Below are positions 1-64,000 of a stretch of 64,000 bases of DNA, piece by piece. The first letter of the stretch is position 1; every line of letters starts with the position of its first letter. The stretch covers positions 124,001 through 188,000 of the forward strand of contig NC_015680.1 in NCBI RefSeq assembly GCF_000215995.1, in the 5' to 3' direction. This DNA comes from Pyrococcus yayanosii CH1 (GTDB taxonomy: Archaea > Methanobacteriota_B > Thermococci > Thermococcales > Thermococcaceae). Under the pieces are notes generated by a model. It was not told where the DNA came from and did no database searches. It saw nothing but the letters and a program-made list of their open reading frames with translations. The position numbers and the translations under genes are program-made.

Positions 1-549
1 AAAGTCCGTTCTAACTTCGAGAGTAGCAACGGCCCTCTGAATGTGGGTTCTCCCATCGTTGTTGGCCATTGCGTGGGGGCAGACAGTATTTCCGATAACT
101 GTCACCCTAAGGACCTTCTCGAGCTTTTCATACTCCTTGATTACGCCGACTTCGACATCATAGGGTTCAAGGCTCGTCCGCCCGCTTGCAGGCGTCGTCT
201 TCTCCAGTATCAGGTGTGTCCTTATCCAGACCTCCGCTCTTCTGTGCCTGTGCTTTTTCTCAATCCGCCTTATCACGGCGAGAGCGAGCTCCTCGAGGGA
301 GGTGTGAGAGAGCATGACCTCTTCCTCGACGGCTTCGCTCATGGCCTCGGTTATGCTCTCGACGAGGCGGCTCATATGAATGCCCTTTTTGTCCTCAGGA
401 ACGTCTATTGTAACTTCAAAGGTCGGAATGAACGTGTAGACCCTCCCCTTCCAATTTATTTTTGCCACGGTCCTGAGATTGGTAATTCCAACGCGGTGAA
501 GCCTTTCTTTAATGTCTGGAGGCTCCTCTTGGGTTTCATAAAACCTCAT
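1..549 (-). CDS. mptA: GTP cyclohydrolase IB MptA, C-terminus cut by window edge
   Basis: Only the first 183 residues are in the window; the family is usually about 310 residues. MptA/FolE2-type enzymes open GTP to a cyclic dihydroneopterin phosphate with Fe(II), the first step of archaeal pterin synthesis. The family signature IHMSR lies at residues 57-61, and NTVCPHA (Cys157) followed by NDGRTHIQR fits the metal-binding part of the fold. The ATG at 549 follows GGTGAGGGT. An AT-rich AACCTTAAAAACTT element about 30 bases upstream (near 575-590) gives it its own promoter downstream of the histone gene. Confidence 0.9.
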
Positions 550-623
550 ACCCTCACCTAGAAACCCTTTGGTGGGAAGTTTTTAAGGTTTGGCGAGAAA
601 AGTTACACAAAAGAAAAGGGACA

Positions 624-827
624 TCAGGCCTTTATGGCAAGCTTGATGTCCTCTGCCTTGACGGTCTTCCTGCCGGCGTGCCTGGCAAACTCGACGGCCT
701 TCTTGGAGATCTCAATAGCGTACTCCTCGAGGTACTCGGCTAGGATCTTGGCAGCCTCCTCGCTAACCCTCTCAGCACCGGCCTTCCTTATAAGCCTGTC
801 AACTGGGGCAATTGGAAGCTCGGCCAT
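624..827 (-). CDS. archaeal histone (first copy)
   Basis: A 67-residue HMf-family histone that dimerises through the histone fold and wraps DNA into archaeal nucleosomes. The chain begins [17 protein letters not shown] and ends [16 protein letters not shown], the usual three-helix fold with no tail. A frame extends five codons further upstream, but the ATG at 827 is preceded by GGAGGTGATAAAG at ideal spacing, so that start is chosen. It differs from the second histone at 48040 at about eight positions, mostly in the central helix ([13 protein letters not shown] versus [13 protein letters not shown]), so the two are paralogues rather than a recent identical duplication. Confidence 0.97.
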
Positions 828-886
828 CTTTATCACCTCCAAATCCCCTATTTGTAGGGGTTTTGCATTCTATTTTTTGAAAGAGG

Positions 887-905
887 GGATATATAAACTT
901 TTCGG
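887..905 (-). promoter_or_regulatory. histone promoter (BRE/TATA) with hairpin leader
   Basis: Read on the - strand this is CCGAAAAGTTTATATATCC, a strong archaeal BRE plus TATA box 60 bases before the histone ATG. The predicted leader carries a perfect inverted repeat, CCCCTA-tttg-TAGGGG (845-860), just upstream of the ribosome-binding site. Start-site position is inferred. Confidence 0.75.
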
Positions 906-963
906 AATTGGGGCGTTTTGGCGATAGTTTTGGCGCATCTGCTAAGCTATCTTAACATTCTCG

Positions 964-987
964 CCGAGAGGAGTTGACTTCTCTCGG
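964..987. repeat. perfect 7-bp inverted repeat
   Basis: CCGAGAG (964-970) and CTCTCGG (981-987) flank a ten-base loop in the intergenic space between the histone promoter and the 1040-1492 gene. It could be a terminator-associated hairpin or a protein site; nothing else supports a function. Confidence 0.4.
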
Positions 988-1039
988 GACTTCCGGTTAT
1001 AGAGGCTTGGATAATTTCCAATACTAAAAAATTTTTTAC

Positions 1040-1492
1040 TTATCTCTTTCGAACGTAACGCTTCCTATCAACGATCTTGCCATTTTCAAACTTGTAGACT
1101 GTTAGAAGTTCAAATCCGACTGTTTCTCTTTTGTATGCAAGTAAATAGTCGAGAAACTTTGAGATTCCGTGCCTAAGAACTGAGTCAAGATAATAGGCTC
1201 GTTCATAGAGCACAACAATGGCCATATCTCTAACGGCGTTTATCCATTCGTATATACCTTTCCTTTCCATCTTGCCCTTTTTCAGAACGTCAACGAGCAG
1301 GTAGCCGCCGAAACCTTCGGATGGTCTCCCTATGTAGACCATCTCGGGAATCTCAGGGGTGAAGGGGAGCTCCTCGGCCAGGAACACTATTCCCCTTCCT
1401 GTCCAGTTGTCAACGAGAATCTTGGTTATTCTTTTGGCGTCCCCGGTAATCATTATGACACCCCTCTCCATTCTGAGGATATCCCTGAGCAC
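1040..1492 (-). CDS. hypothetical protein, 150 residues
   Basis: No family is recognised with confidence. The protein is soluble and mixed alpha/beta, beginning LRDILRMERGVIMITGD and ending in a basic DRKRYVRKR tail; a segment ITKILVDNWTGRGIVFLAEELP followed by EMVYIGRPSEGFGGYLLVDVL resembles an alternating Rossmann-like core. GTG at 1492 is used because GGAGG lies six bases upstream; the frame stays open and protein-like for another 26 codons but offers no start codon there. The gene is divergent from the HD gene with only 47 bases between. A T-rich stretch just past the stop (1024-1036) may terminate it. Confidence 0.6.
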   Translation of the reverse strand: MLRDILRMERGVIMITGDAKRITKILVDNWTGRGIVFLAEELPFTPEIPEMVYIGRPSEGFGGYLLVDVLKKGKMERKGIYEWINAVRDMAIVVLYERAYYLDSVLRHGISKFLDYLLAYKRETVGFELLTVYKFENGKIVDRKRYVRKR

Positions 1493-1539
1493 ATCGATCC
1501 CTCCAAACCTTATTAAGTCGGGTGTAGGAATACCTTCGG

Positions 1540-2787
1540 GTGTCTCCGTTGTCGGACGGAAAGATTATCCATGACGCCGTTCACGGGAGCATGAAAATTC
1601 CCGAGGTATTTATGAGATTCGTCGAGACGCCGGAATTTCAGAGGTTGAGGTACATAAGACAGCTGGGTCTTGCTTACCTAGTCTATCCTGGGGCAAACCA
1701 TACGAGGTTTGAACACTCCCTTGGCACGTGGCACCTCGCGAGGAAACTGGCGGTTGAGCTAGAACTCCCTCAAGAAGAGGCCCTCCTAGTTCAGCTAGCC
1801 GCCCTTCTCCATGACGTTGGTCACGGACCCTTCAGCCATACCTTCGAGTCCATATACAGGGAGTATGCAAAGGGACACGACCATATGTCCTTGACCAGAG
1901 CGATAGTTGAGGGGAAAGTCGAGATAGTAGAAGGGGGGGAGATTCCAGACCTCATAAAAGGGCTCGGCTTCGAACCCCGGGAGATTGGAGAATTAATCTT
2001 CGGGACACACGAGAAGCGTTATCTTGGAATGATGATCCACGGGGACGTCGATGTAGACCAGCTCGATTACCTTGCCAGGGACGCCCACTATACAGGCGTT
2101 GCCCATGGAATAATAGACTTGGAGAGGCTGTTAATGGTTTTAAAGATTCATGAGGGCGAACTGGTGGTGGATGAAAAGGGCGTCGAGGCGGTCGAGGGGA
2201 TGCTCGTCGCCCGTTCGCTTATGTACTCCCGTGTATATTTCCACCACACGGTTAAGATAGCCGAAGGCATGCTTACAAGAGCCCTTGAGTTCGCTCTTGA
2301 GGAGGGCTTGCTCTGGGACTTCTGGAAGATGACAGACTGCAGGCTTATGGTGGAGCTTGAAGACCTTGAGGGATATCCTTCGGAGATAGTGGCGCGCCTG
2401 AGAAGGCGCAGGCTCTATAAGGCGGCGGTCGTGGCAGGTCCAGAAGACCTAACGGGGGAAGAAAAGAGGATTCTTTACTCAATATATAGAAGCGTTAGAA
2501 AGCGTAGAGAAGTTGAAAAGGAGCTTGCGGACAGAGTTGGGGCCAAAGAGGGAGAAATAATCCTGGAGTTCTCAACTGCGGAGCTTATATCGAGCGAGCC
2601 TAGGATAAAACAGGCTGGAATAGGCGTTCTTCTTGACGATGGAAGGGTTGAGCCCATAACTAGGGTAACCCCACTTGCTGGGGCGATAAAAAGACGTCAA
2701 ACTCCGAGATGGGTTGTTCTAATAGCCACACCTGAAGAGTACGTGGAAGCCGTGAGGAAAGTGTGGAAAGAAGTCCTCTTTGGTTGA
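1540..2787 (+). CDS. HD-domain phosphohydrolase (SAMHD1/dNTPase-like)
   Basis: 415 residues. The N-terminal half carries the HD metal site: His54 in NHTRFEHS, the HD pair His91-Asp92 in LLHDVGHGPFSH, and a later Asp in DVDVDQLDYLARDAHYTG, the arrangement of the dGTPase/SAMHD1 branch, so a dNTP triphosphohydrolase or related nucleotidase is likely. The substrate is not determined by the sequence. The C-terminal third is basic (SVRKRREVEKELADRVG) and has no clear family. The start is either GTG at 1540 or, better placed behind GGTG, TTG at 1549, which gives SDGKIIHDAVHGS. Divergent from the upstream hypothetical gene. Confidence 0.88.
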   Translation: MSPLSDGKIIHDAVHGSMKIPEVFMRFVETPEFQRLRYIRQLGLAYLVYPGANHTRFEHSLGTWHLARKLAVELELPQEEALLVQLAALLHDVGHGPFSHTFESIYREYAKGHDHMSLTRAIVEGKVEIVEGGEIPDLIKGLGFEPREIGELIFGTHEKRYLGMMIHGDVDVDQLDYLARDAHYTGVAHGIIDLERLLMVLKIHEGELVVDEKGVEAVEGMLVARSLMYSRVYFHHTVKIAEGMLTRALEFALEEGLLWDFWKMTDCRLMVELEDLEGYPSEIVARLRRRRLYKAAVVAGPEDLTGEEKRILYSIYRSVRKRREVEKELADRVGAKEGEIILEFSTAELISSEPRIKQAGIGVLLDDGRVEPITRVTPLAGAIKRRQTPRWVVLIATPEEYVEAVRKVWKEVLFG

Positions 2788-2862
2788 TACCTAAAGAAAT
2801 ATAAAGGAGCTGCCCTCAGATAGATTAGCAATCGTCTAGTGGAAGAAGTAGAGGTGATGGAA

Positions 2863-3258
2863 GTGGGGCTCTTTGACAAGCTAAAGAAGGGGGAAGCTCA
2901 AAGAAAGCCTGTGGCGTCTATAAGAAAGGATGTCAAGGGGAAGACTCCAGATGTCGAGCTCGTACCACTTGAGGAGGATGCCATTGCGAGAGAGCTCGTC
3001 AAGCCTCAGACAAGGTACATCAAGAAGATAGTCGTTACAAGCTACGCCGACCTTGAGAAGATATCGTCTGAGCTTCAGGCTGGCAACATCGTGATAGCTG
3101 ACTTAACACCTCTGGAGTCGAAAACAGAGATTCTGGCAAAGGTTGCGGAGCAGATAAAGGGCATGGCCCAGGCTCTTGGAGGGGATGTCGCGAAGATCTC
3201 CAAGTGTGAGATAAAACTGATAATAACGCCTTCCGACATAAAAATATCGAGGGAATGA
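2863..3258 (+). CDS. sepF: cell division protein SepF
   Basis: 131 residues. Archaeal SepF anchors FtsZ filaments to the membrane at mid-cell. The start GLFDKLKK is the amphipathic membrane-targeting helix; the core YIKKIVVTSYADLEKISSELQAGNIVIADLTPL and DVAKISKCEIKLIITPSDIKI is the SepF/DUF552 fold. The frame runs six codons further up, but the GTG at 2863 lies four bases after GGTGAT, the spacing seen across this genome, and puts the amphipathic helix at the very N-terminus. ATATAAAG at about 2801 is a probable TATA box, so the gene is expected to have its own promoter. Confidence 0.9.
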   Translation: MGLFDKLKKGEAQRKPVASIRKDVKGKTPDVELVPLEEDAIARELVKPQTRYIKKIVVTSYADLEKISSELQAGNIVIADLTPLESKTEILAKVAEQIKGMAQALGGDVAKISKCEIKLIITPSDIKISRE

Positions 3259-3381
3259 CTCTTAACTCACATTAATATTTTGGGCTGCACGGTCTTGGAA
3301 AATTTTGTCTAGTTCATTGAACATTTCTCTCCAGAAAGCCTTAAATATGGACTGGGCTGGCTATGATAACCGGTGGTATGT

Positions 3382-4227
3382 GTGAAAGTAAAGACGATAA
3401 TGACCCCTAACCCCGCCGTCATCACCCTTCCGGCGACAAGAAACTATGCCCTAGATTTATTCAAAAAGCACAAGGTTAGGAGCTTTCCGGTAGTCAACAG
3501 GGAAGGAAAGCTGGTTGGGATAGTGAGCATCAAGAGTGTTCTCCTGCATCCTGATGAGGAACAGCTAGCGATGCTTGTTAAGAGGGACGTGCCCACCGTC
3601 AAGCCAGACGACGACCTCAAGAAGGCTGCGAGGCTCATGCTCGAGCATGACTACAGAAGGGTCGTCGTGGTTGATAATGAGGACAAGCCAATAGGCATCC
3701 TTACGGTCGGGGACATAATAAGGCGCTACCTTGCCAAGAATGAGAAATACAAGGAGGTTGAAATAGAGCCCTACTACCAGAGGCACGTGAGCATAGTATG
3801 GAAGGGAACACCCCTTAAAGCTACCCTCAAGGCCCTCCTGCTCTCGAATGCCATGGCCCTGCCCGTTGTGGATGATAATGGTAATCTGGTGGGGATAGTC
3901 GATGAAACGGATCTTCTCAAGGACAGCGAGATAGTGAGGGTCATGAAGAGCACCTCTTTGTCTGCTTCGAGTGAGGAGGACTGGATACTCGAGAGTCACC
4001 CGACCCTCCTCTTCGAGAAGTTCGAGCTGCAGCTTCCCAACAAGCCCGTCGAGGATATCATGACGAGGGAACTGATAATAGCAACTCCTCATATGACCGT
4101 TTACGAGGTTGCCAAGAAGATGGCTAAATATCATATAGAGCAGCTCCCCGTTATAAGGGGAGAGGGCGAGCTCGTTGGCCTGATAAGGGACTTTGACCTC
4201 CTGAAGGTTCTAGTGAAGGGGAAGTGA
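3382..4227 (+). CDS. four-CBS-domain protein
   Basis: 281 residues made almost wholly of CBS motifs in two Bateman pairs: VKTIMTPNPAVITLP, KRDVPTVKPDDDLKKA, a central pair around HVSIVWKGTPLKATLK, and VEDIMTRELIIATPH. CBS modules bind adenine nucleotides and regulate partner proteins; no enzymatic domain is attached here, so the partner is unknown. The frame opens at 3373, but GTG at 3382 follows GGTGGT at the standard spacing and is preferred. CCTTAAATATGG near 3340-3351 is a probable TATA box. Confidence 0.88.
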   Translation: MKVKTIMTPNPAVITLPATRNYALDLFKKHKVRSFPVVNREGKLVGIVSIKSVLLHPDEEQLAMLVKRDVPTVKPDDDLKKAARLMLEHDYRRVVVVDNEDKPIGILTVGDIIRRYLAKNEKYKEVEIEPYYQRHVSIVWKGTPLKATLKALLLSNAMALPVVDDNGNLVGIVDETDLLKDSEIVRVMKSTSLSASSEEDWILESHPTLLFEKFELQLPNKPVEDIMTRELIIATPHMTVYEVAKKMAKYHIEQLPVIRGEGELVGLIRDFDLLKVLVKGK

Positions 4228-4328
4228 TAAAGGAGTTTTCTTTTGGATTTCTCTTCTCAAATTCGGGGTGAAGACGTATCTTTGCAAAAATTTTTCACAA
4301 CATCAAAATCAAGAAGGGTGGAAACCTT

Positions 4329-4346
4329 CGAAAGCCTTTTAAATCG
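4329..4346 (+). promoter_or_regulatory. promoter of the ribosomal protein operon
   Basis: CGAAAGCCTTTTAAATCG is a textbook archaeal BRE/TATA pair. A start about 25 bases downstream would leave a leader of roughly 27 bases before the ATG at 4393. No comparably strong promoter is seen within the next 12 kb, so this probably drives the whole cluster. Confidence 0.75.
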
Positions 4347-4392
4347 TCCACTGAAACACCACCACAGCCTTCCGGGTAAGAGGGAGCTGCGG

Positions 4393-5178
4393 ATGGCGGG
4401 GATTACCTGGCACGTCTTTATCCCTGACTCGCTCCTCGAGGAAACTCACGACCCAAAGCTCAGGGCCTACAAAGTTGGTCAGATAGCAAGGGCAGCGGCG
4501 ATATTCGGCGTCGAGCACATCTGGATATACAGGGCGGGCGGAAGAGATGGCCGCTTCATAAAAACACTCCTCGAATACGCCGAAACGCCCCAGTACCTCC
4601 GCAAGAGACTGTTCCCGCTGATGCCCGAGCTGAGGTATGCGGGCGTCATGCCGCCTCTCCAGATACCCAGCCATAAGCCTAAGGAGTCACCAAGGATAGG
4701 AGAAATCAGGGAAGGCTTTGCCTACAGGAAGGGCAAAAAGCTGTTTGCGGACATAGGCCTTGACAGGCCAGCCCTCGTGAAGGGGGTTGCACAGGAGGGT
4801 CGAGGAACTTTCAAAGTTATTTCGGTGAAGCCCCTCCGTGTGGTCCCGACTAAGCCAGAAGGATACTGGGGTTACAAGGTGCATCTCACTAGGATGACGC
4901 TGGCGAAAACGCTTAAAAAGGCCAACCTTGACGTGGTCATCGCGACCTCCCGTAAGGGAGTTGACGTGAGGAGGGCCGATGTGACCCTGGAAGGAGATGT
5001 CGGGATAGTGTTCGGCTCCCCGAGGAGGGGTGTAATGGAGATATTGAGGGAGTTCAATGAGGATTACGAGTTCGATGTAATCCTCAACACGATACCAGGT
5101 CAAAAGACGAAGACAGTTAGAACGGAGGAAGCCGTGCTGGCGACGCTGGCCGTGTTGAATCTCATGAGGGGGGATTGA
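4393..5178 (+). CDS. SPOUT-class RNA methyltransferase
   Basis: 261 residues. The family sits upstream of L3 in many archaea and belongs to the SPOUT (alpha/beta-knot) methyltransferases thought to act on r[15 protein letters not shown] and [21 protein letters not shown] begin the fold; [16 protein letters not shown] and [29 protein letters not shown] form the C-terminal knot with the SAM-binding loop. An OB-like insert occupies the middle. A longer open frame exists (from 4243) but it overlaps the promoter; the ATG at 4393 is the sensible start. It leads into L3 with one base between stop and ATG, so it is co-transcribed with the ribosomal operon. Confidence 0.88.
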
Positions 5179-5179
5179 G

Positions 5180-6259
5180 ATGGGAAAGGTTCACAGACCA
5201 AGGAGGGGTTCACTCGGATTCACCCCAAGGAAGAGGGCAAAGAGCATAGTGCCCAGGATTAGGAGTTGGCCCAAGGAGACCGAGGTCAGAATGCTTGGCT
5301 TTGCGGGCTACAAGGCAGGAATGACCCACATACTCATGATAGATGACGAGCCGGGGCTCACAAACGGCAAGGAGATATTCATGCCAGTTACCATAGTTGA
5401 GACACCACCGCTGCGAGTCTTCGGCGTAAGGGCCTACAGGCAGGGATATCTTGGCCTTGAAACGGCCACGGAGGTCATAGTTCCGGACTTTACCCTCGAC
5501 AACTACGTCACCAAGAAGGGCAAGCAGAAGACTTTCTATGAACTCCTTCGCAGGAGGATAGCTACGCTTCCGAAGAACTACACTGAGGACGACTTCCAGC
5601 AGAAGCTTGGCGAGCTCGAAGATCTCATCAAGGAAGGTGAGATCGTTGAGGTTAGGGCCCTCGTGAGCACTCAGCCTTGGATAATCAAGCTCAAGAAGAA
5701 ACCCGAGGTCATGGAATACGCTATAGGTGGAACAAGCGTCGAGGAGAAGTTCAACTATATAAAGGAGCGGCTTGGAAAGGAGCTCCGTGTTAAGGACGTC
5801 CTCAAGGAGGGCGAGCTCCTTGACGTCATAGCGGTCACTAAGGGCAAGGGTACCCAGGGCGTCATAAAGAGGTGGGGCGTCAAGCTCAGGGCTCATAAGG
5901 ACAGCAAGGGCAGGAGAAAGGTGGCATCCATAGGTCCCTGGCATCCGGCCAGGGTAATGTGGACGGTTCCTATGGCTGGTCAGATGGGCTTCCACCACAG
6001 GACCGAGCTCAACAAGAGGCTCATAGCTATAGGGGAGAACGGCAAGCTTGTACTTGACGGCAACGAGATTGAAATAACTCCGAAGGGAGGCTTCCCCCAC
6101 TACGGTATAGTGAGGAGCGACTTCATGATGATAGCGGGGAGCGTCCCCGGTGCTATCAAGAGGATAATCAGGGTCAGGCCTGCCATAAGGCCACCCAAGA
6201 AGAAGCCGCCCGTTCAGAGGCCCCAGATAACCTACGTGAGTGTTGAGTCCAAGCAGTGA
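5180..6259 (+). CDS. rpl3: ribosomal protein L3 (uL3)
   Basis: 359 residues, full archaeal length. uL3 reaches from the large-subunit surface to the peptidyl transferase centre. [19 protein letters not shown] at the N-terminus, [12 protein letters not shown] and the central [43 protein letters not shown] loop are diagnostic (quoted in parts: the [17 protein letters not shown] and [10 protein letters not shown] blocks). Second gene of the operon; its stop lies twelve bases before the L4 start. Confidence 0.98.
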
Positions 6260-6270
6260 GGTGGGTTAGA

Positions 6271-7038
6271 ATGAAGGTTAAGGTTTTCGACCTCAACGGC
6301 GAGCCTGTCGAGGAGATAGAGCTTCCTAAGGTCTTTGAAACCCCCTTCAGGCCCGATCTCATAAGGAGGGCGGTCATAGCATCTTGGACCCACAGGATTC
6401 AGCCCCAGGGCAGGGACCCAATGGCTGGTAAGAGGAGGGTCACTGAGAATATCGGTAAGGGCCATGGGATGGCGAGAGTCGAGCGCCTCAAGACCCCACC
6501 GAGGTATGCCGCCTTCGTGCCCTTCGCCAGGGGTGGAAGGAGAACCCACCCACCAAAGGTGGAGAAGATAATTTGGGAGAACATCAACAAGAAGGAGCGC
6601 AGGCTTGCTATAATGAGCGCCATAGCGGCAACGGCCAACTACGACCTTGTCAAGGCCAGGGGTCACATAATCGACAACGTTCCGCAGATACCACTTGTTG
6701 TCGTTGACGAGCTCGAGAAAGTCAGCAAGACGAGAGAAACAAGGGAGATATTTAAGAAGCTTGGCATCTGGGATGATATAATGAGGGCAAAGGAGAAGAG
6801 CGGCGTTAGGGCGGGCAAGGGTAAGATGCGTGGCAGGCGCTACAAGAAGGCAAAGGGGCCGCTCATCGTCGTCGCCAAGAACGAGGGCATAGTCTTCGGG
6901 GCCCGCAACCACCCAGGTGTTGACGTTGTTGTGGTCGACAACCTCGGCATAGAACACCTGGCCCCTGGAACCCACCCGGGTAGGCTGACCATCTGGACAA
7001 AGTCAGCCATAGAGAGGCTTAGGGAGATTTATGGGTGA
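6271..7038 (+). CDS. rpl4: ribosomal protein L4 (uL4/L4e)
   Basis: 255 residues. uL4 lines the nascent-chain exit tunnel. [16 protein letters not shown] opens the protein, and the basic loop [24 protein letters not shown] is the tunnel extension. The frame opens at 6256, but the ATG at 6271 follows GAGGTGGGTTAGA and gives the conserved N-terminus. Co-directional and tightly packed between L3 and L23. Confidence 0.98.
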
Positions 7039-7044
7039 TGGGAG

Positions 7045-7305
7045 ATGGACCCATACAAGGTTATCATAAGGCCGGTCGTCACCGAGAAGGCCATATCTCT
7101 AATCGAGAGGGAGAACAAGCTCACCTTCATAGTGGACAGAAGGGCCACCAAGACGGACATAAAGAGGGCTGTGGAGGAGATATTCGGAGTCAAGGTTGAG
7201 AAGGTGAACACACTCATAACTCCGAGGGGAGAAAAGAAGGCATACGTGAAACTCAAGCCTGAATACAGCGCGAGTGAGGTCGCCGCAAGGCTTGGATTGT
7301 TCTGA
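7045..7305 (+). CDS. rpl23: ribosomal protein L23 (uL23)
   Basis: 86 residues. uL23 sits at the tunnel exit and is the docking site for SRP and Sec[20 protein letters not shown] and [19 protein letters not shown] are the conserved blocks; the archaeal form lacks the long N-terminal extension of eukaryotes. Six bases follow the L4 stop, with GGTGAT as ribosome-binding site. Confidence 0.98.
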
Positions 7306-7325
7306 AGTTGTGGGGGTGATGTGAG

Positions 7326-8045
7326 TTGGGTAAGAGTCTAATTCAGCAGAGGAGAGGAAAGGGAAGCCCCACGTTTAAGTCTCCTTCCCACCGCTTTAGG
7401 GGTGCCGTTAAGTACATCCCGCTGAACTACACCGCAGAGAGAACCATAAGGGGCGTCGTCGAGGAGATAATGCACGATCCTGGCAGGACAGCTCCCGTCG
7501 CAAGGGTCAAGTTCGAGAACGGCATAGAGAAGCTCATAATAGCCCCTGAGGGCCTCCTCGTCGGCCAGGAGATATACATAGGGCCCGAAGCTCCGGTAGC
7601 GATAGGCAACACCCTCCCGCTCGCCAAGATACCAGAGGGAACTTACATTTACAACATAGAAGGTGTTCCGGGCGACGGTGGAAAGTACGTCCGCGCTGGA
7701 GGAACCTACGCTCTCGTGGTTAGTAGAGAGAAGGATAAGGTCATCGTTCAGCTCCCGAGTGGCGAGCTCAAGGCTTTCAACCCAATGTGCAGGGCTACAA
7801 TAGGCGTGGTTGCTGGTGGCGGTAGACTCGAGAAGCCACTCGTTAAGGCGGGTAAGGCCTACTACAAGTACAAGGCCAGGAACAGGTTCTGGCCGACTCC
7901 AAGAGGCGTCAAGATGAACGCCGTCAACCACCCGTTCGGTGGTAAGGAGCACCACCCGGGCAAACCCACGACAACCTCAAGACGAGCCCCGCCTGGAAGG
8001 AAGGTTGGTCACATAGCCGCGAGAAGAACCGGAAGGAGGAAGTGA
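7326..8045 (+). CDS. rpl2: ribosomal protein L2 (uL2)
   Basis: 239 residues. uL2 joins the subunits and supports the peptidyl transferase centre. [19 protein letters not shown] and the C-terminal [18 protein letters not shown] block with its conserved histidine are family hallmarks. The start is TTG at 7326, behind GGTGATGTGAG; no ATG fits. Confidence 0.98.
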
Positions 8046-8055
8046 GGTGGTGTGA

Positions 8056-8454
8056 ATGGCGAGGAGGGAGTTTAGGTATCGCGGTTATACTCTTGAGCAA
8101 CTTATGAATATGTCTCTCGAGGAGCTCGCCAAGCTCCTCCCGGCGAGGCAGAGGAGGAGCCTCAAGAGGGGTCTCACGCCAGAGCAAAAGAAACTTCTCA
8201 GAAAGATAAGGCTCGCGAAGAAGGGCAAGTACAACAAGCCAATCAGGACTCATTGCAGGGATATGATAGTGCTTCCCGAAATGGTCGGTCTCACCATCTA
8301 CGTCCACAACGGCAAGGACTTCGTTCCCGTTGAGATAAAGCCCGAGATGATAGGCCACTATCTCGGCGAGTTTGCCCTCACGAGGAAGCCCGTCAAGCAC
8401 GGAGCACCCGGTATCGGTGCTACCAGGAGTTCGATGTTCGTCGCCGTGAAGTGA
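8056..8454 (+). CDS. rps19: ribosomal protein S19 (uS19)
   Basis: 132 residues. uS19 binds the head of 16S rRNA near the A site. [18 protein letters not shown] is the archaeal N-terminal extension and [21 protein letters not shown] with the [17 protein letters not shown] block is the conserved core. GGTGGTGTGA precedes the ATG. Confidence 0.98.
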
Positions 8455-8464
8455 GGTGGTCCCA

Positions 8465-8932
8465 ATGGGGAAGCGCTTTGGCTACTCTTTCCAAAATTTT
8501 GACCCAGAGAGAATGGCAAGGGCTAGCGGGAGAGACCTTAGGATATCGCCCAAGTTCGCCGTTGAGGTCTGCAGGGAGATAAGGGGTATGATGCTCAACG
8601 ACGCCATTCGATACCTCGATGAAGTTATAGCCCTCAAAAGGCCAGTTCCCCTCAGGCGCTACAACGACAGCCAAGGCCACAAGCCGGGTAAAGGCTTTGG
8701 TCCTGGTCGCTATCCCGTAAAGGTCGCTAAGGCCATAAAGAAGGTCCTCCTCAACGCTAAGAACAACGCCGAGCAGAAGGGCCTCGACCCCGACAGGCTC
8801 AGAATAATCCACATAGCCGCCCACAAGGGTCCCGTCCTCAGGGGCTGGTACCCGAGGGCCTTCGGTAGAGCTACCCCCTTCAACGAGCAAACCACCCACA
8901 TAGAGGTCGTTGTCGAGGAGGTTAGGAGGTGA
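8465..8932 (+). CDS. rpl22: ribosomal protein L22 (uL22)
   Basis: 155 residues. uL22 contributes to the exit tunnel. [39 protein letters not shown] and the C-terminal [19 protein letters not shown] block identify it. A GTG nine bases upstream is in frame, but ATG at 8465 follows GAGGTGGTCCCA and gives the conserved start. Confidence 0.98.
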
Positions 8933-8936
8933 GCCC

Positions 8937-9569
8937 ATGGCAATTGAGAGGTATTTCATTCGCGAGGCCGTTAGAGAGATGCTCATTGACGAGTACCTCG
9001 AAAAGGAGCTCAGGAGGGCGGGCTACGGCGGTCTCGACATCAAGAAGACTCCCCTTGGGACAAAGGTCATAATCTTCGCCGCCAACCCCGGTTACGTCAT
9101 CGGAAGGGGTGGCCGTAGGATTAGGGAGCTCACTAGGGTTCTCGAGAGGCAGTTCGGTCTCGAGAACCCGCAAATTGAGGTAGAGGAGATAAAGAATCCT
9201 TACCTCAACGCCAAGGTTCAGGCGGTAAGGCTTGCCCAGGCCCTCGAAAGGGGAATCCACTTCAGAAGGGCAGCCTATGCTGCCATGAGGGCCATAATGA
9301 ACAACGGAGCAAGAGGTGTCGAGATAAGGCTCAGCGGAAAGCTAACCGGAGAGAGAGCCAAGAGCGTCCGCTTCTACCAGGGCTACCTTGCCAAGGTCGG
9401 GAACCCTGCCGAGACCCTCGTCAGCAAGGGTTACGCTCAGGCGCTCCTTAAGCTTGGCGTCATCGGCGTCAAGGTTGCCATAATGCCACCTGAGGCAAGG
9501 CTTCCTGATGAGATAGAGATAATCGAGAAGCCCGTTGAGGAAGAGGTGAGCACCAATGAAGCCGAGTGA
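8937..9569 (+). CDS. rps3: ribosomal protein S3 (uS3)
   Basis: 210 residues. uS3 forms part of the mRNA entry site. A KH domain with the [19 protein letters not shown] loop lies near residues 50-70, followed by the C-terminal [20 protein letters not shown] block. The ATG at 8937 follows GGAGGTGAGCCC and is preferred to an upstream in-frame start that would lie inside L22. Its end overlaps the L29 start by 14 bases. Confidence 0.98.
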
Positions 9570-9762
9570 GATTAGGGAGATGAGCATTGAGGAAATAGAT
9601 CAGAAGATTAGGGAGCTCCGCCTCCAGCTCGCCAAGGAGAGGGGAATGCTCACCATGGGGACCTCCCTTGAGAACCCTATGGTGATTAGGAATCTAAGAA
9701 GGGATATAGCTCGCCTCCTAACCATAAAGAGGGAGAAGCTTAGGGAAAGGGCCAAAAAGTGA
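9556..9762 (+). CDS. rpl29: ribosomal protein L29 (uL29)
   Basis: 68 residues forming the usual two-helix hairpin ([41 protein letters not shown]). It lies near the tunnel exit beside uL23. Translation is probably coupled to S3, whose last codons it overlaps; GAGGTGAGCACC precedes the ATG. Confidence 0.97.
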
Positions 9763-9774
9763 AGGTGGTGTTTG

Positions 9775-10071
9775 GTGCCGAGGATTGTAAACCCCCTTGA
9801 CGAGATGCTCTTTAAGGAGGTCCTGAAGGAGCAGCAGAGGATAAGGGTGTACGTGGAAAGGGCCCGCTACGGTAAGCTCAAGACCATAATAGAGGGCATA
9901 GATGAGAAAGAGTTTGACCTAGAGGAGATAGCCAAGAAGCTGAAGGCGAAGCTAGCATGCGGCGGAACAGCAAAGAAAGGAAGAATAGAGCTTCAGGGAG
10001 ACCACAGAGACAAGGTCAAGAAGTTGCTGGCAGAACTTGGATTTTCCGAGGAGCTCATAGAGGTCGAGTGA
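9775..10071 (+). CDS. translation initiation factor aIF1 (SUI1)
   Basis: 98 residues. aIF1 binds the small subunit and controls start-codon selection. [27 protein letters not shown] leads into the SUI1 core ([42 protein letters not shown], read as adjoining blocks). GTG at 9775 follows GGTGGTG; a TTG one codon earlier is possible. Its place between L29 and RNase P protein 1 is a standard euryarchaeal order. Its stop overlaps the GTG of rnp1. Confidence 0.95.
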
Positions 10072-10337
10072 CGCGGAGAAACATAATCTGGCACGAACTC
10101 ATAGGCCTCAAGGCTAGGATAGTCAAGGCTACGCATCCGGGCTATCTCGGGATAGAGGGGTATGTGATTGACGAGACCCGGAACACGCTCGTGATAGCCG
10201 GGAAGAAGATTTGGGTGGTCCCTAAGGACGTCGTCGAGATTGAGTTCGAGCTTGAGGACGGGGCAAAAATTAAAATACCCGGTCGGGAACTGGTTGGCAG
10301 GCCCGAGATGAGACTGAAAAAGAGGTGGAGAAGATGA
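10068..10337 (+). CDS. rnp1: RNase P protein component 1 (Rpp29)
   Basis: 89 residues. Rpp29 pairs with Rpp21 on the specificity domain of the RNase P ribozyme that matures tRNA 5' ends. [41 protein letters not shown] (adjoining blocks) is the Sm-like barrel. The start is GTG at 10068, overlapping the TGA of aIF1 (GTGA), which implies coupled translation; the longer open frame upstream lies wholly inside aIF1 and is rejected. Confidence 0.95.
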
Positions 10338-10678
10338 GAGACATAGGGTTGAGGGTTCAGCCTCCTGCTGAGAAGTGTGATGATCCCAAGTGCCCATGGC
10401 ACGGGCACCTCAAGGTACATGGCAGGGTCTTCGAAGGTATAGTGGTCAGCGACAAGCCTAGGAAGACCGTCACGGTGGAAAGGCAGTACTACCACTACCT
10501 CAAGAAGTACGAGAGGTATGAGCTCAGGAGGAGCAAGATTCATGCCCACAATCCGCCTTGCATAAACGCTAAGGTTGGTGACCGCGTCCTCATTGCAGAG
10601 ACTAGGCCTCTTAGCAAGACCAAGCACTTCGTCGTCGTGGCAATCCTCGAGAAGGCCGAGGAGAGGGCGGGGAGGTGA
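10334..10678 (+). CDS. rps17: ribosomal protein S17 (uS17)
   Basis: 114 residues. uS17 is a primary 16S rRNA binder with an OB fold. [21 protein letters not shown] is the archaeal N-terminal extension with two Cys and two His that could bind metal, followed by [20 protein letters not shown]. The ATG at 10334 overlaps the rnp1 stop (ATGA) and follows GGTGGAGAAG. Confidence 0.98.
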
Positions 10679-10683
10679 GGTAG

Positions 10684-11109
10684 ATGGCGAAGAAGGGTGC
10701 GGGTGCCACGAGAGGTGTGAGCCCCGTTAGACCAACGAGGGCCATACCCGTGGGGGCTTATTTGACGGTGGCTGACAACAGCGGTGCTAAGGTCATCCAG
10801 GTTATTGGTGTTGTCGAGTACCACGGCACGAGGAGGAGGCTCGCGAGCGCGGGCGTTGGGGATATGGTGGTCGCGACGGTTAAGAAGGGCAGGCCTGACA
10901 TGAGGCACCAGGTCGTTAGGGCCGTCATAATAAGGCAGCGGAAGGAGTACAGGAGACTCGATGGGATGAGAGTTAAATTCGAGGATAACGCAGCTGTGAT
11001 AGTCACGCCAGAGGGCGTTCCTAGGGGAACTGAAATTAGAGGCCCCGTCGCGAGGGAGGCCGCTGAGAAGTGGGTTAGGATTGGGAGCATAGCGAGCATA
11101 GTGATATGA
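10684..11109 (+). CDS. rpl14: ribosomal protein L14 (uL14)
   Basis: 141 residues. uL14 lies at the subunit interface. [20 protein letters not shown] and [20 protein letters not shown] are the conserved core; GAGGTAG precedes the ATG. Confidence 0.98.
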
Positions 11110-11119
11110 GGTGATAAGG

Positions 11120-11485
11120 ATGAGGCTCAACTCCAAGCAACCAAGGAAGCAGAGGAAGTTCCTCTATAACGCTCCCCTTCACCTGAGGCATAAAATCATG
11201 AGCGCGACCCTCAGCAAGGAGCTCAGGCAGAAGTACGGCGTGAGGAACCTCCCCATAAGGAAGGGGGACAAGGTCAGGATAATGAGGGGGGACTTCAGGG
11301 GGCACGAGGGTAAGGTCGTCGAGGTTGACCTCAAGCGCTACAGGATTTACGTTGAGGGTGCCACCATAAGGAAGACCAACGGAACAGAGGTCTTTTACCC
11401 GATACACCCCTCCAATGTCATGATAATCGAGCTTAACCTCGAGGATGATAGGAGGAAGAAAATAATTGAGAGGAGGGCTGGTTGA
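11120..11485 (+). CDS. rpl24: ribosomal protein L24 (uL24)
   Basis: 121 residues. uL24 starts large-subunit assembly. [20 protein letters not shown] and the KOW motif [22 protein letters not shown] identify it (quoted in parts of one block). The ATG at 11120 follows GAGGTGATAAGG; an in-frame GTG nine bases earlier is the ribosome-binding site itself. Confidence 0.97.
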
Positions 11486-12231
11486 TGGCGAGAAAGGGCC
11501 CAAAGAGGCATCTTAAGAGGCTTGCCGCTCCAACTTCCTGGTATATAGAGAGGAAGGCCTACAAATGGGCCGTCAGGCCGAGGCCCGGACCGCACAGCAT
11601 GAAGACCTCCATACCGCTCCTCTACATCGTCAGGGACTACCTCGGCTACGCGAAAACGGCAAGGGAGGCTAGGAAGATACTCAACGAGGGCAAGATACTC
11701 GTTGATGGCAAGGTCAGGAAAGACTACAAGTTCCCGGTTGGCATAATGGACGTGGTCTCTATTCCAGAGACCGGCGAGCACTATAGGGTTTTGCCCAACA
11801 GGATAGGCAAGCTAATCCTCCATCCGATAAGCGAGGAGGAGGCTAAGATAAAGCCCTTCCGCATCAGGAACAAGCGCATGGTCAAGGGAGGTAACCTCCA
11901 GCTCAACCTTCACGATGGCAGCAACCACCTGATAAGGCTCAGCTCTCTCACCGACGAGACTAAGGACCGCTACCACACTTCGGACACCCTGATAATGCGT
12001 GTCCCCGAGAGGGAGATAATCGAGGTGCTTCCCTTCGAGGTCGGGGCATACGTCTTCGTCACCCAGGGTAAGAACGTTGCAAGGAAGGGCAGGATAGTCG
12101 AGATAAGGCACTTCCCAATGGGCTGGCCGGACGTCGTGACGATAGAGGATGAGGAGGGCGAGCTCTTCGACACACTCAAGGAGTACGCCTTTGTCGTGGG
12201 CAAAGATAGCCCGAGGATATCGCTGCCGTGA
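11485..12231 (+). CDS. rps4e: ribosomal protein S4e (eS4)
   Basis: 248 residues, an archaeal/eukaryotic small-subunit protein. [20 protein letters not shown] opens it, an S4 domain ([21 protein letters not shown]) lies near residues 50-70, and a C-terminal KOW motif ([20 protein letters not shown]) follows. ATG at 11485 overlaps the L24 stop (TGATG), a coupled start. Confidence 0.98.
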
Positions 12232-12241
12232 GGTGATAGCA

Positions 12242-12802
12242 ATGGCGGTTACCATACCTAACAGGGAAGCCATCCTCGCGGACTGGGAAGCTCACCCTAT
12301 GAGGAGGCCAAGGATTCAGAAGGTGACCATAAACATCGGCGTGGGCGAGAGCGGTGAAAGACTTACAAAGGCCGAGATAATGCTCCAGCAACTCACCGGC
12401 CAGAAGCCCATAAGGAGGAAGGCCAAGAAGACTAACAGGGACTTTGGAATCAGGAGGGGTGAGCCCATAGCCGTTAAGGTTACCCTCCGCGGTCCGAAGG
12501 CTTACGAGATGCTCCGAAGGCTTCTGGCAGCGGTTGACAATAGGCTTAAGGCCAGCAGCTTCGATGAGCACGGTAACGTCTGCTTCGGAATCGAGGAGCA
12601 TATAAACATCCCGGGCGTTGAGTACGACCCTGAAATAGGTATCTTCGGTATGGACGTCTGCGTAACCCTCGAGAGGCCCGGCTTCAGGGTCGCGAGAAGG
12701 AAGAGGAAGAGGGCTAAGATACCCACAAGGCACAAGCTGACGAAGGAGGAGGGTATGCTTTACCTTATGGAGGAATTCGGCGTTGAGATTGTGGAGGGAT
12801 GA
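12242..12802 (+). CDS. rpl5: ribosomal protein L5 (uL5)
   Basis: 186 residues. uL5 binds 5S rRNA and contacts P-site t[43 protein letters not shown] and [20 protein letters not shown] are diagnostic. The open frame extends back into S4e, but ATG at 12242 follows GAGGTGATAGCA and gives the family N-terminus. Confidence 0.98.
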
Positions 12803-12805
12803 TGC

Positions 12806-12976
12806 ATGGCGAAGGCTGACTACAACAAGAGGAAGCCGAGGAAGTTTGGTAAGGGTGCGAGAAGGTGCATTCGCTGCGGGCAGTACGGGCCCATAATCAG
12901 GATATATGGTCTGATGCTCTGCAGGCACTGCTTTAGAGAGGTAGCGCCCAAGCTTGGCTTCAGAAAGTATGAGTGA
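12806..12976 (+). CDS. rps14: ribosomal protein S14 (uS14), zinc type
   Basis: 56 residues. Starts [19 protein letters not shown] and carries two CxxC pairs, Cys21/Cys24 in RCIRCGQ and Cys39/Cys42 in LCRHCF, forming the zinc ribbon typical of archaeal uS14. It fills the gap between L5 and S8 exactly, as in other archaea; GGAGGGATGATGC precedes the ATG. Confidence 0.97.
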
Positions 12977-12987
12977 GGTGAGGAGAC

Positions 12988-13380
12988 ATGACGCTGCTCG
13001 ATCCGCTTGCTAACGCTCTCTCTCACATAACCAATAGCGAGAGGGTCGGGAAGAAGGAAGTCTACATAAAGCCAGCCTCAAAGCTTATAGGCGAGGTCCT
13101 CAGGGTCATGCAGGAGAACGGCTACATCGGTGAGTTCGAGTTCATAGACGACGGAAGGGCCGGCATCTATAGGGTTCAGCTGCTCGGCAGGATAAACAAG
13201 GCCGGTGCTATAAAGCCCCGCTTCCCTGTGAAGGTCACCGAGTTTGAGAAGTGGGAGAAGAGGTTCCTTCCAGCCTTCGAGTTCGGAATCCTCATAGTCT
13301 CGACCTCCCAGGGAGTTATGAGCCACAAGGAAGCCAGAGAGAAGGGTATTGGCGGAAGGCTGATAGCCTACGTCTACTGA
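12988..13380 (+). CDS. rps8: ribosomal protein S8 (uS8)
   Basis: 130 residues. uS8 organises the central domain of 16S r[23 protein letters not shown] opens it and [20 protein letters not shown] is the conserved C-terminal RNA-binding motif. GAGGTGAGGAGAC precedes the ATG. Confidence 0.98.
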
Positions 13381-13390
13381 GGTGAGAGTG

Positions 13391-13945
13391 ATGCCAGTTG
13401 ATGCGTGGATTAGGGAAGAGATAGAGATTCCGGAGGGCGTTGAGGTCATCGTTGAGGGGAGCACCGTCACGGTCAAAGGACCGAAGGGCGAGCTGAAGAG
13501 GGACTTCAGCTATCCGGGCGTCAAGATATTCACCGAGGACGGTAAGGTAGTCATATACAAGGAGTTCCCTAGGAGGAAGGACGTGGCTGTGGTCGGCACC
13601 TTCAGGGCTCACATCACCAACATGATCAAGGGCGTCACCGAGGGCTTCGTCTACAAGCTGAAGGTCGTTTACAGCCACTTCCCGATAACCGTCAAGGTTC
13701 AGGGAGATGAGGTTATAATCGAGAACTTCCTTGGTGAGAAGGCCCCGAGAAAGGCTAAAATCCTCCCAGGCGTTACCGTGAAGGTCAAGGGGCAGGAGAT
13801 AACCGTCGAGGGCATAGACAAGGAGGCCGTGGGTCAGACCGCGGCAAATATTGAACAAGCTACAAGGATAACCAAGTGGGATAGGCGTGTCTTCCAAGAC
13901 GGTATATACATCGTCGAAAAGGCGGGCAAGCCGATAAAGTTCTGA
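13391..13945 (+). CDS. rpl6: ribosomal protein L6 (uL6)
   Basis: 184 residues with the two tandem uL6 folds. [20 protein letters not shown] and [19 protein letters not shown] begin it; [20 protein letters not shown] marks the second repeat. ATG at 13391 follows GAGGTGAGAGTG. The protein helps form the GTPase-factor site. Confidence 0.98.
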
Positions 13946-13955
13946 GGTGAGATAG

Positions 13956-14342
13956 ATGGACGAGAAGGCGAGGCTCCTGAGGGTTAGGGCAAAGCTCAAG
14001 AGGAAGAAGCCACGCTTCCTTAGGCAGGAGTGGTGGCGCTATCCCAAGTTCAAGAACGACCCGAAGTGGCGCAGGCCCAAGGGTATTGACAGCAAGATGA
14101 GGCTCAAGAAGAAGGGCAAGCCGCGCTCTCCGAGCATTGGGTGGAGCTCTCCCCGTCTTGTAAGGGGTCTCCACCCGAGCGGTTACGAGGAGGTCCTCGT
14201 TCATAACGTCAAGGAGCTCGAGAAGCTCGACCCGGCGAGGCAGGCCGCGAGGATAGCTCACACCGTGGGAAGGAAGAAGAGGCTTGCCATACTTGAGAGG
14301 GCCAAGGAGCTCGGGATAAAAGTGCTTAACCCAAGGGTGTGA
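13956..14342 (+). CDS. rpl32e: ribosomal protein L32e (eL32)
   Basis: 128 residues, archaeal/eukaryotic. [40 protein letters not shown] and [20 protein letters not shown] are the family blocks. Ten bases follow L6, with GGTGAGATAG as ribosome-binding site. Confidence 0.98.
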
Positions 14343-14351
14343 GGTGGTATT

Positions 14352-14804
14352 ATGAGCACGCTCAGGATGCAAAGGAGAATCGCCGCTGACATACTCAAGT
14401 GCGGCGAGAACAGGATTTGGATAGACCCGGAGAGAATTGATGACGTTGCGGCCGCTATAACTAGGGAGGACATAAGGAGGCTCATAAAGGAGGGCATCAT
14501 TAAGAAGAAGCCTGTTAAGGGTCAGAGCAGGTACAGGGCCAGGATAAGGCACGAGCAGAAGAAGAAGGGACGCCATCGCGGACCTGGAAGCAGGAAGGGT
14601 AAGAAGACAGCTAGGATGGGCAAGAAGGAGCGCTGGATAATGACCATACGGGCACTCAGAAAGGAGCTCAGAAAGCTCAAGGCCGAGAAGAAGATAGACG
14701 CCCACACCTACAGGATGCTCTACATCAGGGCTAAGGGCGGCCAGTTCAAGAGCAAGCACCAGCTCTACCTGTTCCTTGAGGAGAGGGGCATACTTAAGAG
14801 GTGA
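14352..14804 (+). CDS. rpl19e: ribosomal protein L19e (eL19)
   Basis: 150 residues, highly basic and helical. [20 protein letters not shown], the linker [20 protein letters not shown] and the long C-terminal helix identify eL19, which bridges the subunits. GAGGTGGTATT precedes the ATG. Confidence 0.98.
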
Positions 14805-14809
14805 TAGCG

Positions 14810-15421
14810 ATGGCCCATGGACCTAGGTATAGGGTTCCCTTCAGGAGAAGGAGGGAAGGTAAGACCAATTACAGGAAGAGGCTCGCCCTCCTAAAGTCCG
14901 GCAAGCCAAGGCTCGTCGTGAGGAAGAGCCTCAACCACCACATAGCCCAGATAATCGTCTACGATCCCAAGGGAGATAGGACATTGGTTTCGGCGCACAC
15001 GAGGGAGCTCATTAGAGACTTCGGCTGGAAGGGCCACTGCGGCAACACACCCTCGGCTTACCTCCTTGGCCTGCTCATAGGCTACAAGGCCAAGAAGGCC
15101 GGTATTGAAGAGGCAATCCTCGACATAGGTCTCCATCCGCCCGTAAGAGGTTCCAGTGTCTTCGCAGTGCTCAAGGGTGCCGTCGATGCAGGCCTCAACG
15201 TTCCACACAGCCCCGAGATATTCCCGGACGATTACAGGATTAAGGGCGAGCACATAGCGGAATACGCGAGGATGCTCAAGGAACAGGACGAGGAGATGTT
15301 TAGGAGGCAGTTCGGGGGCTACCTCGCAAAGGGGCTCGACCCCGAGAAGCTCCCCGAGCACTTTGAGGAGGTCAAGGCGAGAATAATTGAGAAGTTTGAG
15401 GGTGAGGGGGCGAGAGAATGA
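14810..15421 (+). CDS. rpl18: ribosomal protein L18 (uL18)
   Basis: 203 residues, the long archaeal form. uL18 binds 5S rRNA with uL5. [20 protein letters not shown] and [20 protein letters not shown] are conserved. ATG at 14810 follows GAGGTGATAGCG. The stop overlaps the S5 start (ATGA). Confidence 0.98.
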
Positions 15422-16128
15422 GTCAGGAGTGGAGGGAGTACGCTAAGAGGGTTCTCGACGAGTGGCAGCCCAAGACGAAGCTTGGTATGCTCGTTAAGGA
15501 GGGCCAGATAACTGACATCCACGAGATATTCCGCAGGGGCTACCAGATAAAGGAGCCCGAGATTATCGACGTCCTCCTACCCGAGGTTAACGCTAGGGAA
15601 AACCAGGAGGTTCTTGACATAACCCTTACCGTCAGGATGACTGACAGCGGTAGGAGGGTTAGGTTCAGGGTTTTGGCGGCGGTCGGCAACAGGGACGGCT
15701 ATGTTGGCTTGGGAATAGGGCACGGCAGAGAAGTAGGAATAGCCATCAGGAAGGCCATTAACTACGCCAAGCTCAACATCATCGAAATAAAGCGCGGTTG
15801 CGGTTCCTGGGAGTGCAGGTGCAGGAGGCCTCACTCCGTGCCCTTCACAGTCGAGGGCAAGGAGGGAAGCGTCCGCGTCAAGCTCATCCCTGGACCGCGT
15901 GGTCTTGGCCTGGTCATAGGTGACGTTGGCAAGAAGATCCTTAGGCTTGCCGGTATTCAGGACGTCTGGTCTCAGACCCTCGGTGAGACAAGGACCACAG
16001 TCAACTTTGCCAAGGCAGTCTTCGACGCCCTCTACAACACCAACCGCGTTGCCATAAGCCCCGAGATGATAGAGCGCTACGGCATAGTCGTTGGAAGGGC
16101 CATGCCCGCTACCTTCAGCCTCGAGTGA
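15418..16128 (+). CDS. rps5: ribosomal protein S5 (uS5)
   Basis: 236 residues. uS5 shapes the mRNA entry and decoding accuracy. The double-stranded RNA-binding N-domain precedes [20 protein letters not shown], and [20 protein letters not shown] forms the S5 C-terminal domain. [17 protein letters not shown] supplies extra cysteines typical of archaeal uS5. Confidence 0.98.
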
Positions 16129-16139
16129 GGTGAGCAGCG

Positions 16140-16607
16140 ATGGCAAAGCTCGCCGTAATAAGGATTAGGGGTAGGGTCAACGTTAGGAGGCCTATCAGGG
16201 ACACCCTTGCAATGCTCAGGCTCCACAGAGTCAACCACTGCGTTATCGTGGACGACACTCCCAGCTATCTCGGCATGCTCCAGAAGGCTAAGGATTACAT
16301 CACTTGGGGCGAGATTAACAAGGAAACCCTTGCCAAGCTCATAAGGAAGAGAGGCAAGCTAATCGGCAACAAGCCCGTCACAGATGAGTACGTTCAGGAG
16401 AAGCTTGGTATGACCATCGAAGAGTTCGCCGAAAAGGTCATCAGGGGTGAGATGAGCCTCAAGGACCTGCCGAACCTCAAGCCTGTCTTCAGGCTCCACC
16501 CGCCCAGGGGCGGCTTCAGGGGCAGCAAAAAGCGCTCTTTTAAGGAGGGTGGGGCCCTCGGTTACAGGGGCGAGAAGATAAATGACTTGATTGAGAGAAT
16601 GCTCTGA
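16140..16607 (+). CDS. rpl30: ribosomal protein L30 (uL30)
   Basis: 155 residues, the long archaeal/eukaryotic L7-type form. [20 protein letters not shown] and [20 protein letters not shown] are the L30 core, with a helical C-terminal extension ending in [33 protein letters not shown] precedes the ATG. Confidence 0.98.
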
Positions 16608-16618
16608 GGTGGCGAGAC

Positions 16619-17062
16619 ATGATTAGAAGGAGGAAGAAGGTCCGCAAAATGAGGGGCAGTCACACTCACGGATGGGGTTGCAAGAAGAAGCACAGAGGTG
16701 GCGGAAGCAAGGGTGGCCGCGGCATGGCCGGAACTGGCAAGAGAAACAAAACCAAGTGGACTTGGACGATCAAGTACGCCCCCGACCACCTCGGTAAGAG
16801 GGGATTCACAAGGCCCCCCGAGGTTCAGAGAGACGTGAAGGTTGTCAACCTTAAGTTCATCGACGAGCACCTTGAGGAGCTTATGCAGATGGGCATAGCC
16901 TACGAGGAAGAGGGAAGGATAGTCGTTGACACCACCCAGTTTGCCGACAAGGTGCTTGGAACCGGAAGGCTCACAAGGCCCCTCGTCATAAAGGCTAAGG
17001 CCTTCTCCCCTAAGGCCGAGGAGAAGATAAGGGCGGCCGGGGGAGAGGCCGTTCTTGCCTGA
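16619..17062 (+). CDS. rpl15: ribosomal protein L15 (uL15)
   Basis: 147 residues. [20 protein letters not shown] and [20 protein letters not shown] are the glycine-rich N-terminal tail that penetrates 23S r[15 protein letters not shown] begins the globular domain. It ends 34 bases before secY, the usual partner in archaea and bacteria. Confidence 0.98.
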
Positions 17063-17096
17063 TTCTTTTTTCACAAACATTCAAGGGTGTTGAGAA

Positions 17097-18503
17097 ATGG
17101 GGGCAAGAGATGTAGTCTACGCGCTTGAAAAATGGTTTCCAGAGGTCGAGCGGCCGAAGAAGCACGTTCCTCTCAGGGAGAAGTTCGTGTGGACTGGGCT
17201 GGCCCTGCTGCTCTACTATGTGCTCTCTGAAATTCCCCTGTACGGCATCCCTGAGCGAATTCAAGATTACTTCCAGTTCCTGAGGGTAGTCCTTGCAGGT
17301 AGGAACGGTTCCCTTCTCACGTTGGGTATAGGTCCTATAGTTACCGCAGGTATTATCCTCCAGCTCCTTGTGGGTTCCGAGATACTCAAGCTCGACCTTG
17401 CGAACCCGGAGGACAGGCGGTTTTATCAGGCCCTTCAGAGGGTATTTTCAGTATTCATGTGCTTCTTCGAGGCGGCAGTATGGGTGCTTGGAGGGGCCTT
17501 CGGTAGGGTGGGCATTGATATAACCCATGCAATAGCCGTCCTGCTCATCCTCCAGCTCGCTATGGGTGGAATCCTCCTGATAATCCTCGATGAGCTTGTA
17601 AGCAAGTGGGGCATAGGTAGCGGTATAAGCCTCTTCATAGCGGCTGGAGTTTCGCAGACGATACTCACTAGGAGCCTCAACCCCCTCACAGATCCTAACA
17701 TAGTTGATCCTCTCACAGGGGAGCCCGCCATAGTTGGTGCCATACCCTACTTCATCCAGCACATCCTCAAGGGTGACCTGTGGGGAGGCTTCTACAGAGG
17801 AGGTAGCGCCCCTGACATGATAGCCGTGATAGCCACGGTAATCGTGTTCCTCATAGTCGTATACTTCGAGAGCATGCGCGTCGAGATACCCCTCAGCTAT
17901 GGCCGCGTAACGGTTAGGGGCCGCTATCCCATAAGGTTCCTCTACGTCAGCAACATACCAATAATCCTCACCTTCGCTCTCTATGCAAATATCCAGCTCT
18001 GGGCCAGGTTACTGGACAGGTTTGGCCACCCGTGGCTTGGAACCTTCGACCCAACTACTGGCAATCCTATTAGCGGTCCGGTCCTCTATGTTATACCGCC
18101 AAGAAGCATCTTCACGGTAATTGATAACCCCGTGAGGGCCATCGTTTACCTCCTGCTCACCGTGGGCTTCAGCCTGCTCTTCGGCTTCCTATGGGTTGAG
18201 CTGACAGGCCTCGACGCTAGAAGCATAGCCAGGCAACTTCAGAGGGCCGGCCTTCAGATACCCGGCTTTAGGAGGGATCCAAGGATACTGGAAAGGGTGC
18301 TCCAGAGGTACATACCTTACGTGACTTTCTGGGGCTCGCTCACGGTAGCCCTCATATCTGTGCTCGCGGACTTCCTCGGCGCACTGGGAACGGGAACAGG
18401 AATACTGCTGACGGTTGGCATCCTCTACAGGTTCTACGAGGAGATAGCAAGGGAACAGGTCAGCGAAATGTTCCCGGTCCTGAGAAGGTTCTTCGGTTCC
18501 TGA
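17097..18503 (+). CDS. secY: preprotein translocase subunit SecY
   Basis: 468 residues with about ten membrane segments. SecY forms the protein-conducting channel with SecE and Sec-beta. The plug region follows the first membrane segment ([20 protein letters not shown]), and the cytoplasmic loops [20 protein letters not shown] and [20 protein letters not shown] are the ribosome/SRP-receptor docking loops. The gene lies at the end of the ribosomal run, linking ribosome production to membrane insertion. Confidence 0.98.
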
Positions 18504-18561
18504 CTTTCTTCCCTCCACAACAATTTTAAGCGGCTTTTCTCTCTTAGAATGGGGGTGAGGC

Positions 18562-19152
18562 ATGCCCTTCGTCGTAATAATCACAGGCATTCCAGGAGTT
18601 GGCAAGAGCACTATAACGAGACTCGCCCTCAAGAAGACGAGGGCAAAGTTCAAGCTCATAAACTTTGGGGACGTTATGTTTGAGGAGGCTGTCAAGGCAG
18701 GTCTCGTCAAGCACAGGGACGAGATGAGGAGGCTCCCACTCGAGGTTCAAAGAGAGCTCCAGCATAGGGCTGCGGAAAAGATAGCTGAGATGGCCAAAAA
18801 AGAGCCAATTCTTCTCGACACGCACGCCACGATAAAGACACCGCATGGCTACCTCCTTGGTCTACCCTACGATGTCATCAGGACACTGAATCCTAACTTT
18901 ATCGTCATAATCGAAGCCACTCCGGCCGAGATACTTGGCAGGAGGCTGAGGGATCTCAAAAGGGACAGGGATGTCGAGACTGAGGAGCAGATACAGAGGC
19001 ACCAAGATTTAAATAGAGCTGCAGCAATAGCCTACGCGATGCACTCGAATGCCCTGATAAAGATTATTGAAAACCATGAGGATAAAGGCCTGGAGGAGGC
19101 CGTAAACGAGCTCGTAAAAATACTCGACTTGGCGGTGAAGGAGTATGCTTGA
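18562..19152 (+). CDS. adkA: archaeal adenylate kinase
   Basis: 196 residues. Archaeal-type AdkA interconverts 2 ADP and ATP+AMP; it is trimeric in relatives. The P-loop [17 protein letters not shown] is at residues 7-23, [19 protein letters not shown] is the nucleotide-binding middle, and [20 protein letters not shown] is the lid region. CAATTTTAAGCGG near 18521 may supply an internal promoter. The end overlaps the next gene by eight bases. Confidence 0.96.
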
Positions 19153-19672
19153 GGGAATATATGCCGCGCTGGATGAGCTCTTTGGGCCGCTTGTGATGAA
19201 CACCCATCCCATGCTGGTCGTCACAGTAGCTGGCATAATCCTCGGTGCCTTCTTCGTGTTGCTCAACTACTTCCTCGTTGACCAAGAGAAAGTCAAAAGA
19301 CTCCAGAAGATGAGCATGGAGTTTCAGAAGGAGTTCAGAGAGGCAAGGGAAAAAGGGGATGAGAAGAAACTGAGAAAGCTTCAGCAGAAGCAGCTTGAGC
19401 TCATAAAGTTGCAGAACGAGGTCATGAAGGATGCCTTCTTCAAGCCAATGCTCATAACTTGGCCGATAATCATAGTATTCTGGGGCTGGCTAAGGCGCTG
19501 GTACTTTGAGGTGGCCATAGTCAAGTACCCCTTCAACTTCTTCCTGTTCGACATCTTCCATAAGATTTATCACTCGGCCCTGCAGGCAGATGAGCTCGGA
19601 TACCTCGGCTGGTACTTCCTGACCTCCTACGTGGTCGGTTCCGTGCTGAGGAAGTTCCTGGACATGGCTTAG
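19145..19672 (+). CDS. EMC3/DUF106 membrane insertase-like protein
   Basis: 175 residues of the archaeal DUF106 family, related to EMC3/TMCO1/Get1 and distantly to YidC. One membrane segment ([20 protein letters not shown]) is followed by a long charged coiled coil (residues about 48-92) and then [20 protein letters not shown] and a last hydrophobic segment. It is thought to help insert membrane proteins, which fits its place after secY and adkA. The operon ends here; its stop overlaps the stop of the convergent pdhB by four bases. Confidence 0.88.
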
Positions 19673-20805
19673 CCTATCTGGAACGCACTTTTTCTTAATT
19701 CTCCCCTTTCAAAGCGCCTTGGGTCAAACCACTCCCAATCAAGGGGAACCTTGGAACGACCTTTTACGATGAGCTCCGCCATTGCTTGACCAACCGCCGG
19801 TGCCATCATGAAGCCATGTCCGGAAAAGCCGGCCGCGATGTAGAATCCTTCGGCGAGCTTCCCTATCGCGGGATTATTGTCTGGGGTCTTGGCGTAGTGT
19901 CCGGCCCATTGCCTGACGACGTGCACGTGCTTGAGGGCTGGCACTATCCTCACGACCCACTTCAAGACCTCCCTGGCGAACTCGTAGGTTGGGGTAAAGT
20001 CGTCGGGCGAGGATGGGTACTCTAGACCTGTTCCGCACATGACACCTCCATCCTCGCCGTCCTGAATCACGTAGCTGTCGTTCCAGCTTGGAGGGCAGAC
20101 GAGGGGCTCTATCTGGCCTCTCTTAATGGGCTCCGTCTTGATTATCTGATGCTTTATAGGCTTTATTGGAACAACGTCGAGGCCGGCCATGGCGTTGATT
20201 TGGGGGGCCCAGGCGTTCGCCGCGTTCACGATGACATCCACTTTGAAGTCCCCACGCTCCGTCTTTATCAGCCAGCTACCGTCAAGCCTCTCCAAGCCAA
20301 CGACGGGCGTGTATTCATAGAACTTCACTCCCAGTTCTTCGGCCGCCTTCTTGTAGGCGTAGAGGGCGTGGAATGGACTCGCTTTCCCATCCTCGGGGTT
20401 CCATGCACCGGCCAGAAATGGTTCGGTATTGAGTGGGGGCACTATCTCTTTGGCTTCGTCCATATCTATGAGTTTTGTGGGAACGCCAAGCTTGTTTTGG
20501 AGTCTTATGTTTTCCTTGAAGGCTTCCACTTCCTCCTCACTCGTGGCCAGGAAAAGGTAGCCCGTCTGGCGGAAGTGAACATCGTGGCCAAGTTCCTCTC
20601 CCAGCTTCTTCCAGCGCTCGATGGTGTACTTCATCAGCCTGATGTTGGCCTCGTCCGTGAACTGAGCCCTGATTCCACTGGCACACCGGAAGGTCGAGCC
20701 CGAGCCGAAGAACCTCTTTTCAAAGACGACGACATCCTCGCCGAGCTTGGCCAGCTCGTAGGCAGTGGCGATGCCTGTTATGCCGCCACCAATTATCCCT
20801 ATCAT
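19669..20805 (-). CDS. pdhB: L-proline dehydrogenase beta subunit
   Basis: 378 residues of the D-amino-acid-oxidase fold. The catalytic subunit oxidises L-proline to pyrroline-5-carboxylate with FAD. The dinucleotide motif GIIGGGITGIATAYELAKLG is at residues 3-22, IVNAANAWAP lies mid-chain and FSGHGFMMAPAVGQAMAELI near the C-terminus is the second FAD motif. It is the last gene of a four-gene operon in which each gene overlaps the next by four bases, matching the alpha-gamma-delta-beta order of the Thermococcus heterotetrameric dye-linked enzyme. A sarcosine- or other amine-oxidising role cannot be excluded from sequence. Confidence 0.88.
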   Translation of the reverse strand: MIGIIGGGITGIATAYELAKLGEDVVVFEKRFFGSGSTFRCASGIRAQFTDEANIRLMKYTIERWKKLGEELGHDVHFRQTGYLFLATSEEEVEAFKENIRLQNKLGVPTKLIDMDEAKEIVPPLNTEPFLAGAWNPEDGKASPFHALYAYKKAAEELGVKFYEYTPVVGLERLDGSWLIKTERGDFKVDVIVNAANAWAPQINAMAGLDVVPIKPIKHQIIKTEPIKRGQIEPLVCPPSWNDSYVIQDGEDGGVMCGTGLEYPSSPDDFTPTYEFAREVLKWVVRIVPALKHVHVVRQWAGHYAKTPDNNPAIGKLAEGFYIAAGFSGHGFMMAPAVGQAMAELIVKGRSKVPLDWEWFDPRRFERGELRKSAFQIG

Positions 20806-21062
20806 TTCTCACCCTCCACGAGGGCCTTTATTGGAACGGGCCTCACGGGGAACCTCGTCGCCGGCAGGGGGATATCCTCTGGCCTCTTCCCCGTCTTCCT
20901 TGCGAGGATTGAGATGACTATCGGCAGGCACGTCCTCCCCTGGCAGGGCCCCATCCCTATGCGGAGCAGCCTCTTGAGCTCTTCTATATCTGTTACGCCC
21001 TCATCAATTAGCCTCTCAACGTCCTCAACCGTCACGTCGTTGCACCTGCACACGATTCTCAT
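20802..21062 (-). CDS. pdhX: proline dehydrogenase delta subunit, BFD-like [2Fe-2S] protein
   Basis: 86 residues. Four cysteines, Cys5 and Cys7 in VCRCND and Cys40 and Cys45 in GMGPCQGRTCLP, form the [2Fe-2S] site of the BFD family. It probably passes electrons between the flavins of the alpha and beta subunits. Start and stop overlap both neighbours by four bases. Confidence 0.85.
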   Translation of the reverse strand: MRIVCRCNDVTVEDVERLIDEGVTDIEELKRLLRIGMGPCQGRTCLPIVISILARKTGKRPEDIPLPATRFPVRPVPIKALVEGEK

Positions 21063-21562
21063 TCTCTCACCACCCTAACGGCCCTAACCTCCCAGGCGAG
21101 CTCGATGGGAACCTCGACGGTTATTATGGGTGTATCTCCCTTCGCCTTCTCCCGTGGGATAACGGCAACGACCTTCCCCTTTCCGACGGGCTCGCCGATG
21201 CGGTTCAGCAGAACGACTTCCTCCCCGACCCTCGGCAGGGGTAGAAGCTCGTGGGGCATCGTTATCCTCGCCCTGTCGCCAATGTAGTGGACCATGAAGA
21301 ATGCGAGACCTGGACAAATTTGCACGCAGAGGGAGCATCCAATGCACTTCTCATAGTCAACTTTCGGGATGTCATTGGGCCTTTCCATGGCCACGGCCCC
21401 GGTGGGGCAGACCTCCTTGCAGGGGGTGCAGGGTATCTGCTGGGGACACTCGGGTATAGCGACGGGTCCTCTCCTCAGCCTCTCCTCGCTCGGCAGACCT
21501 ATGAGCTCTTTCAGCTCCTCGACCGTTAGGTAGCCCTCTCTAAGGTAGTGAGGGATGCTCAT
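21059..21562 (-). CDS. pdhF: proline dehydrogenase gamma subunit, 4Fe-4S ferredoxin-like
   Basis: 167 residues. Two cluster motifs are visible: Cys39-Cys45-Cys48-Cys52 (CPQQIPCTPCKEVCP, with unusual spacing before the first pair) and Cys73-Cys76-Cys79-Cys83 (CIGCSLCVQICP). The C-terminal domain after residue 90 (ARITMPHELLPLPRVGEEVV) is a small barrel. It is expected to be the electron-transfer subunit of the complex. Four-base overlaps with both neighbours suggest stoichiometric coupled translation. Confidence 0.85.
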   Translation of the reverse strand: MSIPHYLREGYLTVEELKELIGLPSEERLRRGPVAIPECPQQIPCTPCKEVCPTGAVAMERPNDIPKVDYEKCIGCSLCVQICPGLAFFMVHYIGDRARITMPHELLPLPRVGEEVVLLNRIGEPVGKGKVVAVIPREKAKGDTPIITVEVPIELAWEVRAVRVVRE

Positions 21563-22986
21563 GCTCTCACCCCCAGGAGTTTCTTAATGCCCTCGACAAC
21601 GTGCTGACCGAAGGGTCCGGACCGGAACTCCTCCAGCTCTTTCTGCGCTTTCTCAATTTCCCTTACCCAGCTCTCGTCGGCTATACCGAGCCTCAGAGCT
21701 GCGGCAATGCCGGCTATCCTGCCCTCAAGCATCGCCGTCGTGGCCTCCTCGATTCCGGCGGAGTCGCCGGCCACGAATATTCCCCTCACCGTTGTCTCCA
21801 TCCACTCGTCCCTAACGGCGACGTGGCCGCCCAGCTCTGGCACATACCTTATCTGGCAGCCGGCTTGGTGGAGGAGCTCGATGCTTGGTCTCAGACCAAC
21901 AGCTATGGCTATGAGGTCAACGTCAAAGACCTTCTCCGTCCCCGGAATCGGCTTCCAGTTCTCGTCTATCTGAGCCACGGCAGCCCTCTCGACTCTTTCC
22001 CTTCCCTCAGCCCTCAGAATGGTGTGTCTCGTTAGTATGGGGATGCCGAGACGCCTGACTTTCGCAGCATGGACGAAATAGCCACCTATCTTTGGCATGG
22101 CCTCTACGATGGCCTTGACCTCGACATCCGCCTGAAGAAGCTGGTAGGCTAGAATAAGGCCAACGTTTCCAGCCCCCACTATGAGGGCCCTCTCCCCCGG
22201 TTTAACTCCATAAGTGTTCATGAGCGTCTGTATAGCTCCTGCTCCATATACTCCGGGTAGGTCATTATTCTCGAAGGGGACGCTCTTCTCCATGGCCCCA
22301 GTAGCCACTATCACTGCTCTACCGCGGAACTCTATTAGCTCCTCGTTCTTTCTGATGGCCACGATGAGCTTTTCATCGCCCTCTTGAAATATGCCCACCG
22401 CCGATGTTTCGAGGAACACCTCTATTCCCCTCTTCCTTACCTCTTCCTCCAGGATTTTCGCAATCTTAATGCCCCTTACGCCGGCGAACTGCTCCCTCTT
22501 CCCGAAGAACTTGTGGGTCTGCTTTACGAGCTGGCCCCCCAGCATGTGATTCTCGTCTATCAGAACGACTTTTGCACCGGCGTCGCTCGCCCCTATGGCT
22601 GCCATCAGTCCTGCTGGCCCGCCCCCGATGACGATGATGTCCCCTTCCACCTTCCTCGCCTTTCCGAACTTTGGAATTTCTTTGTCCTTTGTCAGCTCTC
22701 CCTGTCCTCGCTCGATGACCATGCCGTCCTCGACAAGGGTTATGCACGTCCTGACGTTCGGAACGCCGTTGACGGTCATGAGGCAGGAGGAGCACTTGCC
22801 TATGGCGCAGAAGAGACCCCTAGGTCTTCCCTCAACTCTTGAGTAGTTGAGGACTCGTATACCGGCCGCGTGGAGGGCTGCCGCAATGGTTTCTCCCTCG
22901 TAGGCTTCTATCTGCTTTCCTTCGAAGTATATGGTGACCTTCCTTCCGCGGGAGAAGTTGAGAATCGGATGCTCACCAAGGCGCAC
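21559..22986 (-). CDS. pdhA: proline dehydrogenase alpha subunit, NADH-oxidising flavoprotein
   Basis: 475 residues. An N-terminal 2Fe-2S domain (Cys60, Cys65, Cys68, Cys81 in GLFCAIGKCSSCLM and VRTC) is fused to a two-dinucleotide flavoprotein: IIVIGGGPAGLMAAIGASDA near residue 117 for FAD, ALIVGAGNVGLILAYQLL near 270 for NAD(P)H, and VAGDSAGIEEATTAMLEGRI at the end. In relatives this subunit gives the complex NADH dehydrogenase activity. The start is GTG at 22986, six bases after GGTGA; the promoter lies in 22990-23045. Confidence 0.88.
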   Translation of the reverse strand: MRLGEHPILNFSRGRKVTIYFEGKQIEAYEGETIAAALHAAGIRVLNYSRVEGRPRGLFCAIGKCSSCLMTVNGVPNVRTCITLVEDGMVIERGQGELTKDKEIPKFGKARKVEGDIIVIGGGPAGLMAAIGASDAGAKVVLIDENHMLGGQLVKQTHKFFGKREQFAGVRGIKIAKILEEEVRKRGIEVFLETSAVGIFQEGDEKLIVAIRKNEELIEFRGRAVIVATGAMEKSVPFENNDLPGVYGAGAIQTLMNTYGVKPGERALIVGAGNVGLILAYQLLQADVEVKAIVEAMPKIGGYFVHAAKVRRLGIPILTRHTILRAEGRERVERAAVAQIDENWKPIPGTEKVFDVDLIAIAVGLRPSIELLHQAGCQIRYVPELGGHVAVRDEWMETTVRGIFVAGDSAGIEEATTAMLEGRIAGIAAALRLGIADESWVREIEKAQKELEEFRSGPFGQHVVEGIKKLLGVRA

Positions 22987-23090
22987 CCCATTTCACCGGG
23001 GTAAAATATGAGGCGGTGTTTATGAGGCTTTTTTCATAAAGAAGTTTTGCACCTTTGGTTTTCCTTTTTAGACGTCCGAAGGGAAGTGAG

Positions 23091-23651
23091 CTATCCGAGC
23101 CTGAAGATGTCTGACCTCGTTATTATACCAATTGGCTTGCCGTTCTTCCCCTGAACTATAACGGCCGGGTGCTTTTCAAGGAGGTACTTTATAACTTCTA
23201 TGTCTTCCTCCTCAGAAACGAGAGGGAATGGTTCCTCCATGACCTCCGTAACGTTCCGGGAGTATATATCCTCATCCTCAAGACTCCTTCTGACGAGGTT
23301 CTTCTCAGTTATGGCTCCTATGACCTTCTCGTTATCAATCACTGGGACCTGGGATATGTTGTGCTTCTTCATGAGCCTAACAACTTTCTCAACCCTGTCC
23401 CCGGGCCTGACGTAGATTATGGGACTCGACATTATGCTTCTGGCCGTTACCCTCGCCTTCTGGCACTCTATAAGGGCTCGAAGAATCCTGTTGAGCGTAG
23501 ATAGGCGGGGATCAACCTTACCGGCTTCGAGCTTGGCTATGTAGGCCTGGGTTACTCCAGCTTTCCTCGCCAGCTCCTCTTGAGTTATTCCTAGCTCTTT
23601 TCTTATCCTTTTGATATCCCTTGGATCGATCGGCCGGGGCACTATTACCAC
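23091..23651 (-). CDS. XRE-type HTH regulator with two CBS domains
   Basis: 186 residues. A helix-turn-helix (IRKELGITQEELARKAGVTQ and AYIAKLEAGKVDPRLSTLNR) occupies residues 14-52 and two CBS motifs follow (ARSIMSSPIIYVRPGDRVEK; VTEVMEEPFPLVSEEED). This architecture binds DNA in response to an adenine nucleotide. GTG at 23651 follows GGTGGTTATTT. It lies directly downstream of the pdh promoter region on the same strand side, so it could regulate pdhAFXB or itself; that is inference. Confidence 0.85.
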   Translation of the reverse strand: MVIVPRPIDPRDIKRIRKELGITQEELARKAGVTQAYIAKLEAGKVDPRLSTLNRILRALIECQKARVTARSIMSSPIIYVRPGDRVEKVVRLMKKHNISQVPVIDNEKVIGAITEKNLVRRSLEDEDIYSRNVTEVMEEPFPLVSEEEDIEVIKYLLEKHPAVIVQGKNGKPIGIITRSDIFRLG

Positions 23652-23696
23652 AAATAACCACCGGTTATTAAACGTCGGCCAGGTTAATTAACTTTT

Positions 23697-23848
23697 TGAT
23701 GTGGGCCGGCAACAGAGACCCACCGGTCACCGCTCCCGGGGGCGGATGCACCGGCCCTGTGGGCTCGGCGTGAGCACACCCCGCTCATCGAACCCGGAAC
23801 CTTGCGGGGGCGGGTGGACCGAGCCCCTGCGAGGAAATGTACCCTCGC
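23697..23848 (-). ncRNA. candidate double-hairpin H/ACA guide RNA
   Basis: On the - strand two long GC-rich hairpins are each followed directly by ACA. Hairpin 1 closes with GGGCTCGG (23826-23819) and CCGAGCCC (23768-23761), then ACA (23760-23758), and contains an inner CCCCGC/GCGGGG stem with GAUGA in the apical loop as a possible L7Ae K-turn. Hairpin 2 closes with GGGCCGG (23757-23751) and CCGGCCC (23709-23703), then ACA (23702-23700). A third short hairpin GCGAGG/CCTCGC (23848-23829) leads. AT-rich promoter elements (GTTTTAAG, CTATATAAT) lie just upstream at 23864-23890. Such RNAs direct pseudouridylation with Cbf5, Nop10, L7Ae and Gar1. The pocket geometry of hairpin 2 is not canonical. 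Confidence 0.62.
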
Positions 23849-23929
23849 TGTCGGCGATTGAGAATTATATAGTGGAACTTAAAACTCTTGTGGAAACCCT
23901 TATAATGCCCTTGGAAAGACCTAGCCTTC

Positions 23930-23987
23930 GGCGGATGATGTGCCTTGCCCAGCCTGAGACGTGATGAGGTCGGTATTAGCTGACGCC
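23930..23987 (+). ncRNA. C/D box guide sRNA
   Basis: All four boxes are present in order: C box ATGATGT (23935-23941, one mismatch), D' box CTGA (23954-23957), C' box GTGATGA (23961-23967, perfect) and D box CTGA (23980-23983, perfect). Both guide regions are exactly 12 bases (GCCTTGCCCAGC and GGTCGGTATTAG), the D'-C' spacer is three bases, and GGCG/CGCC closes the terminal stem. Archaeal C/D sRNAs guide 2'-O-methylation by fibrillarin; the methylated base pairs with the fifth base upstream of D or D'. TTATAAT at about 23900 is a suitable promoter. Confidence 0.85.
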
Positions 23988-24004
23988 CCTTGGAGGGGTA
24001 CCCG

Positions 24005-24610
24005 ATGATAGAGTTCTACGCCAGTGAGGCCTTGATATGCCCCAGAAGGATATACTTCCGCCTAAAGGGGTATCCGGAAAGGTGGCCAGATATTGCGAAG
24101 CCTAGGCTTGAGAAGGGCAACAGAACCCACTCGGTTCTCGGGGAAATACTCCGGAAGAGGTTCGGATTCGAGCTCGAAAAGCATATAGTGCTCCGTTCCT
24201 CCAGGCTTGGCATAGAGATACACGGGAAAATAGATGCCTTCAGGGATTTTCCCATAGAGATAAAGGGCAAGTCGAGCCTTCCCAAGGTTCCTCCCGACTA
24301 CCACCTAGCCCAGCTGAATGTTTACCTGAGGTGGGCCGAGACTGAGTATGGCTACCTCTACTACGTCAAGCTCGACAATAGGCCCGAGAAAATAGTGGGG
24401 TCCATAAACTTCTCCAATTTTCCCTTAGTGAAAGGAAGGAACTTCAAGGCATTCGAGGTTCCCTATGATGATTCCCTCTTTAGGGAGACCGTCAGGCACT
24501 TCTACTCCGTAAAGAGATACTTCGAGAAGGATAAGCTTCCCGGAGGCTGGAAGGGCCCACACTGCAGGTTTTGCCCCTACAACTATCTCTGCTTTCCGGA
24601 CGGCCTCTAG
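24005..24610 (+). CDS. stand-alone Cas4/RecB-like nuclease
   Basis: 201 residues. The Cas4 arrangement is complete: Cys12 in ICPRRIYF, His42 in RTHSVLGE, Asp77 and Glu85-x-Lys87 (IDAF, IEIKGK) of the PD-(D/E)xK nuclease, and the C-terminal Cys187-Cys190-Cys196 (CRFCPYNYLC), which with Cys12 would bind a 4Fe-4S cluster. Family members are 5'-3' ssDNA exonucleases. No cas genes or repeats are nearby, so a DNA-repair role is more likely than CRISPR adaptation. ATG at 24005 follows GGAGGGG; the C/D sRNA ends 17 bases before it. The stop overlaps the convergent phosphodiesterase gene. Confidence 0.82.
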   Translation: MIEFYASEALICPRRIYFRLKGYPERWPDIAKPRLEKGNRTHSVLGEILRKRFGFELEKHIVLRSSRLGIEIHGKIDAFRDFPIEIKGKSSLPKVPPDYHLAQLNVYLRWAETEYGYLYYVKLDNRPEKIVGSINFSNFPLVKGRNFKAFEVPYDDSLFRETVRHFYSVKRYFEKDKLPGGWKGPHCRFCPYNYLCFPDGL

Positions 24611-25101
24611 ACATCCCAGGGGTTGTAGAACCGCACCTTCACTCTTTCCTTCTCAACCTCCATCAGGGCGAAGCTCGGTGGAGAGAGCCTAGGAAGTGTG
24701 GGTGATCCGGGGTTCAGCAGGTAGACCTTTCTCCTCATGGCTTCCACGGCCTCGAAGTAGGGCCTGTGAGTATGGCCGAATATTACCAGCGTGGCCTCCT
24801 CCTCGAAGGCCTTGTATACCAGGTTCTGGGCCGTTAGGGAGAGAAACTGATGGCCATGAATTACGAGAGTCTTCATGCCACCTATATCAACGACCTCTAC
24901 CTCTCTCAAGCCGGGGGGATCCGCGTTCCCCCTGACGGCGAGGACTGGGGCGACCTCGTTGAGCTTTTCCAAAAGGATGGGTTCAGTGATATCCCCCGCG
25001 TGGATTATCAGCTCAACGTCCTGCTTCTCGAACACCTCAAGGACAACGTCTGGAAAGTAGGCTTTCGGATAGTGGGTATCGCTCAAAACACCCACGAGCA
25101 T
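24607..25101 (-). CDS. YfcE/MJ0936-type metallophosphoesterase
   Basis: 164 residues. Metal ligands of the calcineurin-like fold are all visible: Asp8 and His10 (SDTHYP), Asp37 (HAGDITE), Asn59 (RGNADP), His82/His84 (IHGHQ), and His110/His112 (FGHTHRP). Relatives hydrolyse phosphodiesters such as bis-pNPP or cyclic nucleotides; the natural substrate is unknown. The gene is the last of a - strand set with gar1 and phr. Confidence 0.9.
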   Translation of the reverse strand: MLVGVLSDTHYPKAYFPDVVLEVFEKQDVELIIHAGDITEPILLEKLNEVAPVLAVRGNADPPGLREVEVVDIGGMKTLVIHGHQFLSLTAQNLVYKAFEEEATLVIFGHTHRPYFEAVEAMRRKVYLLNPGSPTLPRLSPPSFALMEVEKERVKVRFYNPWDV

Positions 25102-25145
25102 CGGTGAGGTCCCCTCTCATCATAATTCAGCTGTGAGTTTGGTCC

Positions 25146-25424
25146 TCATCTGCCCTTCTTTCTCTCCCTCTCTTTCCGCCCCCTGTGCTTCCTCTTCCTC
25201 CTATCATCGATGTAGAGGACCTCACCCACGTACCTCTCCGGGTCCTTAACCTTGGGCTTCACAGCCACGTAGGGCGCCTTGACTGGCCCGAAAACATCCT
25301 TCACTATTCCAACTGGCTTGAGGTTCTTGTCAACGACTGGCTCGTTCAGGGTGGGAACCCAGTTCGTCCTAACTATGAGGAGCCCTTGTTTGGCATAATG
25401 ACTAACCTTCCCGAGCCTCTTCAT
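25146..25424 (-). CDS. gar1: H/ACA RNP component Gar1
   Basis: 92 residues. Gar1 binds Cbf5 and speeds substrate turnover in H/ACA-guided pseudouridylation. KRLGKVSHYAKQGLLIVRTN, PVVDKNLKPVGIVKDVFGPV and PYVAVKPKVKDPERYVGEVL form the RNP barrel; the basic tail RRKRKHRGRKERERKKGR is RNA-binding. It lies about 1.3 kb from the predicted H/ACA RNA. Confidence 0.93.
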   Translation of the reverse strand: MKRLGKVSHYAKQGLLIVRTNWVPTLNEPVVDKNLKPVGIVKDVFGPVKAPYVAVKPKVKDPERYVGEVLYIDDRRKRKHRGRKERERKKGR

Positions 25425-25455
25425 TGGCTTCCCCGATGAGGGTTCGTTGAGACCT

Positions 25456-26067
25456 TTAAATGTTTTCCATGAACTTCTCCTTTATCCTCCTCGCGTAGCC
25501 TGGGGGGAGTATCTTCTCTATCTCGGCGAGTATCTCTTCGAACATCCTCCTGTTCTCATCGAGCATTCTTCTCATGACGTTCTCAATGTAGCTCTCTACG
25601 AGCATCCTGACTTCTTCGAGCTCCCTCTTCTCCTTCACGATCTCTCTTATTCTCTCGTCCAGCTCGCTCAGAAACTCTGCAAGCTCTCTCATCTTGACCT
25701 GAACGGGTTCCTGAGACTTTATGAGCTCCCTAGCCTGCTCATACTCGGGGCTCTTGGTTATGTCCCTAGGTTCATAGACTTCAGAGCCGAAGAGGTGGGG
25801 CGTCAGAAGTATCTCAAGGCGCAATCCCCTCTTTATCATGTAGTACTTCCTTGGTCTGCCCCTGGGAATCTTCTCAATCCTGCTCTCCACCAATCCTGCT
25901 TCCTCTAGCATCCTCAGGTGCTCCAGCACGGCTTTCTGACCCACTCCGAGCTCTTGGCTTAGCTCGCTGACGAAATAAGGTCTCTTGGTGAGCAGGAGGA
26001 GTATCTTCCTTCTCGTCTCATTACCGAGCACGTCGAGGAGCCTTCCAAGCTCCTCGTTAAATTTCAT
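25456..26067 (-). CDS. phr: heat-shock repressor Phr (ArsR-type winged helix)
   Basis: 203 residues, matching Pyrococcus Phr in length and sequence. LGNETRRKILLLLTKRPYFV and SELSQELGVGQKAVLEHLRM form the winged helix, with the wing in RIEKIPRGRPRKYYMIKRG; a long helical C-terminal half (residues about 110-200) mediates dimerisation. In P. furiosus Phr represses its own gene, hsp20 and an AAA+ ATPase gene and is released on heat shock. ATG at 26067 follows GGAGGTGAGAAAAG. A perfect palindrome overlaps its predicted start site. Confidence 0.93.
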   Translation of the reverse strand: MKFNEELGRLLDVLGNETRRKILLLLTKRPYFVSELSQELGVGQKAVLEHLRMLEEAGLVESRIEKIPRGRPRKYYMIKRGLRLEILLTPHLFGSEVYEPRDITKSPEYEQARELIKSQEPVQVKMRELAEFLSELDERIREIVKEKRELEEVRMLVESYIENVMRRMLDENRRMFEEILAEIEKILPPGYARRIKEKFMENI

Positions 26068-26081
26068 CTTTTCTCACCTCC

Positions 26082-26104
26082 TTTCCTAACGGTGGGTTAG
26101 GAAA
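26082..26104. promoter_or_regulatory. palindromic operator at the phr promoter
   Basis: TTTCCTAAC-ggtgg-GTTAGGAAA is a perfect 9-bp inverted repeat. The phr TATA box (AACATTTATAACAC on the - strand, 26121-26108) is about 25 bases upstream, so the repeat covers the predicted start site, where Phr is known to block polymerase recruitment in P. furiosus. It is read here as the autoregulatory Phr site; it may also affect the divergent 91-residue gene. Confidence 0.7.
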
Positions 26105-26138
26105 AAGTGTTATAAATGTTTTTGCCTTAACCCGGTGC

Positions 26139-26414
26139 ATGAAGGCTGGCGAGCTCTTGAACCTCATAGATGAGGCCTTGGCAAACGTGAGGACGGCAAT
26201 TGTGGCTTTTCAGATGAGAATCTTAGAGAGCCCCCACACGGCTCATGAATTTCTTCAGAAAAGTCTCGAGCTCCAAGAAGAGGTAGAGAGGCTTGAAAAG
26301 CTGAGAAAGGAGTTTGAGGCCCTAAATCCGGACAAGGAGCTTAGGGGAGAAGATATTGATGCCCTCGTTAGATACTTGGAAGCGCTGAGGAACTTCAGGG
26401 GTCACGAGTTTTGA
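26139..26414 (+). CDS. hypothetical helical protein, 91 residues
   Basis: Not recognised. Almost entirely helical and charged (SLELQEEVERLEKLRKEFEA looks like a coiled coil). ATG at 26139 follows CCCGGTGC. The gene is divergent from phr, with the palindromic operator between them, and converges on the HAD phosphatase with a 20-base overlap. Its position makes it a possible Phr-controlled gene; no function is proposed. Confidence 0.6.
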   Translation: MKAGELLNLIDEALANVRTAIVAFQMRILESPHTAHEFLQKSLELQEEVERLEKLRKEFEALNPDKELRGEDIDALVRYLEALRNFRGHEF

Positions 26415-27060
26415 GATCCTTGACGAGCTCGAGGAGTTCCCATAGGTTCCTGACGTAATAGTCGGCGCCCTCGACTTTCTTTTCTCTAATGACCTGGACA
26501 ACTCTCACGCCTGCAGCGTGTCCGGCCTTTACGTCCAACTCGCTGTCCCCCACGACGAGGGCTTCTTCCGGTCCAATATTCATCAGCCTTAGGGCCTTCT
26601 TTACAAGGTACGGATTCGGCTTGACGCCGTCGAGGTACGCGTAGTCCTTTCCGAGGATTACGTCGAAGTAGTCCTTCAGCCCAAATGCCTCCAAGACGAG
26701 CTCCGTGTTGTCCTGGGAGGCGTTGCTGACGGCTGCAAGCTTGATTTCCATGGCCTTTAGATCTTTCAGGACTCCTACGTCTGGGAAAGTTTTTATCTTG
26801 CCCTCCCTCAAAAGTCTCTCCCGATATTCTCTGTTGGCCCTATCGAGAGCCTTCCAGAACTCCACGTGGTCGATTCCGAACTTCTCCACGTAACTCCTCG
26901 GAAGCTCCCCCTTCGCCATCTTTCGAAAGGTTTCCCAGTCCACAACGATCTCGAGCTCCTTCATCGCGGGTAAGGCGATGCTCTCGTACCACTTTCTCAG
27001 AGAGTAACCTTCATAATAGACGAGGGTCTCATCGACATCAAATATTATTCCTCTCAGCAT
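26395..27060 (-). CDS. HAD-family phosphatase
   Basis: 221 residues. Nucleophile and acid are Asp8 and Asp10 in IIFDVDETLV; motif II is AAVSNASQ, motif III KPNPYLVKKAL and motif IV VVGDSELDVKAG. The helical cap between motifs I and II places it with subfamily I phosphatases (phosphoglycolate-type). The substrate is not evident. Confidence 0.88.
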   Translation of the reverse strand: MLRGIIFDVDETLVYYEGYSLRKWYESIALPAMKELEIVVDWETFRKMAKGELPRSYVEKFGIDHVEFWKALDRANREYRERLLREGKIKTFPDVGVLKDLKAMEIKLAAVSNASQDNTELVLEAFGLKDYFDVILGKDYAYLDGVKPNPYLVKKALRLMNIGPEEALVVGDSELDVKAGHAAGVRVVQVIREKKVEGADYYVRNLWELLELVKDLKTRDP

Positions 27061-27133
27061 GGTGTTTCCTATGCTTTAACCGTTATAAGGATTGAGCAAA
27101 GGGCTTAAAGGAGTAGGGCTTCCATTCCTCTGT

Positions 27134-28087
27134 ATGCTGAGGAACAAGTTTATCATCGTCACGGGCGGCGCTGGATTCATAGGTTCTCATATAGCCGAGG
27201 TGCTCGCAGAAGACAATGAGGTCGTTGTAATCGACAACCTCTATACGGGCAGAAAAGAGAACATCCCCGCAAACGTCAAATTTGTTGAGGCTGACGTAAG
27301 GGACTATTCCATAGCCGAAATGATAAGGCATGCTGACTACATCTTCCACGAGGCCGCAATCGTCAGCGTTCAGGAGAGCATAGAGAACCCTTTGCTGACG
27401 GAGGAGGTCAATGTCCTTGGCACGCTCAACATTCTAAGGGCCTTGAGTGAAGGTCACGGCAAGTTAATCTTTGCATCTTCGGCCGCGATTTACGGTGACA
27501 GCTCAAATCTGCCCCTGAGAGAGGATGAGCCCCCGAGGCCTCTCTCCCCCTATGGTGTGAGTAAAGTAGCTGGTGAGCACTACTGCATGGTCTTCCACAG
27601 GCTTTATGGGGTTCCGACGGTTGTCCTCAGGTACTTCAACGTCTTTGGACCGAGACAGGGAGGCAATCAGTATGCCGGTGTCATACGAATATTCATGGAG
27701 AGGGCGCTTAAGGGGGAGCCCCTCGTGATATTTGGAGACGGTAGGCAGACGAGGGACTTCATATACGTTAAGGACGTAGTCAGGGCCAACATAATCGTAG
27801 CCGAAAAGAGAAGGGCCGAAGGAGAAACTTTTAACGTGGCGACGGGAAGGGAGACAACGATCTTGGAGCTTGCCCTCAAGGTCATCGAGCTCACGGGCTC
27901 TAGTAGTCCGGTACTCTTTGACGCTCCTAGGCCTGGAGATATAAGGAGGAGCGTCGCGAACGTGGAGAAGATTTCCCGGCTTGGATTTAAGCCTAGATAC
28001 ACCCTTGAGGATGGGCTTAGGGAGACCCTCGAATGGTTCCAAAAGACTTTTAACATTGTAAACCAATCCGGTGGTGAGTCCCTCTAA
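27134..28087 (+). CDS. galE: UDP-glucose 4-epimerase-type SDR
   Basis: 317 residues. Extended short-chain dehydrogenase with VTGGAGFIGSHIAEVL at residues 9-24, Ser115-Ser116 in FASSAAIYG and the Tyr140-xxx-Lys144 pair in PYGVSKVAGEHY. It most likely interconverts UDP-glucose and UDP-galactose for surface glycans. A TTG 14 codons earlier is in frame, but GGGCTTAAAGG (27102-27112) is a TATA box about 25 bases before ATG 27134, suggesting a leaderless mRNA. It overlaps no neighbour but is followed after 13 bases by acdB. Confidence 0.9.
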   Translation: MLRNKFIIVTGGAGFIGSHIAEVLAEDNEVVVIDNLYTGRKENIPANVKFVEADVRDYSIAEMIRHADYIFHEAAIVSVQESIENPLLTEEVNVLGTLNILRALSEGHGKLIFASSAAIYGDSSNLPLREDEPPRPLSPYGVSKVAGEHYCMVFHRLYGVPTVVLRYFNVFGPRQGGNQYAGVIRIFMERALKGEPLVIFGDGRQTRDFIYVKDVVRANIIVAEKRRAEGETFNVATGRETTILELALKVIELTGSSSPVLFDAPRPGDIRRSVANVEKISRLGFKPRYTLEDGLRETLEWFQKTFNIVNQSGGESL

Positions 28088-28100
28088 CGGGGTGATTGAT

Positions 28101-28799
28101 ATGAGCAGGATTGAGAAGGCTAGGGCTATCATTGAGAAGGCCAAGGCCGAGAACAGGCCACTCGTCGAGCCAGAGGCTAAGGAGATACTCAAGCTATACG
28201 GCGTTCCCGTTCCGGACTTCAAAGTTGCCACCAACGAGGATGAGGCAGTGAAATTCGCGAGGGAAATCGGGTATCCGGTGGTTATGAAGATCGTTTCCCC
28301 GCAGATCATCCACAAAAGCGATGCTGGCGGCGTTAAGATAAACATCAAGAACGATGAGGAGGCCAGGCAGGCTTTTAGGGAGATAATGGAGAACGCCAAG
28401 AGATATAAGCCCGATGCAGACCTCTGGGGCGTCATCGTCTACAAGATGCTTCCGCTCGGCAAGGAAGTTATAGTCGGTATGATCCGCGACCCGCAGTTCG
28501 GTCCAGCTATAATGTTCGGTCTCGGTGGAATCTTCGTCGAGATCCTCAAGGACGTCTCCTTCAGGGTCGCCCCGATAACCAGGGAGGAAGCCCTCGACAT
28601 GATAAAGGAGATAAGGGCCTACCCAATTCTGGCTGGGGCGCGCGGTGAGAAGCCCGTTGACATCGAGGCTTTGGCAGACATAATTGTCAAGGTCGGCGAG
28701 CTCGCCCTTGAGCTTCCAGAAATCAAGGAGCTCGACATCAACCCGATCTTCGCCTATGAGGATGGAGCTGTTGCCGTCGATGCCAGGATGCTTCTCTGA
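28101..28799 (+). CDS. acdB: acetyl-CoA synthetase (ADP-forming) beta subunit
   Basis: 232 residues. The ATP-grasp beta subunit of the archaeal enzyme that makes ATP from acetyl-CoA (or other acyl-CoA), ADP and phosphate, the main energy-conserving step of peptide and sugar fermentation. VEPEAKEILKLYGVPVPDF, IGYPVVMKIVSPQIIHKSDAGG (with the phosphorylatable His region) and FGLGGIFVEILKDVSFRVAP are characteristic. GGGGTGATTGAT precedes ATG 28101. The alpha subunit is not in this window. Confidence 0.92.
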   Translation: MSRIEKARAIIEKAKAENRPLVEPEAKEILKLYGVPVPDFKVATNEDEAVKFAREIGYPVVMKIVSPQIIHKSDAGGVKINIKNDEEARQAFREIMENAKRYKPDADLWGVIVYKMLPLGKEVIVGMIRDPQFGPAIMFGLGGIFVEILKDVSFRVAPITREEALDMIKEIRAYPILAGARGEKPVDIEALADIIVKVGELALELPEIKELDINPIFAYEDGAVAVDARMLL

Positions 28800-28871
28800 C
28801 TAACTTTTATATTTCATCACATCGTCCCCGCCACTAGGAAAAAGCTTAAAAGCTCTCTTTTGGACCTTTAA

Positions 28872-29243
28872 ATGAAAAACTCATGGGGGTTTCGAGCGCC
28901 GATGGAGGATGAGGAATCGAATAGTTTCTGGTTGATGAGGCTTTTTAAGAAGAAGCCTGAGGCAGAGGTGCTTGAGCAGGAGATAACGGATGACGCTTAT
29001 GAGGAACTGAAATCCCTTTTAATGAGGGCCAAGCCGGAGGTAAGGGGGGAGGACATCGTCCTCAGACTTCCCAAGGCGGAGGTCATCTTAAGCAGGGGAA
29101 AGCTTAGGGTTAAAGCAAGCAACAGGAAGGAGGCTGAGAAGGTTTTGAGGAACCTCCACCACTACTCCCAGCCCCCTGGCCTCTGGCCCGCCTATGGCCT
29201 GAGCTATTCAATAAAGAAGGAAATTCGGACAAAGGCGTCTTAG
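28872..29243 (+). CDS. hypothetical protein, 123 residues
   Basis: Not recognised; soluble, with an acidic N-terminal half and a compact C-terminal segment VRGEDIVLRLPKAEVILSRG followed by KLRVKASNRKEAEKVLRNLH. AAAAGCTTAAAAGCTC (about 28842-28857) lies some 25 bases before the ATG at 28872, so the message may be leaderless; ATG at 28902 is an alternative start. It is the last intact gene before the decay zone. Confidence 0.6.
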   Translation: MKNSWGFRAPMEDEESNSFWLMRLFKKKPEAEVLEQEITDDAYEELKSLLMRAKPEVRGEDIVLRLPKAEVILSRGKLRVKASNRKEAEKVLRNLHHYSQPPGLWPAYGLSYSIKKEIRTKAS

Positions 29244-29264
29244 AATCCTTGAAGCCCCTTCTTT

Positions 29265-29594
29265 CTCGCAATTTTCTCCAACCGTTGAAGGGTTAGGGTT
29301 CCGAATGTTATGCCTGTCGAGTACTCCTCCACGAGCTTGTCCTTAGCCTCGCTAGGGCCAAGCCTTTTCAGGAGTTCCAACCCTCTTCCGGGCGTTTTTA
29401 ATGCCGTAGAGGCCGCCGAAGACTTCCAAGTTCTCTAGGTCTGTAGGCTTCCAGTAGAGGGGGCGTTCGTTTGCGAGAGAAACGCTTCTTTCATTCTCTA
29501 ATGGCATCGAAGCCGAGAACCCTAACGGTTCCAGGATCTGGAATCAAAAGACCCGTCATCACTTTGAGGAGGGTTGATTTTTCCGCAACCGGTC
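29265..29594 (-). pseudogene. ABC transporter ATPase fragment, frameshifted
   Basis: Broken pieces of an ABC ATPase read on the - strand: a damaged Walker A with KSTLLKVMTGLLIPDPGTVRV then LGFDAIRE and a stop, followed in another frame by LYWKPTDLENLEVFGGLYGI and LLKRLGPSEAKDKLVEEYST. These match the P-loop and the ENLEFFGALYG region of multidrug-type exporters. The Walker A Gly-Lys is spoiled by an extra A in a poly-A run. The Walker B and signature motifs are absent. Confidence 0.7.
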
Positions 29595-29930
29595 TCGCCC
29601 GCTAAGCTCCCGCAGGTCTTTAACGTAATAGCAGGCCTCCCGATGGCTATACCTATGTCTGCCCGCTCAAACATCTTGGCGTCCGCGTAACCGTCCCCTA
29701 TAGCGAGGATAAAACCGTTCCCGAATTTTTCGAGGAGCTCTTCCTTGCCCCGTCCTCAAAATTGCTCGGTTGGGTCTCCGAGTGCCTTAAAGGGCTCAAG
29801 AATCTCCTCCTTAAAGCCCCTCTCCCTGAGCGTCTCGACGAGCTCTCTTGCCTCGGAGCTCACACTGACCTTCTCCCTTGGCCTAAGGAAAGTCTCCTCG
29901 TCAATCCTTCTTGCGACCTTCTTTATTGTC
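29595..29930 (-). pseudogene. HAD phosphatase fragment with internal deletion
   Basis: Read on the - strand, IKKVARRIDEETFLRPRE and VSSEARELVETLRERGFKEE are the helical part of a SerB-like HAD enzyme; after a stop (TGA near 29755) the motif IV region ILAIGDGYADAKMFERADIG and IAIGRP follows, and YYVKDLRELSGRD is in a third frame. Motifs I and II are missing. It runs straight into the ABC ATPase remnant, indicating a deletion that fused two dead genes. Confidence 0.7.
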
Positions 29931-29935
29931 CATTC

Positions 29936-31123
29936 TCATTGAGAGCTGTTTTTGACCTTCGCCTTTCTAAAGGCTTGTCCTTTAACGAAAAGTCCCCCAG
30001 CTAAGAGGAACAGCCCGAAGCTTACCGCATAGGGCAGCGTCGCATGTACGCTCGCCAGTGCGCCGGCAACGAAGGGTGTGAAAAGCCCAATAAGCCTGTT
30101 GTAGCTCGATATCGCCGCGTGGAACTCGCTCGCCCGCTCCTTTGGGATAAGAGAAAACATCCAAGAGCGGTAAAATGGGAACCAGAAAGTGTTGCCAAAG
30201 TCCCCCAGGGCATAAACCGCGAGTGCCAGCCAGAAAGGAGGTGCTAGAGCCATCACGAGGGCATAGAAGGCGTTGATGAGCATTCCGAGGCCGATGACAT
30301 GGAAGCCCTTCTCCTTCGGAACCCTCTCGCTGGCGTAGGTTCCTATTACCGAGGCTACACTGCTCGCGCAGGCTATCAGTGTTACCTCAAAGACGGTCTT
30401 CTTGAGCACGAAGACGACGTAGTTTATGAGCACCAGCTCAGGCGCGAGGGACCACGCCAGAGTCAGCAGCGCTTCAAAGGCCAGCAGGAGCTTAAACTCG
30501 CCAACTCTGAAGGTGAAACTCTCAGAGGTTATCCTCTCCTCTCTGCCAACCGACGGAAGGAAGAACCAGATGTAGGCGATGGTCGGTATCGAGAGCAGGC
30601 CGAAGAAGAGGAACGCCAAGCGGTAGTGCTCTGCAGAGCTCCAGACGTAGCCGAAGAGGTAACCGAGGATGGGAAAGGTTATCAGCCTTGCTATCTCTGG
30701 AAGGCGCAGGTGCCAGGCGAATATCTCCTCGTACTTGTCTTCGGGATAGATTATCTGCTCATATGCTCTGTAAAGGGGGTAGAGTACCGTGGAGAGCTTT
30801 TCAACAATCCTACCCGCAAAGAGCATAAGCGGGGCTACTGTCCCCTTGGCAAATCCATAGAGGACGTAAGCGACACCATCGAGAAAATCGATGGCAATTA
30901 GCCCCTTCTTAATGTCCCAGCGGTTAAAGGCCCTGCCGAAGAGATAAGTCAGAGGAATTGAGACGATATTAACTGCTGTAAAAAACGCTCCGACTTCAAG
31001 GATGGAATAACCAGTCTTCATGAGGTAAAGCGGGAAGAGAATCCAGACTATCAGCTGGGGAGCTATGATGGTGTGGTAGAGCATATAGGCTTTGGCATCT
31101 CTAGGAATTTCACTCCAGCGCAT
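29936..31123 (-). CDS. MFS transporter
   Basis: 395 residues with about twelve hydrophobic segments. The MFS motif-A region is FGRAFNRWDIKKGLIAIDFL between segments 2 and 3. The substrate cannot be told from the sequence; the relatives are drug- or sugar-efflux-like. GGCTTATAAGTTC (about 31149-31161) is a promoter on this strand. A shorter, broken MFS gene lies at 35001-36041. This one appears intact though embedded in decaying DNA. Confidence 0.8.
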   Translation of the reverse strand: MRWSEIPRDAKAYMLYHTIIAPQLIVWILFPLYLMKTGYSILEVGAFFTAVNIVSIPLTYLFGRAFNRWDIKKGLIAIDFLDGVAYVLYGFAKGTVAPLMLFAGRIVEKLSTVLYPLYRAYEQIIYPEDKYEEIFAWHLRLPEIARLITFPILGYLFGYVWSSAEHYRLAFLFFGLLSIPTIAYIWFFLPSVGREERITSESFTFRVGEFKLLLAFEALLTLAWSLAPELVLINYVVFVLKKTVFEVTLIACASSVASVIGTYASERVPKEKGFHVIGLGMLINAFYALVMALAPPFWLALAVYALGDFGNTFWFPFYRSWMFSLIPKERASEFHAAISSYNRLIGLFTPFVAGALASVHATLPYAVSFGLFLLAGGLFVKGQAFRKAKVKNSSQ

Positions 31124-31162
31124 AGAAACACCATATGAGCTTTTTAGAATGAACTTATAAGC

Positions 31163-31642
31163 CTAATGCTCCTTTTCCTTTCCCTTTAGGCATTTCACGT
31201 ATATCAGTGCAGGCTCGCCCCATTCGGGATAGGGATCAATGAGCGCGACACTCACGAAGCCGTTCTTTTCGTAGAACTTCCTCGTTTCATCGTAGGGCTT
31301 GTATGAGAGGTCGCCGGATGTCTTGACGAGGAGTACTTCAAATCTATGTTCCTTTGCCCACTCCTCGACGAAGTTTAACAGCTTGGAACCAATGCCCTTC
31401 CCTCTGTGTTCCCTTCTTACCGCCATCCAGAGAATTTCAAGGACTTTTTCATTAAGAGACTTGACAGTTATGAAACCAAGGACTTCTTTATCGAGGGCTA
31501 TGAACGTGATCTCACTTTTTAAATCCTCTTCAATAGCCCTGAGTCCAGCTTCATTGAACCACTCTGACAAATTGCGGGCTACTTCAAGACATGCATTTCT
31601 TTCGTCATCGGTCTGTAGAGATTTGATGATTATATCCAACAC
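31163..31642 (-). CDS. GNAT acetyltransferase
   Basis: 159 residues. Motif A of the GNAT fold, RREHRGKGIGSKLLNFVEEW, lies at about residues 75-94, and FYEKNGFVSVALIDPYPEWG forms the C-terminal strand. It would transfer acetyl from acetyl-CoA to an unknown amine. The start is GTG at 31642. Two other GNAT genes nearby (32094 and 32961) are broken, so this is the surviving copy of a group. Confidence 0.82.
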   Translation of the reverse strand: MLDIIIKSLQTDDERNACLEVARNLSEWFNEAGLRAIEEDLKSEITFIALDKEVLGFITVKSLNEKVLEILWMAVRREHRGKGIGSKLLNFVEEWAKEHRFEVLLVKTSGDLSYKPYDETRKFYEKNGFVSVALIDPYPEWGEPALIYVKCLKGKEKEH

Positions 31643-31655
31643 CCTTCTTAAAGTT

Positions 31656-31815
31656 TTAATTTCTTTCCAGCCACAGCCAGCCAGTCATTCCAACCCAATT
31701 AGCCGCTGAGTGAAAGGCATAGGCTGGAATCCAAGAATAACTGATTGCTCTAAAGTAACCAGCAACAAGACCAATTAAGAATGCATCCAGCACAATGAAA
31801 ATCCTGGACCCTCTG
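31656..31815 (-). pseudogene. C-terminal fragment of a CPBP-family membrane protease
   Basis: The - strand encodes IFIVLDAFLIGLVAGYFRAI and SYSWIPAYAFHSAANWVGMT, ending LWLERN and a stop at 31656. The G-x-x-x-G-Y-x-R ... IPA-x-A-H-(S/N)-x-x-N pattern is the last motif of CAAX/CPBP intramembrane proteases. The first two-thirds, with the EExxxR motif, is absent, so this is a remnant. Confidence 0.6.
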
Positions 31816-31873
31816 GGAGCATCTTTTGTAGTTTGTAGTAAGAAATCTCCCGTTCAAGGCCTTCTTCACAACT

Positions 31874-32062
31874 TTATCTCTCAACATCTTTCGGCAGATA
31901 CTCATCACTAAGATAGCCCTCAGCATCCGGGTATTTATCGTCCTCATAAGCCTCAGCGGTCGGGTATGTGTAAAACTCTTCGAGGGAAACGTTAAACTCC
32001 TTCCCAAGTCTTTTTGACAGTTCAGTTATTCGTTTTTGATTCTGGTTTCCACCATTAAGCAA
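31874..32062 (-). CDS. hypothetical short protein, antitoxin-like
   Basis: 62 residues, hydrophilic and acidic (EDDKYPDAEGYLSDEYLPKD), starting LNGGNQNQKRITELSKRLGK. Small helical, acidic proteins of this kind are often antitoxins, but no toxin partner is visible and the downstream frame (DKVVKKALNGRFLTTNY) looks like a continuation lost to a frameshift. Function not assigned; it may be another remnant. Confidence 0.35.
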   Translation of the reverse strand: MLNGGNQNQKRITELSKRLGKEFNVSLEEFYTYPTAEAYEDDKYPDAEGYLSDEYLPKDVER

Positions 32063-32093
32063 ATATTTTTTTAAGGCGCTGGACTAAGCTTTT

Positions 32094-32625
32094 TTGATGA
32101 TAAGAAGAGCAAGAATTGAAGATGAGGATATTTTAGAAGAAATACACGCTGGAGAACCTCCATGGGAAAACTTTGAAGTTTACCTGAAAGCCATCAGGAA
32201 CTCCGGCGGAGACATATTTCTTTACGAAGATAAAGGGGAAATCGAGCTTTCTTTTACCATTCAATGGGAAAGCTCACATCCATGTTCTTTGGGTGCGAGA
32301 AGGATGTAGGGGGAGAGGAATAGGTTCAACGCTTTTGGCATTTGCCAAGGAATGGGCAAAGAAACGAGGCCTGAAAGGATTAAGCGTCATTCCGGAAGAC
32401 AGGAATGCCATGAAGTTTTATATGAAAAATGGATTTGAATTAAAAGACTGGCAGATAAAGGGCATAAAAGATGTTGAAGAATGTAACATGAAAATAGAGA
32501 CCTGTTATGCCAATTATGATAATCCTCCAGCGTTTCCAAACATTTCAGCCGTTTATACTTCCGGTCTCTTCCTTTGGAACCTCCACAAAAGAGCTCTCCG
32601 AGTTAGATTTAAGGACTTTGTGTAA
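32094..32625 (+). pseudogene. GNAT acetyltransferase broken by a frameshift
   Basis: The first frame gives IRRARIEDEDILEEIHAGEPPW and EVYLKAIRNSGGDIFLYEDK; at about 32265 the reading shifts to HIHVLWVREGCRGRGIGSTL and LAFAKEWAKKRGLKG, the GNAT motif A, then FYMKNGFELKDWQIKG. Restoring the frame near CAATGGGAAAGC would rejoin a standard enzyme of about 140 residues. The long tail after residue NMKIE is not family sequence. Confidence 0.75.
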
Positions 32626-32805
32626 ATGTCGTCATCTATGGGAAGAGACTCAACAGAAGAATTGTGGAAGTTGCCGAGTGTCTTGCCAGAAAAATCAGGA
32701 AAAAGGATGTTCCTTCAGGTTTGGATGAAAGACTGGAAGATTTTAGAGGAAGAAGGCTTTAAGGAAATCGGTAAAGTTGAGTGGATGGAAAAGGTTTTCA
32801 CTTAA
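32626..32805 (+). CDS. short open frame, probable gene remnant
   Basis: 59 codons from ATG 32626, directly after the GNAT stop. The C-terminal half (RMFLQVWMKDWKILEEEGFK, EIGKVEWMEKVF) looks like real protein, the N-terminal half does not. No family recognised and no clear ribosome-binding site. Likely the tail of a lost gene. Confidence 0.3.
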   Translation: MSSSMGRDSTEELWKLPSVLPEKSGKRMFLQVWMKDWKILEEEGFKEIGKVEWMEKVFT

Positions 32806-32822
32806 ACCACTCTTTTAGTACC

Positions 32823-32975
32823 TTAGTTCACAATTCTTAAAAATTCTTCTTTAGTTCCTCTCCTTTTGTAAAACTCATTCAACAACCCTAAAAACTCTTT
32901 TTCTCCTTGATAAACCTTTCTCTGCTCCATCTAGCTATCTTGAAGGGCTCTTCTAAGAACTCAACAGTATGAGGA
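32823..32975 (-). pseudogene. gene remnant of unknown family
   Basis: On the - strand TVEFLEEPFKIARWSRERFI is followed, after a one-base slip in the A-rich AGAAAAAGAG tract, by FLGLLNEFYKRRGTKEEFLR and a stop at 32823. The amino-acid character is that of a genuine C-terminal helix bundle. It abuts the end of the second GNAT pseudogene. Confidence 0.4.
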
Positions 32976-33430
32976 TTTTTCGCTCCTCGGTGTTGGCTCC
33001 AGATCCTTGACAAGCTCAATCGTGTTTATCATGTCATAACCGAGCCTCTTCCAGAAGGCTACTGCATCCTTGTCCTGAGGGGAACGAAGAGGTAGAGCCA
33101 GCTGTTCCACTTGAAGACCTCTTGCTCTACCTTTTTGACGAGCTTCCTTTCGATTCCGCGCCTTCTAAACTTAGACCTGACGTATACCTCCTCGACCCAA
33201 AAGCAACCCACGCCATCGCTGGAAGCATCGCCTTCATCTTCCTTGCTCCTTCCTTCGCGTCGGGGTGAGCTTTGCCGTGCCGATGACTTTGCCATCAAGC
33301 TCGAGGACGTAGAAGTGCCCATCTCGAAGCCACTCGTCGAAGACCCGCGCCCGCCGTCCCAGGTTAGGCGTGCTATCTATTCCCATATTCTCACCAACAA
33401 TATATCCTGCCTTCTTGCATTTATGCCTTT
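32961..33430 (-). pseudogene. second GNAT acetyltransferase pseudogene
   Basis: Three frames are needed on the - strand: RVFDEWLRDGHFYVLELDGK and VIGTAKLTPTRRKE, then VEEVYVRSKFRRRGIERKLV (motif A, with the second glycine of RGxGxG replaced), then DAVAFWKRLGYDMINTIELV ending at 32961. At least two frameshifts interrupt it. It is unrelated in detail to the GNAT genes at 31163 and 32094. Confidence 0.7.
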
Positions 33431-33535
33431 GCTTTCTGAAGTACCCCCTGAATGAACAGAGACAGAGATAGAGATGTAGCAACAGCCAGAGACCCCCCAT
33501 GACGAAAATTTGGGACTTACACATTGCTTTGGAAG

Positions 33536-34177
33536 TTACTCTGCCTCGATGAGCACCGGACACTCTCCTTCTCCCATGCTATACACTCTGCCCTCCCATT
33601 TTCTACTCCCATCAGTATAGACAACCTTTACCCATCCCCTCTTAAGCCCCTTCTGGTGTTCTGCTATGATATTTGACCGAATAATCTCAACTTCTTCACC
33701 ATTTCCAGGAGATAAGAAAATTGTGAGAGTGTTATTTTCAAATTTTAGCTCTCTGAATACGTATCCTTCCAAAATCCTAATCTTCGCAATCTCGGTCAAG
33801 TTGTAAGGACTAACGACATAGTGCATTCCCTTGATGTTACCCCCTTTGTCGAAGCTCATGATGTAATCTCTGCAGGTTGGATACAAAGGTGTTCCATCAA
33901 TATCAACCACAACGGTCGCGTTCTCAAGGTCGAGATTGCAGAGGAAGCACCGAATTTTGAACTTTTCGAAGTGCCCTTTGAGGTCCTCAGAGCCCTTGAG
34001 GACGTGGAACGTCAGAGTTATTTGATCATCTTTTACGTAGTAGCCATCAGCCTCGAGTTCTCCGGGATAGTAGACGGTCACGTAGACCTCGACCGTTTTC
34101 ATTGCTTGGGAAAATACAAAAGCTCCGAAAAACAGCAAAAGAAAAATGGAAACGGCTATTATCGAGCGCTTAACCAT
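33536..34177 (-). CDS. secreted or membrane-anchored hypothetical protein
   Basis: 213 residues. An N-terminal signal/anchor (SIIAVSIFLLLFFGAFVFSQ, residues 5-24) precedes a beta-rich extracellular domain beginning TVEVYVTVYYPGELEADGYY. Cysteines in RCFLCNLD, PTCRDY and ECPV could form disulfides. No family recognised. It stands intact between pseudogenes. Confidence 0.6.
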   Translation of the reverse strand: MVKRSIIAVSIFLLLFFGAFVFSQAMKTVEVYVTVYYPGELEADGYYVKDDQITLTFHVLKGSEDLKGHFEKFKIRCFLCNLDLENATVVVDIDGTPLYPTCRDYIMSFDKGGNIKGMHYVVSPYNLTEIAKIRILEGYVFRELKFENNTLTIFLSPGNGEEVEIIRSNIIAEHQKGLKRGWVKVVYTDGSRKWEGRVYSMGEGECPVLIEAE

Positions 34178-34198
34178 TGTATGCGACCTCCATATTTC

Positions 34199-34460
34199 CT
34201 AACTCACGGAATATTCCGTCAATTTCTCAATTTCACTGAAACCTGAGTGAATTCCCACTATCCTTGTACTCGGAGTATAGTACGGCTTCACGAACACCGG
34301 TGCCCCACTGAGACCTTATTTGTTTTCGTAACATGGCCACAAGTTGTTTCTCTTGTTCCTATTCCAAATTTGCACACATATAGTCCAACTACACTTATTG
34401 TGATCCCTTCAACTTCCCATCCGGAATAGATTTGCGGAGTTATTCCTCTTCCAGACAAAT
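34199..34460 (-). pseudogene. C-terminal fragment of an S1-type serine protease
   Basis: On the - strand ITISVVGLYVCKFGIGTRET and TCGHVTKTNK resemble the V-C-K-x-G-x-T-T-x-x-x-C-G disulfide loop of streptogrisin/trypsin-like enzymes; after a frameshift the SGAPVF catalytic-serine block (preceded by GL where GD is expected) and STRIVGIHSGFSEIEKLTEY follow, ending at 34199. The His and Asp parts are missing. Confidence 0.5.
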
Positions 34461-34521
34461 GTCTGGAAGAATCAGAGAAAAACCTTTTAAGGCCCTTTCC
34501 CAATTACGCCCGGTGGTATTA

Positions 34522-35023
34522 ATGGGGCGCATTGCGTCGCTCATCATCGCCGTGCTCTTGGTCGTTGCCGCGTCCCTCGGTTACTTATACCATCAGGGGA
34601 AGAGAGGTTGAGGCCACTGTGAATGGGCTGTTTGAGGTTTCAAACACCGCCCTTTTCTGCCTTGAAGACATGAACGCCCTCGGAATCATGCTCGAAAACA
34701 ACGTGAGCAATGACGTCTTTAGGGAGAGGCTAAGCAGATACACTTACTGCTCTGTGACGCTGGAAAAGGCGTCGTTCTCCCTCTATCTGCTGAATGAGGA
34801 TGAGAGATACTGGAGGCTCCACGTGGCGGCCAGTAATCTGGAGGTCTACTTCCACACAGCCATGAACAGTCAAAATCCTCAGGAGAAAATATCCGACAAT
34901 GTGGAGCTTATCAACAAGATTTCTCGGGAAATAAACGCGATACTCCAGAACGGGGGAGTGAAAGAGCTGAGTGATGCCCAAGCGGAAAAGCTCTTCAATC
35001 TTACCCAATCTCTCTCAGACTGA
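34522..35023 (+). pseudogene. membrane-anchored hypothetical protein, one-base frameshift
   Basis: ATG 34522 follows CGGTGGTATTA and encodes an anchor, GRIASLIIAVLLVVAASLGY, that reaches a stop right after LYHQGKRG. The next frame (+1) continues as REVEATVNGLFEVSNTALFC and runs 130 codons to 35023. Removing one G from the GGGG at 34596-34599 joins them into a single 160-residue protein (YHQGREVEATV). The remainder has two cysteines and a helical C-terminus; no family is recognised. AAAAACCTTTTAAGGCC (about 34479-34494) is its promoter. Confidence 0.65.
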
Positions 35024-36041
35024 ACCTCATGAATGCCAGGGCTATAACGGCTATGATGAATGCCGTCGATGAGAGCAGGGGGTTTGGAGAGATTTTTCTC
35101 AATCAGCCACGCGAAGGTCAGCTGCGAGATGGGGATCACCAGTGTCACCATGGCATCAAAGGCACCCCTGAAAGAAGAGCGTTATCAGTACGGGAACACC
35201 GACGATGAGGATAGCAAAGCTCTGGAGCAGCATACCAGCTAAGAGTGGCCTTCTGATATCCAGTTTCCTTCTGTGGGCAAAGTAGGTGATTCCCAGAACG
35301 GCCACTAAACTCCCCACCGTTGTCAGCGACTGAAGTAGGCCATATATCACCTCCCCCTTTTACAGGGCCCTGAGCGATGAGAAGACGAATATCCTGAAGG
35401 AGCCAAGGGCGAAGTTGAAGAGCAGGAGAGTTACCATGAAGCCGATGACGAGCTTTCTGCTAATTTTAGCTGGTTTGGACCTTTCTTCCGTCTCTTTTTC
35501 CGCTTCACCTCAACGCTGAGGTACGGAATCAGCGTGAGTGCACCGATGAGTAAGAGGGCTGCATCTATCAGCATGCTCCATATTCCGAAGCGGTAGGCGA
35601 GAAAACCTGCGAGTGGATACGCGAGGAGTGAAGTGGCCTCGCCAGCAGTCTCCTTGGTCGCGTTGAGCCTCTGAAGTTCGGACTCTTGGAGGGTCATCGA
35701 GGCAACCAGCGAAAAGCCGTAGTATCGGTGAAGGATGTCTAAAGCTGAGATCCCTGAGACGAGGAGATAGAAGGCCCAGACTTTTGAGGAGAGAGGGATT
35801 ATGAGAACCGCCAGGAAAGCCTGAAGGATGAGCGCGAGAAAGGCCAGCCTCACCTTTTCGGCCATTCTGTCAAGGGTTCGGCCGAGGAGAGGTGGCAGGA
35901 TGACCCATGGCAGGTGGGTGAAGAGCGAGTAGCTGCCTATGCTTATCAGTGAGCCCGTAGCGTTCAAGATGCTCCAAGGTAGGGCAACGGTCTCTGAGTG
36001 AAGCCGTGAGCAGGTAGAGGCGGTAGAGGGCTTGTTTCATG
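35001..36041 (-). pseudogene. MFS transporter pseudogene with several frameshifts
   Basis: The - strand starts KQALYRLYLLTA, shifts to ETVALPWSILNATGSLISIG, continues through a long intact stretch (VRLAFLALILQAFLAVLIIP, YYGFSLVASMTLQESELQRL) to about 35431, and then needs further shifts for VIYGLLQSLTTVGSLVAVLG, MVTLVIPISQLTFAWLIEKN and the last helix AFIIAVIALAFMRFSLREIG. At least four frameshifts, several in homopolymers (for example CCCCC near 35085), are required. It overlaps the end of the convergent 34522 gene. Confidence 0.8.
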
Positions 36042-36127
36042 GAGGTGCTTTCTGAATCCGACTTTTAAAATAATTCTGCTCAAACCTAACCAGAAAAGCT
36101 AAAGCCTTGAGCACACAAGAGAAAATC

Positions 36128-36568
36128 ATGCCCGACGATGACCTTGCCAGGGAAGTCCAGGAGCTCAAGAAAGCCCTTGCCGAGCTCAGGAAGAGCTTTA
36201 ACCTGGTCTCTCAGCTAGCCCAGGCTTATCTCAAGCTGCTCAATATTTACGCTCAGCATGGGGAGCTGGGCATCGATGTGGCAGTCCCGGAGGTAAGGGG
36301 CGATCCCATAGCGAGGGAGATAGTGAGGATTCTCTTTGACCTCAAGCGCGCGAACGTAAGTCAGATAGCGCGCGAGCTCAAAGGCAGGCGCGGGAAAGCC
36401 TCCAGAAATACTGTGCGTGCAAAGCTGACTGAGCTTAAGGAGCTCGGCATCGTCGTTGAGGTTCCCGGCGAGAGGGGGAAGACCTACACCCTCTCAAGGG
36501 AAGTGGTCAGGAAGTGGCTTGAAATGATCGGAATGCCGATTAGGCTTGACCAGCTTAATGATTACTGA
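36128..36568 (+). CDS. winged-helix transcriptional regulator
   Basis: 146 residues. A helical N-terminal segment (REVQELKKALAELRKSFNLV) precedes a winged helix: AREIVRILFDLKRANVSQIA, RELKGRRGKASRNTVRAKLT and LGIVVEVPGERGKTYTLSRE as the wing. TTG at 36107 is an in-frame alternative start, but ATG 36128 gives the more plausible N-terminus. ACTTTTAAAATAATT (about 36060) is the promoter. It heads a three-gene operon; the next start lies 10 bases past its stop. Confidence 0.78.
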   Translation: MPDDDLAREVQELKKALAELRKSFNLVSQLAQAYLKLLNIYAQHGELGIDVAVPEVRGDPIAREIVRILFDLKRANVSQIARELKGRRGKASRNTVRAKLTELKELGIVVEVPGERGKTYTLSREVVRKWLEMIGMPIRLDQLNDY

Positions 36569-36578
36569 GGTGGTTGAT

Positions 36579-37088
36579 ATGGTGGATGTTGAGACTGGGA
36601 AGAAAACCCCCGAGCAGCTGGAAAGGCTTTTAGATGAGCTGGTTGAAGGGATAAAAAACGCCAAGACGCCGGAGGAAGTAGAGCTGCTTGAGAAGAAGGC
36701 GAAGATTGTGGAAGACCTCATCAAGGCCTACGAGGGAGACAAAGACCTTGAGCAGGTCGGAAAGCTTGTGGAAAAGCTTGGCGACGTCATGGAGAACCTT
36801 ATTGGGCCGCTGAAGGACCTCCTCGCAGAGCTCTATAGCCCAGACAGGATAGAGGCTATGGGCAGAAGTGTGGCAGAGTTCTATAAAACTCTCGTTGAAG
36901 CAGGTATGGATAAAGAAGAGGCTACAAAACTGACGAAGGAGTACATGGACAGCATAAACATCGTCAAGAAGCTTATGGAGTCCCTTGGAAGCGTGATGGG
37001 CCATGGAAAGGAGCAGGGCAACTGGTGGATGAAGATGGTGGGGCAGACACCTAAAAAGCCTGGAAACGATGGGGAGGAGGGAGCTTGA
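36579..37088 (+). CDS. helical hypothetical protein of the regulator operon
   Basis: 169 residues, nearly all charged helix (PEQLERLLDELVEGIKNAKT, EEVELLEKKAKIVEDLIKAY), with a tail WWMKMVGQTPKKPGNDGEEG. No family recognised. ATG 36579 follows GAGGTGGTTGAT. It sits between a DNA-binding regulator and a small membrane-associated protein and its stop overlaps the TTG of the latter (TTGA), so the three are probably made together. Confidence 0.65.
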   Translation: MVDVETGKKTPEQLERLLDELVEGIKNAKTPEEVELLEKKAKIVEDLIKAYEGDKDLEQVGKLVEKLGDVMENLIGPLKDLLAELYSPDRIEAMGRSVAEFYKTLVEAGMDKEEATKLTKEYMDSINIVKKLMESLGSVMGHGKEQGNWWMKMVGQTPKKPGNDGEEGA

Positions 37089-37297
37089 GACTTCCCCTTC
37101 GCTTTTTTCTTCGACTTCCCCTTTTACTCTTCAAGCTAGCTGGGTTAGTGGGTGTGATAAACCGCGGAAAGAGGAGGTTCAGAAAGGTTCTAATCGAGAG
37201 CGGCCTTCCTAAAGACGTCGTTGAGGGGCTGGTGGAGAAGTTTGACCCGACAAGGCCGCTCAAGAAAGCCTTTCGGAAGTTCATCTACTGGCCTTAA
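37085..37297 (+). CDS. small basic protein with hydrophobic N-terminus
   Basis: 70 residues from TTG 37085, overlapping the previous stop. RLPLRFFLRLPLLLFKLAGL is a short amphipathic or membrane segment; NRGKRRFRKVLIESGLPKDV is basic. The third gene of the 36128 operon. No family is recognised; coupled translation and a protein-like sequence are the support. It converges on the next gene with a 17-base overlap. Confidence 0.5.
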   Translation: MRLPLRFFLRLPLLLFKLAGLVGVINRGKRRFRKVLIESGLPKDVVEGLVEKFDPTRPLKKAFRKFIYWP

Positions 37298-37676
37298 CCT
37301 TGAAGTGTATCCACTCCCTTTCGTTCAACTCGTTCTTGACTACGATGTAGAGGTTCTCGGTAGTGTTGAAGTTCAGCTTAACGTAGTTGATGTTCTCCCA
37401 TGAGTAAACCGCCGTGAAGCTCTCGCCCTTCTTAAAGTGCTCAAGATTGTGTTTGTCGAGGACGTAAACCGAGAACAGCCTCCCCTCGACGTATCCATCG
37501 ACGTGAACATTGGCAGGAAGGATGTCCACTTTGAACTCGCCGGCATTGTAGAGTTCCCTTTCGTCAAGGTACTGGAAGCCGATTGCATTGATTATTTTCT
37601 CTCCATTCACCCCCACGATGACACACATCAAGGTGAGAACTGCAAGAGCTACTATCACTTTGGACACCTTTCTCAT
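37281..37676 (-). CDS. secreted hypothetical protein, 131 residues
   Basis: A cleavable signal or anchor, KVSKVIVALAVLTLMCVIVG, leads into a beta-rich domain (EFKVDILPANVHVDGYVEGR, VYSWENINYVKLNFNTTENL). The open frame begins seven codons earlier, but ATG 37676 follows GGGTGGCCCC. No family recognised; like the 33536 gene it is extracytoplasmic. Confidence 0.6.
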   Translation of the reverse strand: MRKVSKVIVALAVLTLMCVIVGVNGEKIINAIGFQYLDERELYNAGEFKVDILPANVHVDGYVEGRLFSVYVLDKHNLEHFKKGESFTAVYSWENINYVKLNFNTTENLYIVVKNELNEREWIHFKVKASR

Positions 37677-37762
37677 GGGGGCCACCCAATGAAACAAAAT
37701 TCATGAGCTTAAGAACTTTTCCTAACAGAAAAAGTTATAACTCCGAGGAGATTCGTTGAAAC

Positions 37763-38224
37763 ATGCCGTTCACTCCCTTTCATCTTGGCCCGGCGTTGCT
37801 GTTCGCGACAACTCTCGACTTCCCGACATTCCTGATCGCTAACGTCATCGTGGACTTTGAGCCCTTTCTCGTGATGACCTACGATTTAGACCTGCGCTAC
37901 GGCTACCCTCTCCACGGCTTCTTCCACACATTCCTCGGAGGGGCGCTCGTTGCTCTGATTCTGGCGGAAGGTATGGTCGTCCTCTACAGCCAGTTTGGAA
38001 AAGAGGTGAACATCAAGAAGCTCAGAATCACTGCGCTGAGCGGGATCTGGCTCCACATAGTCCTTGATTCTTTTCTTTATATGGATATAAAGCCCTTCTT
38101 TCCTCTGAGCTGGAATCCGTTCTATGGCCTGTTCTCTGGCATCGAGGTTTACGGATTCTGCGTGGTGGCATTTGTCATTGGAGCACTACTGCACATTGTT
38201 ACTAAACGAAAATGGGAATCATAG
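37763..38224 (+). CDS. YdjM-like membrane-bound metal-dependent hydrolase
   Basis: 153 residues with four hydrophobic segments. PFTPFHLGPALLFATTLDFP, VDFEPF, YPLHGFFHTFLGGALVAL and GIWLHIVLDSFLY supply the conserved His, Asp and Glu of the YdjM/DUF457 family, whose residues suggest metal-dependent hydrolysis in the membrane. AAAGTTATAACTCC (about 37726) is the promoter. Confidence 0.75.
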   Translation: MPFTPFHLGPALLFATTLDFPTFLIANVIVDFEPFLVMTYDLDLRYGYPLHGFFHTFLGGALVALILAEGMVVLYSQFGKEVNIKKLRITALSGIWLHIVLDSFLYMDIKPFFPLSWNPFYGLFSGIEVYGFCVVAFVIGALLHIVTKRKWES

Positions 38225-38233
38225 CAGGATAGT

Positions 38234-38428
38234 TCAAGTGCCGTAAATTTTCTTCTTGAAGAACTCTGTTAGGTCTTTCCCGATAACTTCTTCGGCGAGC
38301 TCCATAAATTTCTTAGAATCTATCCCTTCGATATCTCTGCTCCTTCTCACAAGCTCATAAAAGGCGTTGCTGAGACGCTGATGGAGTGCAACGTTAGAGC
38401 GAAGAAAATGGAGATAAGGAACGAGCAC
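38234..38428 (-). pseudogene. remnant resembling a metallopeptidase C-terminus
   Basis: The - strand frame SKKFMELAEEVIGKDLTEFF then KKKIYGT and a stop is like the tail of M1/M61-type aminopeptidases (GKDLxxFFxxWxYGT). The N-terminal residues VALHQRLSNAFYELVRRSRD keep helical character, but no zinc site is present. Treated as a fragment. Confidence 0.35.
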
Positions 38429-38454
38429 TCAGTTCGTCGGCATTCCAGACCTCA

Positions 38455-38790
38455 TCAGGAGTTCACTATGGCCTCCTCCTCATCCTGCGGTAGTATCTGC
38501 GGCTCGTAGGCTACATCGTACTGCCTTGAGAGCACCGTGGTGAGAGGTCCTGACGTGGTCCCTTGAGCTAATTATAAGGTTCTAGAAGGCGTACCCAGCC
38601 ACTCTTCAAGATCCTTGATGCCGACATTCCCGATGAGTGCTCCCACCTCAAGGGTCGCAACTTCATTCTGTATTCCCTGCTCCATGAGCTGGTCGTAAAG
38701 GCCTGAAGCTTTGTTGTTCCATTTTCATATCTTTTTTGGATGCCTCACCACAGACCTCCGCTAAGAGAGATGCAAGTAGGGCATTGGTAG
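38455..38790 (-). pseudogene. DUF2202 protein pseudogene
   Basis: Read on the - strand, SGLYDQLMEQGIQNEVATLE and VGALIGNVGIKDLEEWLGTP match the ferritin-like DUF2202 helix pair; after a frameshift the tail SRQYDVAYEPQILPQDEEEA ends the gene. The stretch between them, which should carry the long central helices, is deleted. LASLLAEVCGEAS near 38770 may be its leader. Confidence 0.6.
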
Positions 38791-38890
38791 TCGAAGTGTG
38801 AAAGATCGTTTTTGATACTGGGCAGGTTTAAGTTTAAAAAGACATCTACTGCATAGTGTTTGAGCAAAATTGGGGCGAGAGGTGAAGAAA

Positions 38891-39673
38891 GTGGCAAAAC
38901 CTATAGTGCCTCTCTATGAGGTTGCATATGACATCACAATGCTTGCGGTTATTGGTTATGTATGGCTTTTCTTCTTAAGGAGATGGAACCGGTACATGGC
39001 CGAACTCAGATCGTTTGCTCGTAGAGCGGCAATATTCCTTGGTTTCGGCTTTATTGGGAGGGTGATAGACCTCGTAGACAATTTTATTGAGGTGCCTTAC
39101 GGGGAAATTGCCACGGCGATTCTATATGGAGTTTCAATAGCGGGGGTTATATATACCACGGTTCATTACCTCAAATTTCTTGAGGTTAAATACGTCCTCG
39201 TATCACCATCGCCAAAAATTGCAAACAACAACAGTGAGGAGAAAAAACTAGTTGGCGCCTACATAATTTCTGGCTCGAGAGTTAAGATTGTCGAGGTCAT
39301 AAATATGATAAAAGAACTTAAGGTGCCGATATTAGTTTTTACGCGTTCTCCGGAGTTCTATAAAGGTCTCGATGAGAATGTAAAAATCGTGTGGATTAGT
39401 CAGGCCACGGACGTTGGTATTCCTCCCACAAAACTCCACGTCATCCAGGATTATGCTATAAGATTTGCAAGGGAAAGTAACCATGCTATTGTTGTTATAG
39501 ATTGCCTTGAATATCTCCTTATATACAACGAGTTTTCAAGCGTCTTCAAGTTCCTCGTTAACTTGAAGGATCATTTGAGAATGCTGAACTCCGCGTTGAT
39601 ACTCGCCGTTGATGAGAAGGCCCTTGACAAAAGGCAGTATCACCTATTAATCAACGAGTTCGAACCCCTCTGA
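38891..39673 (+). CDS. membrane-anchored DUF835 protein
   Basis: 260 residues. Two or three N-terminal membrane segments (ITMLAVIGYVWLFFLRRWNR, RAAIFLGFGFIGRVIDLVDN, ILYGVSIAGVIYTTVHYLKF) precede a cytoplasmic DUF835 domain from about residue 110: VKIVWISQATDVGIPPTKLH, AIVVIDCLEYLLIYNEFSSV and ALILAVDEKALDKRQYHLLI. DUF835 is abundant in Thermococcales and resembles a degenerate RecA/KaiC-like strand order; its role is unknown. GTG 38891 follows GAGGTGAAGAAA; TTG 38870 is possible. GTTTAAGTTTAAAAAG (38826-38841) is the promoter. Confidence 0.8.
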   Translation: MAKPIVPLYEVAYDITMLAVIGYVWLFFLRRWNRYMAELRSFARRAAIFLGFGFIGRVIDLVDNFIEVPYGEIATAILYGVSIAGVIYTTVHYLKFLEVKYVLVSPSPKIANNNSEEKKLVGAYIISGSRVKIVEVINMIKELKVPILVFTRSPEFYKGLDENVKIVWISQATDVGIPPTKLHVIQDYAIRFARESNHAIVVIDCLEYLLIYNEFSSVFKFLVNLKDHLRMLNSALILAVDEKALDKRQYHLLINEFEPL

Positions 39674-39750
39674 TATTCGCTAATTTAGGCTTTCTGGACC
39701 GGCAGGTTTTAAACATTTCCGACCACGGAATTTAGGGGGAGATTGTCCAC

Positions 39751-40203
39751 GTGAAATTCGTGACCGAACGTGTGGCCTTCAGTCCGATGCCCACCCTGGA
39801 GGAGCTGGGCGAACTGCTAAAGGAGTTCAGGGCGTTTGTCGTGCTTGTGGAGGACTTCGAACTTGAATACGATATTGAGGCCCTGGAGGAGGTTGTGGAC
39901 GTTCTCTACTCCCTCATACCCGACTTCCCGGCCCCTAGCCTTGAGCAGCTCCTTGAGATAGTCCAGTGGATAGAGGCGAGGGTCAGGGAGGGTAAGAAAG
40001 TTCTAATTCACTGCCTCAGCGGCTCGGGACGGAGCGGAACAGTGGCAGTCGCCTACCTGATGTATTCCCAGGGACTTTCCCTCCATGACGCCCTCTCAAA
40101 GGTTCGATCCCTCAAGCCGAGTGCCATTGAAACCGAAGACCAGATGGATGTCCTGAGGGCCTTCGAGGTCTTGCTGGCGTGGGACCGAAAAGTTTTTAAA
40201 TAG
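39751..40203 (+). CDS. dual-specificity protein tyrosine phosphatase
   Basis: 150 residues. The CX5R active site, His87-Cys88-LSGSG-Arg94-Ser, is complete, and the general acid is probably the Asp in SLIPDFPAPS near residue 58. The family dephosphorylates Tyr and Ser/Thr in archaea. GTG 39751 is the start. Its last codons contain the promoter of the 5S rRNA gene. GGTTTTAAACATT (about 39703) is its own promoter. Confidence 0.9.
   Translation: MKFVTERVAFSPMPTLEELGELLKEFRAFVVLVEDFELEYDIEALEEVVDVLYSLIPDFPAPSLEQLLEIVQWIEARVREGKKVLIHCLSGSGRSGTVAVAYLMYSQGLSLHDALSKVRSLKPSAIETEDQMDVLRAFEVLLAWDRKVFK
40185..40203 (+). promoter_or_regulatory. 5S rRNA promoter inside the phosphatase gene
   Basis: CCGAAAAGTTTTTAAATAG overlaps the last codons and stop of the phosphatase gene. 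Its TATA part is about 25-30 bases before the 5S rRNA 5' end, as expected for an independent 5S-tRNA transcript. Confidence 0.75.
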
Positions 40204-40222
40204 GTGGCTCTGAGGGTATTCC

Positions 40223-40347
40223 GGCACGGCGGCCATAGCGGGGGGGCCACACCCGGTCTCGTTTCGAACCCGGAAGTTAAGCCCCCCAGCGATCCCGGTT
40301 GTACTGCCCTCCGAGAGGGGGCGGGAAGCCGGGGACGCCGCCGGCCA
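40223..40347 (+). rRNA. rrf: 5S ribosomal RNA
   Basis: About 125 bases. The conserved loop-A/helix III region CCACACCCGGTCTCGTTTCG and GAACCCGGAAGTTAAGCC, and the GGCGGGAAGCCGGGGACGCC end, are those of Thermococcales 5S rRNA; CGGCGG near the start pairs with CCGCCG at the end. Exact mature ends are approximate. It is separate from 16S/23S, followed eight bases later by tRNA-Asp. Confidence 0.95.
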
Positions 40348-40355
40348 CTCAAAGC

Positions 40356-40433
40356 GCCCGGGTGGTGTAGCCCGGTCTATCATACGGGACTGTCACTCCC
40401 GTGACCCGGGTTCAAATCCCGGCCCGGGCGCCA
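40356..40433 (+). tRNA. tRNA-Asp (GTC)
   Basis: A 78-base cloverleaf including the encoded CCA. The acceptor stem pairs GCCCGGG with CCCGGGC, the anticodon stem-loop CGGGACTGTCACTCCCG puts GTC at 40392-40394, and GGGTTCAAATCCC is the T arm. It follows the 5S rRNA and is probably transcribed with it. Confidence 0.97.
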
Positions 40434-40454
40434 AATTCTTCTATTGTCCCTCTT

Positions 40455-41054
40455 ATGGCGATCCACTACGCCGGCCTCAGGATAGAGCTTCATCCAGACG
40501 TTTACGAACCTGCGGAGGACACCTTCCTTCTAGCTGAGAATCTCGACGTTCGGGAGGGAGAAATAGTTCTCGACATGGGGACCGGAGCGGGAATAATAGC
40601 TCTCCTCGCCGCGAGGAGGGCGAGATTTGTCGTGGGTGTTGACATAAACCCCATGGCTATTGAACTCGCGTGGAAGAACGCGCGGTTGAACGGGATAAAA
40701 AACGCCATCTTTATCAGGAGCGACCTCTTTGAGAACGTTAGGGGAACCTTCGACCTCATAACCTTCAATCCGCCCTATCTTCCGGGTGAGAAGGTGGAAG
40801 AGCCAATAGACTTGGCCTTGGTCGGCGGCCCGAGGGGCGACGAGGTTCTCAGAAGATTTGTAGCCCGGGTCGACGAGTATCTCTCGGCTAGCGGGAGAGT
40901 TTTGGTCGTTGTTAGCTCTCTCACAGGCGAGGGCATCGAAGGTACCACAAAGCTCTTCGAGGAGCACGGCTTCGAGACTGAAGTAATCGCGAAGAAGAGG
41001 ATCTTCTTCGAGGAGCTGGCCATCATCAGGGCTACGAGAGCTGAACGCGTTTAA
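40455..41054 (+). CDS. HemK/Mtq2-type protein-glutamine methyltransferase
   Basis: 199 residues. SAM-binding LDMGTGAGIIALLAARRARF lies at residues 39-58 and the catalytic NPPY (105-108, in ITFNPPYLPG) binds the target glutamine amide. It lacks the N-terminal helical domain of bacterial PrmC, like the archaeal/eukaryal Mtq2 (HemK2) enzyme that modifies aRF1. ATG 40455 is used; the upstream frame runs through the tRNA. Its 3' end overlaps a small convergent gene. Confidence 0.9.
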   Translation: MAIHYAGLRIELHPDVYEPAEDTFLLAENLDVREGEIVLDMGTGAGIIALLAARRARFVVGVDINPMAIELAWKNARLNGIKNAIFIRSDLFENVRGTFDLITFNPPYLPGEKVEEPIDLALVGGPRGDEVLRRFVARVDEYLSASGRVLVVVSSLTGEGIEGTTKLFEEHGFETEVIAKKRIFFEELAIIRATRAERV

Positions 41055-41166
41055 CGGTCGTAATTAGCCTGACCCTTGGCTTCTGCTCCTCTCGTTCTTC
41101 TTCGGAAAGCTCTATTTTAAAATCCCTCCACTTGGCCAACATAGGCTCGGGTTTTATATGGCGCAT
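41032..41166 (-). CDS. small hypothetical protein, 44 residues
   Basis: ATG 41166 opens a frame RHIKPEPMLAKWRDFKIELS then EEEREEQKPRVRLITTVKRV to a stop at 41032, overlapping the methyltransferase end by 23 bases. AGGCTTAAATATC (about 41188-41200) is a good TATA box some 25-30 bases before the ATG, so a near-leaderless message is plausible. No family recognised; the sequence is protein-like and it is not a frame shadow of a neighbour. Confidence 0.5.
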   Translation of the reverse strand: MRHIKPEPMLAKWRDFKIELSEEEREEQKPRVRLITTVKRVQLS

Positions 41167-41220
41167 GTCCTCGACTTTTTGCTTAGATATTTAAGCCTTT
41201 CGTCGAAATGCATAACCCGC

Positions 41221-41631
41221 TTACTCCAGCATACCCTCAAGCTCAAGCCTCTTCTTCTGCCTCAGAAAAACGACGGGAACGCCAGCTTCTCTTAGCTTTT
41301 TCCTGAGCATTTTGTCGTTGGTACCTACTATAACGCGGTCATTATTAACGGCAAACTCATATATGAGCTCGTCCGTGGGTCTCTCGCCGAACCTTCCTAT
41401 TTCTATGACCCGAAAGCGCTCAGCTATCGCAAGGGCCATTCTCACCGCTATGAGGTCCCTGCCCCTAACCTTACCCGCTATGACCCTCAATTCCTCGAGG
41501 ACAACATTGGGGATTACCATCTCGTATCTCACATCGAGTATCCTTTCCAGCTCCCCGATTATGTCCACACCAAACTGGCCTGGAACCAGGAGGAAGTTAG
41601 TGTCGGGAACCACAAGCCAGGGGCGCCTCAT
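41221..41631 (-). CDS. PIN-domain protein
   Basis: 136 residues. The PIN nuclease acids are visible: Asp10 in VPDTNFLL, Glu in VLEELRVI, and the Asp of TDELIYEF and GTNDKML near the C-terminus. Relatives of this euryarchaeal group are compared with Fcf1/Utp24 in rRNA processing and usually lie beside aIF2 gamma, as here. ATG 41631; the gene follows aIF2 gamma after 29 bases on the same strand. Confidence 0.88.
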   Translation of the reverse strand: MRRPWLVVPDTNFLLVPGQFGVDIIGELERILDVRYEMVIPNVVLEELRVIAGKVRGRDLIAVRMALAIAERFRVIEIGRFGERPTDELIYEFAVNNDRVIVGTNDKMLRKKLREAGVPVVFLRQKKRLELEGMLE

Positions 41632-41660
41632 GAAAAATCACCGAAAGAAAAGGAGAGAAG

Positions 41661-42896
41661 TCACTCCTTGATAAAGCCGTAGCCTATGAGTCTCCACCTC
41701 GACCCTATCTGCCTGCTTATAGCCACTCTATCGCCCGGCTCGGCACACACGGGTATCTGGAGCTTAAGCTCGATCTCATCCTTGCCGAGGCCCGTGACGA
41801 GTCCCATTGTCCTTGCCGTGCCCACGTTGAGCAACAGGACCTCCTTCCTCTTGATAGGCTCCACCTTGAGCTCCTGCTCCGTTCCGACGACTCTCTCTAG
41901 GAGGTGAACTTCAAGCCTTAGGTCCTCCCAGACGGGCGGAAGTTTTCCAGGCTTTCCGACGACGTTTCCGGCCATGAGGTCACCCTTGGTCAAGTAAGGG
42001 TCGAGCTTCGTCCCAACGCCGACGAGGCCGCCGGGATAAGCCTCATCGACGAATCTCCCTCCAGCCTGGAGGGACACGATCTCGGTGGTTATTGGCTCGT
42101 ACCTTATCCTGCCGTGTTCCTCGTAGGGAACGCCGGGCCTTATCTCTATCTCGTCTCCCACCTTCAGCTTGCCCTGGACGATGGAGCCACCCAGCACACC
42201 TCCCACGAGCCTCTCCGGCGGTGTTCCAGGCTTGTTGACATCGAAGCTCCTAAGAACGAGCATCTTGGGAGGCTTGTTAGGGTCCCTCTTGGGGGTAGGT
42301 ATGAAGTCCTCGATGGCCTTAACGAGGACGTCTACGTTGGCTCCGTGGAGAGCCGAGATGGGTATTATAGGAGCGTTCTCGGCTACGGTCCCCTTTATGA
42401 ACTCCTTTATCTGTCTGTAGTTCTCAAGGGCCTTTTCCCTATCCACGAGCTCTATCTTGTTCTGGGCGATGATGATGTTCTTCTGGCCGATTATCTGAAG
42501 GGCCATCAGGTGCTCTCTCGTCTGGGGTCTGGGACAGGGCTCGTTGGCCGCTATGACTAGGATAGCCCCGTCCATTAGGGAGGCACCGGCAAGCATCGTG
42601 GTCATCAGGGCCTCGTGGCCGGGAGCGTCTATGAATGAAACCCTCCTGACGAACTCTGTCTCATGGCCACAGTAGGGGCAGACGGGCGATGTTGAGTACC
42701 TTCCACAGTTGGGGCACTCCCTTATCTCGGCGTCGGCGAAGCCTATCTTTATCGTGATGCCCCTCCTCAGCTCCTCGCTGTGGGTATCAGTCCAGACGCC
42801 CGTGAGGGCCTTCGTCAGCGTGGTCTTGCCGTGATCAACGTGACCGACCATCCCTATGTTTACCTCTGCCTGCTTCGTCTTCCTTTCCTCCGCCAT
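41661..42896 (-). CDS. translation initiation factor aIF2 gamma subunit
   Basis: 411 residues. The GTPase core brings Met-tRNAi to the small subunit. G1 is [20 protein letters not shown] (residues about 16-35), G3 is [11 protein letters not shown] and G4 is AQNKIELV; the zinc knuckle is [17 protein letters not shown]. Domains II and III ([20 protein letters not shown]) follow. Co-transcribed with the PIN gene; GTAGTTTATATTTCT near 42930-42944 holds the promoter. Confidence 0.97.
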
Positions 42897-43022
42897 GGCT
42901 CTCGCCTCCGAAAATGTTGGGGAAGGGGTAGTTTATATTTCTTTGCCCATTTCCTGGAAAAAACTTCACCTACCTCAATGGTCCAGTTCTCAAGTCTAAA
43001 AGGGAGGAAGGTAGGAAAAGGG

Positions 43023-44003
43023 TCAGTGCTTTATGAACCTTTCCTCTACGTCATCCCTCATTATGAGGACGACACGGCTGGGCGCGTACTCGTCTTCGAT
43101 GTGATAGCCGGGCAGGTGCCTAACGAGGGCCTCCGCAAAGGCCTTGATATCATCATGACTCGGCATATTGTTTATCGTTAAGCGGTTCCGGGAGAAGCCC
43201 ACGAACATATAGGCTTTCGCCTCGACGAACATCGGTTTAGCCTTCATTATCAGCTTTGCGTAGCCCTCGGGGTTGTGCATGTTCTCGCCCTTGACTAATG
43301 TCAGCCTTATCACAGTCCTCGTGGGCAGGTCCCTCATGAGCTCGAGCGTCCTCAGTATCCTGTCCCAGCCGTCAGGTATCATGGGGATGTTCACGCGGTT
43401 GTAAGTCTCTATGTCGGGGGCCGTTACTGAGACATAAAGTTGCGTCGGTAGCTTGTCCTCCTTTATCATCTCCTCCAGTCTCTCCGGCACGGTTCCGTTG
43501 GTGACTATAAATGTCGTGAAACCGCGCTTGTGGAACTCTTCGACGAGGTCACCCATGTATGGATAGAGCATAGGCTCGCCAGAGAGACTTATGGCTGCGT
43601 GCTTTGGATGCCAAGCTTCCTCGAACGTCTCCTTGGTAACCTTTGGGTTGCCCTTGTAACCGACAAGAAGCTTTCTCTGAGCCTTTATGCTCTCCTCGAC
43701 GATGAAGGCTGGGTCGTCCCATGGTTCTGGAAGCTCGGTTCCAAGGAACCCCTCCATTGGGCGCCAGCAGAATATGCAGTTGTGGGTGCACCATGCCGTT
43801 ACCGGTGTCATCTGCAGACAACGATGGCTGTGAATGCCGTAGAACTTCTGCTTGTAACAAAAGCGGCCCTTTGTCAGGCTCTCCTTGAGCCAGTGGCAGA
43901 GCTTGACGCCGCTGTGGTGGCCCACTATGATGTAATGCTGCTTCCTGAAGAGCCCCGCGATTTCCTCGGGCATGTTCGGATTGGATCTCACGACTATCGC
44001 CAT
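43023..44003 (-). CDS. taw1: tRNA 4-demethylwyosine synthase Taw1
   Basis: 326 residues. A radical SAM enzyme that condenses pyruvate carbons onto N1-methylguanosine-37 of tRNA-Phe. The radical SAM cluster is Cys72-Cys76-Cys79 (WCTHNCIFCWR) and the second cluster uses Cys36, Cys49 and Cys62, the even 13-residue spacing known for TYW1. SLSGEPMLYPYMGDLVEEFH is the SAM-binding GEP region. ATG 44003 follows GGTGAGGCTA. A TATA box GTTTTTTAAGAG lies at about 44045-44056. Confidence 0.95.
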   Translation of the reverse strand: MAIVVRSNPNMPEEIAGLFRKQHYIIVGHHSGVKLCHWLKESLTKGRFCYKQKFYGIHSHRCLQMTPVTAWCTHNCIFCWRPMEGFLGTELPEPWDDPAFIVEESIKAQRKLLVGYKGNPKVTKETFEEAWHPKHAAISLSGEPMLYPYMGDLVEEFHKRGFTTFIVTNGTVPERLEEMIKEDKLPTQLYVSVTAPDIETYNRVNIPMIPDGWDRILRTLELMRDLPTRTVIRLTLVKGENMHNPEGYAKLIMKAKPMFVEAKAYMFVGFSRNRLTINNMPSHDDIKAFAEALVRHLPGYHIEDEYAPSRVVLIMRDDVEERFIKH

Positions 44004-44340
44004 TAGCCTCACCTAACTCACTCTGGATGGAAGTCAGAGTAGCCTCTTAAAAAACCTGATGGACCAGGATTGTTCCCCTCCATTGTCGAAAAATTTTCAA
44101 TTTTCTATTATGTTTAAGTTAAGTATCTTGGAGTTTTAGTCTCCCTGAGCGCAATGTTTTGGCATTTCAGGCATCCTTTTAGAAATGTTTCAAAACACAT
44201 TTTGAGGGGATTGTTGTATTTTGTACATTGGATTTTCCTATATTTGGATGATAAAATGTCAATATGCAATTCACGAAAAACTTAAGTATATGTGCTCTAT
44301 CATGTGGGAGCGAATAAAATTGTACTGAGGTGTTGTTAAA
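44004..44340. other. AT-rich intergenic region with two promoters
   Basis: No gene is seen in these 337 bases. The left end holds the taw1 promoter; the right end holds ACGAAAAACTTAAGTATATG (44273-44292), a strong promoter for the broken subtilisin gene. The stretch between (44060-44270) is markedly AT-rich with no open frame or recognisable motif. Confidence 0.6.
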
Positions 44341-45190
44341 TGAGCAAGAAGGTAGCTATTGGGTTGTTAATGAGCCTACTGTTTCTGGCAGTACTCTTCG
44401 CCGTCCCTGCCGTTGCTGAAAAGCCAGAGACCATCAGGACGATAATGGCCATGGAACCCACGTTGCTGGAACCATAGCTGCCCTCAACAACGATATGGGT
44501 GTCGTTGGTGTAGCCCCGAAGGTTGAGATATACGCAATCAAGGTTCTCGACAGGACGGGAAGCGGAACCTACACAGACATAGCCATCGGTATTGAGCAGG
44601 CCCTCCTTGGTCCGGACGGAGTCCTCGATGCTGACGGCGATGGAATAATTGTTGGTGATCCCGATGACGATGCCGCCGAAGTTATAAGCATGTCCCTTGG
44701 TGGTCCAACTGATGACCAGTACCTCCACGACATAATAATCCAGGCATACAACTACGGTGTTGTTATCGTTGCCGCTAGCGGTAATGATGGTGCTGACCAG
44801 CCAAGCTATCCAGCGGCTTATCCCGAGGTCATTGCCGTCGGTGCCACAGACTCTACCGATGCTATAGCCTCTTTCAGCAACCTCCAGCCCGAAGTCACTG
44901 CTCCGGGCGTTGACATCCTTAGCACATACCCGGACGACACCTACGAGACCCTCAGCGGCACCTCAATGGCAACCCCGCACGTCAGCGGTGTCGTTGCCCT
45001 CATACAGGCTGCCTATTACAACAAGTACGGAAAGGTCCTTCCGGTTGGAACCTTCGACGACATGAGCACCAACACCGTCAGGGGAATCCTCCACGTTACC
45101 GCGGACGATCTTGGAGACCCTGGATGGGATATCTACTACGGCTATGGAATAGTCAGGGCCGACCTGGCAGTCCAGGCTGCTCTCGGTTGA
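44341..45190 (+). pseudogene. subtilisin-like protease with large deletion (Tk-subtilisin type)
   Basis: ATG 44341 (after GAGGTGTTGTTAA) encodes a signal peptide, SKKVAIGLLMSLLFLAVLFA-VPAVAE, and the first propeptide residues KPETIRT. It then jumps, out of frame, to DNGHGTHVAGTIAALNNDMG, the catalytic-His block, and continues to the end through VISMSLGGP, VIVAASGNDGADQPSYPAAY and the catalytic-Ser block LSGTSMATPHVSG. Compared with Tk-subtilisin about 125 residues are gone: most of the propeptide and the catalytic-Asp motif. Without Asp, propeptide and frame, no active enzyme is possible. Confidence 0.88.
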
Positions 45191-45394
45191 CTGTTCCTCC
45201 TTATTTTTGTTTATACCTGGCCGAAATGGCTACCAGTCGCTTGACCAGTTCTGAATAGAAACTGTTTTAGCTGGGCCCAGAAATGACTTTTGGTGATTGA
45301 TATGAGGGTGCTGTTTCTGAGTGCGGACCAGTTCGAGGACGTGGAGCTGATATACCCGCTCCACAGACTCAAGGAGGATGGCCACGAGGTTTAC

Positions 45395-45804
45395 GTGCCG
45401 GTGAAAGCCTCGTCCTTTAGGGCGGGGTTGCAGTATTCTTGAGTCGAGCATTCTAACCACCGAAACCTTTTTAAGTCTTGCCAGCGTAATAAGGCCTCGA
45501 AGAGGCCACCGTAAGATAACCCGATGAGATGAGGGGTTTCACGTTACCCTCCAGCGTTGGAGGGTTGGCGCTGTTAAGCGTCCTTTCAAAAGACTGCCTC
45601 TTGGCAGTCAAAAACTCTGAGGGGTGGCCTCTAAACGATAACCCTAATCCGGGTTTGCCGGTAGGGGTAACGGGCCGAAGACCCGGCCTGCGGGCTGAAC
45701 CGAAACTGGTAACGGGGGTAGGTGATGGGCCCGCGAACCGAACCGCCTCTGGCGAGGGGTTAATTCGTTGGAACCCTCGCCCTTCAGGGCGGGGAGGAGG
45801 TCAG
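45395..45804 (+). mobile_element. IS200/IS605-type element without transposase, omega-RNA-like
   Basis: 410 bp inserted in pfpI directly after TTTAC, with no target duplication. The left end holds CCTCGTCCTTTAGGGCGGGG (45408-45427) and the right end CCTCGCCCTTCAGGGCGGGG (45775-45794), near-identical imperfect hairpins typical of single-strand transposition ends; the right end closes GAGGAGGTCAG. A strong promoter (CCGAAACCTTTTTAAGTC, 45460-45477) is followed by perfect stem-loops at 45493-45507, 45547-45564, 45592-45609 and 45751-45781. One frame carries a tail resembling TnpB C-termini (LNDNPNPGLPVG), but no TnpA or TnpB is present. The three bases GTG are shared at both junctions, so ends may shift by three. 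Confidence 0.75.
45460..45477 (+). promoter_or_regulatory. promoter inside the IS605-type element
   Basis: CCGAAACCTTTTTAAGTC matches the strongest archaeal BRE/TATA elements of this window. A start near 45500 would give a structured RNA of about 300 bases reaching the right end and the pfpI flank. It may be the former tnpB promoter or a dedicated RNA promoter. Confidence 0.65.
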
Positions 45805-46137
45805 GTGGCGAGCTTCGAGAGGGGAACCATAACTGGAAAGCACGGGTACGTGGTGAAAGTTGACATGACGTTCGACGAGGTCGATCCAGACGCTTTCGGC
45901 GTCCTCAGGGGCAGGAGGGGAACGAGCTACGCCGGCATAAAGGATGACATGATAAATGCAGGCGTCGAGTGGATCGATGCCGAGGTCGTCGTAGACGGCA
46001 ACTGGGTCAGCTCGAGGCACCCCGGTGACCTCTATGCTTGGATGATGGACTTCGTTAAGCTCCTCCGCTGAGCTTCTTAACTTTTTTGAGCGTAAAGCTT
46101 ATACGGCGCACGCTGGAATCTCCACAGGTGTTTTCAA

Positions 46138-46827
46138 ATGGTTAAAAAAGGAAGTCTTTTTGGTCTCGCCTTGGTGATATTGCTTACGATGGTGGTATTT
46201 TCGGCCATTGCATTAGCCCTCTTCGTGAAGGACTTCTACCCCAAGAAAACCGCGGGTCCCCTGGCCGATGTTGGAAGCTTCAACGCAACATCTCTCATCG
46301 TCAGGGATATCGTCGGGAACGTTAGGGTTGTGGAAGGAAACATATCTCATATCCTCGTCAAGAGCAACCTTCCTGTGAACGCAACTCTTAGCGGGGCAAC
46401 TTTGAGGATCTACTGCCCAGTAAGGGGAGGAAAGAACGTCTGCAGTGAATACAGAAACGGCACCATAGTCATCGTAGTGGGCGGGCCCCTTGAGACCGTA
46501 AAAATCGAGGATGTTGTGGGAGACGCCGTGGTTTCCGCGGATGTAAAGAACATATGGGTCGAAGACTTGGTAGGGGAATTCTGGGGAGATGTGTGGACCA
46601 GCTACACGATTAAAAACGTGGTCGGCAACTTGGTGGTCCATGCGGGCGGTGATGCCATTGTGGAGGATGTCGTGGGAAACGTCGTGGTCGAGCTTCCCGC
46701 TGGAGTAGGCGTCTCTCTTAGCATAGAGCACGTCTTGGGTAAAGTCCTTAACTCGGTGGGTGAGGGTAACGCTACGGTGTCCGTCTACCTCTCGAACATT
46801 GTGGGTGAGATTAGCATCGAGAGGTGA
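46138..46827 (+). CDS. membrane-anchored beta-repeat protein (DUF4097-like)
   Basis: 229 residues. One N-terminal membrane segment (LFGLALVILLTMVVFSAIAL) anchors an outer domain made of short beta repeats around the phrase (I/V)VGN or VVGD (DIVGNVRVVEGN, EDVVGDAVVSAD, EDLVGEFWGDVW, KNVVGNLVVHAG, EDVVGNVVVELP), like a right-handed beta-helix or DUF4097 fold. Function unknown. AAAGCTTATACGGC (about 46094-46107) is the promoter. It overlaps the next gene. Confidence 0.7.
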   Translation: MVKKGSLFGLALVILLTMVVFSAIALALFVKDFYPKKTAGPLADVGSFNATSLIVRDIVGNVRVVEGNISHILVKSNLPVNATLSGATLRIYCPVRGGKNVCSEYRNGTIVIVVGGPLETVKIEDVVGDAVVSADVKNIWVEDLVGEFWGDVWTSYTIKNVVGNLVVHAGGDAIVEDVVGNVVVELPAGVGVSLSIEHVLGKVLNSVGEGNATVSVYLSNIVGEISIER

Positions 46828-46832
46828 CGTTC

Positions 46833-47738
46833 GTGGACCCGTGGGAGGTCGTTAAGGCGTTTGTCATCGGCCCTCTACTGGAAGCCACCGTTCCGAAGCC
46901 GGGAAACGTGAGCAGACGCAGGGACTTCAATGATCTCACCCTCTACCATTTCATCTTCGCCTCGCCCGCGTGGGCCGACGTGCTTCGCGAGGCCGTCCTC
47001 AGGGGGAAGGAAATTGCGGAGGGCCGCCGACCTCTTGAAGAGGCCAATATAGGCCGGTTCATAAGAACGGCCGTGGAGAAGTCAAAGGCTTATCAGGACG
47101 CCAACCCCAACTTCGGCGTGATAACTCTCTCCGTGCCCCTAGTGGTCGCCCTTCCTTCTGGTGGCGTTGAGGGTGCGGGAAAGATCGCCCGGACGCTCAT
47201 AGAGGCTTCGACGCCTGAGGACTCCATAGAGCTCTACAGGGCCATAAGGATTGCGAACCCCAAGGGAATTCCTAAGGGCGTCAAGTATGACGTATACAGC
47301 GACGAATCATTCGAGGAGTTGAGGAGGGACGGTGTGAACCTCCTCAGGCTGGCCGAGATGAGCTGTGAAAGGGAACTAATATTCTGTGAGTGGCTTAACT
47401 GCTATTCCCTTGTGTATAAAACCTTCGGAAGGCTCGAAGAACTCGTCGGAGAAAAGCCCCTTGAGGAGGCCGTTCTTTGGGCGTTCTTGGAGCTCCTTGC
47501 TGAGAGGGAAGACACGCTCATTCTCAGGAAGGCGGGCCCGGAGGAGGCGAGGCTTGTAAGAGAGAGAGCATGTGCCGTTCTTTTGGGTGAAATGACCCTG
47601 GAGGATTTTGAGAGGTTCATGGAAGAGAGGGGCGATCTGAGGAATCCTGGAAGCCTTGCCGATATCATGGCAGTGACCCTATCACTCCTGCTTCTGAAGG
47701 GTTATCGGCTGAGGGGGCGTTGGTTAGTCATTGGGTAG
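46833..47738 (+). CDS. CitG/MdcB-like triphosphoribosyl-dephospho-CoA synthase family protein
   Basis: 301 residues. ATVPKPGNVSRRRDFNDLTL, NPNFGVITLSVPLVVALPSG, AEREDTLILRKAGPEEARLV and RNPGSLADIMAVTLSLLLLK match the CitG family, which builds the prosthetic-group precursor of citrate or malonate lyase in bacteria. No lyase genes are near and archaeal members probably use another ribosyl or CoA-type substrate. GTG 46833 follows GAGGTGACGTTC and overlaps nothing; a GTG nine bases upstream overlaps the previous stop. Confidence 0.82.
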   Translation: MDPWEVVKAFVIGPLLEATVPKPGNVSRRRDFNDLTLYHFIFASPAWADVLREAVLRGKEIAEGRRPLEEANIGRFIRTAVEKSKAYQDANPNFGVITLSVPLVVALPSGGVEGAGKIARTLIEASTPEDSIELYRAIRIANPKGIPKGVKYDVYSDESFEELRRDGVNLLRLAEMSCERELIFCEWLNCYSLVYKTFGRLEELVGEKPLEEAVLWAFLELLAEREDTLILRKAGPEEARLVRERACAVLLGEMTLEDFERFMEERGDLRNPGSLADIMAVTLSLLLLKGYRLRGRWLVIG

Positions 47739-48039
47739 GCGGATAGAATAGGGCCATTACTCCCGCTACCTGGCGAATCCTCGATGGGAGGAGAAAGGGC
47801 TCATAGGCCGCCACGGGTTGTGAGGGGGTCCAACCTAGGTGGTGCCTTCTATCCAATATATTTGCTCCCCTACACCTCCTTGCTCATTCAACCAACACCT
47901 GATGGGCATATGGGGGCCGGTGGGTGATGGCGTCGGGATGGGAGCTTATCGCGGGGTCGAGAGGCCTCAAAATCCGAAAGGTTTATATATCTCCTTTGCC
48001 CTAAAAGAAAACGACAAAACCTTTGCGGGGGTGGTTGAG
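47739..48039. other. structured intergenic region and histone leader
   Basis: No protein gene is seen. GGATAGAA (47751-47758) pairs with TTCTATCC (47847-47854) and encloses a hairpin CCAC-g-GGTTG / CAACC-tag-GTGG (47811-47842). The right part holds the histone promoter (47974-47991) and leader. AATATATTTG at 47856 could be a TATA box on either strand. Confidence 0.45.
47974..47991 (+). promoter_or_regulatory. promoter of the second histone
   Basis: CCGAAAGGTTTATATATC is a strong BRE/TATA pair about 50 bases before the ATG at 48040, similar in sequence to that of the first histone gene (887-905). Confidence 0.75.
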
Positions 48040-48243
48040 ATGGCTGAGCTTCCAATTGCCCCAGTTGACAGACTTATAAGGAAGGCTGGTGCCCAGAGGG
48101 TCAGTGAGGAGGCTGCCAAGGTTCTCGCCGAGCACCTCGAGGAGAAGGCTCTTGAGATCGCCAAGAAGGCTGTTGAGCTCGCCAAGCACGCCGGCAGGAA
48201 GACCGTCAAGGCCGAGGACATCAAGCTTGCCATAAAGGCTTGA
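48040..48243 (+). CDS. archaeal histone (second copy)
   Basis: 67 residues, the same fold and ends as the histone at 624-827 ([20 protein letters not shown] ... [16 protein letters not shown]) with about eight substitutions. The ATG follows GGGGGTGGTTGAG. An open frame runs upstream into the promoter and is not used. Two such histones forming homo- and heterodimers are usual in Thermococcales. Confidence 0.97.
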
Positions 48244-48297
48244 TGCCCTTTTCTTTCTCCAGTTATAGATTTTTAAGGGTTCACCCAATTCTCAGCT

Positions 48298-49632
48298 ATG
48301 CCGGAGGTTGCCCTCAGGCTAACGAGGAGGAACCATAACGCTTTCGTACACCTTCTGGCGGCCCTTGAGACCCAAGGCTATGCTTTAGGAGACATCCTTG
48401 TTTCTAAAAGTCTGGAGGAGATAATCCGGGCGAAACCTAAGATTGTGCTCTACTCTTTCTACTCTCAAGAGGTCTGGGATGTTGAGAGAGAGGTGAAACT
48501 GCTGAAGGAAAGAACAGGAGCTATTTTGGTGGTGGGCGGTTACCACGCAACGGCCATGCCGAGGCACACCCTCAGGATGGGCTTCGATATTGCCGTGATA
48601 GGAGAGGGGGAGGAGGTTCTCTATGAGCTCCTCACAACGCTCGGAAGAACTGGCTATAAGGTCACGAAGGATCTCCTAAACGTTAAGGGCCTGGCCTTCT
48701 ACCTAGGCGGGGAGTTCACCTTTACAGGCTTCGCCAAGGTGATGGACTTTTCGAAGTTTCCTCCCTATCCCGAGGCCTTACGCCTAATATCGCCGATGGA
48801 GATAAGCCGCGGCTGTCCGTTTGCCTGCTACTACTGCCAGACGCCGTACATGAAGGGCTTCAGGATGAGACACAGGCCGATAGACCAGATAGTAAGATAT
48901 TCGAGGAGGATGAAGGACATGCGCTATATAACGCCAAACGCCTTTGCCTACGGAAGTCCCGGGGCTATACTTAGGTTGGACAAGCTTGAAGCTCTCCTCA
49001 AGGCCCTTCAACCTCTCAGGAAAGAGGGGAGGAGGCTTTTCTATGGCACATTTCCGAGCGAAGTGAGACCAGAGTTCGTCCTTCCCGAGACCCTTGAGCT
49101 CCTTGTCCAGTACACGGACACGACTCGCCTTGCTATCGGTGCCCAGAGCGGCGATGACGCGATGCTGAAGGCTATGCACAGACTGCACAAGGTTGAGCAC
49201 GTGGTCAGAGCCGTCGAGCTGGCCCTCGAGTATGGCCTCGAGCCGGTCGTGGACTTCATAGTGGGTTTACCCAATGAAACCGAGGAAAGCCAGAGGAAGA
49301 GCATTGAGCTTATGAAGTGGATAATGCGGAAAGGGGGCAAGGTGAGAGCCCACTACTTCATGCCTCTGCCCGGAACGCCTTGGGCCCGATGCAAGCCTTC
49401 GCCCTTGAGCGATGAGATGAAAAAGTTCTTGGGCAAGATGGCGGCCGAGGGGAAGATAGAGGGATCTTGGGGGATGCAGATAGAGATCTCCAGAAGGCTC
49501 CAGAGGCTCATCGAGGAGTTCTATGAAGAGCCCTTCAGCTATCACGGGAAGGTTTTGGACATATGCTCTGACCAAAAGTTTATAACCCAAGCCGAGGTAG
49601 GGACGACCGTCAATGCACCCCGAAAACTATAA
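48298..49632 (+). CDS. B12-binding radical SAM protein
   Basis: 444 residues. A Rossmann-like B12-binding domain (residues about 35-120, with ILVVGGYHATAMPRHTLRMG and AVIGEGEEVLYELL) precedes a radical SAM core with Cys triad in ISRGCPFACYYCQTP. AIGAQSGDDAMLKAMHRLHK and VDFIVGLPNETEESQRKSIE are typical of the class. The substrate is unknown; Thermococcales members are a distinct subgroup. The stop overlaps the next gene by 20 bases. Confidence 0.85.
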   Translation: MPEVALRLTRRNHNAFVHLLAALETQGYALGDILVSKSLEEIIRAKPKIVLYSFYSQEVWDVEREVKLLKERTGAILVVGGYHATAMPRHTLRMGFDIAVIGEGEEVLYELLTTLGRTGYKVTKDLLNVKGLAFYLGGEFTFTGFAKVMDFSKFPPYPEALRLISPMEISRGCPFACYYCQTPYMKGFRMRHRPIDQIVRYSRRMKDMRYITPNAFAYGSPGAILRLDKLEALLKALQPLRKEGRRLFYGTFPSEVRPEFVLPETLELLVQYTDTTRLAIGAQSGDDAMLKAMHRLHKVEHVVRAVELALEYGLEPVVDFIVGLPNETEESQRKSIELMKWIMRKGGKVRAHYFMPLPGTPWARCKPSPLSDEMKKFLGKMAAEGKIEGSWGMQIEISRRLQRLIEEFYEEPFSYHGKVLDICSDQKFITQAEVGTTVNAPRKL

Positions 49633-50008
49633 AAGATTGGAGAAGTTGATAGAGAAACTGCGAGAGTTCGAGGGCCTCATAATAGTTGAGGGTCGGCGAG
49701 ACGAGGAGGCCCTCAGAAGATTGGGGGTCAGAACGGAGATACTCAGGCTCTCCCGCTCACCGCTCGCCGAGGTTGCTCTCGTGGCCTCCGAATATGAGGA
49801 GGTCATGATCCTGACTGATCTCGATGAGGCGGGCGAGCATCTCGCAAGGCGGCTCTGCCAGCTCCTAGAAGGTCTGACGAAGGTCGACTTGGAGACGAGG
49901 CGGGAGCTCAAGTTCATAGCAAGGAAGGACATAAAGGGTATAGAAGACCTCCCATCCTTGTGGGAGGGCCTGGGTCTCCGTTTCTGGCCCCCTCCGGAGG
50001 GGATTTAA
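49613..50008 (+). CDS. TOPRIM-domain protein
   Basis: 131 residues. The TOPRIM glutamate is in LIIVEGRRDEEALRRLGV and the DxD in MILTDLDEAGEHLARRL, as in the small RNase M5-like/UPF0292 proteins. It binds or cleaves nucleic acid in relatives. Its stop (TAATG) overlaps a possible start of dnaG, so the pair is probably coupled, and dnaG carries the same domain. Confidence 0.85.
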   Translation: MHPENYKRLEKLIEKLREFEGLIIVEGRRDEEALRRLGVRTEILRLSRSPLAEVALVASEYEEVMILTDLDEAGEHLARRLCQLLEGLTKVDLETRRELKFIARKDIKGIEDLPSLWEGLGLRFWPPPEGI

Positions 50009-50085
50009 TGAAGAGGAAAAAGGCCCTACTCCACCAAATTCTCACTGAAAAGCAGAGAAGAGAAAAGCTGAAAGAGGGTGGTAAT

Positions 50086-51384
50086 ATGGCTGGAAAAGAC
50101 GATTTTGGAACGACCAAATACGTAATTCACGCTGAATTTGAGGCCAATGGTGTAGTTGAAAGGCCCGATGTCGTTGGGGCCATATTTGGTCAGACCGAAG
50201 GTCTCCTCGGCGACGACTTGGATCTTAGGGAGCTCCAGAAAACGGGAAGGATTGGAAGGATAAAGGTCGAGGTTCACACGAGGGCTGGCAAAACCTACGG
50301 GACGATACTTGTTCCTTCGAGCCTCGACAGGGTGGAGACGGCAATAATAGCGGCTGCCCTTGAGACCATCGATAGAGTCGGGCCTTGCGAGGCCAAGATA
50401 AAGGTCATTAAGATAGAAGACGTAAGGGCCACCAAGAGGAAGTACATTATCGAGAGGGCTAAGGAGATACTGGAGACCCTCATGGAGGAGGAGATTCCCG
50501 AGACTCAGGAGCTCACGGAAGAAGTCAGAAAGGCCGTCAGGGAGAAGGAGCTCATAGAGTATGGCCCCGAGAAGCTTCCTGCCGGTCCTCACGTCCCGTT
50601 CTCTGACTCGATTATCATCGTCGAAGGCAGGGCCGACGTCCTCAACCTCCTCAGGCACGGCATAAAGAACGCCATAGCAGTCGAGGGAACGTCGATTCCT
50701 GAGACCATCATAAAGCTCAGCAGGGAGCGCATCGTCACGGCCTTCACCGATGGCGATCGTGGCGGTGAGCTGATTCTTAAGGAGCTTCTGCAGGTCGCTG
50801 ATATCGACTACGTGGCGAGGGCACCTGAGGGTAAGGAGGTTGAAGAACTTACCAAAAAGGAGATTATAAAGGCTCTCAGGAGTAAGGTTCCAGCTGAGCA
50901 AGTCATAAACGAGCTCTTCAACAAGGGCAAGAGTTTCTATGATATAGTAAAAGAGAGGGAAAAGAAAGTTAGGGAGGAGGAAAAGGAGAAAGAGGAAGAG
51001 AAGAAGAGGGAAGAGCGGCTCGCTCCAGCCTCAATATCCACCGCGGCCGAGAAGGTTAAGGCCAACGAGAAGTTCGTCAGGCCGATAAAGCCCCCACAGC
51101 AGGATTACAGAGAGTTTGAAGAGTTCATAGAGAAGGTTAAAGGTGACTCGGTGGCATTGCTCCTCGATGAGAACAAGAACGTCATAGCTGAAGTTCCAAT
51201 AAGAGATCTCCTCACGGCCATAGAAGAGAAAGAGGGCATTTATGCAGTAGTGTTCAACGGGATAATAACCCAGAGACTCATAGATCTCGTGAGCGAGAAG
51301 GGAGTCAAATACCTTGTGGGGGCAAGGAAGGCCAACGTTGTGAGGAGACCCATAAACCTCAAGATAGTTACCTTCACCGAATAA
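50086..51384 (+). CDS. dnaG: DnaG primase-like protein
   Basis: 432 residues from ATG 50086 (after GGTGGTAAT). Archaeal DnaG has a central TOPRIM domain, here SIIIVEGRADVLNLLRHGIK and IVTAFTDGDRGGELILKELL, and is an exosome subunit that helps bind A-rich RNA; primase activity is also reported. A charged linker (KVREEEKEKEEEKKREERLA) precedes the C-terminal domain. An in-frame ATG at 50008, behind GGAGG and overlapping the preceding stop, would add 26 basic residues (KRKKALLHQILTEKQRREKL). Confidence 0.93.
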   Translation: MAGKDDFGTTKYVIHAEFEANGVVERPDVVGAIFGQTEGLLGDDLDLRELQKTGRIGRIKVEVHTRAGKTYGTILVPSSLDRVETAIIAAALETIDRVGPCEAKIKVIKIEDVRATKRKYIIERAKEILETLMEEEIPETQELTEEVRKAVREKELIEYGPEKLPAGPHVPFSDSIIIVEGRADVLNLLRHGIKNAIAVEGTSIPETIIKLSRERIVTAFTDGDRGGELILKELLQVADIDYVARAPEGKEVEELTKKEIIKALRSKVPAEQVINELFNKGKSFYDIVKEREKKVREEEKEKEEEKKREERLAPASISTAAEKVKANEKFVRPIKPPQQDYREFEEFIEKVKGDSVALLLDENKNVIAEVPIRDLLTAIEEKEGIYAVVFNGIITQRLIDLVSEKGVKYLVGARKANVVRRPINLKIVTFTE

Positions 51385-51461
51385 TCTTCTTTACATTTCC
51401 TTTTCTCCGCCGCAATGCATATTAATAAGATTAAGTAATGAGATACTGAAAGGGATAGACC

Positions 51462-52547
51462 ATGCAGGCTGTGCTACTCGCGGGTGGTAAGGGAACGAGA
51501 CTTCTTCCCCTCACGGTTTACAGGCCAAAACCAATGATTCCCTTCTTCAATAGGCCCCTGATGGAATACATCCTCGAAGCTCTCGTAAATATTGGGGTGG
51601 ATGAGGTATTCGTGCTCGTGGGCTACCTTAAAGAGAAGATAATGGAACACTTCGGGGATGGCGAGGAGTTTGGGGTTGAGATACATTATTCGAATGGGGA
51701 TAACCTGAAGCTGGGAACCGCGGGAGCCATAAAAAAGATTGAGGGGAAAATAGAGGATTCTTTCCTCGTGGCTTCAACGGATATACTCACTAACATCAAT
51801 TTCAAGGATCTCTACGAGTTTCACAAAAAGAAGGACGGTGTTGCCACGATGGCCCTCACAAGGGTTGAGGATCCAAGTCACTACGGGGTTGCTATTCTCG
51901 ACACAGACCTGAGGATAAGGAGCTTTAAGGAGAAACCAAGGCCCGAAGAGGCTCTTAGCAACCTCGTAAACACCGGCATATACGTCCTCGAGCCTGAGGT
52001 TTTCGATCTAATACCTGAGGGGAAGAATTTTGACTTTTCCCTCCACCTGTTCCCGAAGATCCTAGAGGAAGGCCTGCCTCTCTATGGCTATCCCTTCGAC
52101 GAATATTGGAACGACGTTGGAAGGCCTTCCACATATCTCCAAGCCACGGAGGACGCCTTCGCTGGCAAGCTTAAGCTTCCCCAAATATCCGTTGGACCTT
52201 TGAAGGGGAATGTGGAGAGGGGCGGAAGTCTATACACCGGAAGAAAGTGCGTCTTGAGAAAAACGAGAATTATTGGCTTCGCGGTTCTGGGAGACAACGT
52301 CAAGATTGGGAAAAACGTTAAAATAGAGCGCTCCGTTATCTTCTCGAATGTGGTGATAGAGGAGGGTGCCGAGATAAGAGAGGCAATAATCGGGGAGAAT
52401 GTGTATATAGGGAAAGGCGTCGTCGTAGAGCCCGGTAGCGTTATCGGTGACAATGCCATAATAGAGGATTTCAGCAGGATTGGTGCTAATGTGAAGATTT
52501 GGGCCGACTCAAGGATAGGAAGGGAAAGCGTAATCTTGCCTGACTGA
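51462..52547 (+). CDS. sugar-phosphate nucleotidyltransferase
   Basis: 361 residues. The N-terminal nucleotidyltransferase begins VLLAGGKGTRLLPLTVYRPK with PMIPFFNRPLMEYI, and from residue about 265 a left-handed beta-helix of hexapeptides follows (VKIGKNVKIERSVIFSNVVI, VYIGKGVVVEPGSVIGDNAI). The enzyme makes an NDP-sugar (GDP-mannose or dNDP-glucose) for glycans; the substrate is not decided. It is followed after 14 bases by a phosphohexomutase-like gene, which may supply its sugar-1-phosphate. Confidence 0.88.
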   Translation: MQAVLLAGGKGTRLLPLTVYRPKPMIPFFNRPLMEYILEALVNIGVDEVFVLVGYLKEKIMEHFGDGEEFGVEIHYSNGDNLKLGTAGAIKKIEGKIEDSFLVASTDILTNINFKDLYEFHKKKDGVATMALTRVEDPSHYGVAILDTDLRIRSFKEKPRPEEALSNLVNTGIYVLEPEVFDLIPEGKNFDFSLHLFPKILEEGLPLYGYPFDEYWNDVGRPSTYLQATEDAFAGKLKLPQISVGPLKGNVERGGSLYTGRKCVLRKTRIIGFAVLGDNVKIGKNVKIERSVIFSNVVIEEGAEIREAIIGENVYIGKGVVVEPGSVIGDNAIIEDFSRIGANVKIWADSRIGRESVILPD

Positions 52548-52561
52548 GGAGGTGATTGGGG

Positions 52562-53266
52562 ATGGAGATATATCATTCGGACAGGTTCAATCCCGAAGAG
52601 CTTGCACTGCTTGGAAGGGCCATAGGAACCGTGTCCCAGGGCACGATAATCGTGGGCAGGGATGGGAGGGCTATAGCCAGATATGGGAAGAGGGCTCTCG
52701 TTGTCGGGATAGTCAGCACGGGCTCCACGATAATGGACGTTCGCCTAATTCCTCTGATTGCCCTAAGGGACTTCGCTCGGAGAAAGGGATTGCCCTTCGC
52801 GTACGTTTACTACTATGGAGGTATGAGGGTAGAGATGAGCGGCCTTGATGTCGACGAAGTCAGGGCGATACTGAAAACCAAGTCCTTCGTCGAGGCCCCG
52901 CCCAACGACATAGGAGCTACGGTCTATTATCCAAATGCCTTAGAGGATATCTTAAGCGAGTTGTTCAAACACTATGACTTTACCATCGGCGGAAGGGCGT
53001 TGGTTGATTGCATGAATACACCTGCCGTCCTACTCTTTCCCAGGTTGGGCGAACACTTCGGATTTGAGGCTGAACTTATTAATGACATGATGACTAGCTA
53101 CGTTCCGCCCAAGCCAAAGGAGGTATTCCTTCAGAAGCTGGCCAAGGGAGACTATGACTTTGGCCTTCGCTTTAGGCCGGACGGAACAGTCGAAATTCAC
53201 AGAAAGGGAGAGGAGAAGGAGTTCAAGAGTCTTTGGGGACTCCTTGAGTACCTAAAGAACATCTAA
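52562..53266 (+). CDS. short phosphohexomutase-like protein
   Basis: 234 residues, about half the length of phosphomannomutase. [20 protein letters not shown] resembles the N-terminal mutase domain, and [20 protein letters not shown] with [20 protein letters not shown] the second domain. The phosphoserine loop (TASHNP in active enzymes) is not recognisable; [11 protein letters not shown] stands near its place. So it may be regulatory or a very divergent enzyme. ATG 52562 follows GGAGGTGATTGGGG. Confidence 0.7.
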
Positions 53267-53277
53267 CCGGTGGTCAA

Positions 53278-53895
53278 ATGGACGGCCTTTTCATAGTCTT
53301 CGAGGGAATCGATGGCGCCGGTAAGTCCACTCAGGCAAGGCTCCTCGCCGAGTGGTTCAGAGAAAAAGGCTATGACGTGGTGCTGACGAAGGAGCCCACC
53401 GACAGCGAACTGGGTAACTTTGTCAAGAGGCTCATCCTAATCGGTGGTATAATCAATGGGGGCAGGATAAGCCACGAGGCCGAAGCCCTCCTCTTCGCCG
53501 CCGATAGGGCCGAGCACGTGAAAAAGGTGATAGAGCCGGCCCTAAGGGAAGGTAAGGTCGTAATATCAGACCGCTACTTTTATTCCTCCCTAGCCTATCA
53601 GTGGGCGAGGGGACTCGATGTGGAGTGGCTGATAAGTGTCAACAGCTTCGCACCGAGACCTCATCTGGTGATTCTCCTTGACCTGCCCGCCAAGGAGAGC
53701 ATGAGGAGGGTTAGGCTGAGGGGTGCGGAGAGTGAATTTGATAAGCTTTTGGAGCTCCAGAGGAAGGTTAGAGAGAACTATCTCAAGCTTGCTGAGAGGT
53801 TCCCCGAATTTAGAATAGTTAACGCGATGGCGCCCGTTGAGGATATCCACAGGGACGTCGTCGCCCTCGTGGAGCATGAGCTCTTGAGGAGGTGA
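53278..53895 (+). CDS. tmk: thymidylate kinase
   Basis: 205 residues. P-loop [20 protein letters not shown] at residues 8-27, the DR(Y/F) motif [16 protein letters not shown], and the lid [16 protein letters not shown]. It phosphorylates dTMP to dTDP. ATG 53278 follows CCGGTGGTCAA; srp54 begins five bases after its stop. Confidence 0.95.
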
Positions 53896-53899
53896 TGCA

Positions 53900-55231
53900 A
53901 TGGCCCTCGATGCTCTCGGCCGGGCTCTCAGCAACGCCTTGAAGAAGATAGCAAGGGCTGGGACCGTTGACGAGACCCTCGTGAAGGAGGTGGTAAGGGA
54001 CATCCAGAGGGCTCTGATACAGGCGGATGTCAACGTCAGGCTCGTCCTCAAGCTCACGAAGGAGATACAGAGGAGAGCCCTCGAGGAGAAGCCTCCCGCT
54101 GGTATCTCCAGAAAGGAGCACATCATAAAAATAGTCTACGAGGAGCTGAGCAAGCTCCTCGGAAGCGAAGCGAAGCCAATAGAGATCAAGGAGAAGCCGA
54201 TGATCCTCCTTATGGTGGGAATTCAAGGATCTGGAAAAACCACTACGGTCGCTAAACTCGCGAGGCACTTCCAGAAGAGAGGCTACAAGGTCGGTGTTGT
54301 CTGCTCCGACACGTGGAGGCCCGGTGCATACCATCAACTTCGCCAGCTCCTTGACCCTTACCATGTGGAGGTCTTCGGGAACCCGGAGGAAAAAGATGCC
54401 GTGAAGCTTGCCAGAGAGGGCGTAGAGTACTTCAGGGGGAAAGGCGTTGACATAATCATAGTGGACACGGCCGGAAGACACAAGGAGGAGAAGGGTCTCA
54501 TAGAGGAGATGCGCCAGATAAGCGAGGCCATAAGGCCTCACGAGGTCATACTCGTTATAGACGGAACCATTGGCCAACAGGCCTACAGTCAGGCTTTGGC
54601 ATTCAAGGAGGCCACTCCCATAGGCTCTATAATAGTCACGAAGCTTGATGGCTCCGCCAAGGGTGGTGGGGCCCTTTCCGCCGTAGCTGCAACAGGCGCC
54701 CCGATAAAGTTCATAGGCGTCGGCGAGAAGATAGATGATTTAGAGCCTTTTGATCCCAAGCGCTTCGTCTCCCGCCTGTTGGGTCTTGGCGACATTCAGG
54801 GCCTCCTCGAGAAATTCGAGGAGCTTGAGAAGGAGGTTGAGTTCAGCGAAAAGGACGTTGAGAGGTTCCTGAAGGGCAAGTTCACCCTTAAGGACATGTA
54901 CGCCCAGCTCGAGGCCATGCAGAAGATGGGTCCCCTAAAGCAAATACTCCGCATGATACCTGGTCTCGGATACTCCCTCCCCGATGAGGTAATCTCGGTC
55001 GGGGAGGAGAGGCTGAAAAAGTTCAGGGTTATAATGGACTCCATGACCGAGGAGGAGCTCGAGAATCCGGGGATTATCAATTACTCTCGCATGAAGCGTA
55101 TAGCGAGGGGCTCGGGCACGAGCGTCAAGGATGTCAAGGAGCTTCTCGAGCAATACAAGCAGATGAAAAGGTTCTTTAAGACCATGAACAAGAGACAATT
55201 GGCAAGGCTAGCAAGGAGGTTCGGAATATGA
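53900..55231 (+). CDS. srp54: signal recognition particle protein SRP54
   Basis: 443 residues. N-domain helices, then the G domain: [20 protein letters not shown] near residue 106, [27 protein letters not shown] and [20 protein letters not shown]. The M domain ([40 protein letters not shown]) binds signal sequences and 7S RNA. AGGAGGTGATGCA precedes the ATG; the TGA overlaps the next gene's ATG. Confidence 0.97.
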
Positions 55232-55470
55232 TGGAGGTGTTCATCCTCCTCATAGTTCAGCCTGGGAAGGAGGATGAGGTATATGAGATTCTCAAGGATA
55301 GGCCCGAGGTTAAAGAAATATACAAGGTCTATGGTGATTATGACATACTCATTAGGGTCGAAGTTCCCAACATAAAGGCCCTCGATGAGTTCCACGATGG
55401 GGTCCTAAGAGGGATACCAGGAATCGAAATGACTGAGACCCTCATAGCCAGTTCCTATGGGGGTAGGTGA
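55228..55470 (+). CDS. Lrp/AsnC ligand-binding (RAM) domain protein
   Basis: 80 residues consisting of the RAM domain alone ([40 protein letters not shown]) with no DNA-binding part. Such stand-alone RAM proteins bind amino acids and can form hetero-oligomers with full-length Lrp. A full Lrp-type regulator lies two genes downstream (55969). The start overlaps the srp54 stop and the stop overlaps the next start. Confidence 0.85.
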
Positions 55471-55988
55471 TGGAGAGGGAGCTCGTGGCGATTATCCACC
55501 TTAATCCCTTAAATCTCGAAGTTGTTTGGAAAGACTTTAAGTTCAAGTGCGTGGAGAACTGCGCTAAGTGCTGCAGAGAGCTAGATATACCCCTTAGAGA
55601 AGGGGACATAGAGAGGATAAAGGCTCTCGGCTATGAAGAGGATTACTTCGTTGACTTCACAAAGATGTTCTACAGGGGAAGTAGATTCTTGGGCTATTCT
55701 CTCAAAAAGAGGCCCTTCGACGGCACCTGCGTTTTCCTCGACGAGAACGGAAAGTGCAAGATCTACGAGCACAGACCCATAGCCTGCAAGCTTTATCCCT
55801 TTATCCTCGTGAAGCACGGAAACTTCCTCGAGGTGTACGTTAAGAAGGATCCGCTGTGCCCCGGCATAAACCACCCCGAAGGTCGGCCCATAGACTGGAG
55901 CTTTGTAAGAGAGTACTTCGGTGAGGTTCTTCAGGCGTATGAAGTTGGAATGCCGGAGGGTATCGAGGTTGATCGACGAGTTAGATAG
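55470..55988 (+). CDS. YkgJ-family cysteine cluster protein
   Basis: 172 residues. The N-terminal FKCVENCAKCCREL motif (CxxxCxxCC) and later Cys in GTCVFLDENGKCKIYEHRPI, IACKLYPF and DPLCPG are the YkgJ/Fe-S or zinc-binding pattern. Function unknown. ATG 55470 overlaps the preceding stop; a GTG one codon earlier is possible. Its end overlaps the start of the Lrp gene by 20 bases. Confidence 0.85.
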   Translation: MERELVAIIHLNPLNLEVVWKDFKFKCVENCAKCCRELDIPLREGDIERIKALGYEEDYFVDFTKMFYRGSRFLGYSLKKRPFDGTCVFLDENGKCKIYEHRPIACKLYPFILVKHGNFLEVYVKKDPLCPGINHPEGRPIDWSFVREYFGEVLQAYEVGMPEGIEVDRRVR

Positions 55989-56412
55989 GAAGATAATAAG
56001 GGTGCTCCTAAGGGACGCTAGGATATCCTACAGGGAGATAGCCAAGGAGCTCGACGTGGCCGTCGGGACTATCTACAACCGCGTAAAGCGGCTTGAGGAG
56101 GAGGGTGTTATTGAAGGATTCTACCCGAAGCTGAATTATGAGAAGGTTGGCTACGACCTCACGGTGATAATTGGAATAAAGGCTCAGGGGAAGAGAATAA
56201 GGGACATCGAGAGGGAGATAGCTAGGGACGAGCATGTCATGTGCGTTTATGACGTGACGGGTGAGTACGACATAATTGTCATAGCCAAGTTTAGAAACCG
56301 AAAAGATATGAATACGTTCGTAAAGAAAATACTCAGCATAGATGGGGTGGAGAAGACGAACACACACGTGGCCCTTGAGGTCGTAAAGGAGGACTTCCGA
56401 CTTGAGCCCTAA
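55969..56412 (+). CDS. Lrp/AsnC-family transcriptional regulator
   Basis: 147 residues. Winged helix IDELDRKIIRVLLRDARISY and REIAKELDVAVGTIYNRVKR, then the RAM domain (VTGEYDIIVIAKFRNRKDMN). The longer frame upstream lies inside the YkgJ gene; TTG 55969, giving the standard start I-D-E-L-D, follows GGAGGGTATCGAGG. Possibly co-acts with the RAM-only protein two genes upstream. It converges on the GfcR-like gene with a four-base overlap. Confidence 0.9.
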   Translation: MIDELDRKIIRVLLRDARISYREIAKELDVAVGTIYNRVKRLEEEGVIEGFYPKLNYEKVGYDLTVIIGIKAQGKRIRDIEREIARDEHVMCVYDVTGEYDIIVIAKFRNRKDMNTFVKKILSIDGVEKTNTHVALEVVKEDFRLEP

Positions 56413-57122
56413 AGCCTAACCAGGCTCTCTACGGGCACGTTATACTCTTCCCTGAGCCTGTCTACCACATCGCTGACGCTGATCAGGAAGAACATGCCAA
56501 CCGGGATGGCATTAGCTTGCTTGCACATTTGGAGCAGAGCCCTCTGGGTTTCTCCACTCCTTATAACGTCATCAACTATTAGGACCCTATCTCCTTTCTT
56601 CAGGGCCCACTGGGGTAGGTAGAGGGTTGTTACGCTCCCGGACGCGCTAGGGACGTAGTTCACCTCGTAGAACTTTTCCACACCGACTTCCTTCTTCTTC
56701 TTTGCGTAAACGATGTCAACGCCAAGCTCGTCCGCTATCTGGACGGCCAAGGGTATCCCATCCGTGGCCGCCGTTAGGACTTTTGTGACTCCCTTCCCCA
56801 TGTACCGTAAGGCTACGTCCTCGGCTATGAGGGCAACGAGGTTCGTATCACTGAGCACCTTCATCGTATCGAAGAATCCAAAGGAGTCGAACTGGAGTCT
56901 TTTCCTGACTTCTTCCGCAAGGTTAAGGTATGGGGCAAGCTGCTGAGCTAGGATTTTCGCTCTCTCGGTGCTTGGAAGGACCTTTCCTCTGACGTAGCGA
57001 TTTAGAACAGTAATGGGTAGGCCGGTGATCTTCGAGAGCTCCTCGTAGGTGTAGCTCCTCTTTAAGACCCTAAGCATCCTGATGACCCTGAGTTTTTCCT
57101 TTAGGGCTTCAAGCTGATTCAC
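56409..57122 (-). CDS. GfcR-like HTH/phosphoribosyltransferase regulator
   Basis: 237 residues. An N-terminal HTH (SYTYEELSKITGLPITVLNR and YVRGKVLPSTERAKILAQQL) is fused to a type I phosphoribosyltransferase domain with KVLTAATDGIPLAVQIADEL and the PRPP loop RVLIVDDVIRSGETQRALLQ. The architecture matches GfcR, a sugar-catabolism activator in haloarchaea, and archaeal orotate-PRTase-like regulators. Target genes here are unknown. Confidence 0.88.
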   Translation of the reverse strand: MNQLEALKEKLRVIRMLRVLKRSYTYEELSKITGLPITVLNRYVRGKVLPSTERAKILAQQLAPYLNLAEEVRKRLQFDSFGFFDTMKVLSDTNLVALIAEDVALRYMGKGVTKVLTAATDGIPLAVQIADELGVDIVYAKKKKEVGVEKFYEVNYVPSASGSVTTLYLPQWALKKGDRVLIVDDVIRSGETQRALLQMCKQANAIPVGMFFLISVSDVVDRLREEYNVPVESLVRL

Positions 57123-57182
57123 GCATCATCCCCCGGAGCGTTTTGACATGCGCGTGTATAAATAGGTTTCGGTGAGAGAACA

Positions 57183-57202
57183 GCGAAAAGCTTATATTTT
57201 CC
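57183..57202 (+). promoter_or_regulatory. tRNA-Val promoter
   Basis: GCGAAAAGCTTATATTTTCC is a strong BRE/TATA element ending 21 bases before the tRNA-Val 5' end, in the normal range for an archaeal start site at or just before the tRNA. Confidence 0.75.
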
Positions 57203-57223
57203 CCGAGCGCTTAAAACTCCGGC

Positions 57224-57301
57224 GGGCCCGTGGTCTAGACTGGTTATGACGCCGCCCTCACAAGGCGGAGGTCCGGGGTTCGAATCCCCGCGGGCCCACC
57301 A
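57224..57301 (+). tRNA. tRNA-Val (CAC)
   Basis: A 78-base cloverleaf including encoded CCA. Acceptor GGGCCCG pairs with CGGGCCC, anticodon stem-loop CCGCCCTCACAAGGCGG places CAC at 57259-57261, and GGGGTTCGAATCCCC is the T arm. Confidence 0.97.
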
Positions 57302-57358
57302 ACTCTTCTGGGCAAAGGTTTAAATTACATGGCCGTGAAATATTGCCGAGGTGGTGTT

Positions 57359-58642
57359 ATGAGCTACAGGGAGTATCGCGACAAGGTTTTCCACTTCCTT
57401 GAGGAGCATGAGAAGTGGAGGAGTCACACCATAAACCTCATAGCGAGCGAAAACGTGACTTCTCCGAGCGTTAACAGGGCTGTTGCTAGCGGCTTCATGC
57501 ACAAGTACGCCGAGGGTTGGCCCAGGCAACGCTACTATCAGGGCTGCAAGTACGTTGATGAAGTCGAACTCATAGGCGTTGAGCTCTTCACCAAGCTCTT
57601 CAAAAGCGACTACGCCGACCTGAGGCCCATCTCTGGAACTAATGCGAACCAGGCCGTATTCTTCGGCCTCGCCCAGCCGGGGGACAAGGTCATAGTTCTG
57701 CACACATCCCACGGCGGCCACATAAGCCACATGCCCTTCGGAGCAGCAGGAATGCGCGGCCTTGAGGTTCACACTTGGCCCTTTGATAACGAAGCCTTTA
57801 ATATCGACGTTGACAAGGCTGCCCAGATGATAAGGGAGCTCGAGCCCAAGATAGTGATGTTCGGCGGTTCGCTCTTCCCGTTCCCGCACCCCGTCAAGGA
57901 GCTCGCTTCCGTTGCCAAGGAAGTTGGGGCCTATGTCGTCTATGATGCGGCCCATGTTCTCGGCCTGATAGCGGGCGGCCAGTTCCAGGATCCGCTTAGG
58001 GAAGGAGCCGACATAATTACCGCCTCCACCCACAAGACATTCCCCGGTCCGCAGGGTGGTGTCATCCTCTACAAGCAGTTCGGCTCGAGCGATGAGGTAG
58101 CCAAGCTTCAGTGGGCCATCTTCCCTGGAGTGCTTAGCAACCACCACCTCCACCACATGGCCGGTAAGGTAATTACTGCAGCTGAGATGCTTGAATACGG
58201 AGAGGCCTACGCCAAGCAGATCGTCAAGAATGCCAAGGCCCTGGCCGAAGCTCTGGCGGAAGAGGGCTTCAAGGTCATAGGCGAGGACAAGGGCTACACC
58301 GAGAGCCACCAGGTTATAGTTGATGTTTCAGACCTCCACCCGGCCGGCGGAGGATGGGCTGCTCCTCTTCTCGAAGAGGCTGGCATAATACTCAACAAGA
58401 ACCTCCTGCCCTGGGACCCGCTCGAGAAGGTCAACGACCCTAGCGGTCTGCGCATAGGCGTCCAAGAGATGACAAGAGTTGGAATGAAGGAGGACGAGAT
58501 GAAGGAGATTGCGAGATTCATAAGGCGTGTACTGATTGACAAAGAAGATCCCGCCAAGGTCAGGAAGGACGTCTACTACTTCAGGCTCGACTACCAGAAG
58601 GTCTACTACTCCTTCGACTATGGTTTGCCAATGAAAGAGTGA
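57359..58642 (+). CDS. glyA: serine hydroxymethyltransferase
   Basis: 427 residues. PLP enzyme converting serine and glycine with a pterin C1 carrier. TINLIASENVTSPSVNRAVA, GYYQGCK-like RYYQGCKYVDEVE, SGTNANQAVFFGL and the PLP lysine in TASTHKTFPGPQGG identify it. ATG 57359 follows GAGGTGGTGTT; the frame begins ten codons earlier over the promoter (AAAGGTTTAAATTAC, 57314-57328). Confidence 0.96.
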   Translation: MSYREYRDKVFHFLEEHEKWRSHTINLIASENVTSPSVNRAVASGFMHKYAEGWPRQRYYQGCKYVDEVELIGVELFTKLFKSDYADLRPISGTNANQAVFFGLAQPGDKVIVLHTSHGGHISHMPFGAAGMRGLEVHTWPFDNEAFNIDVDKAAQMIRELEPKIVMFGGSLFPFPHPVKELASVAKEVGAYVVYDAAHVLGLIAGGQFQDPLREGADIITASTHKTFPGPQGGVILYKQFGSSDEVAKLQWAIFPGVLSNHHLHHMAGKVITAAEMLEYGEAYAKQIVKNAKALAEALAEEGFKVIGEDKGYTESHQVIVDVSDLHPAGGGWAAPLLEEAGIILNKNLLPWDPLEKVNDPSGLRIGVQEMTRVGMKEDEMKEIARFIRRVLIDKEDPAKVRKDVYYFRLDYQKVYYSFDYGLPMKE

Positions 58643-58711
58643 TATCCTCCTCCCAACATTCATTTTTCTTGTTGAGTAATCGTTAAATACAGATCCGTCG
58701 AAGCTCTCCTG

Positions 58712-59437
58712 ATGGCGATGATTAAGGTCGTGTTCTTCGATCTCGACGATACCCTCGTGGATACGTCCCGACTCGCCGAGATGGCAAGGCGAAACGCCAT
58801 CGAGAATATGATAGTTCATGGACTCCCCGTGGACTTCGATACCGCTTATTCGGAGCTAATGGAGCTCATAAGAGAGTACGGGAGCAACTTTCCCCACCAC
58901 TTCGACTATCTCCTGAGAAGACTTGATCTTCCCTACAACCCAAAGTGGGTTGCCGCCGGCGTAATAGCCTACCACAACACGAAGTTTGCCTACCTGAGGG
59001 AAGTGCCAGGGGCAAGAAAGACGCTCCTGAGGCTTCGGGAGGCTGGATACAGGCTGGGGATAATAACGGACGGGAACCCGATAAAGCAGTGGGAGAAGAT
59101 ACTTAGGCTCGACCTTGGAGACTTCTTTGAGCACGTCATAATATCCGACTTCGCCGGGGTTCGGAAGCCCCATCCGAAGATATTCAGGAAGGCCCTTAAG
59201 GCCTTTGGCGTGAAGCCTGAGGAGGCCGTAATGGTCGGCGACCGGCTCTACTCGGACATCTACGGGGCGAAGAGGGTTGGCATGATGACGGTCTGGTTCC
59301 GCTATGGAAAGTACGCCAATGCGGAGCTCGAGTACAGGGAATACGCCGACCACGAGATAAAGAGGCTTGAAGAGCTGATAGGGGTGCTGGAGCGTGAAGA
59401 AGGTTCAAATAAGGAAGTTCATCCTGCTGGACGCTAG
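58712..59437 (+). CDS. HAD-family Mg-dependent phosphatase
   Basis: 241 residues. Motif I is [13 protein letters not shown] (nucleophile Asp near residue 10), motif [10 protein letters not shown], motif [15 protein letters not shown] and motif [19 protein letters not shown]. It resembles the structurally known Pyrococcus HAD phosphatase of the haloacid-dehalogenase subgroup. CGTTAAATACAG (about 58681) lies some 28 bases before the ATG, so the message is likely leaderless. It overlaps the ASCH gene by 44 bases. Confidence 0.88.
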
Positions 59438-59969
59438 GTATAAGGAGAAAATCCTGAGGGGCAAGAAGGTCACGACGATTAGGTACGGGGCCTACGAGGC
59501 GAGGCCGGGTTCGGAAATATACATAGTCATAACGCCGAGCGACACCGCTATAGCCAAAGCTAGAATAAAGGCGGTGAGGAGCAAGAAGGTTCTGGAGTTG
59601 ACCAACGAGGACGCGAAGCTGGACGGCTTTTCTGACGTTAAAGAGCTTGTTAGGGAGCTGAGCAAAATATACGGCGAATTGTACGGGGACGACGAGGTCA
59701 CGATAATAGAATTCGAGGACGTGCGCCCGCTGAAGGAAGGAGTCCCTCTGAAGTGGCTCAAGGGGCTTAACTATAAGGATCCCTACGAGGTTGTTGAGCT
59801 CAGCCTTGAGAACTGGGAGAAACTAGGGCTAGGAAGAGATGCAGAAATAATACTCCGTAGAATAAGCGAGGTGGGCCTGAGAGAAGCTGTGAAGCACTTT
59901 GGCCCGAAGAGGGTCCAGCAAGCCCTTCTGAAGGCCTACCACGCCCTCTACGGTGCGGGACTTATCTAG
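59394..59969 (+). CDS. ASCH-domain protein
   Basis: 191 residues. The N-terminal ASCH domain ([40 protein letters not shown]) is a PUA-like barrel that binds RNA; the C-terminal part ([20 protein letters not shown]) is helical. A role in translation or RNA modification is likely, none proven. GTG 59394 lies inside the end of the HAD gene behind GGAGC. Confidence 0.85.
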
Positions 59970-60009
59970 GGAAAAGCTTTTTTTATCGTCCCGCTCCTTT
60001 CTTATCGCC

Positions 60010-60654
60010 ATGGGTAGAAGGAAGGAGTTTTGGATCCTAACAGGGGTGCTTGTGGCAATATTCATCGCCGAATGGTTTGGTGCCTTCAAAGGCATAAATG
60101 ACATAATTTATGCCCACACTCCCCTTGTAAGCTCCTCCTGGGTGGTTATGATAACGGATTCAGCGAGCCTTGCGGCCTTCGTCGTTTACTTAATCTTGTT
60201 CTTAGCCTGGGACTTTAAGAGGTGTGGAAAGCTGAGCCGCCTTATCTTGAACTTTGCAATCTCCCTCGCTCTCGGCATGGCGGTTGTAGTGGTTCTAAAA
60301 GCCTTGACGGAAGTTCCGAGACCGAACGAATTTCCCCTTTCTCTTCCGTTCATTCAGGCACTTCTAAACGCCGATTACTTCGCCTTTCCATCTGGACACA
60401 CGGCGAGGGCAGCCATTCTGGCTTATTTCCTAAGCAGGCGCTTCCCTAAATACGCACCCATCTGGTGGATATACGCCGTCCTAATAGCCCTCTCCCGCCT
60501 GCTCCTTCACGTTCACTGGTTCAGCGACGTCCTCTTCAGCCTGCTCCTGGGCCCTTGGACGTTTATGCTGGTGGAGCTCACGGAGAGCTTTTGGCTCCCC
60601 ATCTACAGCTCCATCATTAGAAAGCTTGGGCTGGAGGTGTTTGCCGTTGAATAG
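60010..60654 (+). CDS. PAP2-family membrane phosphatase
   Basis: 214 residues, about six membrane segments. The three phosphatase motifs are present: KALTEVPRP, FPSGHTARAAIL and SRLLLHVHWFSDVLFS. Likely a lipid (isoprenyl or archaetidyl) phosphatase at the membrane. The open frame extends upstream into the ASCH gene; ATG 60010 is about 25-35 bases after GGGAAAAGCTTTTTTTATC, suggesting leaderless transcription. Confidence 0.88.
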   Translation: MGRRKEFWILTGVLVAIFIAEWFGAFKGINDIIYAHTPLVSSSWVVMITDSASLAAFVVYLILFLAWDFKRCGKLSRLILNFAISLALGMAVVVVLKALTEVPRPNEFPLSLPFIQALLNADYFAFPSGHTARAAILAYFLSRRFPKYAPIWWIYAVLIALSRLLLHVHWFSDVLFSLLLGPWTFMLVELTESFWLPIYSSIIRKLGLEVFAVE

Positions 60655-61108
60655 CTTCGTTGAGGTCTTCGTCCTATCGTTAATCCCAACATTTGAGGGC
60701 CGCTATGCCATACTTTACGGAATAGGAAAAGGTTATCCTCTATGGGAAACCCTCATGGCCGCGGCTTTTGGCGTCCTCCTGCTTTCGCTCGTCCTTCCGG
60801 CCCTACTGCCTTACATAGACCGGTTGATGCTGCGGCTCGAGAAAACATCCTTAGAGAGAATCGCACGACTCTACCTCTCCTACATAGAACGCGTAAGGAA
60901 GAAGGCGCGCCCCTACGTAGAGAGATGGGGCTTTTTGGGCCTCACGATTTTCGTCGCAATACCCCTTCCTGGAACTGGAGTCTGGACCGGAGCCTTGGCG
61001 TCGTACCTGCTCGGCATCGAGAGAAAGGTTGCAGTGCCCGCCCTAATTCTCGGCGGACTCTTGAGCATGGCGATAACGATGGGACCGGCGCTCGGAATAA
61101 TAAGATAG
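60647..61108 (+). CDS. small membrane protein of the COG2426 'small multidrug export' family
   Basis: 153 residues with three or four membrane segments. NSFVEVFVLSLIPTFEGRYA and FVAIPLPGTGVWTGALASYL are the conserved P-x-x-E-x-R and PLPGTG motifs. Transport function is only inferred from the family name. TTG 60647 follows GGAGGTGTTTGCC and overlaps the PAP2 gene by eight bases, so translation is coupled. Confidence 0.82.
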   Translation: MNSFVEVFVLSLIPTFEGRYAILYGIGKGYPLWETLMAAAFGVLLLSLVLPALLPYIDRLMLRLEKTSLERIARLYLSYIERVRKKARPYVERWGFLGLTIFVAIPLPGTGVWTGALASYLLGIERKVAVPALILGGLLSMAITMGPALGIIR

Positions 61109-61110
61109 GG

Positions 61111-62121
61111 TCAGGATGAAGCGGCCGCACAAGCTTTTGTCCCGTGAGCATAGCCAAAGGCTTCAGGGTGAATGAATCTAGCGAGCTCCTCGAGACCCAG
61201 GACTATCCTCGGGCCCGGCCTGGATACCAGGTTGTCGTCGCTCACCACGTATATTCTGCCCTCCCTGACAGCTGTCGTCTGGGCCAGGGGGCTATTGCAG
61301 AGATCCTCTGGTGTGACGCCCGCGTGGGCCGAGAGGATTATGACCTCGGGATCCCTCGCTATTATCTCCTCAACGCTGACCTGCTTCCAGCCGCTTACAT
61401 CATGGAAGATGTTCCTACCGCCGGCCATCTCTATGAGGGCCCCCTGGAAGGTGTCTCCTCCGGGCACGTATATCGGATTCCACCAGCTTATGAAGAGCAC
61501 TCTCGGCCTCTCGGTTCCGTTGACTTTGGTCTCCACGGATTCGACGATGGCCTTCATGTAGTTGACGACACCTTTCGCCTCATCCTCTCTGTTCACGACC
61601 TTTCCGAGGGTTATCGTCCACTCGTATATCTCGTCGATGTTCTTGGGCTCGATGATTATTACGGGGGCTATTTTTTCGAGTTGCTCAAGGTATTGGATGT
61701 GCATGCTCGTTCCTATTATCAGGTCGGGGCTGAGGGAAGCTATGACCTCGATGTTCGGGTCCGAGAAGCCTCCGATGACGGTTCTGCCTTCCTGGACACC
61801 TGGAGGGAAGTCATCGAACTGGGTGACGCCGACAACCTTGTCAAGGGCTCCGATGAAGTAGAGCATCTCCGTTATGCTTGGTGCGAGGGAGACTATCCTT
61901 TGGGGCTCTTTTTCAATCTTGACTTTCCTCCCGAGAGAGTCCGTGATCGTTATTGGATAGTTGGTTGGCGTGTACGTCTCCGTTACCGTCTGGGTCACGG
62001 TAATGGTTTCTCTGCTCGTAACCGTCTGCATCTGGGCTGGGGCAGTCGTGGTGTTTGAACCTATGCACCCGCTCAGAATGACAATGGCCATTAGTAAGCC
62101 GACTAGCAGACCTTTTCTCAT
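61111..62121 (-). CDS. ABC-transporter substrate-binding lipoprotein (BtuF/FepB type)
   Basis: 336 residues. The signal LLVGLLMAIVILSGCIGSNT has a lipobox (LSGC) for membrane anchoring, then a Thr-rich linker and a periplasmic-binding fold for cobalamin or iron chelates: ITITDSLGRKVKIEKEPQRI, VSLAPSITEMLYFIGALDKV, IASLSPDLIIGTSMH and IIARDPEVIILSAHAGVTPE. Permease and ATPase genes are not adjacent. AAAAGCTTATAAGC (about 62165-62180) is the promoter and GGGAGGGGTCTCG the ribosome-binding site. Confidence 0.9.
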   Translation of the reverse strand: MRKGLLVGLLMAIVILSGCIGSNTTTAPAQMQTVTSRETITVTQTVTETYTPTNYPITITDSLGRKVKIEKEPQRIVSLAPSITEMLYFIGALDKVVGVTQFDDFPPGVQEGRTVIGGFSDPNIEVIASLSPDLIIGTSMHIQYLEQLEKIAPVIIIEPKNIDEIYEWTITLGKVVNREDEAKGVVNYMKAIVESVETKVNGTERPRVLFISWWNPIYVPGGDTFQGALIEMAGGRNIFHDVSGWKQVSVEEIIARDPEVIILSAHAGVTPEDLCNSPLAQTTAVREGRIYVVSDDNLVSRPGPRIVLGLEELARFIHPEAFGYAHGTKACAAASS

Positions 62122-62208
62122 CGAGACCCCTCCCTGGATTATTCATCCATTCCTGCAATAATTTAGCTTATAAGCTTTTGGATAAAATCGCCAAGAATAA
62201 GGAAGAAT

Positions 62209-62757
62209 TCATAGGGTGCGCTTAGCGAGCTCAAAGCCCTTCCTGAGGGCTCTCAGGTTTATTTCCTCTGTCCCCTTGGGCACGGCGTCCTTGACGGCCT
62301 TCTCTATACTTTCCTCGCTTACTATCCCCGTTAGCCCCACGAAGAAACCGAGGGTAAGTATATTCATCGTGAGGCTCAGCCCCGTTGTCTTCTCGGCTAT
62401 CTCCGTGAGGGGGAGGGCGTAAATCTTCTTACTCTTCTCCATCCCCGCGTCCCTGCGAGGCACAAGGTCACTCTCAACTATAACGAGACCGTCGTCCTTG
62501 ACGAGGGAGAGATACTTATCGTAGGCCTGCTGACTGAGGAGTATTGCGTAGTCTGGGGCGATGACCTTAGGGTAGTCTATGGGCTCGTCGCTGATTACAA
62601 CTTCAGCCCTGCTCGCCCCTCCCCTTGACTCTGGACCGTAAGCTTGAGTCTGAACAGCGTAGAGGCCCTCATAAACGGTGGCGGCCTTTCCCAGTATGAC
62701 GCTCGCCAGTATAACGCCCTGGCCGCCGAAGCCGCCAATAAGAATTTCCTTCCTCAT
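62209..62757 (-). CDS. 2-oxoacid:ferredoxin oxidoreductase gamma subunit
   Basis: 182 residues. ILIGGFGGQGVILASVILGK and VQTQAYGPESRGGASRAEVV are the gamma-subunit motifs of 2-oxoglutarate-type and related enzymes. The complex oxidatively decarboxylates a 2-oxoacid to acyl-CoA with reduced ferredoxin. ATG 62757 overlaps the beta-gene stop (ATGA). Confidence 0.92.
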   Translation of the reverse strand: MRKEILIGGFGGQGVILASVILGKAATVYEGLYAVQTQAYGPESRGGASRAEVVISDEPIDYPKVIAPDYAILLSQQAYDKYLSLVKDDGLVIVESDLVPRRDAGMEKSKKIYALPLTEIAEKTTGLSLTMNILTLGFFVGLTGIVSEESIEKAVKDAVPKGTEEINLRALRKGFELAKRTL

Positions 62758-63599
62758 TTCTCCCACCCCATAATTCTCTTGGCCCGCTTCTTGTATTCCT
62801 CATATTCTCTCACGAGGCCAGGTCTATCGCGGTCAACGAACTCACCGATAACTATCTTGCCCTCAAGTTCTTCTGGACTCATATTCTTCGCCTTGCTTAT
62901 GGGCACGGTTATCTTCTGGTACCAACGGATGAGCTCGGGGGAGGTCTTCATCCTGTTCCTCCTTCCGAAGCTTACCGGGCATGGTGAGAGGAACTCGACA
63001 AGTGAGAACCCTTCCTTCTGGAGGGCCTTCTTGATGCTGTTGATTCCTTGGACGTAGTTGAAAACCGTCCATCTCGCCACGTAGTTGGCCCCAGCCGCGA
63101 CTGCCAATTCAGCTATGTCAAAGGGGTTCTCGAACTGGCCATAGGGAGCTGTGGTTCCTCTCAATCCTTTCGGCGTGGTTGGGGCAACCTGACCACCGGT
63201 CATCCCGTAGGTGAAGTTGTTGATGAGGATAACGGTTATGTCAAGGTTCCTCCTTATGGCATGGATGAAGTGGTTACCCCCTATCGCCGCGGCGTCGCCG
63301 TCGCCCATGAATGCTATTATCTTGAGCTTCGGGTTGGCAAGCTTTATTCCTGTGGCAAACGCCAGAGCCCTCCCGTGGGTTGTGTGCAGGCCGTCGAAAT
63401 TGACAAAACCCGGAACGCGGGAGGAACAGCCTATACCGCTGACCCAGACGATCTCGTCCGGATTTAGGCCGAGCTCGTCTATCGCCCTAAGCGTGAACTG
63501 CAGAACGGTGCCTATCCCACATCCCGGGCAAAATATCGTGGGAAGCATGTCCTTTCTGAGATATCTATCCCTAATCTCGTAGGCCGAGACGAGTCTCAC
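62754..63599 (-). CDS. 2-oxoacid:ferredoxin oxidoreductase beta subunit
   Basis: 281 residues. The thiamine-diphosphate subunit: FCPGCGIGTVLQFTLRAIDE, GIGCSSRVPGFVNFDGLHTT, and the TPP motif MGDGDAAAIGGNHFIHAIRR with LINNFTYGMTGGQ. The PGCG, CSS and later PCPVSFGRRN cysteines suit a 4Fe-4S cluster. GTG 63599 overlaps the alpha stop by four bases. Confidence 0.93.
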   Translation of the reverse strand: MRLVSAYEIRDRYLRKDMLPTIFCPGCGIGTVLQFTLRAIDELGLNPDEIVWVSGIGCSSRVPGFVNFDGLHTTHGRALAFATGIKLANPKLKIIAFMGDGDAAAIGGNHFIHAIRRNLDITVILINNFTYGMTGGQVAPTTPKGLRGTTAPYGQFENPFDIAELAVAAGANYVARWTVFNYVQGINSIKKALQKEGFSLVEFLSPCPVSFGRRNRMKTSPELIRWYQKITVPISKAKNMSPEELEGKIVIGEFVDRDRPGLVREYEEYKKRAKRIMGWEK

Positions 63600-64000
63600 A
63601 TCAGGTCACCCCTGATGGGGCGGATTATGTCAATAGGAGCGTGAACCTCTCCACCTATCTTGCTTATCAGCTTGACATCGGCCTTTCCGTTTGCTCCTTC
63701 GCGAACGAGGTGGTAGAGCTGACCGAGGTTCATCTCTGGCACGTATATCCTCTTGACTCTCTCCGCTATCCTCTCGATGAGCTCGAAGTCAAAGGGCCAG
63801 AGGACGTTCAGCTTGAGGAGACCAGCCTTGATACCTTCAGCGCGGAGCATCTTCACGGCCCTTATGGCAGAGCGGGCCACTATGCCGTGAGCCACTATCG
63901 CTATCTCGGCATCTTCGAGCTCGAAGGTCTGGTAGTCAATTATGTCCTCTTTGTTCTTCTCGATCTTTTCGACTATCCTCCTGATGAGCCTCTCGTGGAT
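63596..64000 (-). CDS. 2-oxoacid:ferredoxin oxidoreductase alpha subunit, 5' end beyond window
   Basis: The C-terminal 134 residues are visible; the frame is open to the right edge (IHERLIRRIVEKIEKNKEDI), so the gene starts outside. IAIVAHGIVARSAIRAVKML, KLNVLWPFDFELIERIAERV and RIYVPEMNLGQLYHLVREGA are the C-terminal Rossmann and pyruvate-ferredoxin-type motifs of alpha subunits. First visible gene of the alpha-beta-gamma operon; a delta ferredoxin subunit would lie further right. Confidence 0.9.
   Translation of the reverse strand: MHERLIRRIVEKIEKNKEDIIDYQTFELEDAEIAIVAHGIVARSAIRAVKMLRAEGIKAGLLKLNVLWPFDFELIERIAERVKRIYVPEMNLGQLYHLVREGANGKADVKLISKIGGEVHAPIDIIRPIRGDLM

Follow-up and report, generated by a model that had tools for sequence, protein, structure and literature searches.

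HgcF, a known box H/ACA guide RNA, in Pyrococcus yayanosii, and its conserved 5' leader as a candidate 23S rRNA-binding element

HgcF is already known as an Rfam family of the Thermococcaceae whose targets have been tested experimentally. In P. abyssi, where the RNA is called Pab35, transcription and modification at two targets have been reported on the basis of RNA-seq, RT-CMCT and activity in vitro; RNA-seq puts the transcript at 318,227-410, and the published targets are written Pa35.1-L2672 and Pa35.2-L2549 (PMC4652768). Two further RNAs, HgcG/Pab40 (RF00064) and HgcE/Pab105 (RF00060), are likewise thermococcal multi-hairpin box H/ACA guides aimed at rRNA. A more distant comparison is offered by eukaryotic snR30/U17, an H/ACA RNA whose pairing with rRNA departs from the usual guide mode and which is believed to serve as an rRNA chaperone (PMC7601244). 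snR30 guides no modification, and it is the base of the 3' pocket that pairs with 18S rRNA; an archaeal homologue has not been identified (PMC7991803).

We compared with these RNAs a locus of Pyrococcus yayanosii CH1, lying in a window of 64,000 nucleotides (the whole stretch of DNA analysed; positions count from its first letter). A preliminary description of this DNA had proposed a box H/ACA RNA with two ACA-closed hairpins on the minus strand, and named a covariance-model search as a way to check it. That search bore out the proposal: RF00058, HgcF, matched over 168 of 168 model positions with 194.1 bits, where the cut-off is 70, and with E = 1.8e-46 in a search of the whole window. In both identity and guide function, the RNA in the window is almost certainly the HgcF/Pab35 box H/ACA guide with two uridine targets in 23S rRNA. 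Its extent had been drawn too short, with a 5' end at 23848; the RNA starts at 23855, which adds a 7-nt leader and a small third hairpin on the 5' side. The features of the RNA and of the region upstream of it are:

23689-23855, minus strand: HgcF (Pab35) box H/ACA guide RNA, matching the whole RF00058 model (positions 1-168)
23843-23855, minus strand: 5' leader GCCGACAGCGAGG, a perfect 13-nt complement of 23S 2603-2615, with a putative function
23829-23848, minus strand: 5' mini-hairpin GCGAGGG...UCCUCGC, with no ANA box after it; its 5' strand is also part of the rRNA-complementary leader
23761-23826, minus strand: hairpin 1 (Pa35.1), with an 8-bp lower stem, a pocket, a 9-bp upper stem and a K-turn
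23761-23768 with 23819-23826, minus strand: perfect lower stem of hairpin 1, GGGCTCGG/CCGAGCCC
23769-23775, minus strand: 3' guide strand of hairpin 1, GCUCACG, forming 7 bp with 23S beside U2685 (equivalent to the published P. abyssi target L2672)
23758-23760, minus strand: ACA box of hairpin 1, with 94% column identity and AUA in several orthologs
23703-23757, minus strand: hairpin 2 (Pa35.2), with a 7-bp lower stem, a pocket, an upper stem with one bulge and a K-loop, GA-GCGGU-GA
23703-23709 with 23751-23757, minus strand: perfect lower stem of hairpin 2, GGGCCGG/CCGGCCC
23710-23717, minus strand: 3' guide strand of hairpin 2, CUCUGUUG, forming 8 bp with 23S beside U2562 (equivalent to the published P. 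abyssi target L2549)
23700-23702, minus strand: ACA box of hairpin 2, unchanged in every aligned ortholog
23878-23884, minus strand: box-A-like TTTTAAG, some 27 nt before the start of the RNA, with a counterpart at the corresponding position in relatives
23931-23986, plus strand: box C/D sRNA (RF00095, 56.7 bits), divergent, about 75 nt from HgcF and just upstream of a Cas4-like gene

The two-hairpin architecture had been read correctly: on the minus strand two perfect closing stems of 7-8 bp are each followed directly by ACA, one ACA (23758-23760) separates the hairpins, and the plus strand carries TGT where the boxes would be. The inner part of hairpin 2 had been called unusual for the family, a remark that does not hold, because this part has the usual make-up, an upper stem bearing a standard K-loop (GA...UGA). 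Counted on the folds, the upper stem lies 14 nt from the ACA in hairpin 1 and 15 nt in hairpin 2, and 14-16 nt is expected in box H/ACA RNAs (PMC4652768). Read from the sequence, the predicted L7Ae motif of hairpin 1 is a K-turn-like AA/AUGA, which is a canonical GA/UGA in several Thermococcus-like relatives, and that of hairpin 2 is the K-loop.

Thermodynamics could suggest that this is no RNA gene at all and simply a G+C-rich intergenic palindrome that arose by chance, as the fold of the HgcF region is only moderately better than that of shuffled sequences (z -2.08). We give this explanation practically no credence; it is already refuted by the 194-bit family match, by family-wide conservation that includes double changes, and by the published transcription of orthologs. 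Across 28 distinct aligned orthologs, standard pairs fill 95% of cells, and none of 500 shuffles reached the covariation score. In seven pairs both partners have changed; five of these pairs belong to hairpin 1 and two to the upper stem of hairpin 2. Both stems of hairpin 1 are 100% paired in the orthologs. In distant relatives the lower stems are replaced as wholes, GGGCCGG/CCGGCCC by GGGCTTGC/GCAAGCCC and GGGCTCGG/CCGAGCCC by GGGCCCCG/CGGGGCCC. Two observations that would have spoken against the RNA, transcription from the plus strand only and loss of the stems and ACA boxes in orthologs, had been named beforehand, and neither was made: stems and ACA boxes persist across the orthologs, and the orthologous transcript is present in P. 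abyssi RNA-seq (PMC4652768).

A profile search of 61 genomes found HgcF in 35 of the 37 from the same family, the two lacking it being 75-78% complete assemblies, and in none of the 24 searched outside the Thermococcaceae. An apparent second copy in one genome (G025, 36.8 bits) was rejected as HgcE cross-matching. In the genome taken to be that of P. abyssi the match spans 318,231-398 and so overlaps the published Pab35 transcript. The window RNA resembles this reference over its full length, in both hairpins, both ACA boxes, the guides, the 23S targets and the 5' leader, and differs from it in small sequence changes only.

Archaeal promoters had been placed just upstream of the RNA; the one conserved across relatives is the TTTTAAG box. 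TATATAA also occurs between this box and the RNA; we rejected it as the main promoter, since it is TTTTAAG that recurs in relatives. The neighbours of HgcF in the window are common to P. abyssi and other Pyrococcus: a gene for an HTH-CBS protein and one for an FAD enzyme on one side, and the divergent C/D RNA and the Cas4-like gene on the other. All the Pyrococcus loci scanned retain this pairing of C/D and H/ACA genes, except one that is cut by a contig end. The D' guide of the RF00095 sRNA has a 12-nt perfect match to the organism's own 16S rRNA at 455-466. Beyond the Cas4-like gene, some Pyrococcus also carry an sR52 C/D RNA (loci L006 234-292, L003 235-293 and L014 209-267), which was not found at the equivalent place in the window's own genome.

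For the targets, both pockets were scanned blindly for complementarity to the organism's own 16S and 23S rRNA. The bases assigned beforehand to the pocket of hairpin 1, TCCACC and TGCTCACG, proved correct, the 3' strand being the one that pairs beside U2685. U2685 and U2562 had the longest unbroken 3'-guide pairing in the scan, yet on total score this simple measure did not rank them first in every case, and it listed other uridines as well, including 23S 1549, 1475 and 1411. We single out these two because they agree with the published sites, which explain both pockets. Their P. abyssi equivalents fall at 2698 and 2575 of the 23S extract, which after subtraction of 26 gives the published L2672 and L2549. 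L2672 corresponds to E. coli position 2580 and L2549 to 2457, both of which are pseudouridines in E. coli as well. A published oddity, the single 3' pair at Pa35.2-L2549, was reproduced here. In one genome (G002) the 5' guide of hairpin 2 has drifted to UCCCCUC with the 3' guide retained, which fits the 3' duplex being dispensable at L2549. In another (G013) the hairpin 2 guide is one base short (CUCGUUG versus CUCUGUUG), through sequencing error or real loss, and the L2549 pairing would be shortened.

Given the family membership and the published P. abyssi tests, HgcF would assemble with L7Ae, Cbf5, Nop10 and Gar1 into an RNP in which the hairpin 1 pocket would capture 23S around U2685 and the hairpin 2 pocket 23S around U2562. 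Cbf5 would then convert each captured uridine to pseudouridine.

The 5' leader is a third part of HgcF with an apparent rRNA partner. Its complement in the organism's own 23S, CCUCGCUGUCGGC, lies between the two guided uridines in the peptidyl-transferase ring, at 2498-2510 in E. coli numbering, and the 13-mer occurs exactly in the whole genome only at HgcF and at the 23S site. No rRNA complement elsewhere in HgcF exceeds 9 nt, and the longest in HgcG and HgcE are 9 and 10 nt. Composition-matched 13-mers matched rRNA at a rate of 2.6e-4. With the whole RNA as the control, a 13-nt rRNA match arose in 22 of 500 dinucleotide shuffles and in 10 of 400 random stretches of the window, so that the match alone is only moderately improbable and the argument rests on conservation and position. 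The duplex of leader and rRNA is predicted to be more stable than the leader domain by itself, with -29.1 kcal/mol versus -16.9 at 37 C and -8.1 versus -1.9 at 90 C.

Among testable orthologs, 34 of 34 keep 13 of 13 leader-23S pairs, some of them G-U. Three substitutions occur, C to U at position 9, A to G at position 11 and A to G at position 7, and each leaves a G-U pair with the rRNA. The unpaired part of the leader is invariant apart from one A-to-G change that retains G-U pairing, whereas the bases upstream and the opposite strand of the mini-hairpin vary. Mean conservation is 1.00 (rounded) for the first seven bases, 0.55 for the bases just upstream and 0.81 for the opposite mini-hairpin strand; for the two 3' guides it is 0.98 and 0.95. 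The leader is thus as conserved as the guides. On the rRNA side the site is invariant in each of the five Thermococcaceae 23S genes read, so true covariation between rRNA and leader cannot be seen. The ring reads CUCGCUGUCGGC in each of these five genes, with C at the organism's own 23S position 2608. Another archaeon has A at the equivalent position; the HgcF leader carries the G that matches the Thermococcaceae C. This position is that of E. coli A2503, where the near-universal sequence has A.

These observations bear on two readings of the leader, in both of which the identity of HgcF stands. By our assessment the chances are evenly balanced that the leader, judged from its sequence, is a third conserved rRNA-binding element, which would make the RNP an anchored modifier and an rRNA chaperone holding the catalytic centre open during assembly. 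We rate as possible, at a little short of even, that the match to 23S is coincidental and that the leader owes its retention to a role of the mini-hairpin in RNA stability, processing or protein binding. A 13-nt match in a G+C-rich RNA of 168 nt is, by the shuffle and window controls, not extremely rare; the mini-hairpin forms in every ortholog folded, and one change from C-G to U-A within it is compensated. Hairpin formation could alone account for part of the conservation of the leader. Coincidence sits less easily with the 7-8 bases outside the hairpin, which are as invariant as the guides, with a mini-hairpin whose 3' strand varies while its 5' strand is constant, and with the placing of the matched site between the guided uridines. 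The leader also has no counterpart in the control H/ACA RNAs HgcG and HgcE, which differ from HgcF in their guides: neither has a 5' end conserved in this way, and their rRNA complements do not go beyond 9-10 nt.

The leader and mini-hairpin might instead form a third H/ACA-like guide for a flanking pseudouridine, that is, P. abyssi 2585, 2588 or 2603. The leader-23S duplex is flanked by 2585 and 2588 on one side and by 2603 on the other; it starts exactly two bases 3' of U2588, like the pairing of an H/ACA 5' guide, and its other end touches U2603. The motif name Pab35.3 appears in the P. abyssi work (PMC4652768), and pseudouridine 2585 (T. kodakarensis 2589) depends on an RNA, together with L7Ae, Cbf5, Nop10 and Gar1, and its guide has not yet been found (PMC6138745). 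We nevertheless consider a third guide very improbable. The mini-hairpin is not followed by an ANA box, no upper stem would remain once the leader pairs, and relatives beyond Pyrococcus do not conserve the candidate 3' guide GCAAG. Pab40.1 already serves 2588, and when six P. abyssi H/ACA RNPs were assayed in vitro, pseudouridine 2585 was formed by none of them (PMC6138745). An H/ACA-like guide of the Pyrobaculum type in the 5' domain was rejected too, there being neither a K-turn signature nor an ANA box at the mini-hairpin. HgcF is not claimed here as the guide for pseudouridine 2585.

Returning to the leader as an rRNA-binding element, it would form a 13-bp duplex with positions 2603-2615 of 23S while the rRNA is still immature, its 7-8 unpaired nucleotides serving as a toehold and its own mini-hairpin being displaced. 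The RNP would thereby be anchored between its two target sites, and closure of the ring would be delayed until modification is done. Because the mature ribosome buries this stretch of 23S, any such pairing could only be temporary. A resemblance to snR30/U17 would lie in rRNA pairing outside the guide mode that matters for ribosome formation; what HgcF shows towards it is the conserved 13-nt complementarity. The HgcF leader differs in facing 23S and in forming the 5' tail of an RNA that itself actively guides modification. The complementarity is not mentioned in the Pab35 work (PMC4652768), and a literature search found no description of leader-23S pairing, which is weak evidence, as its coverage was partial and the primary 2008 Pab35 work lay outside it. 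If real, the leader matters, and the site that it would occupy adjoins P. abyssi pseudouridine 2585, the modification whose guide is yet to be found.
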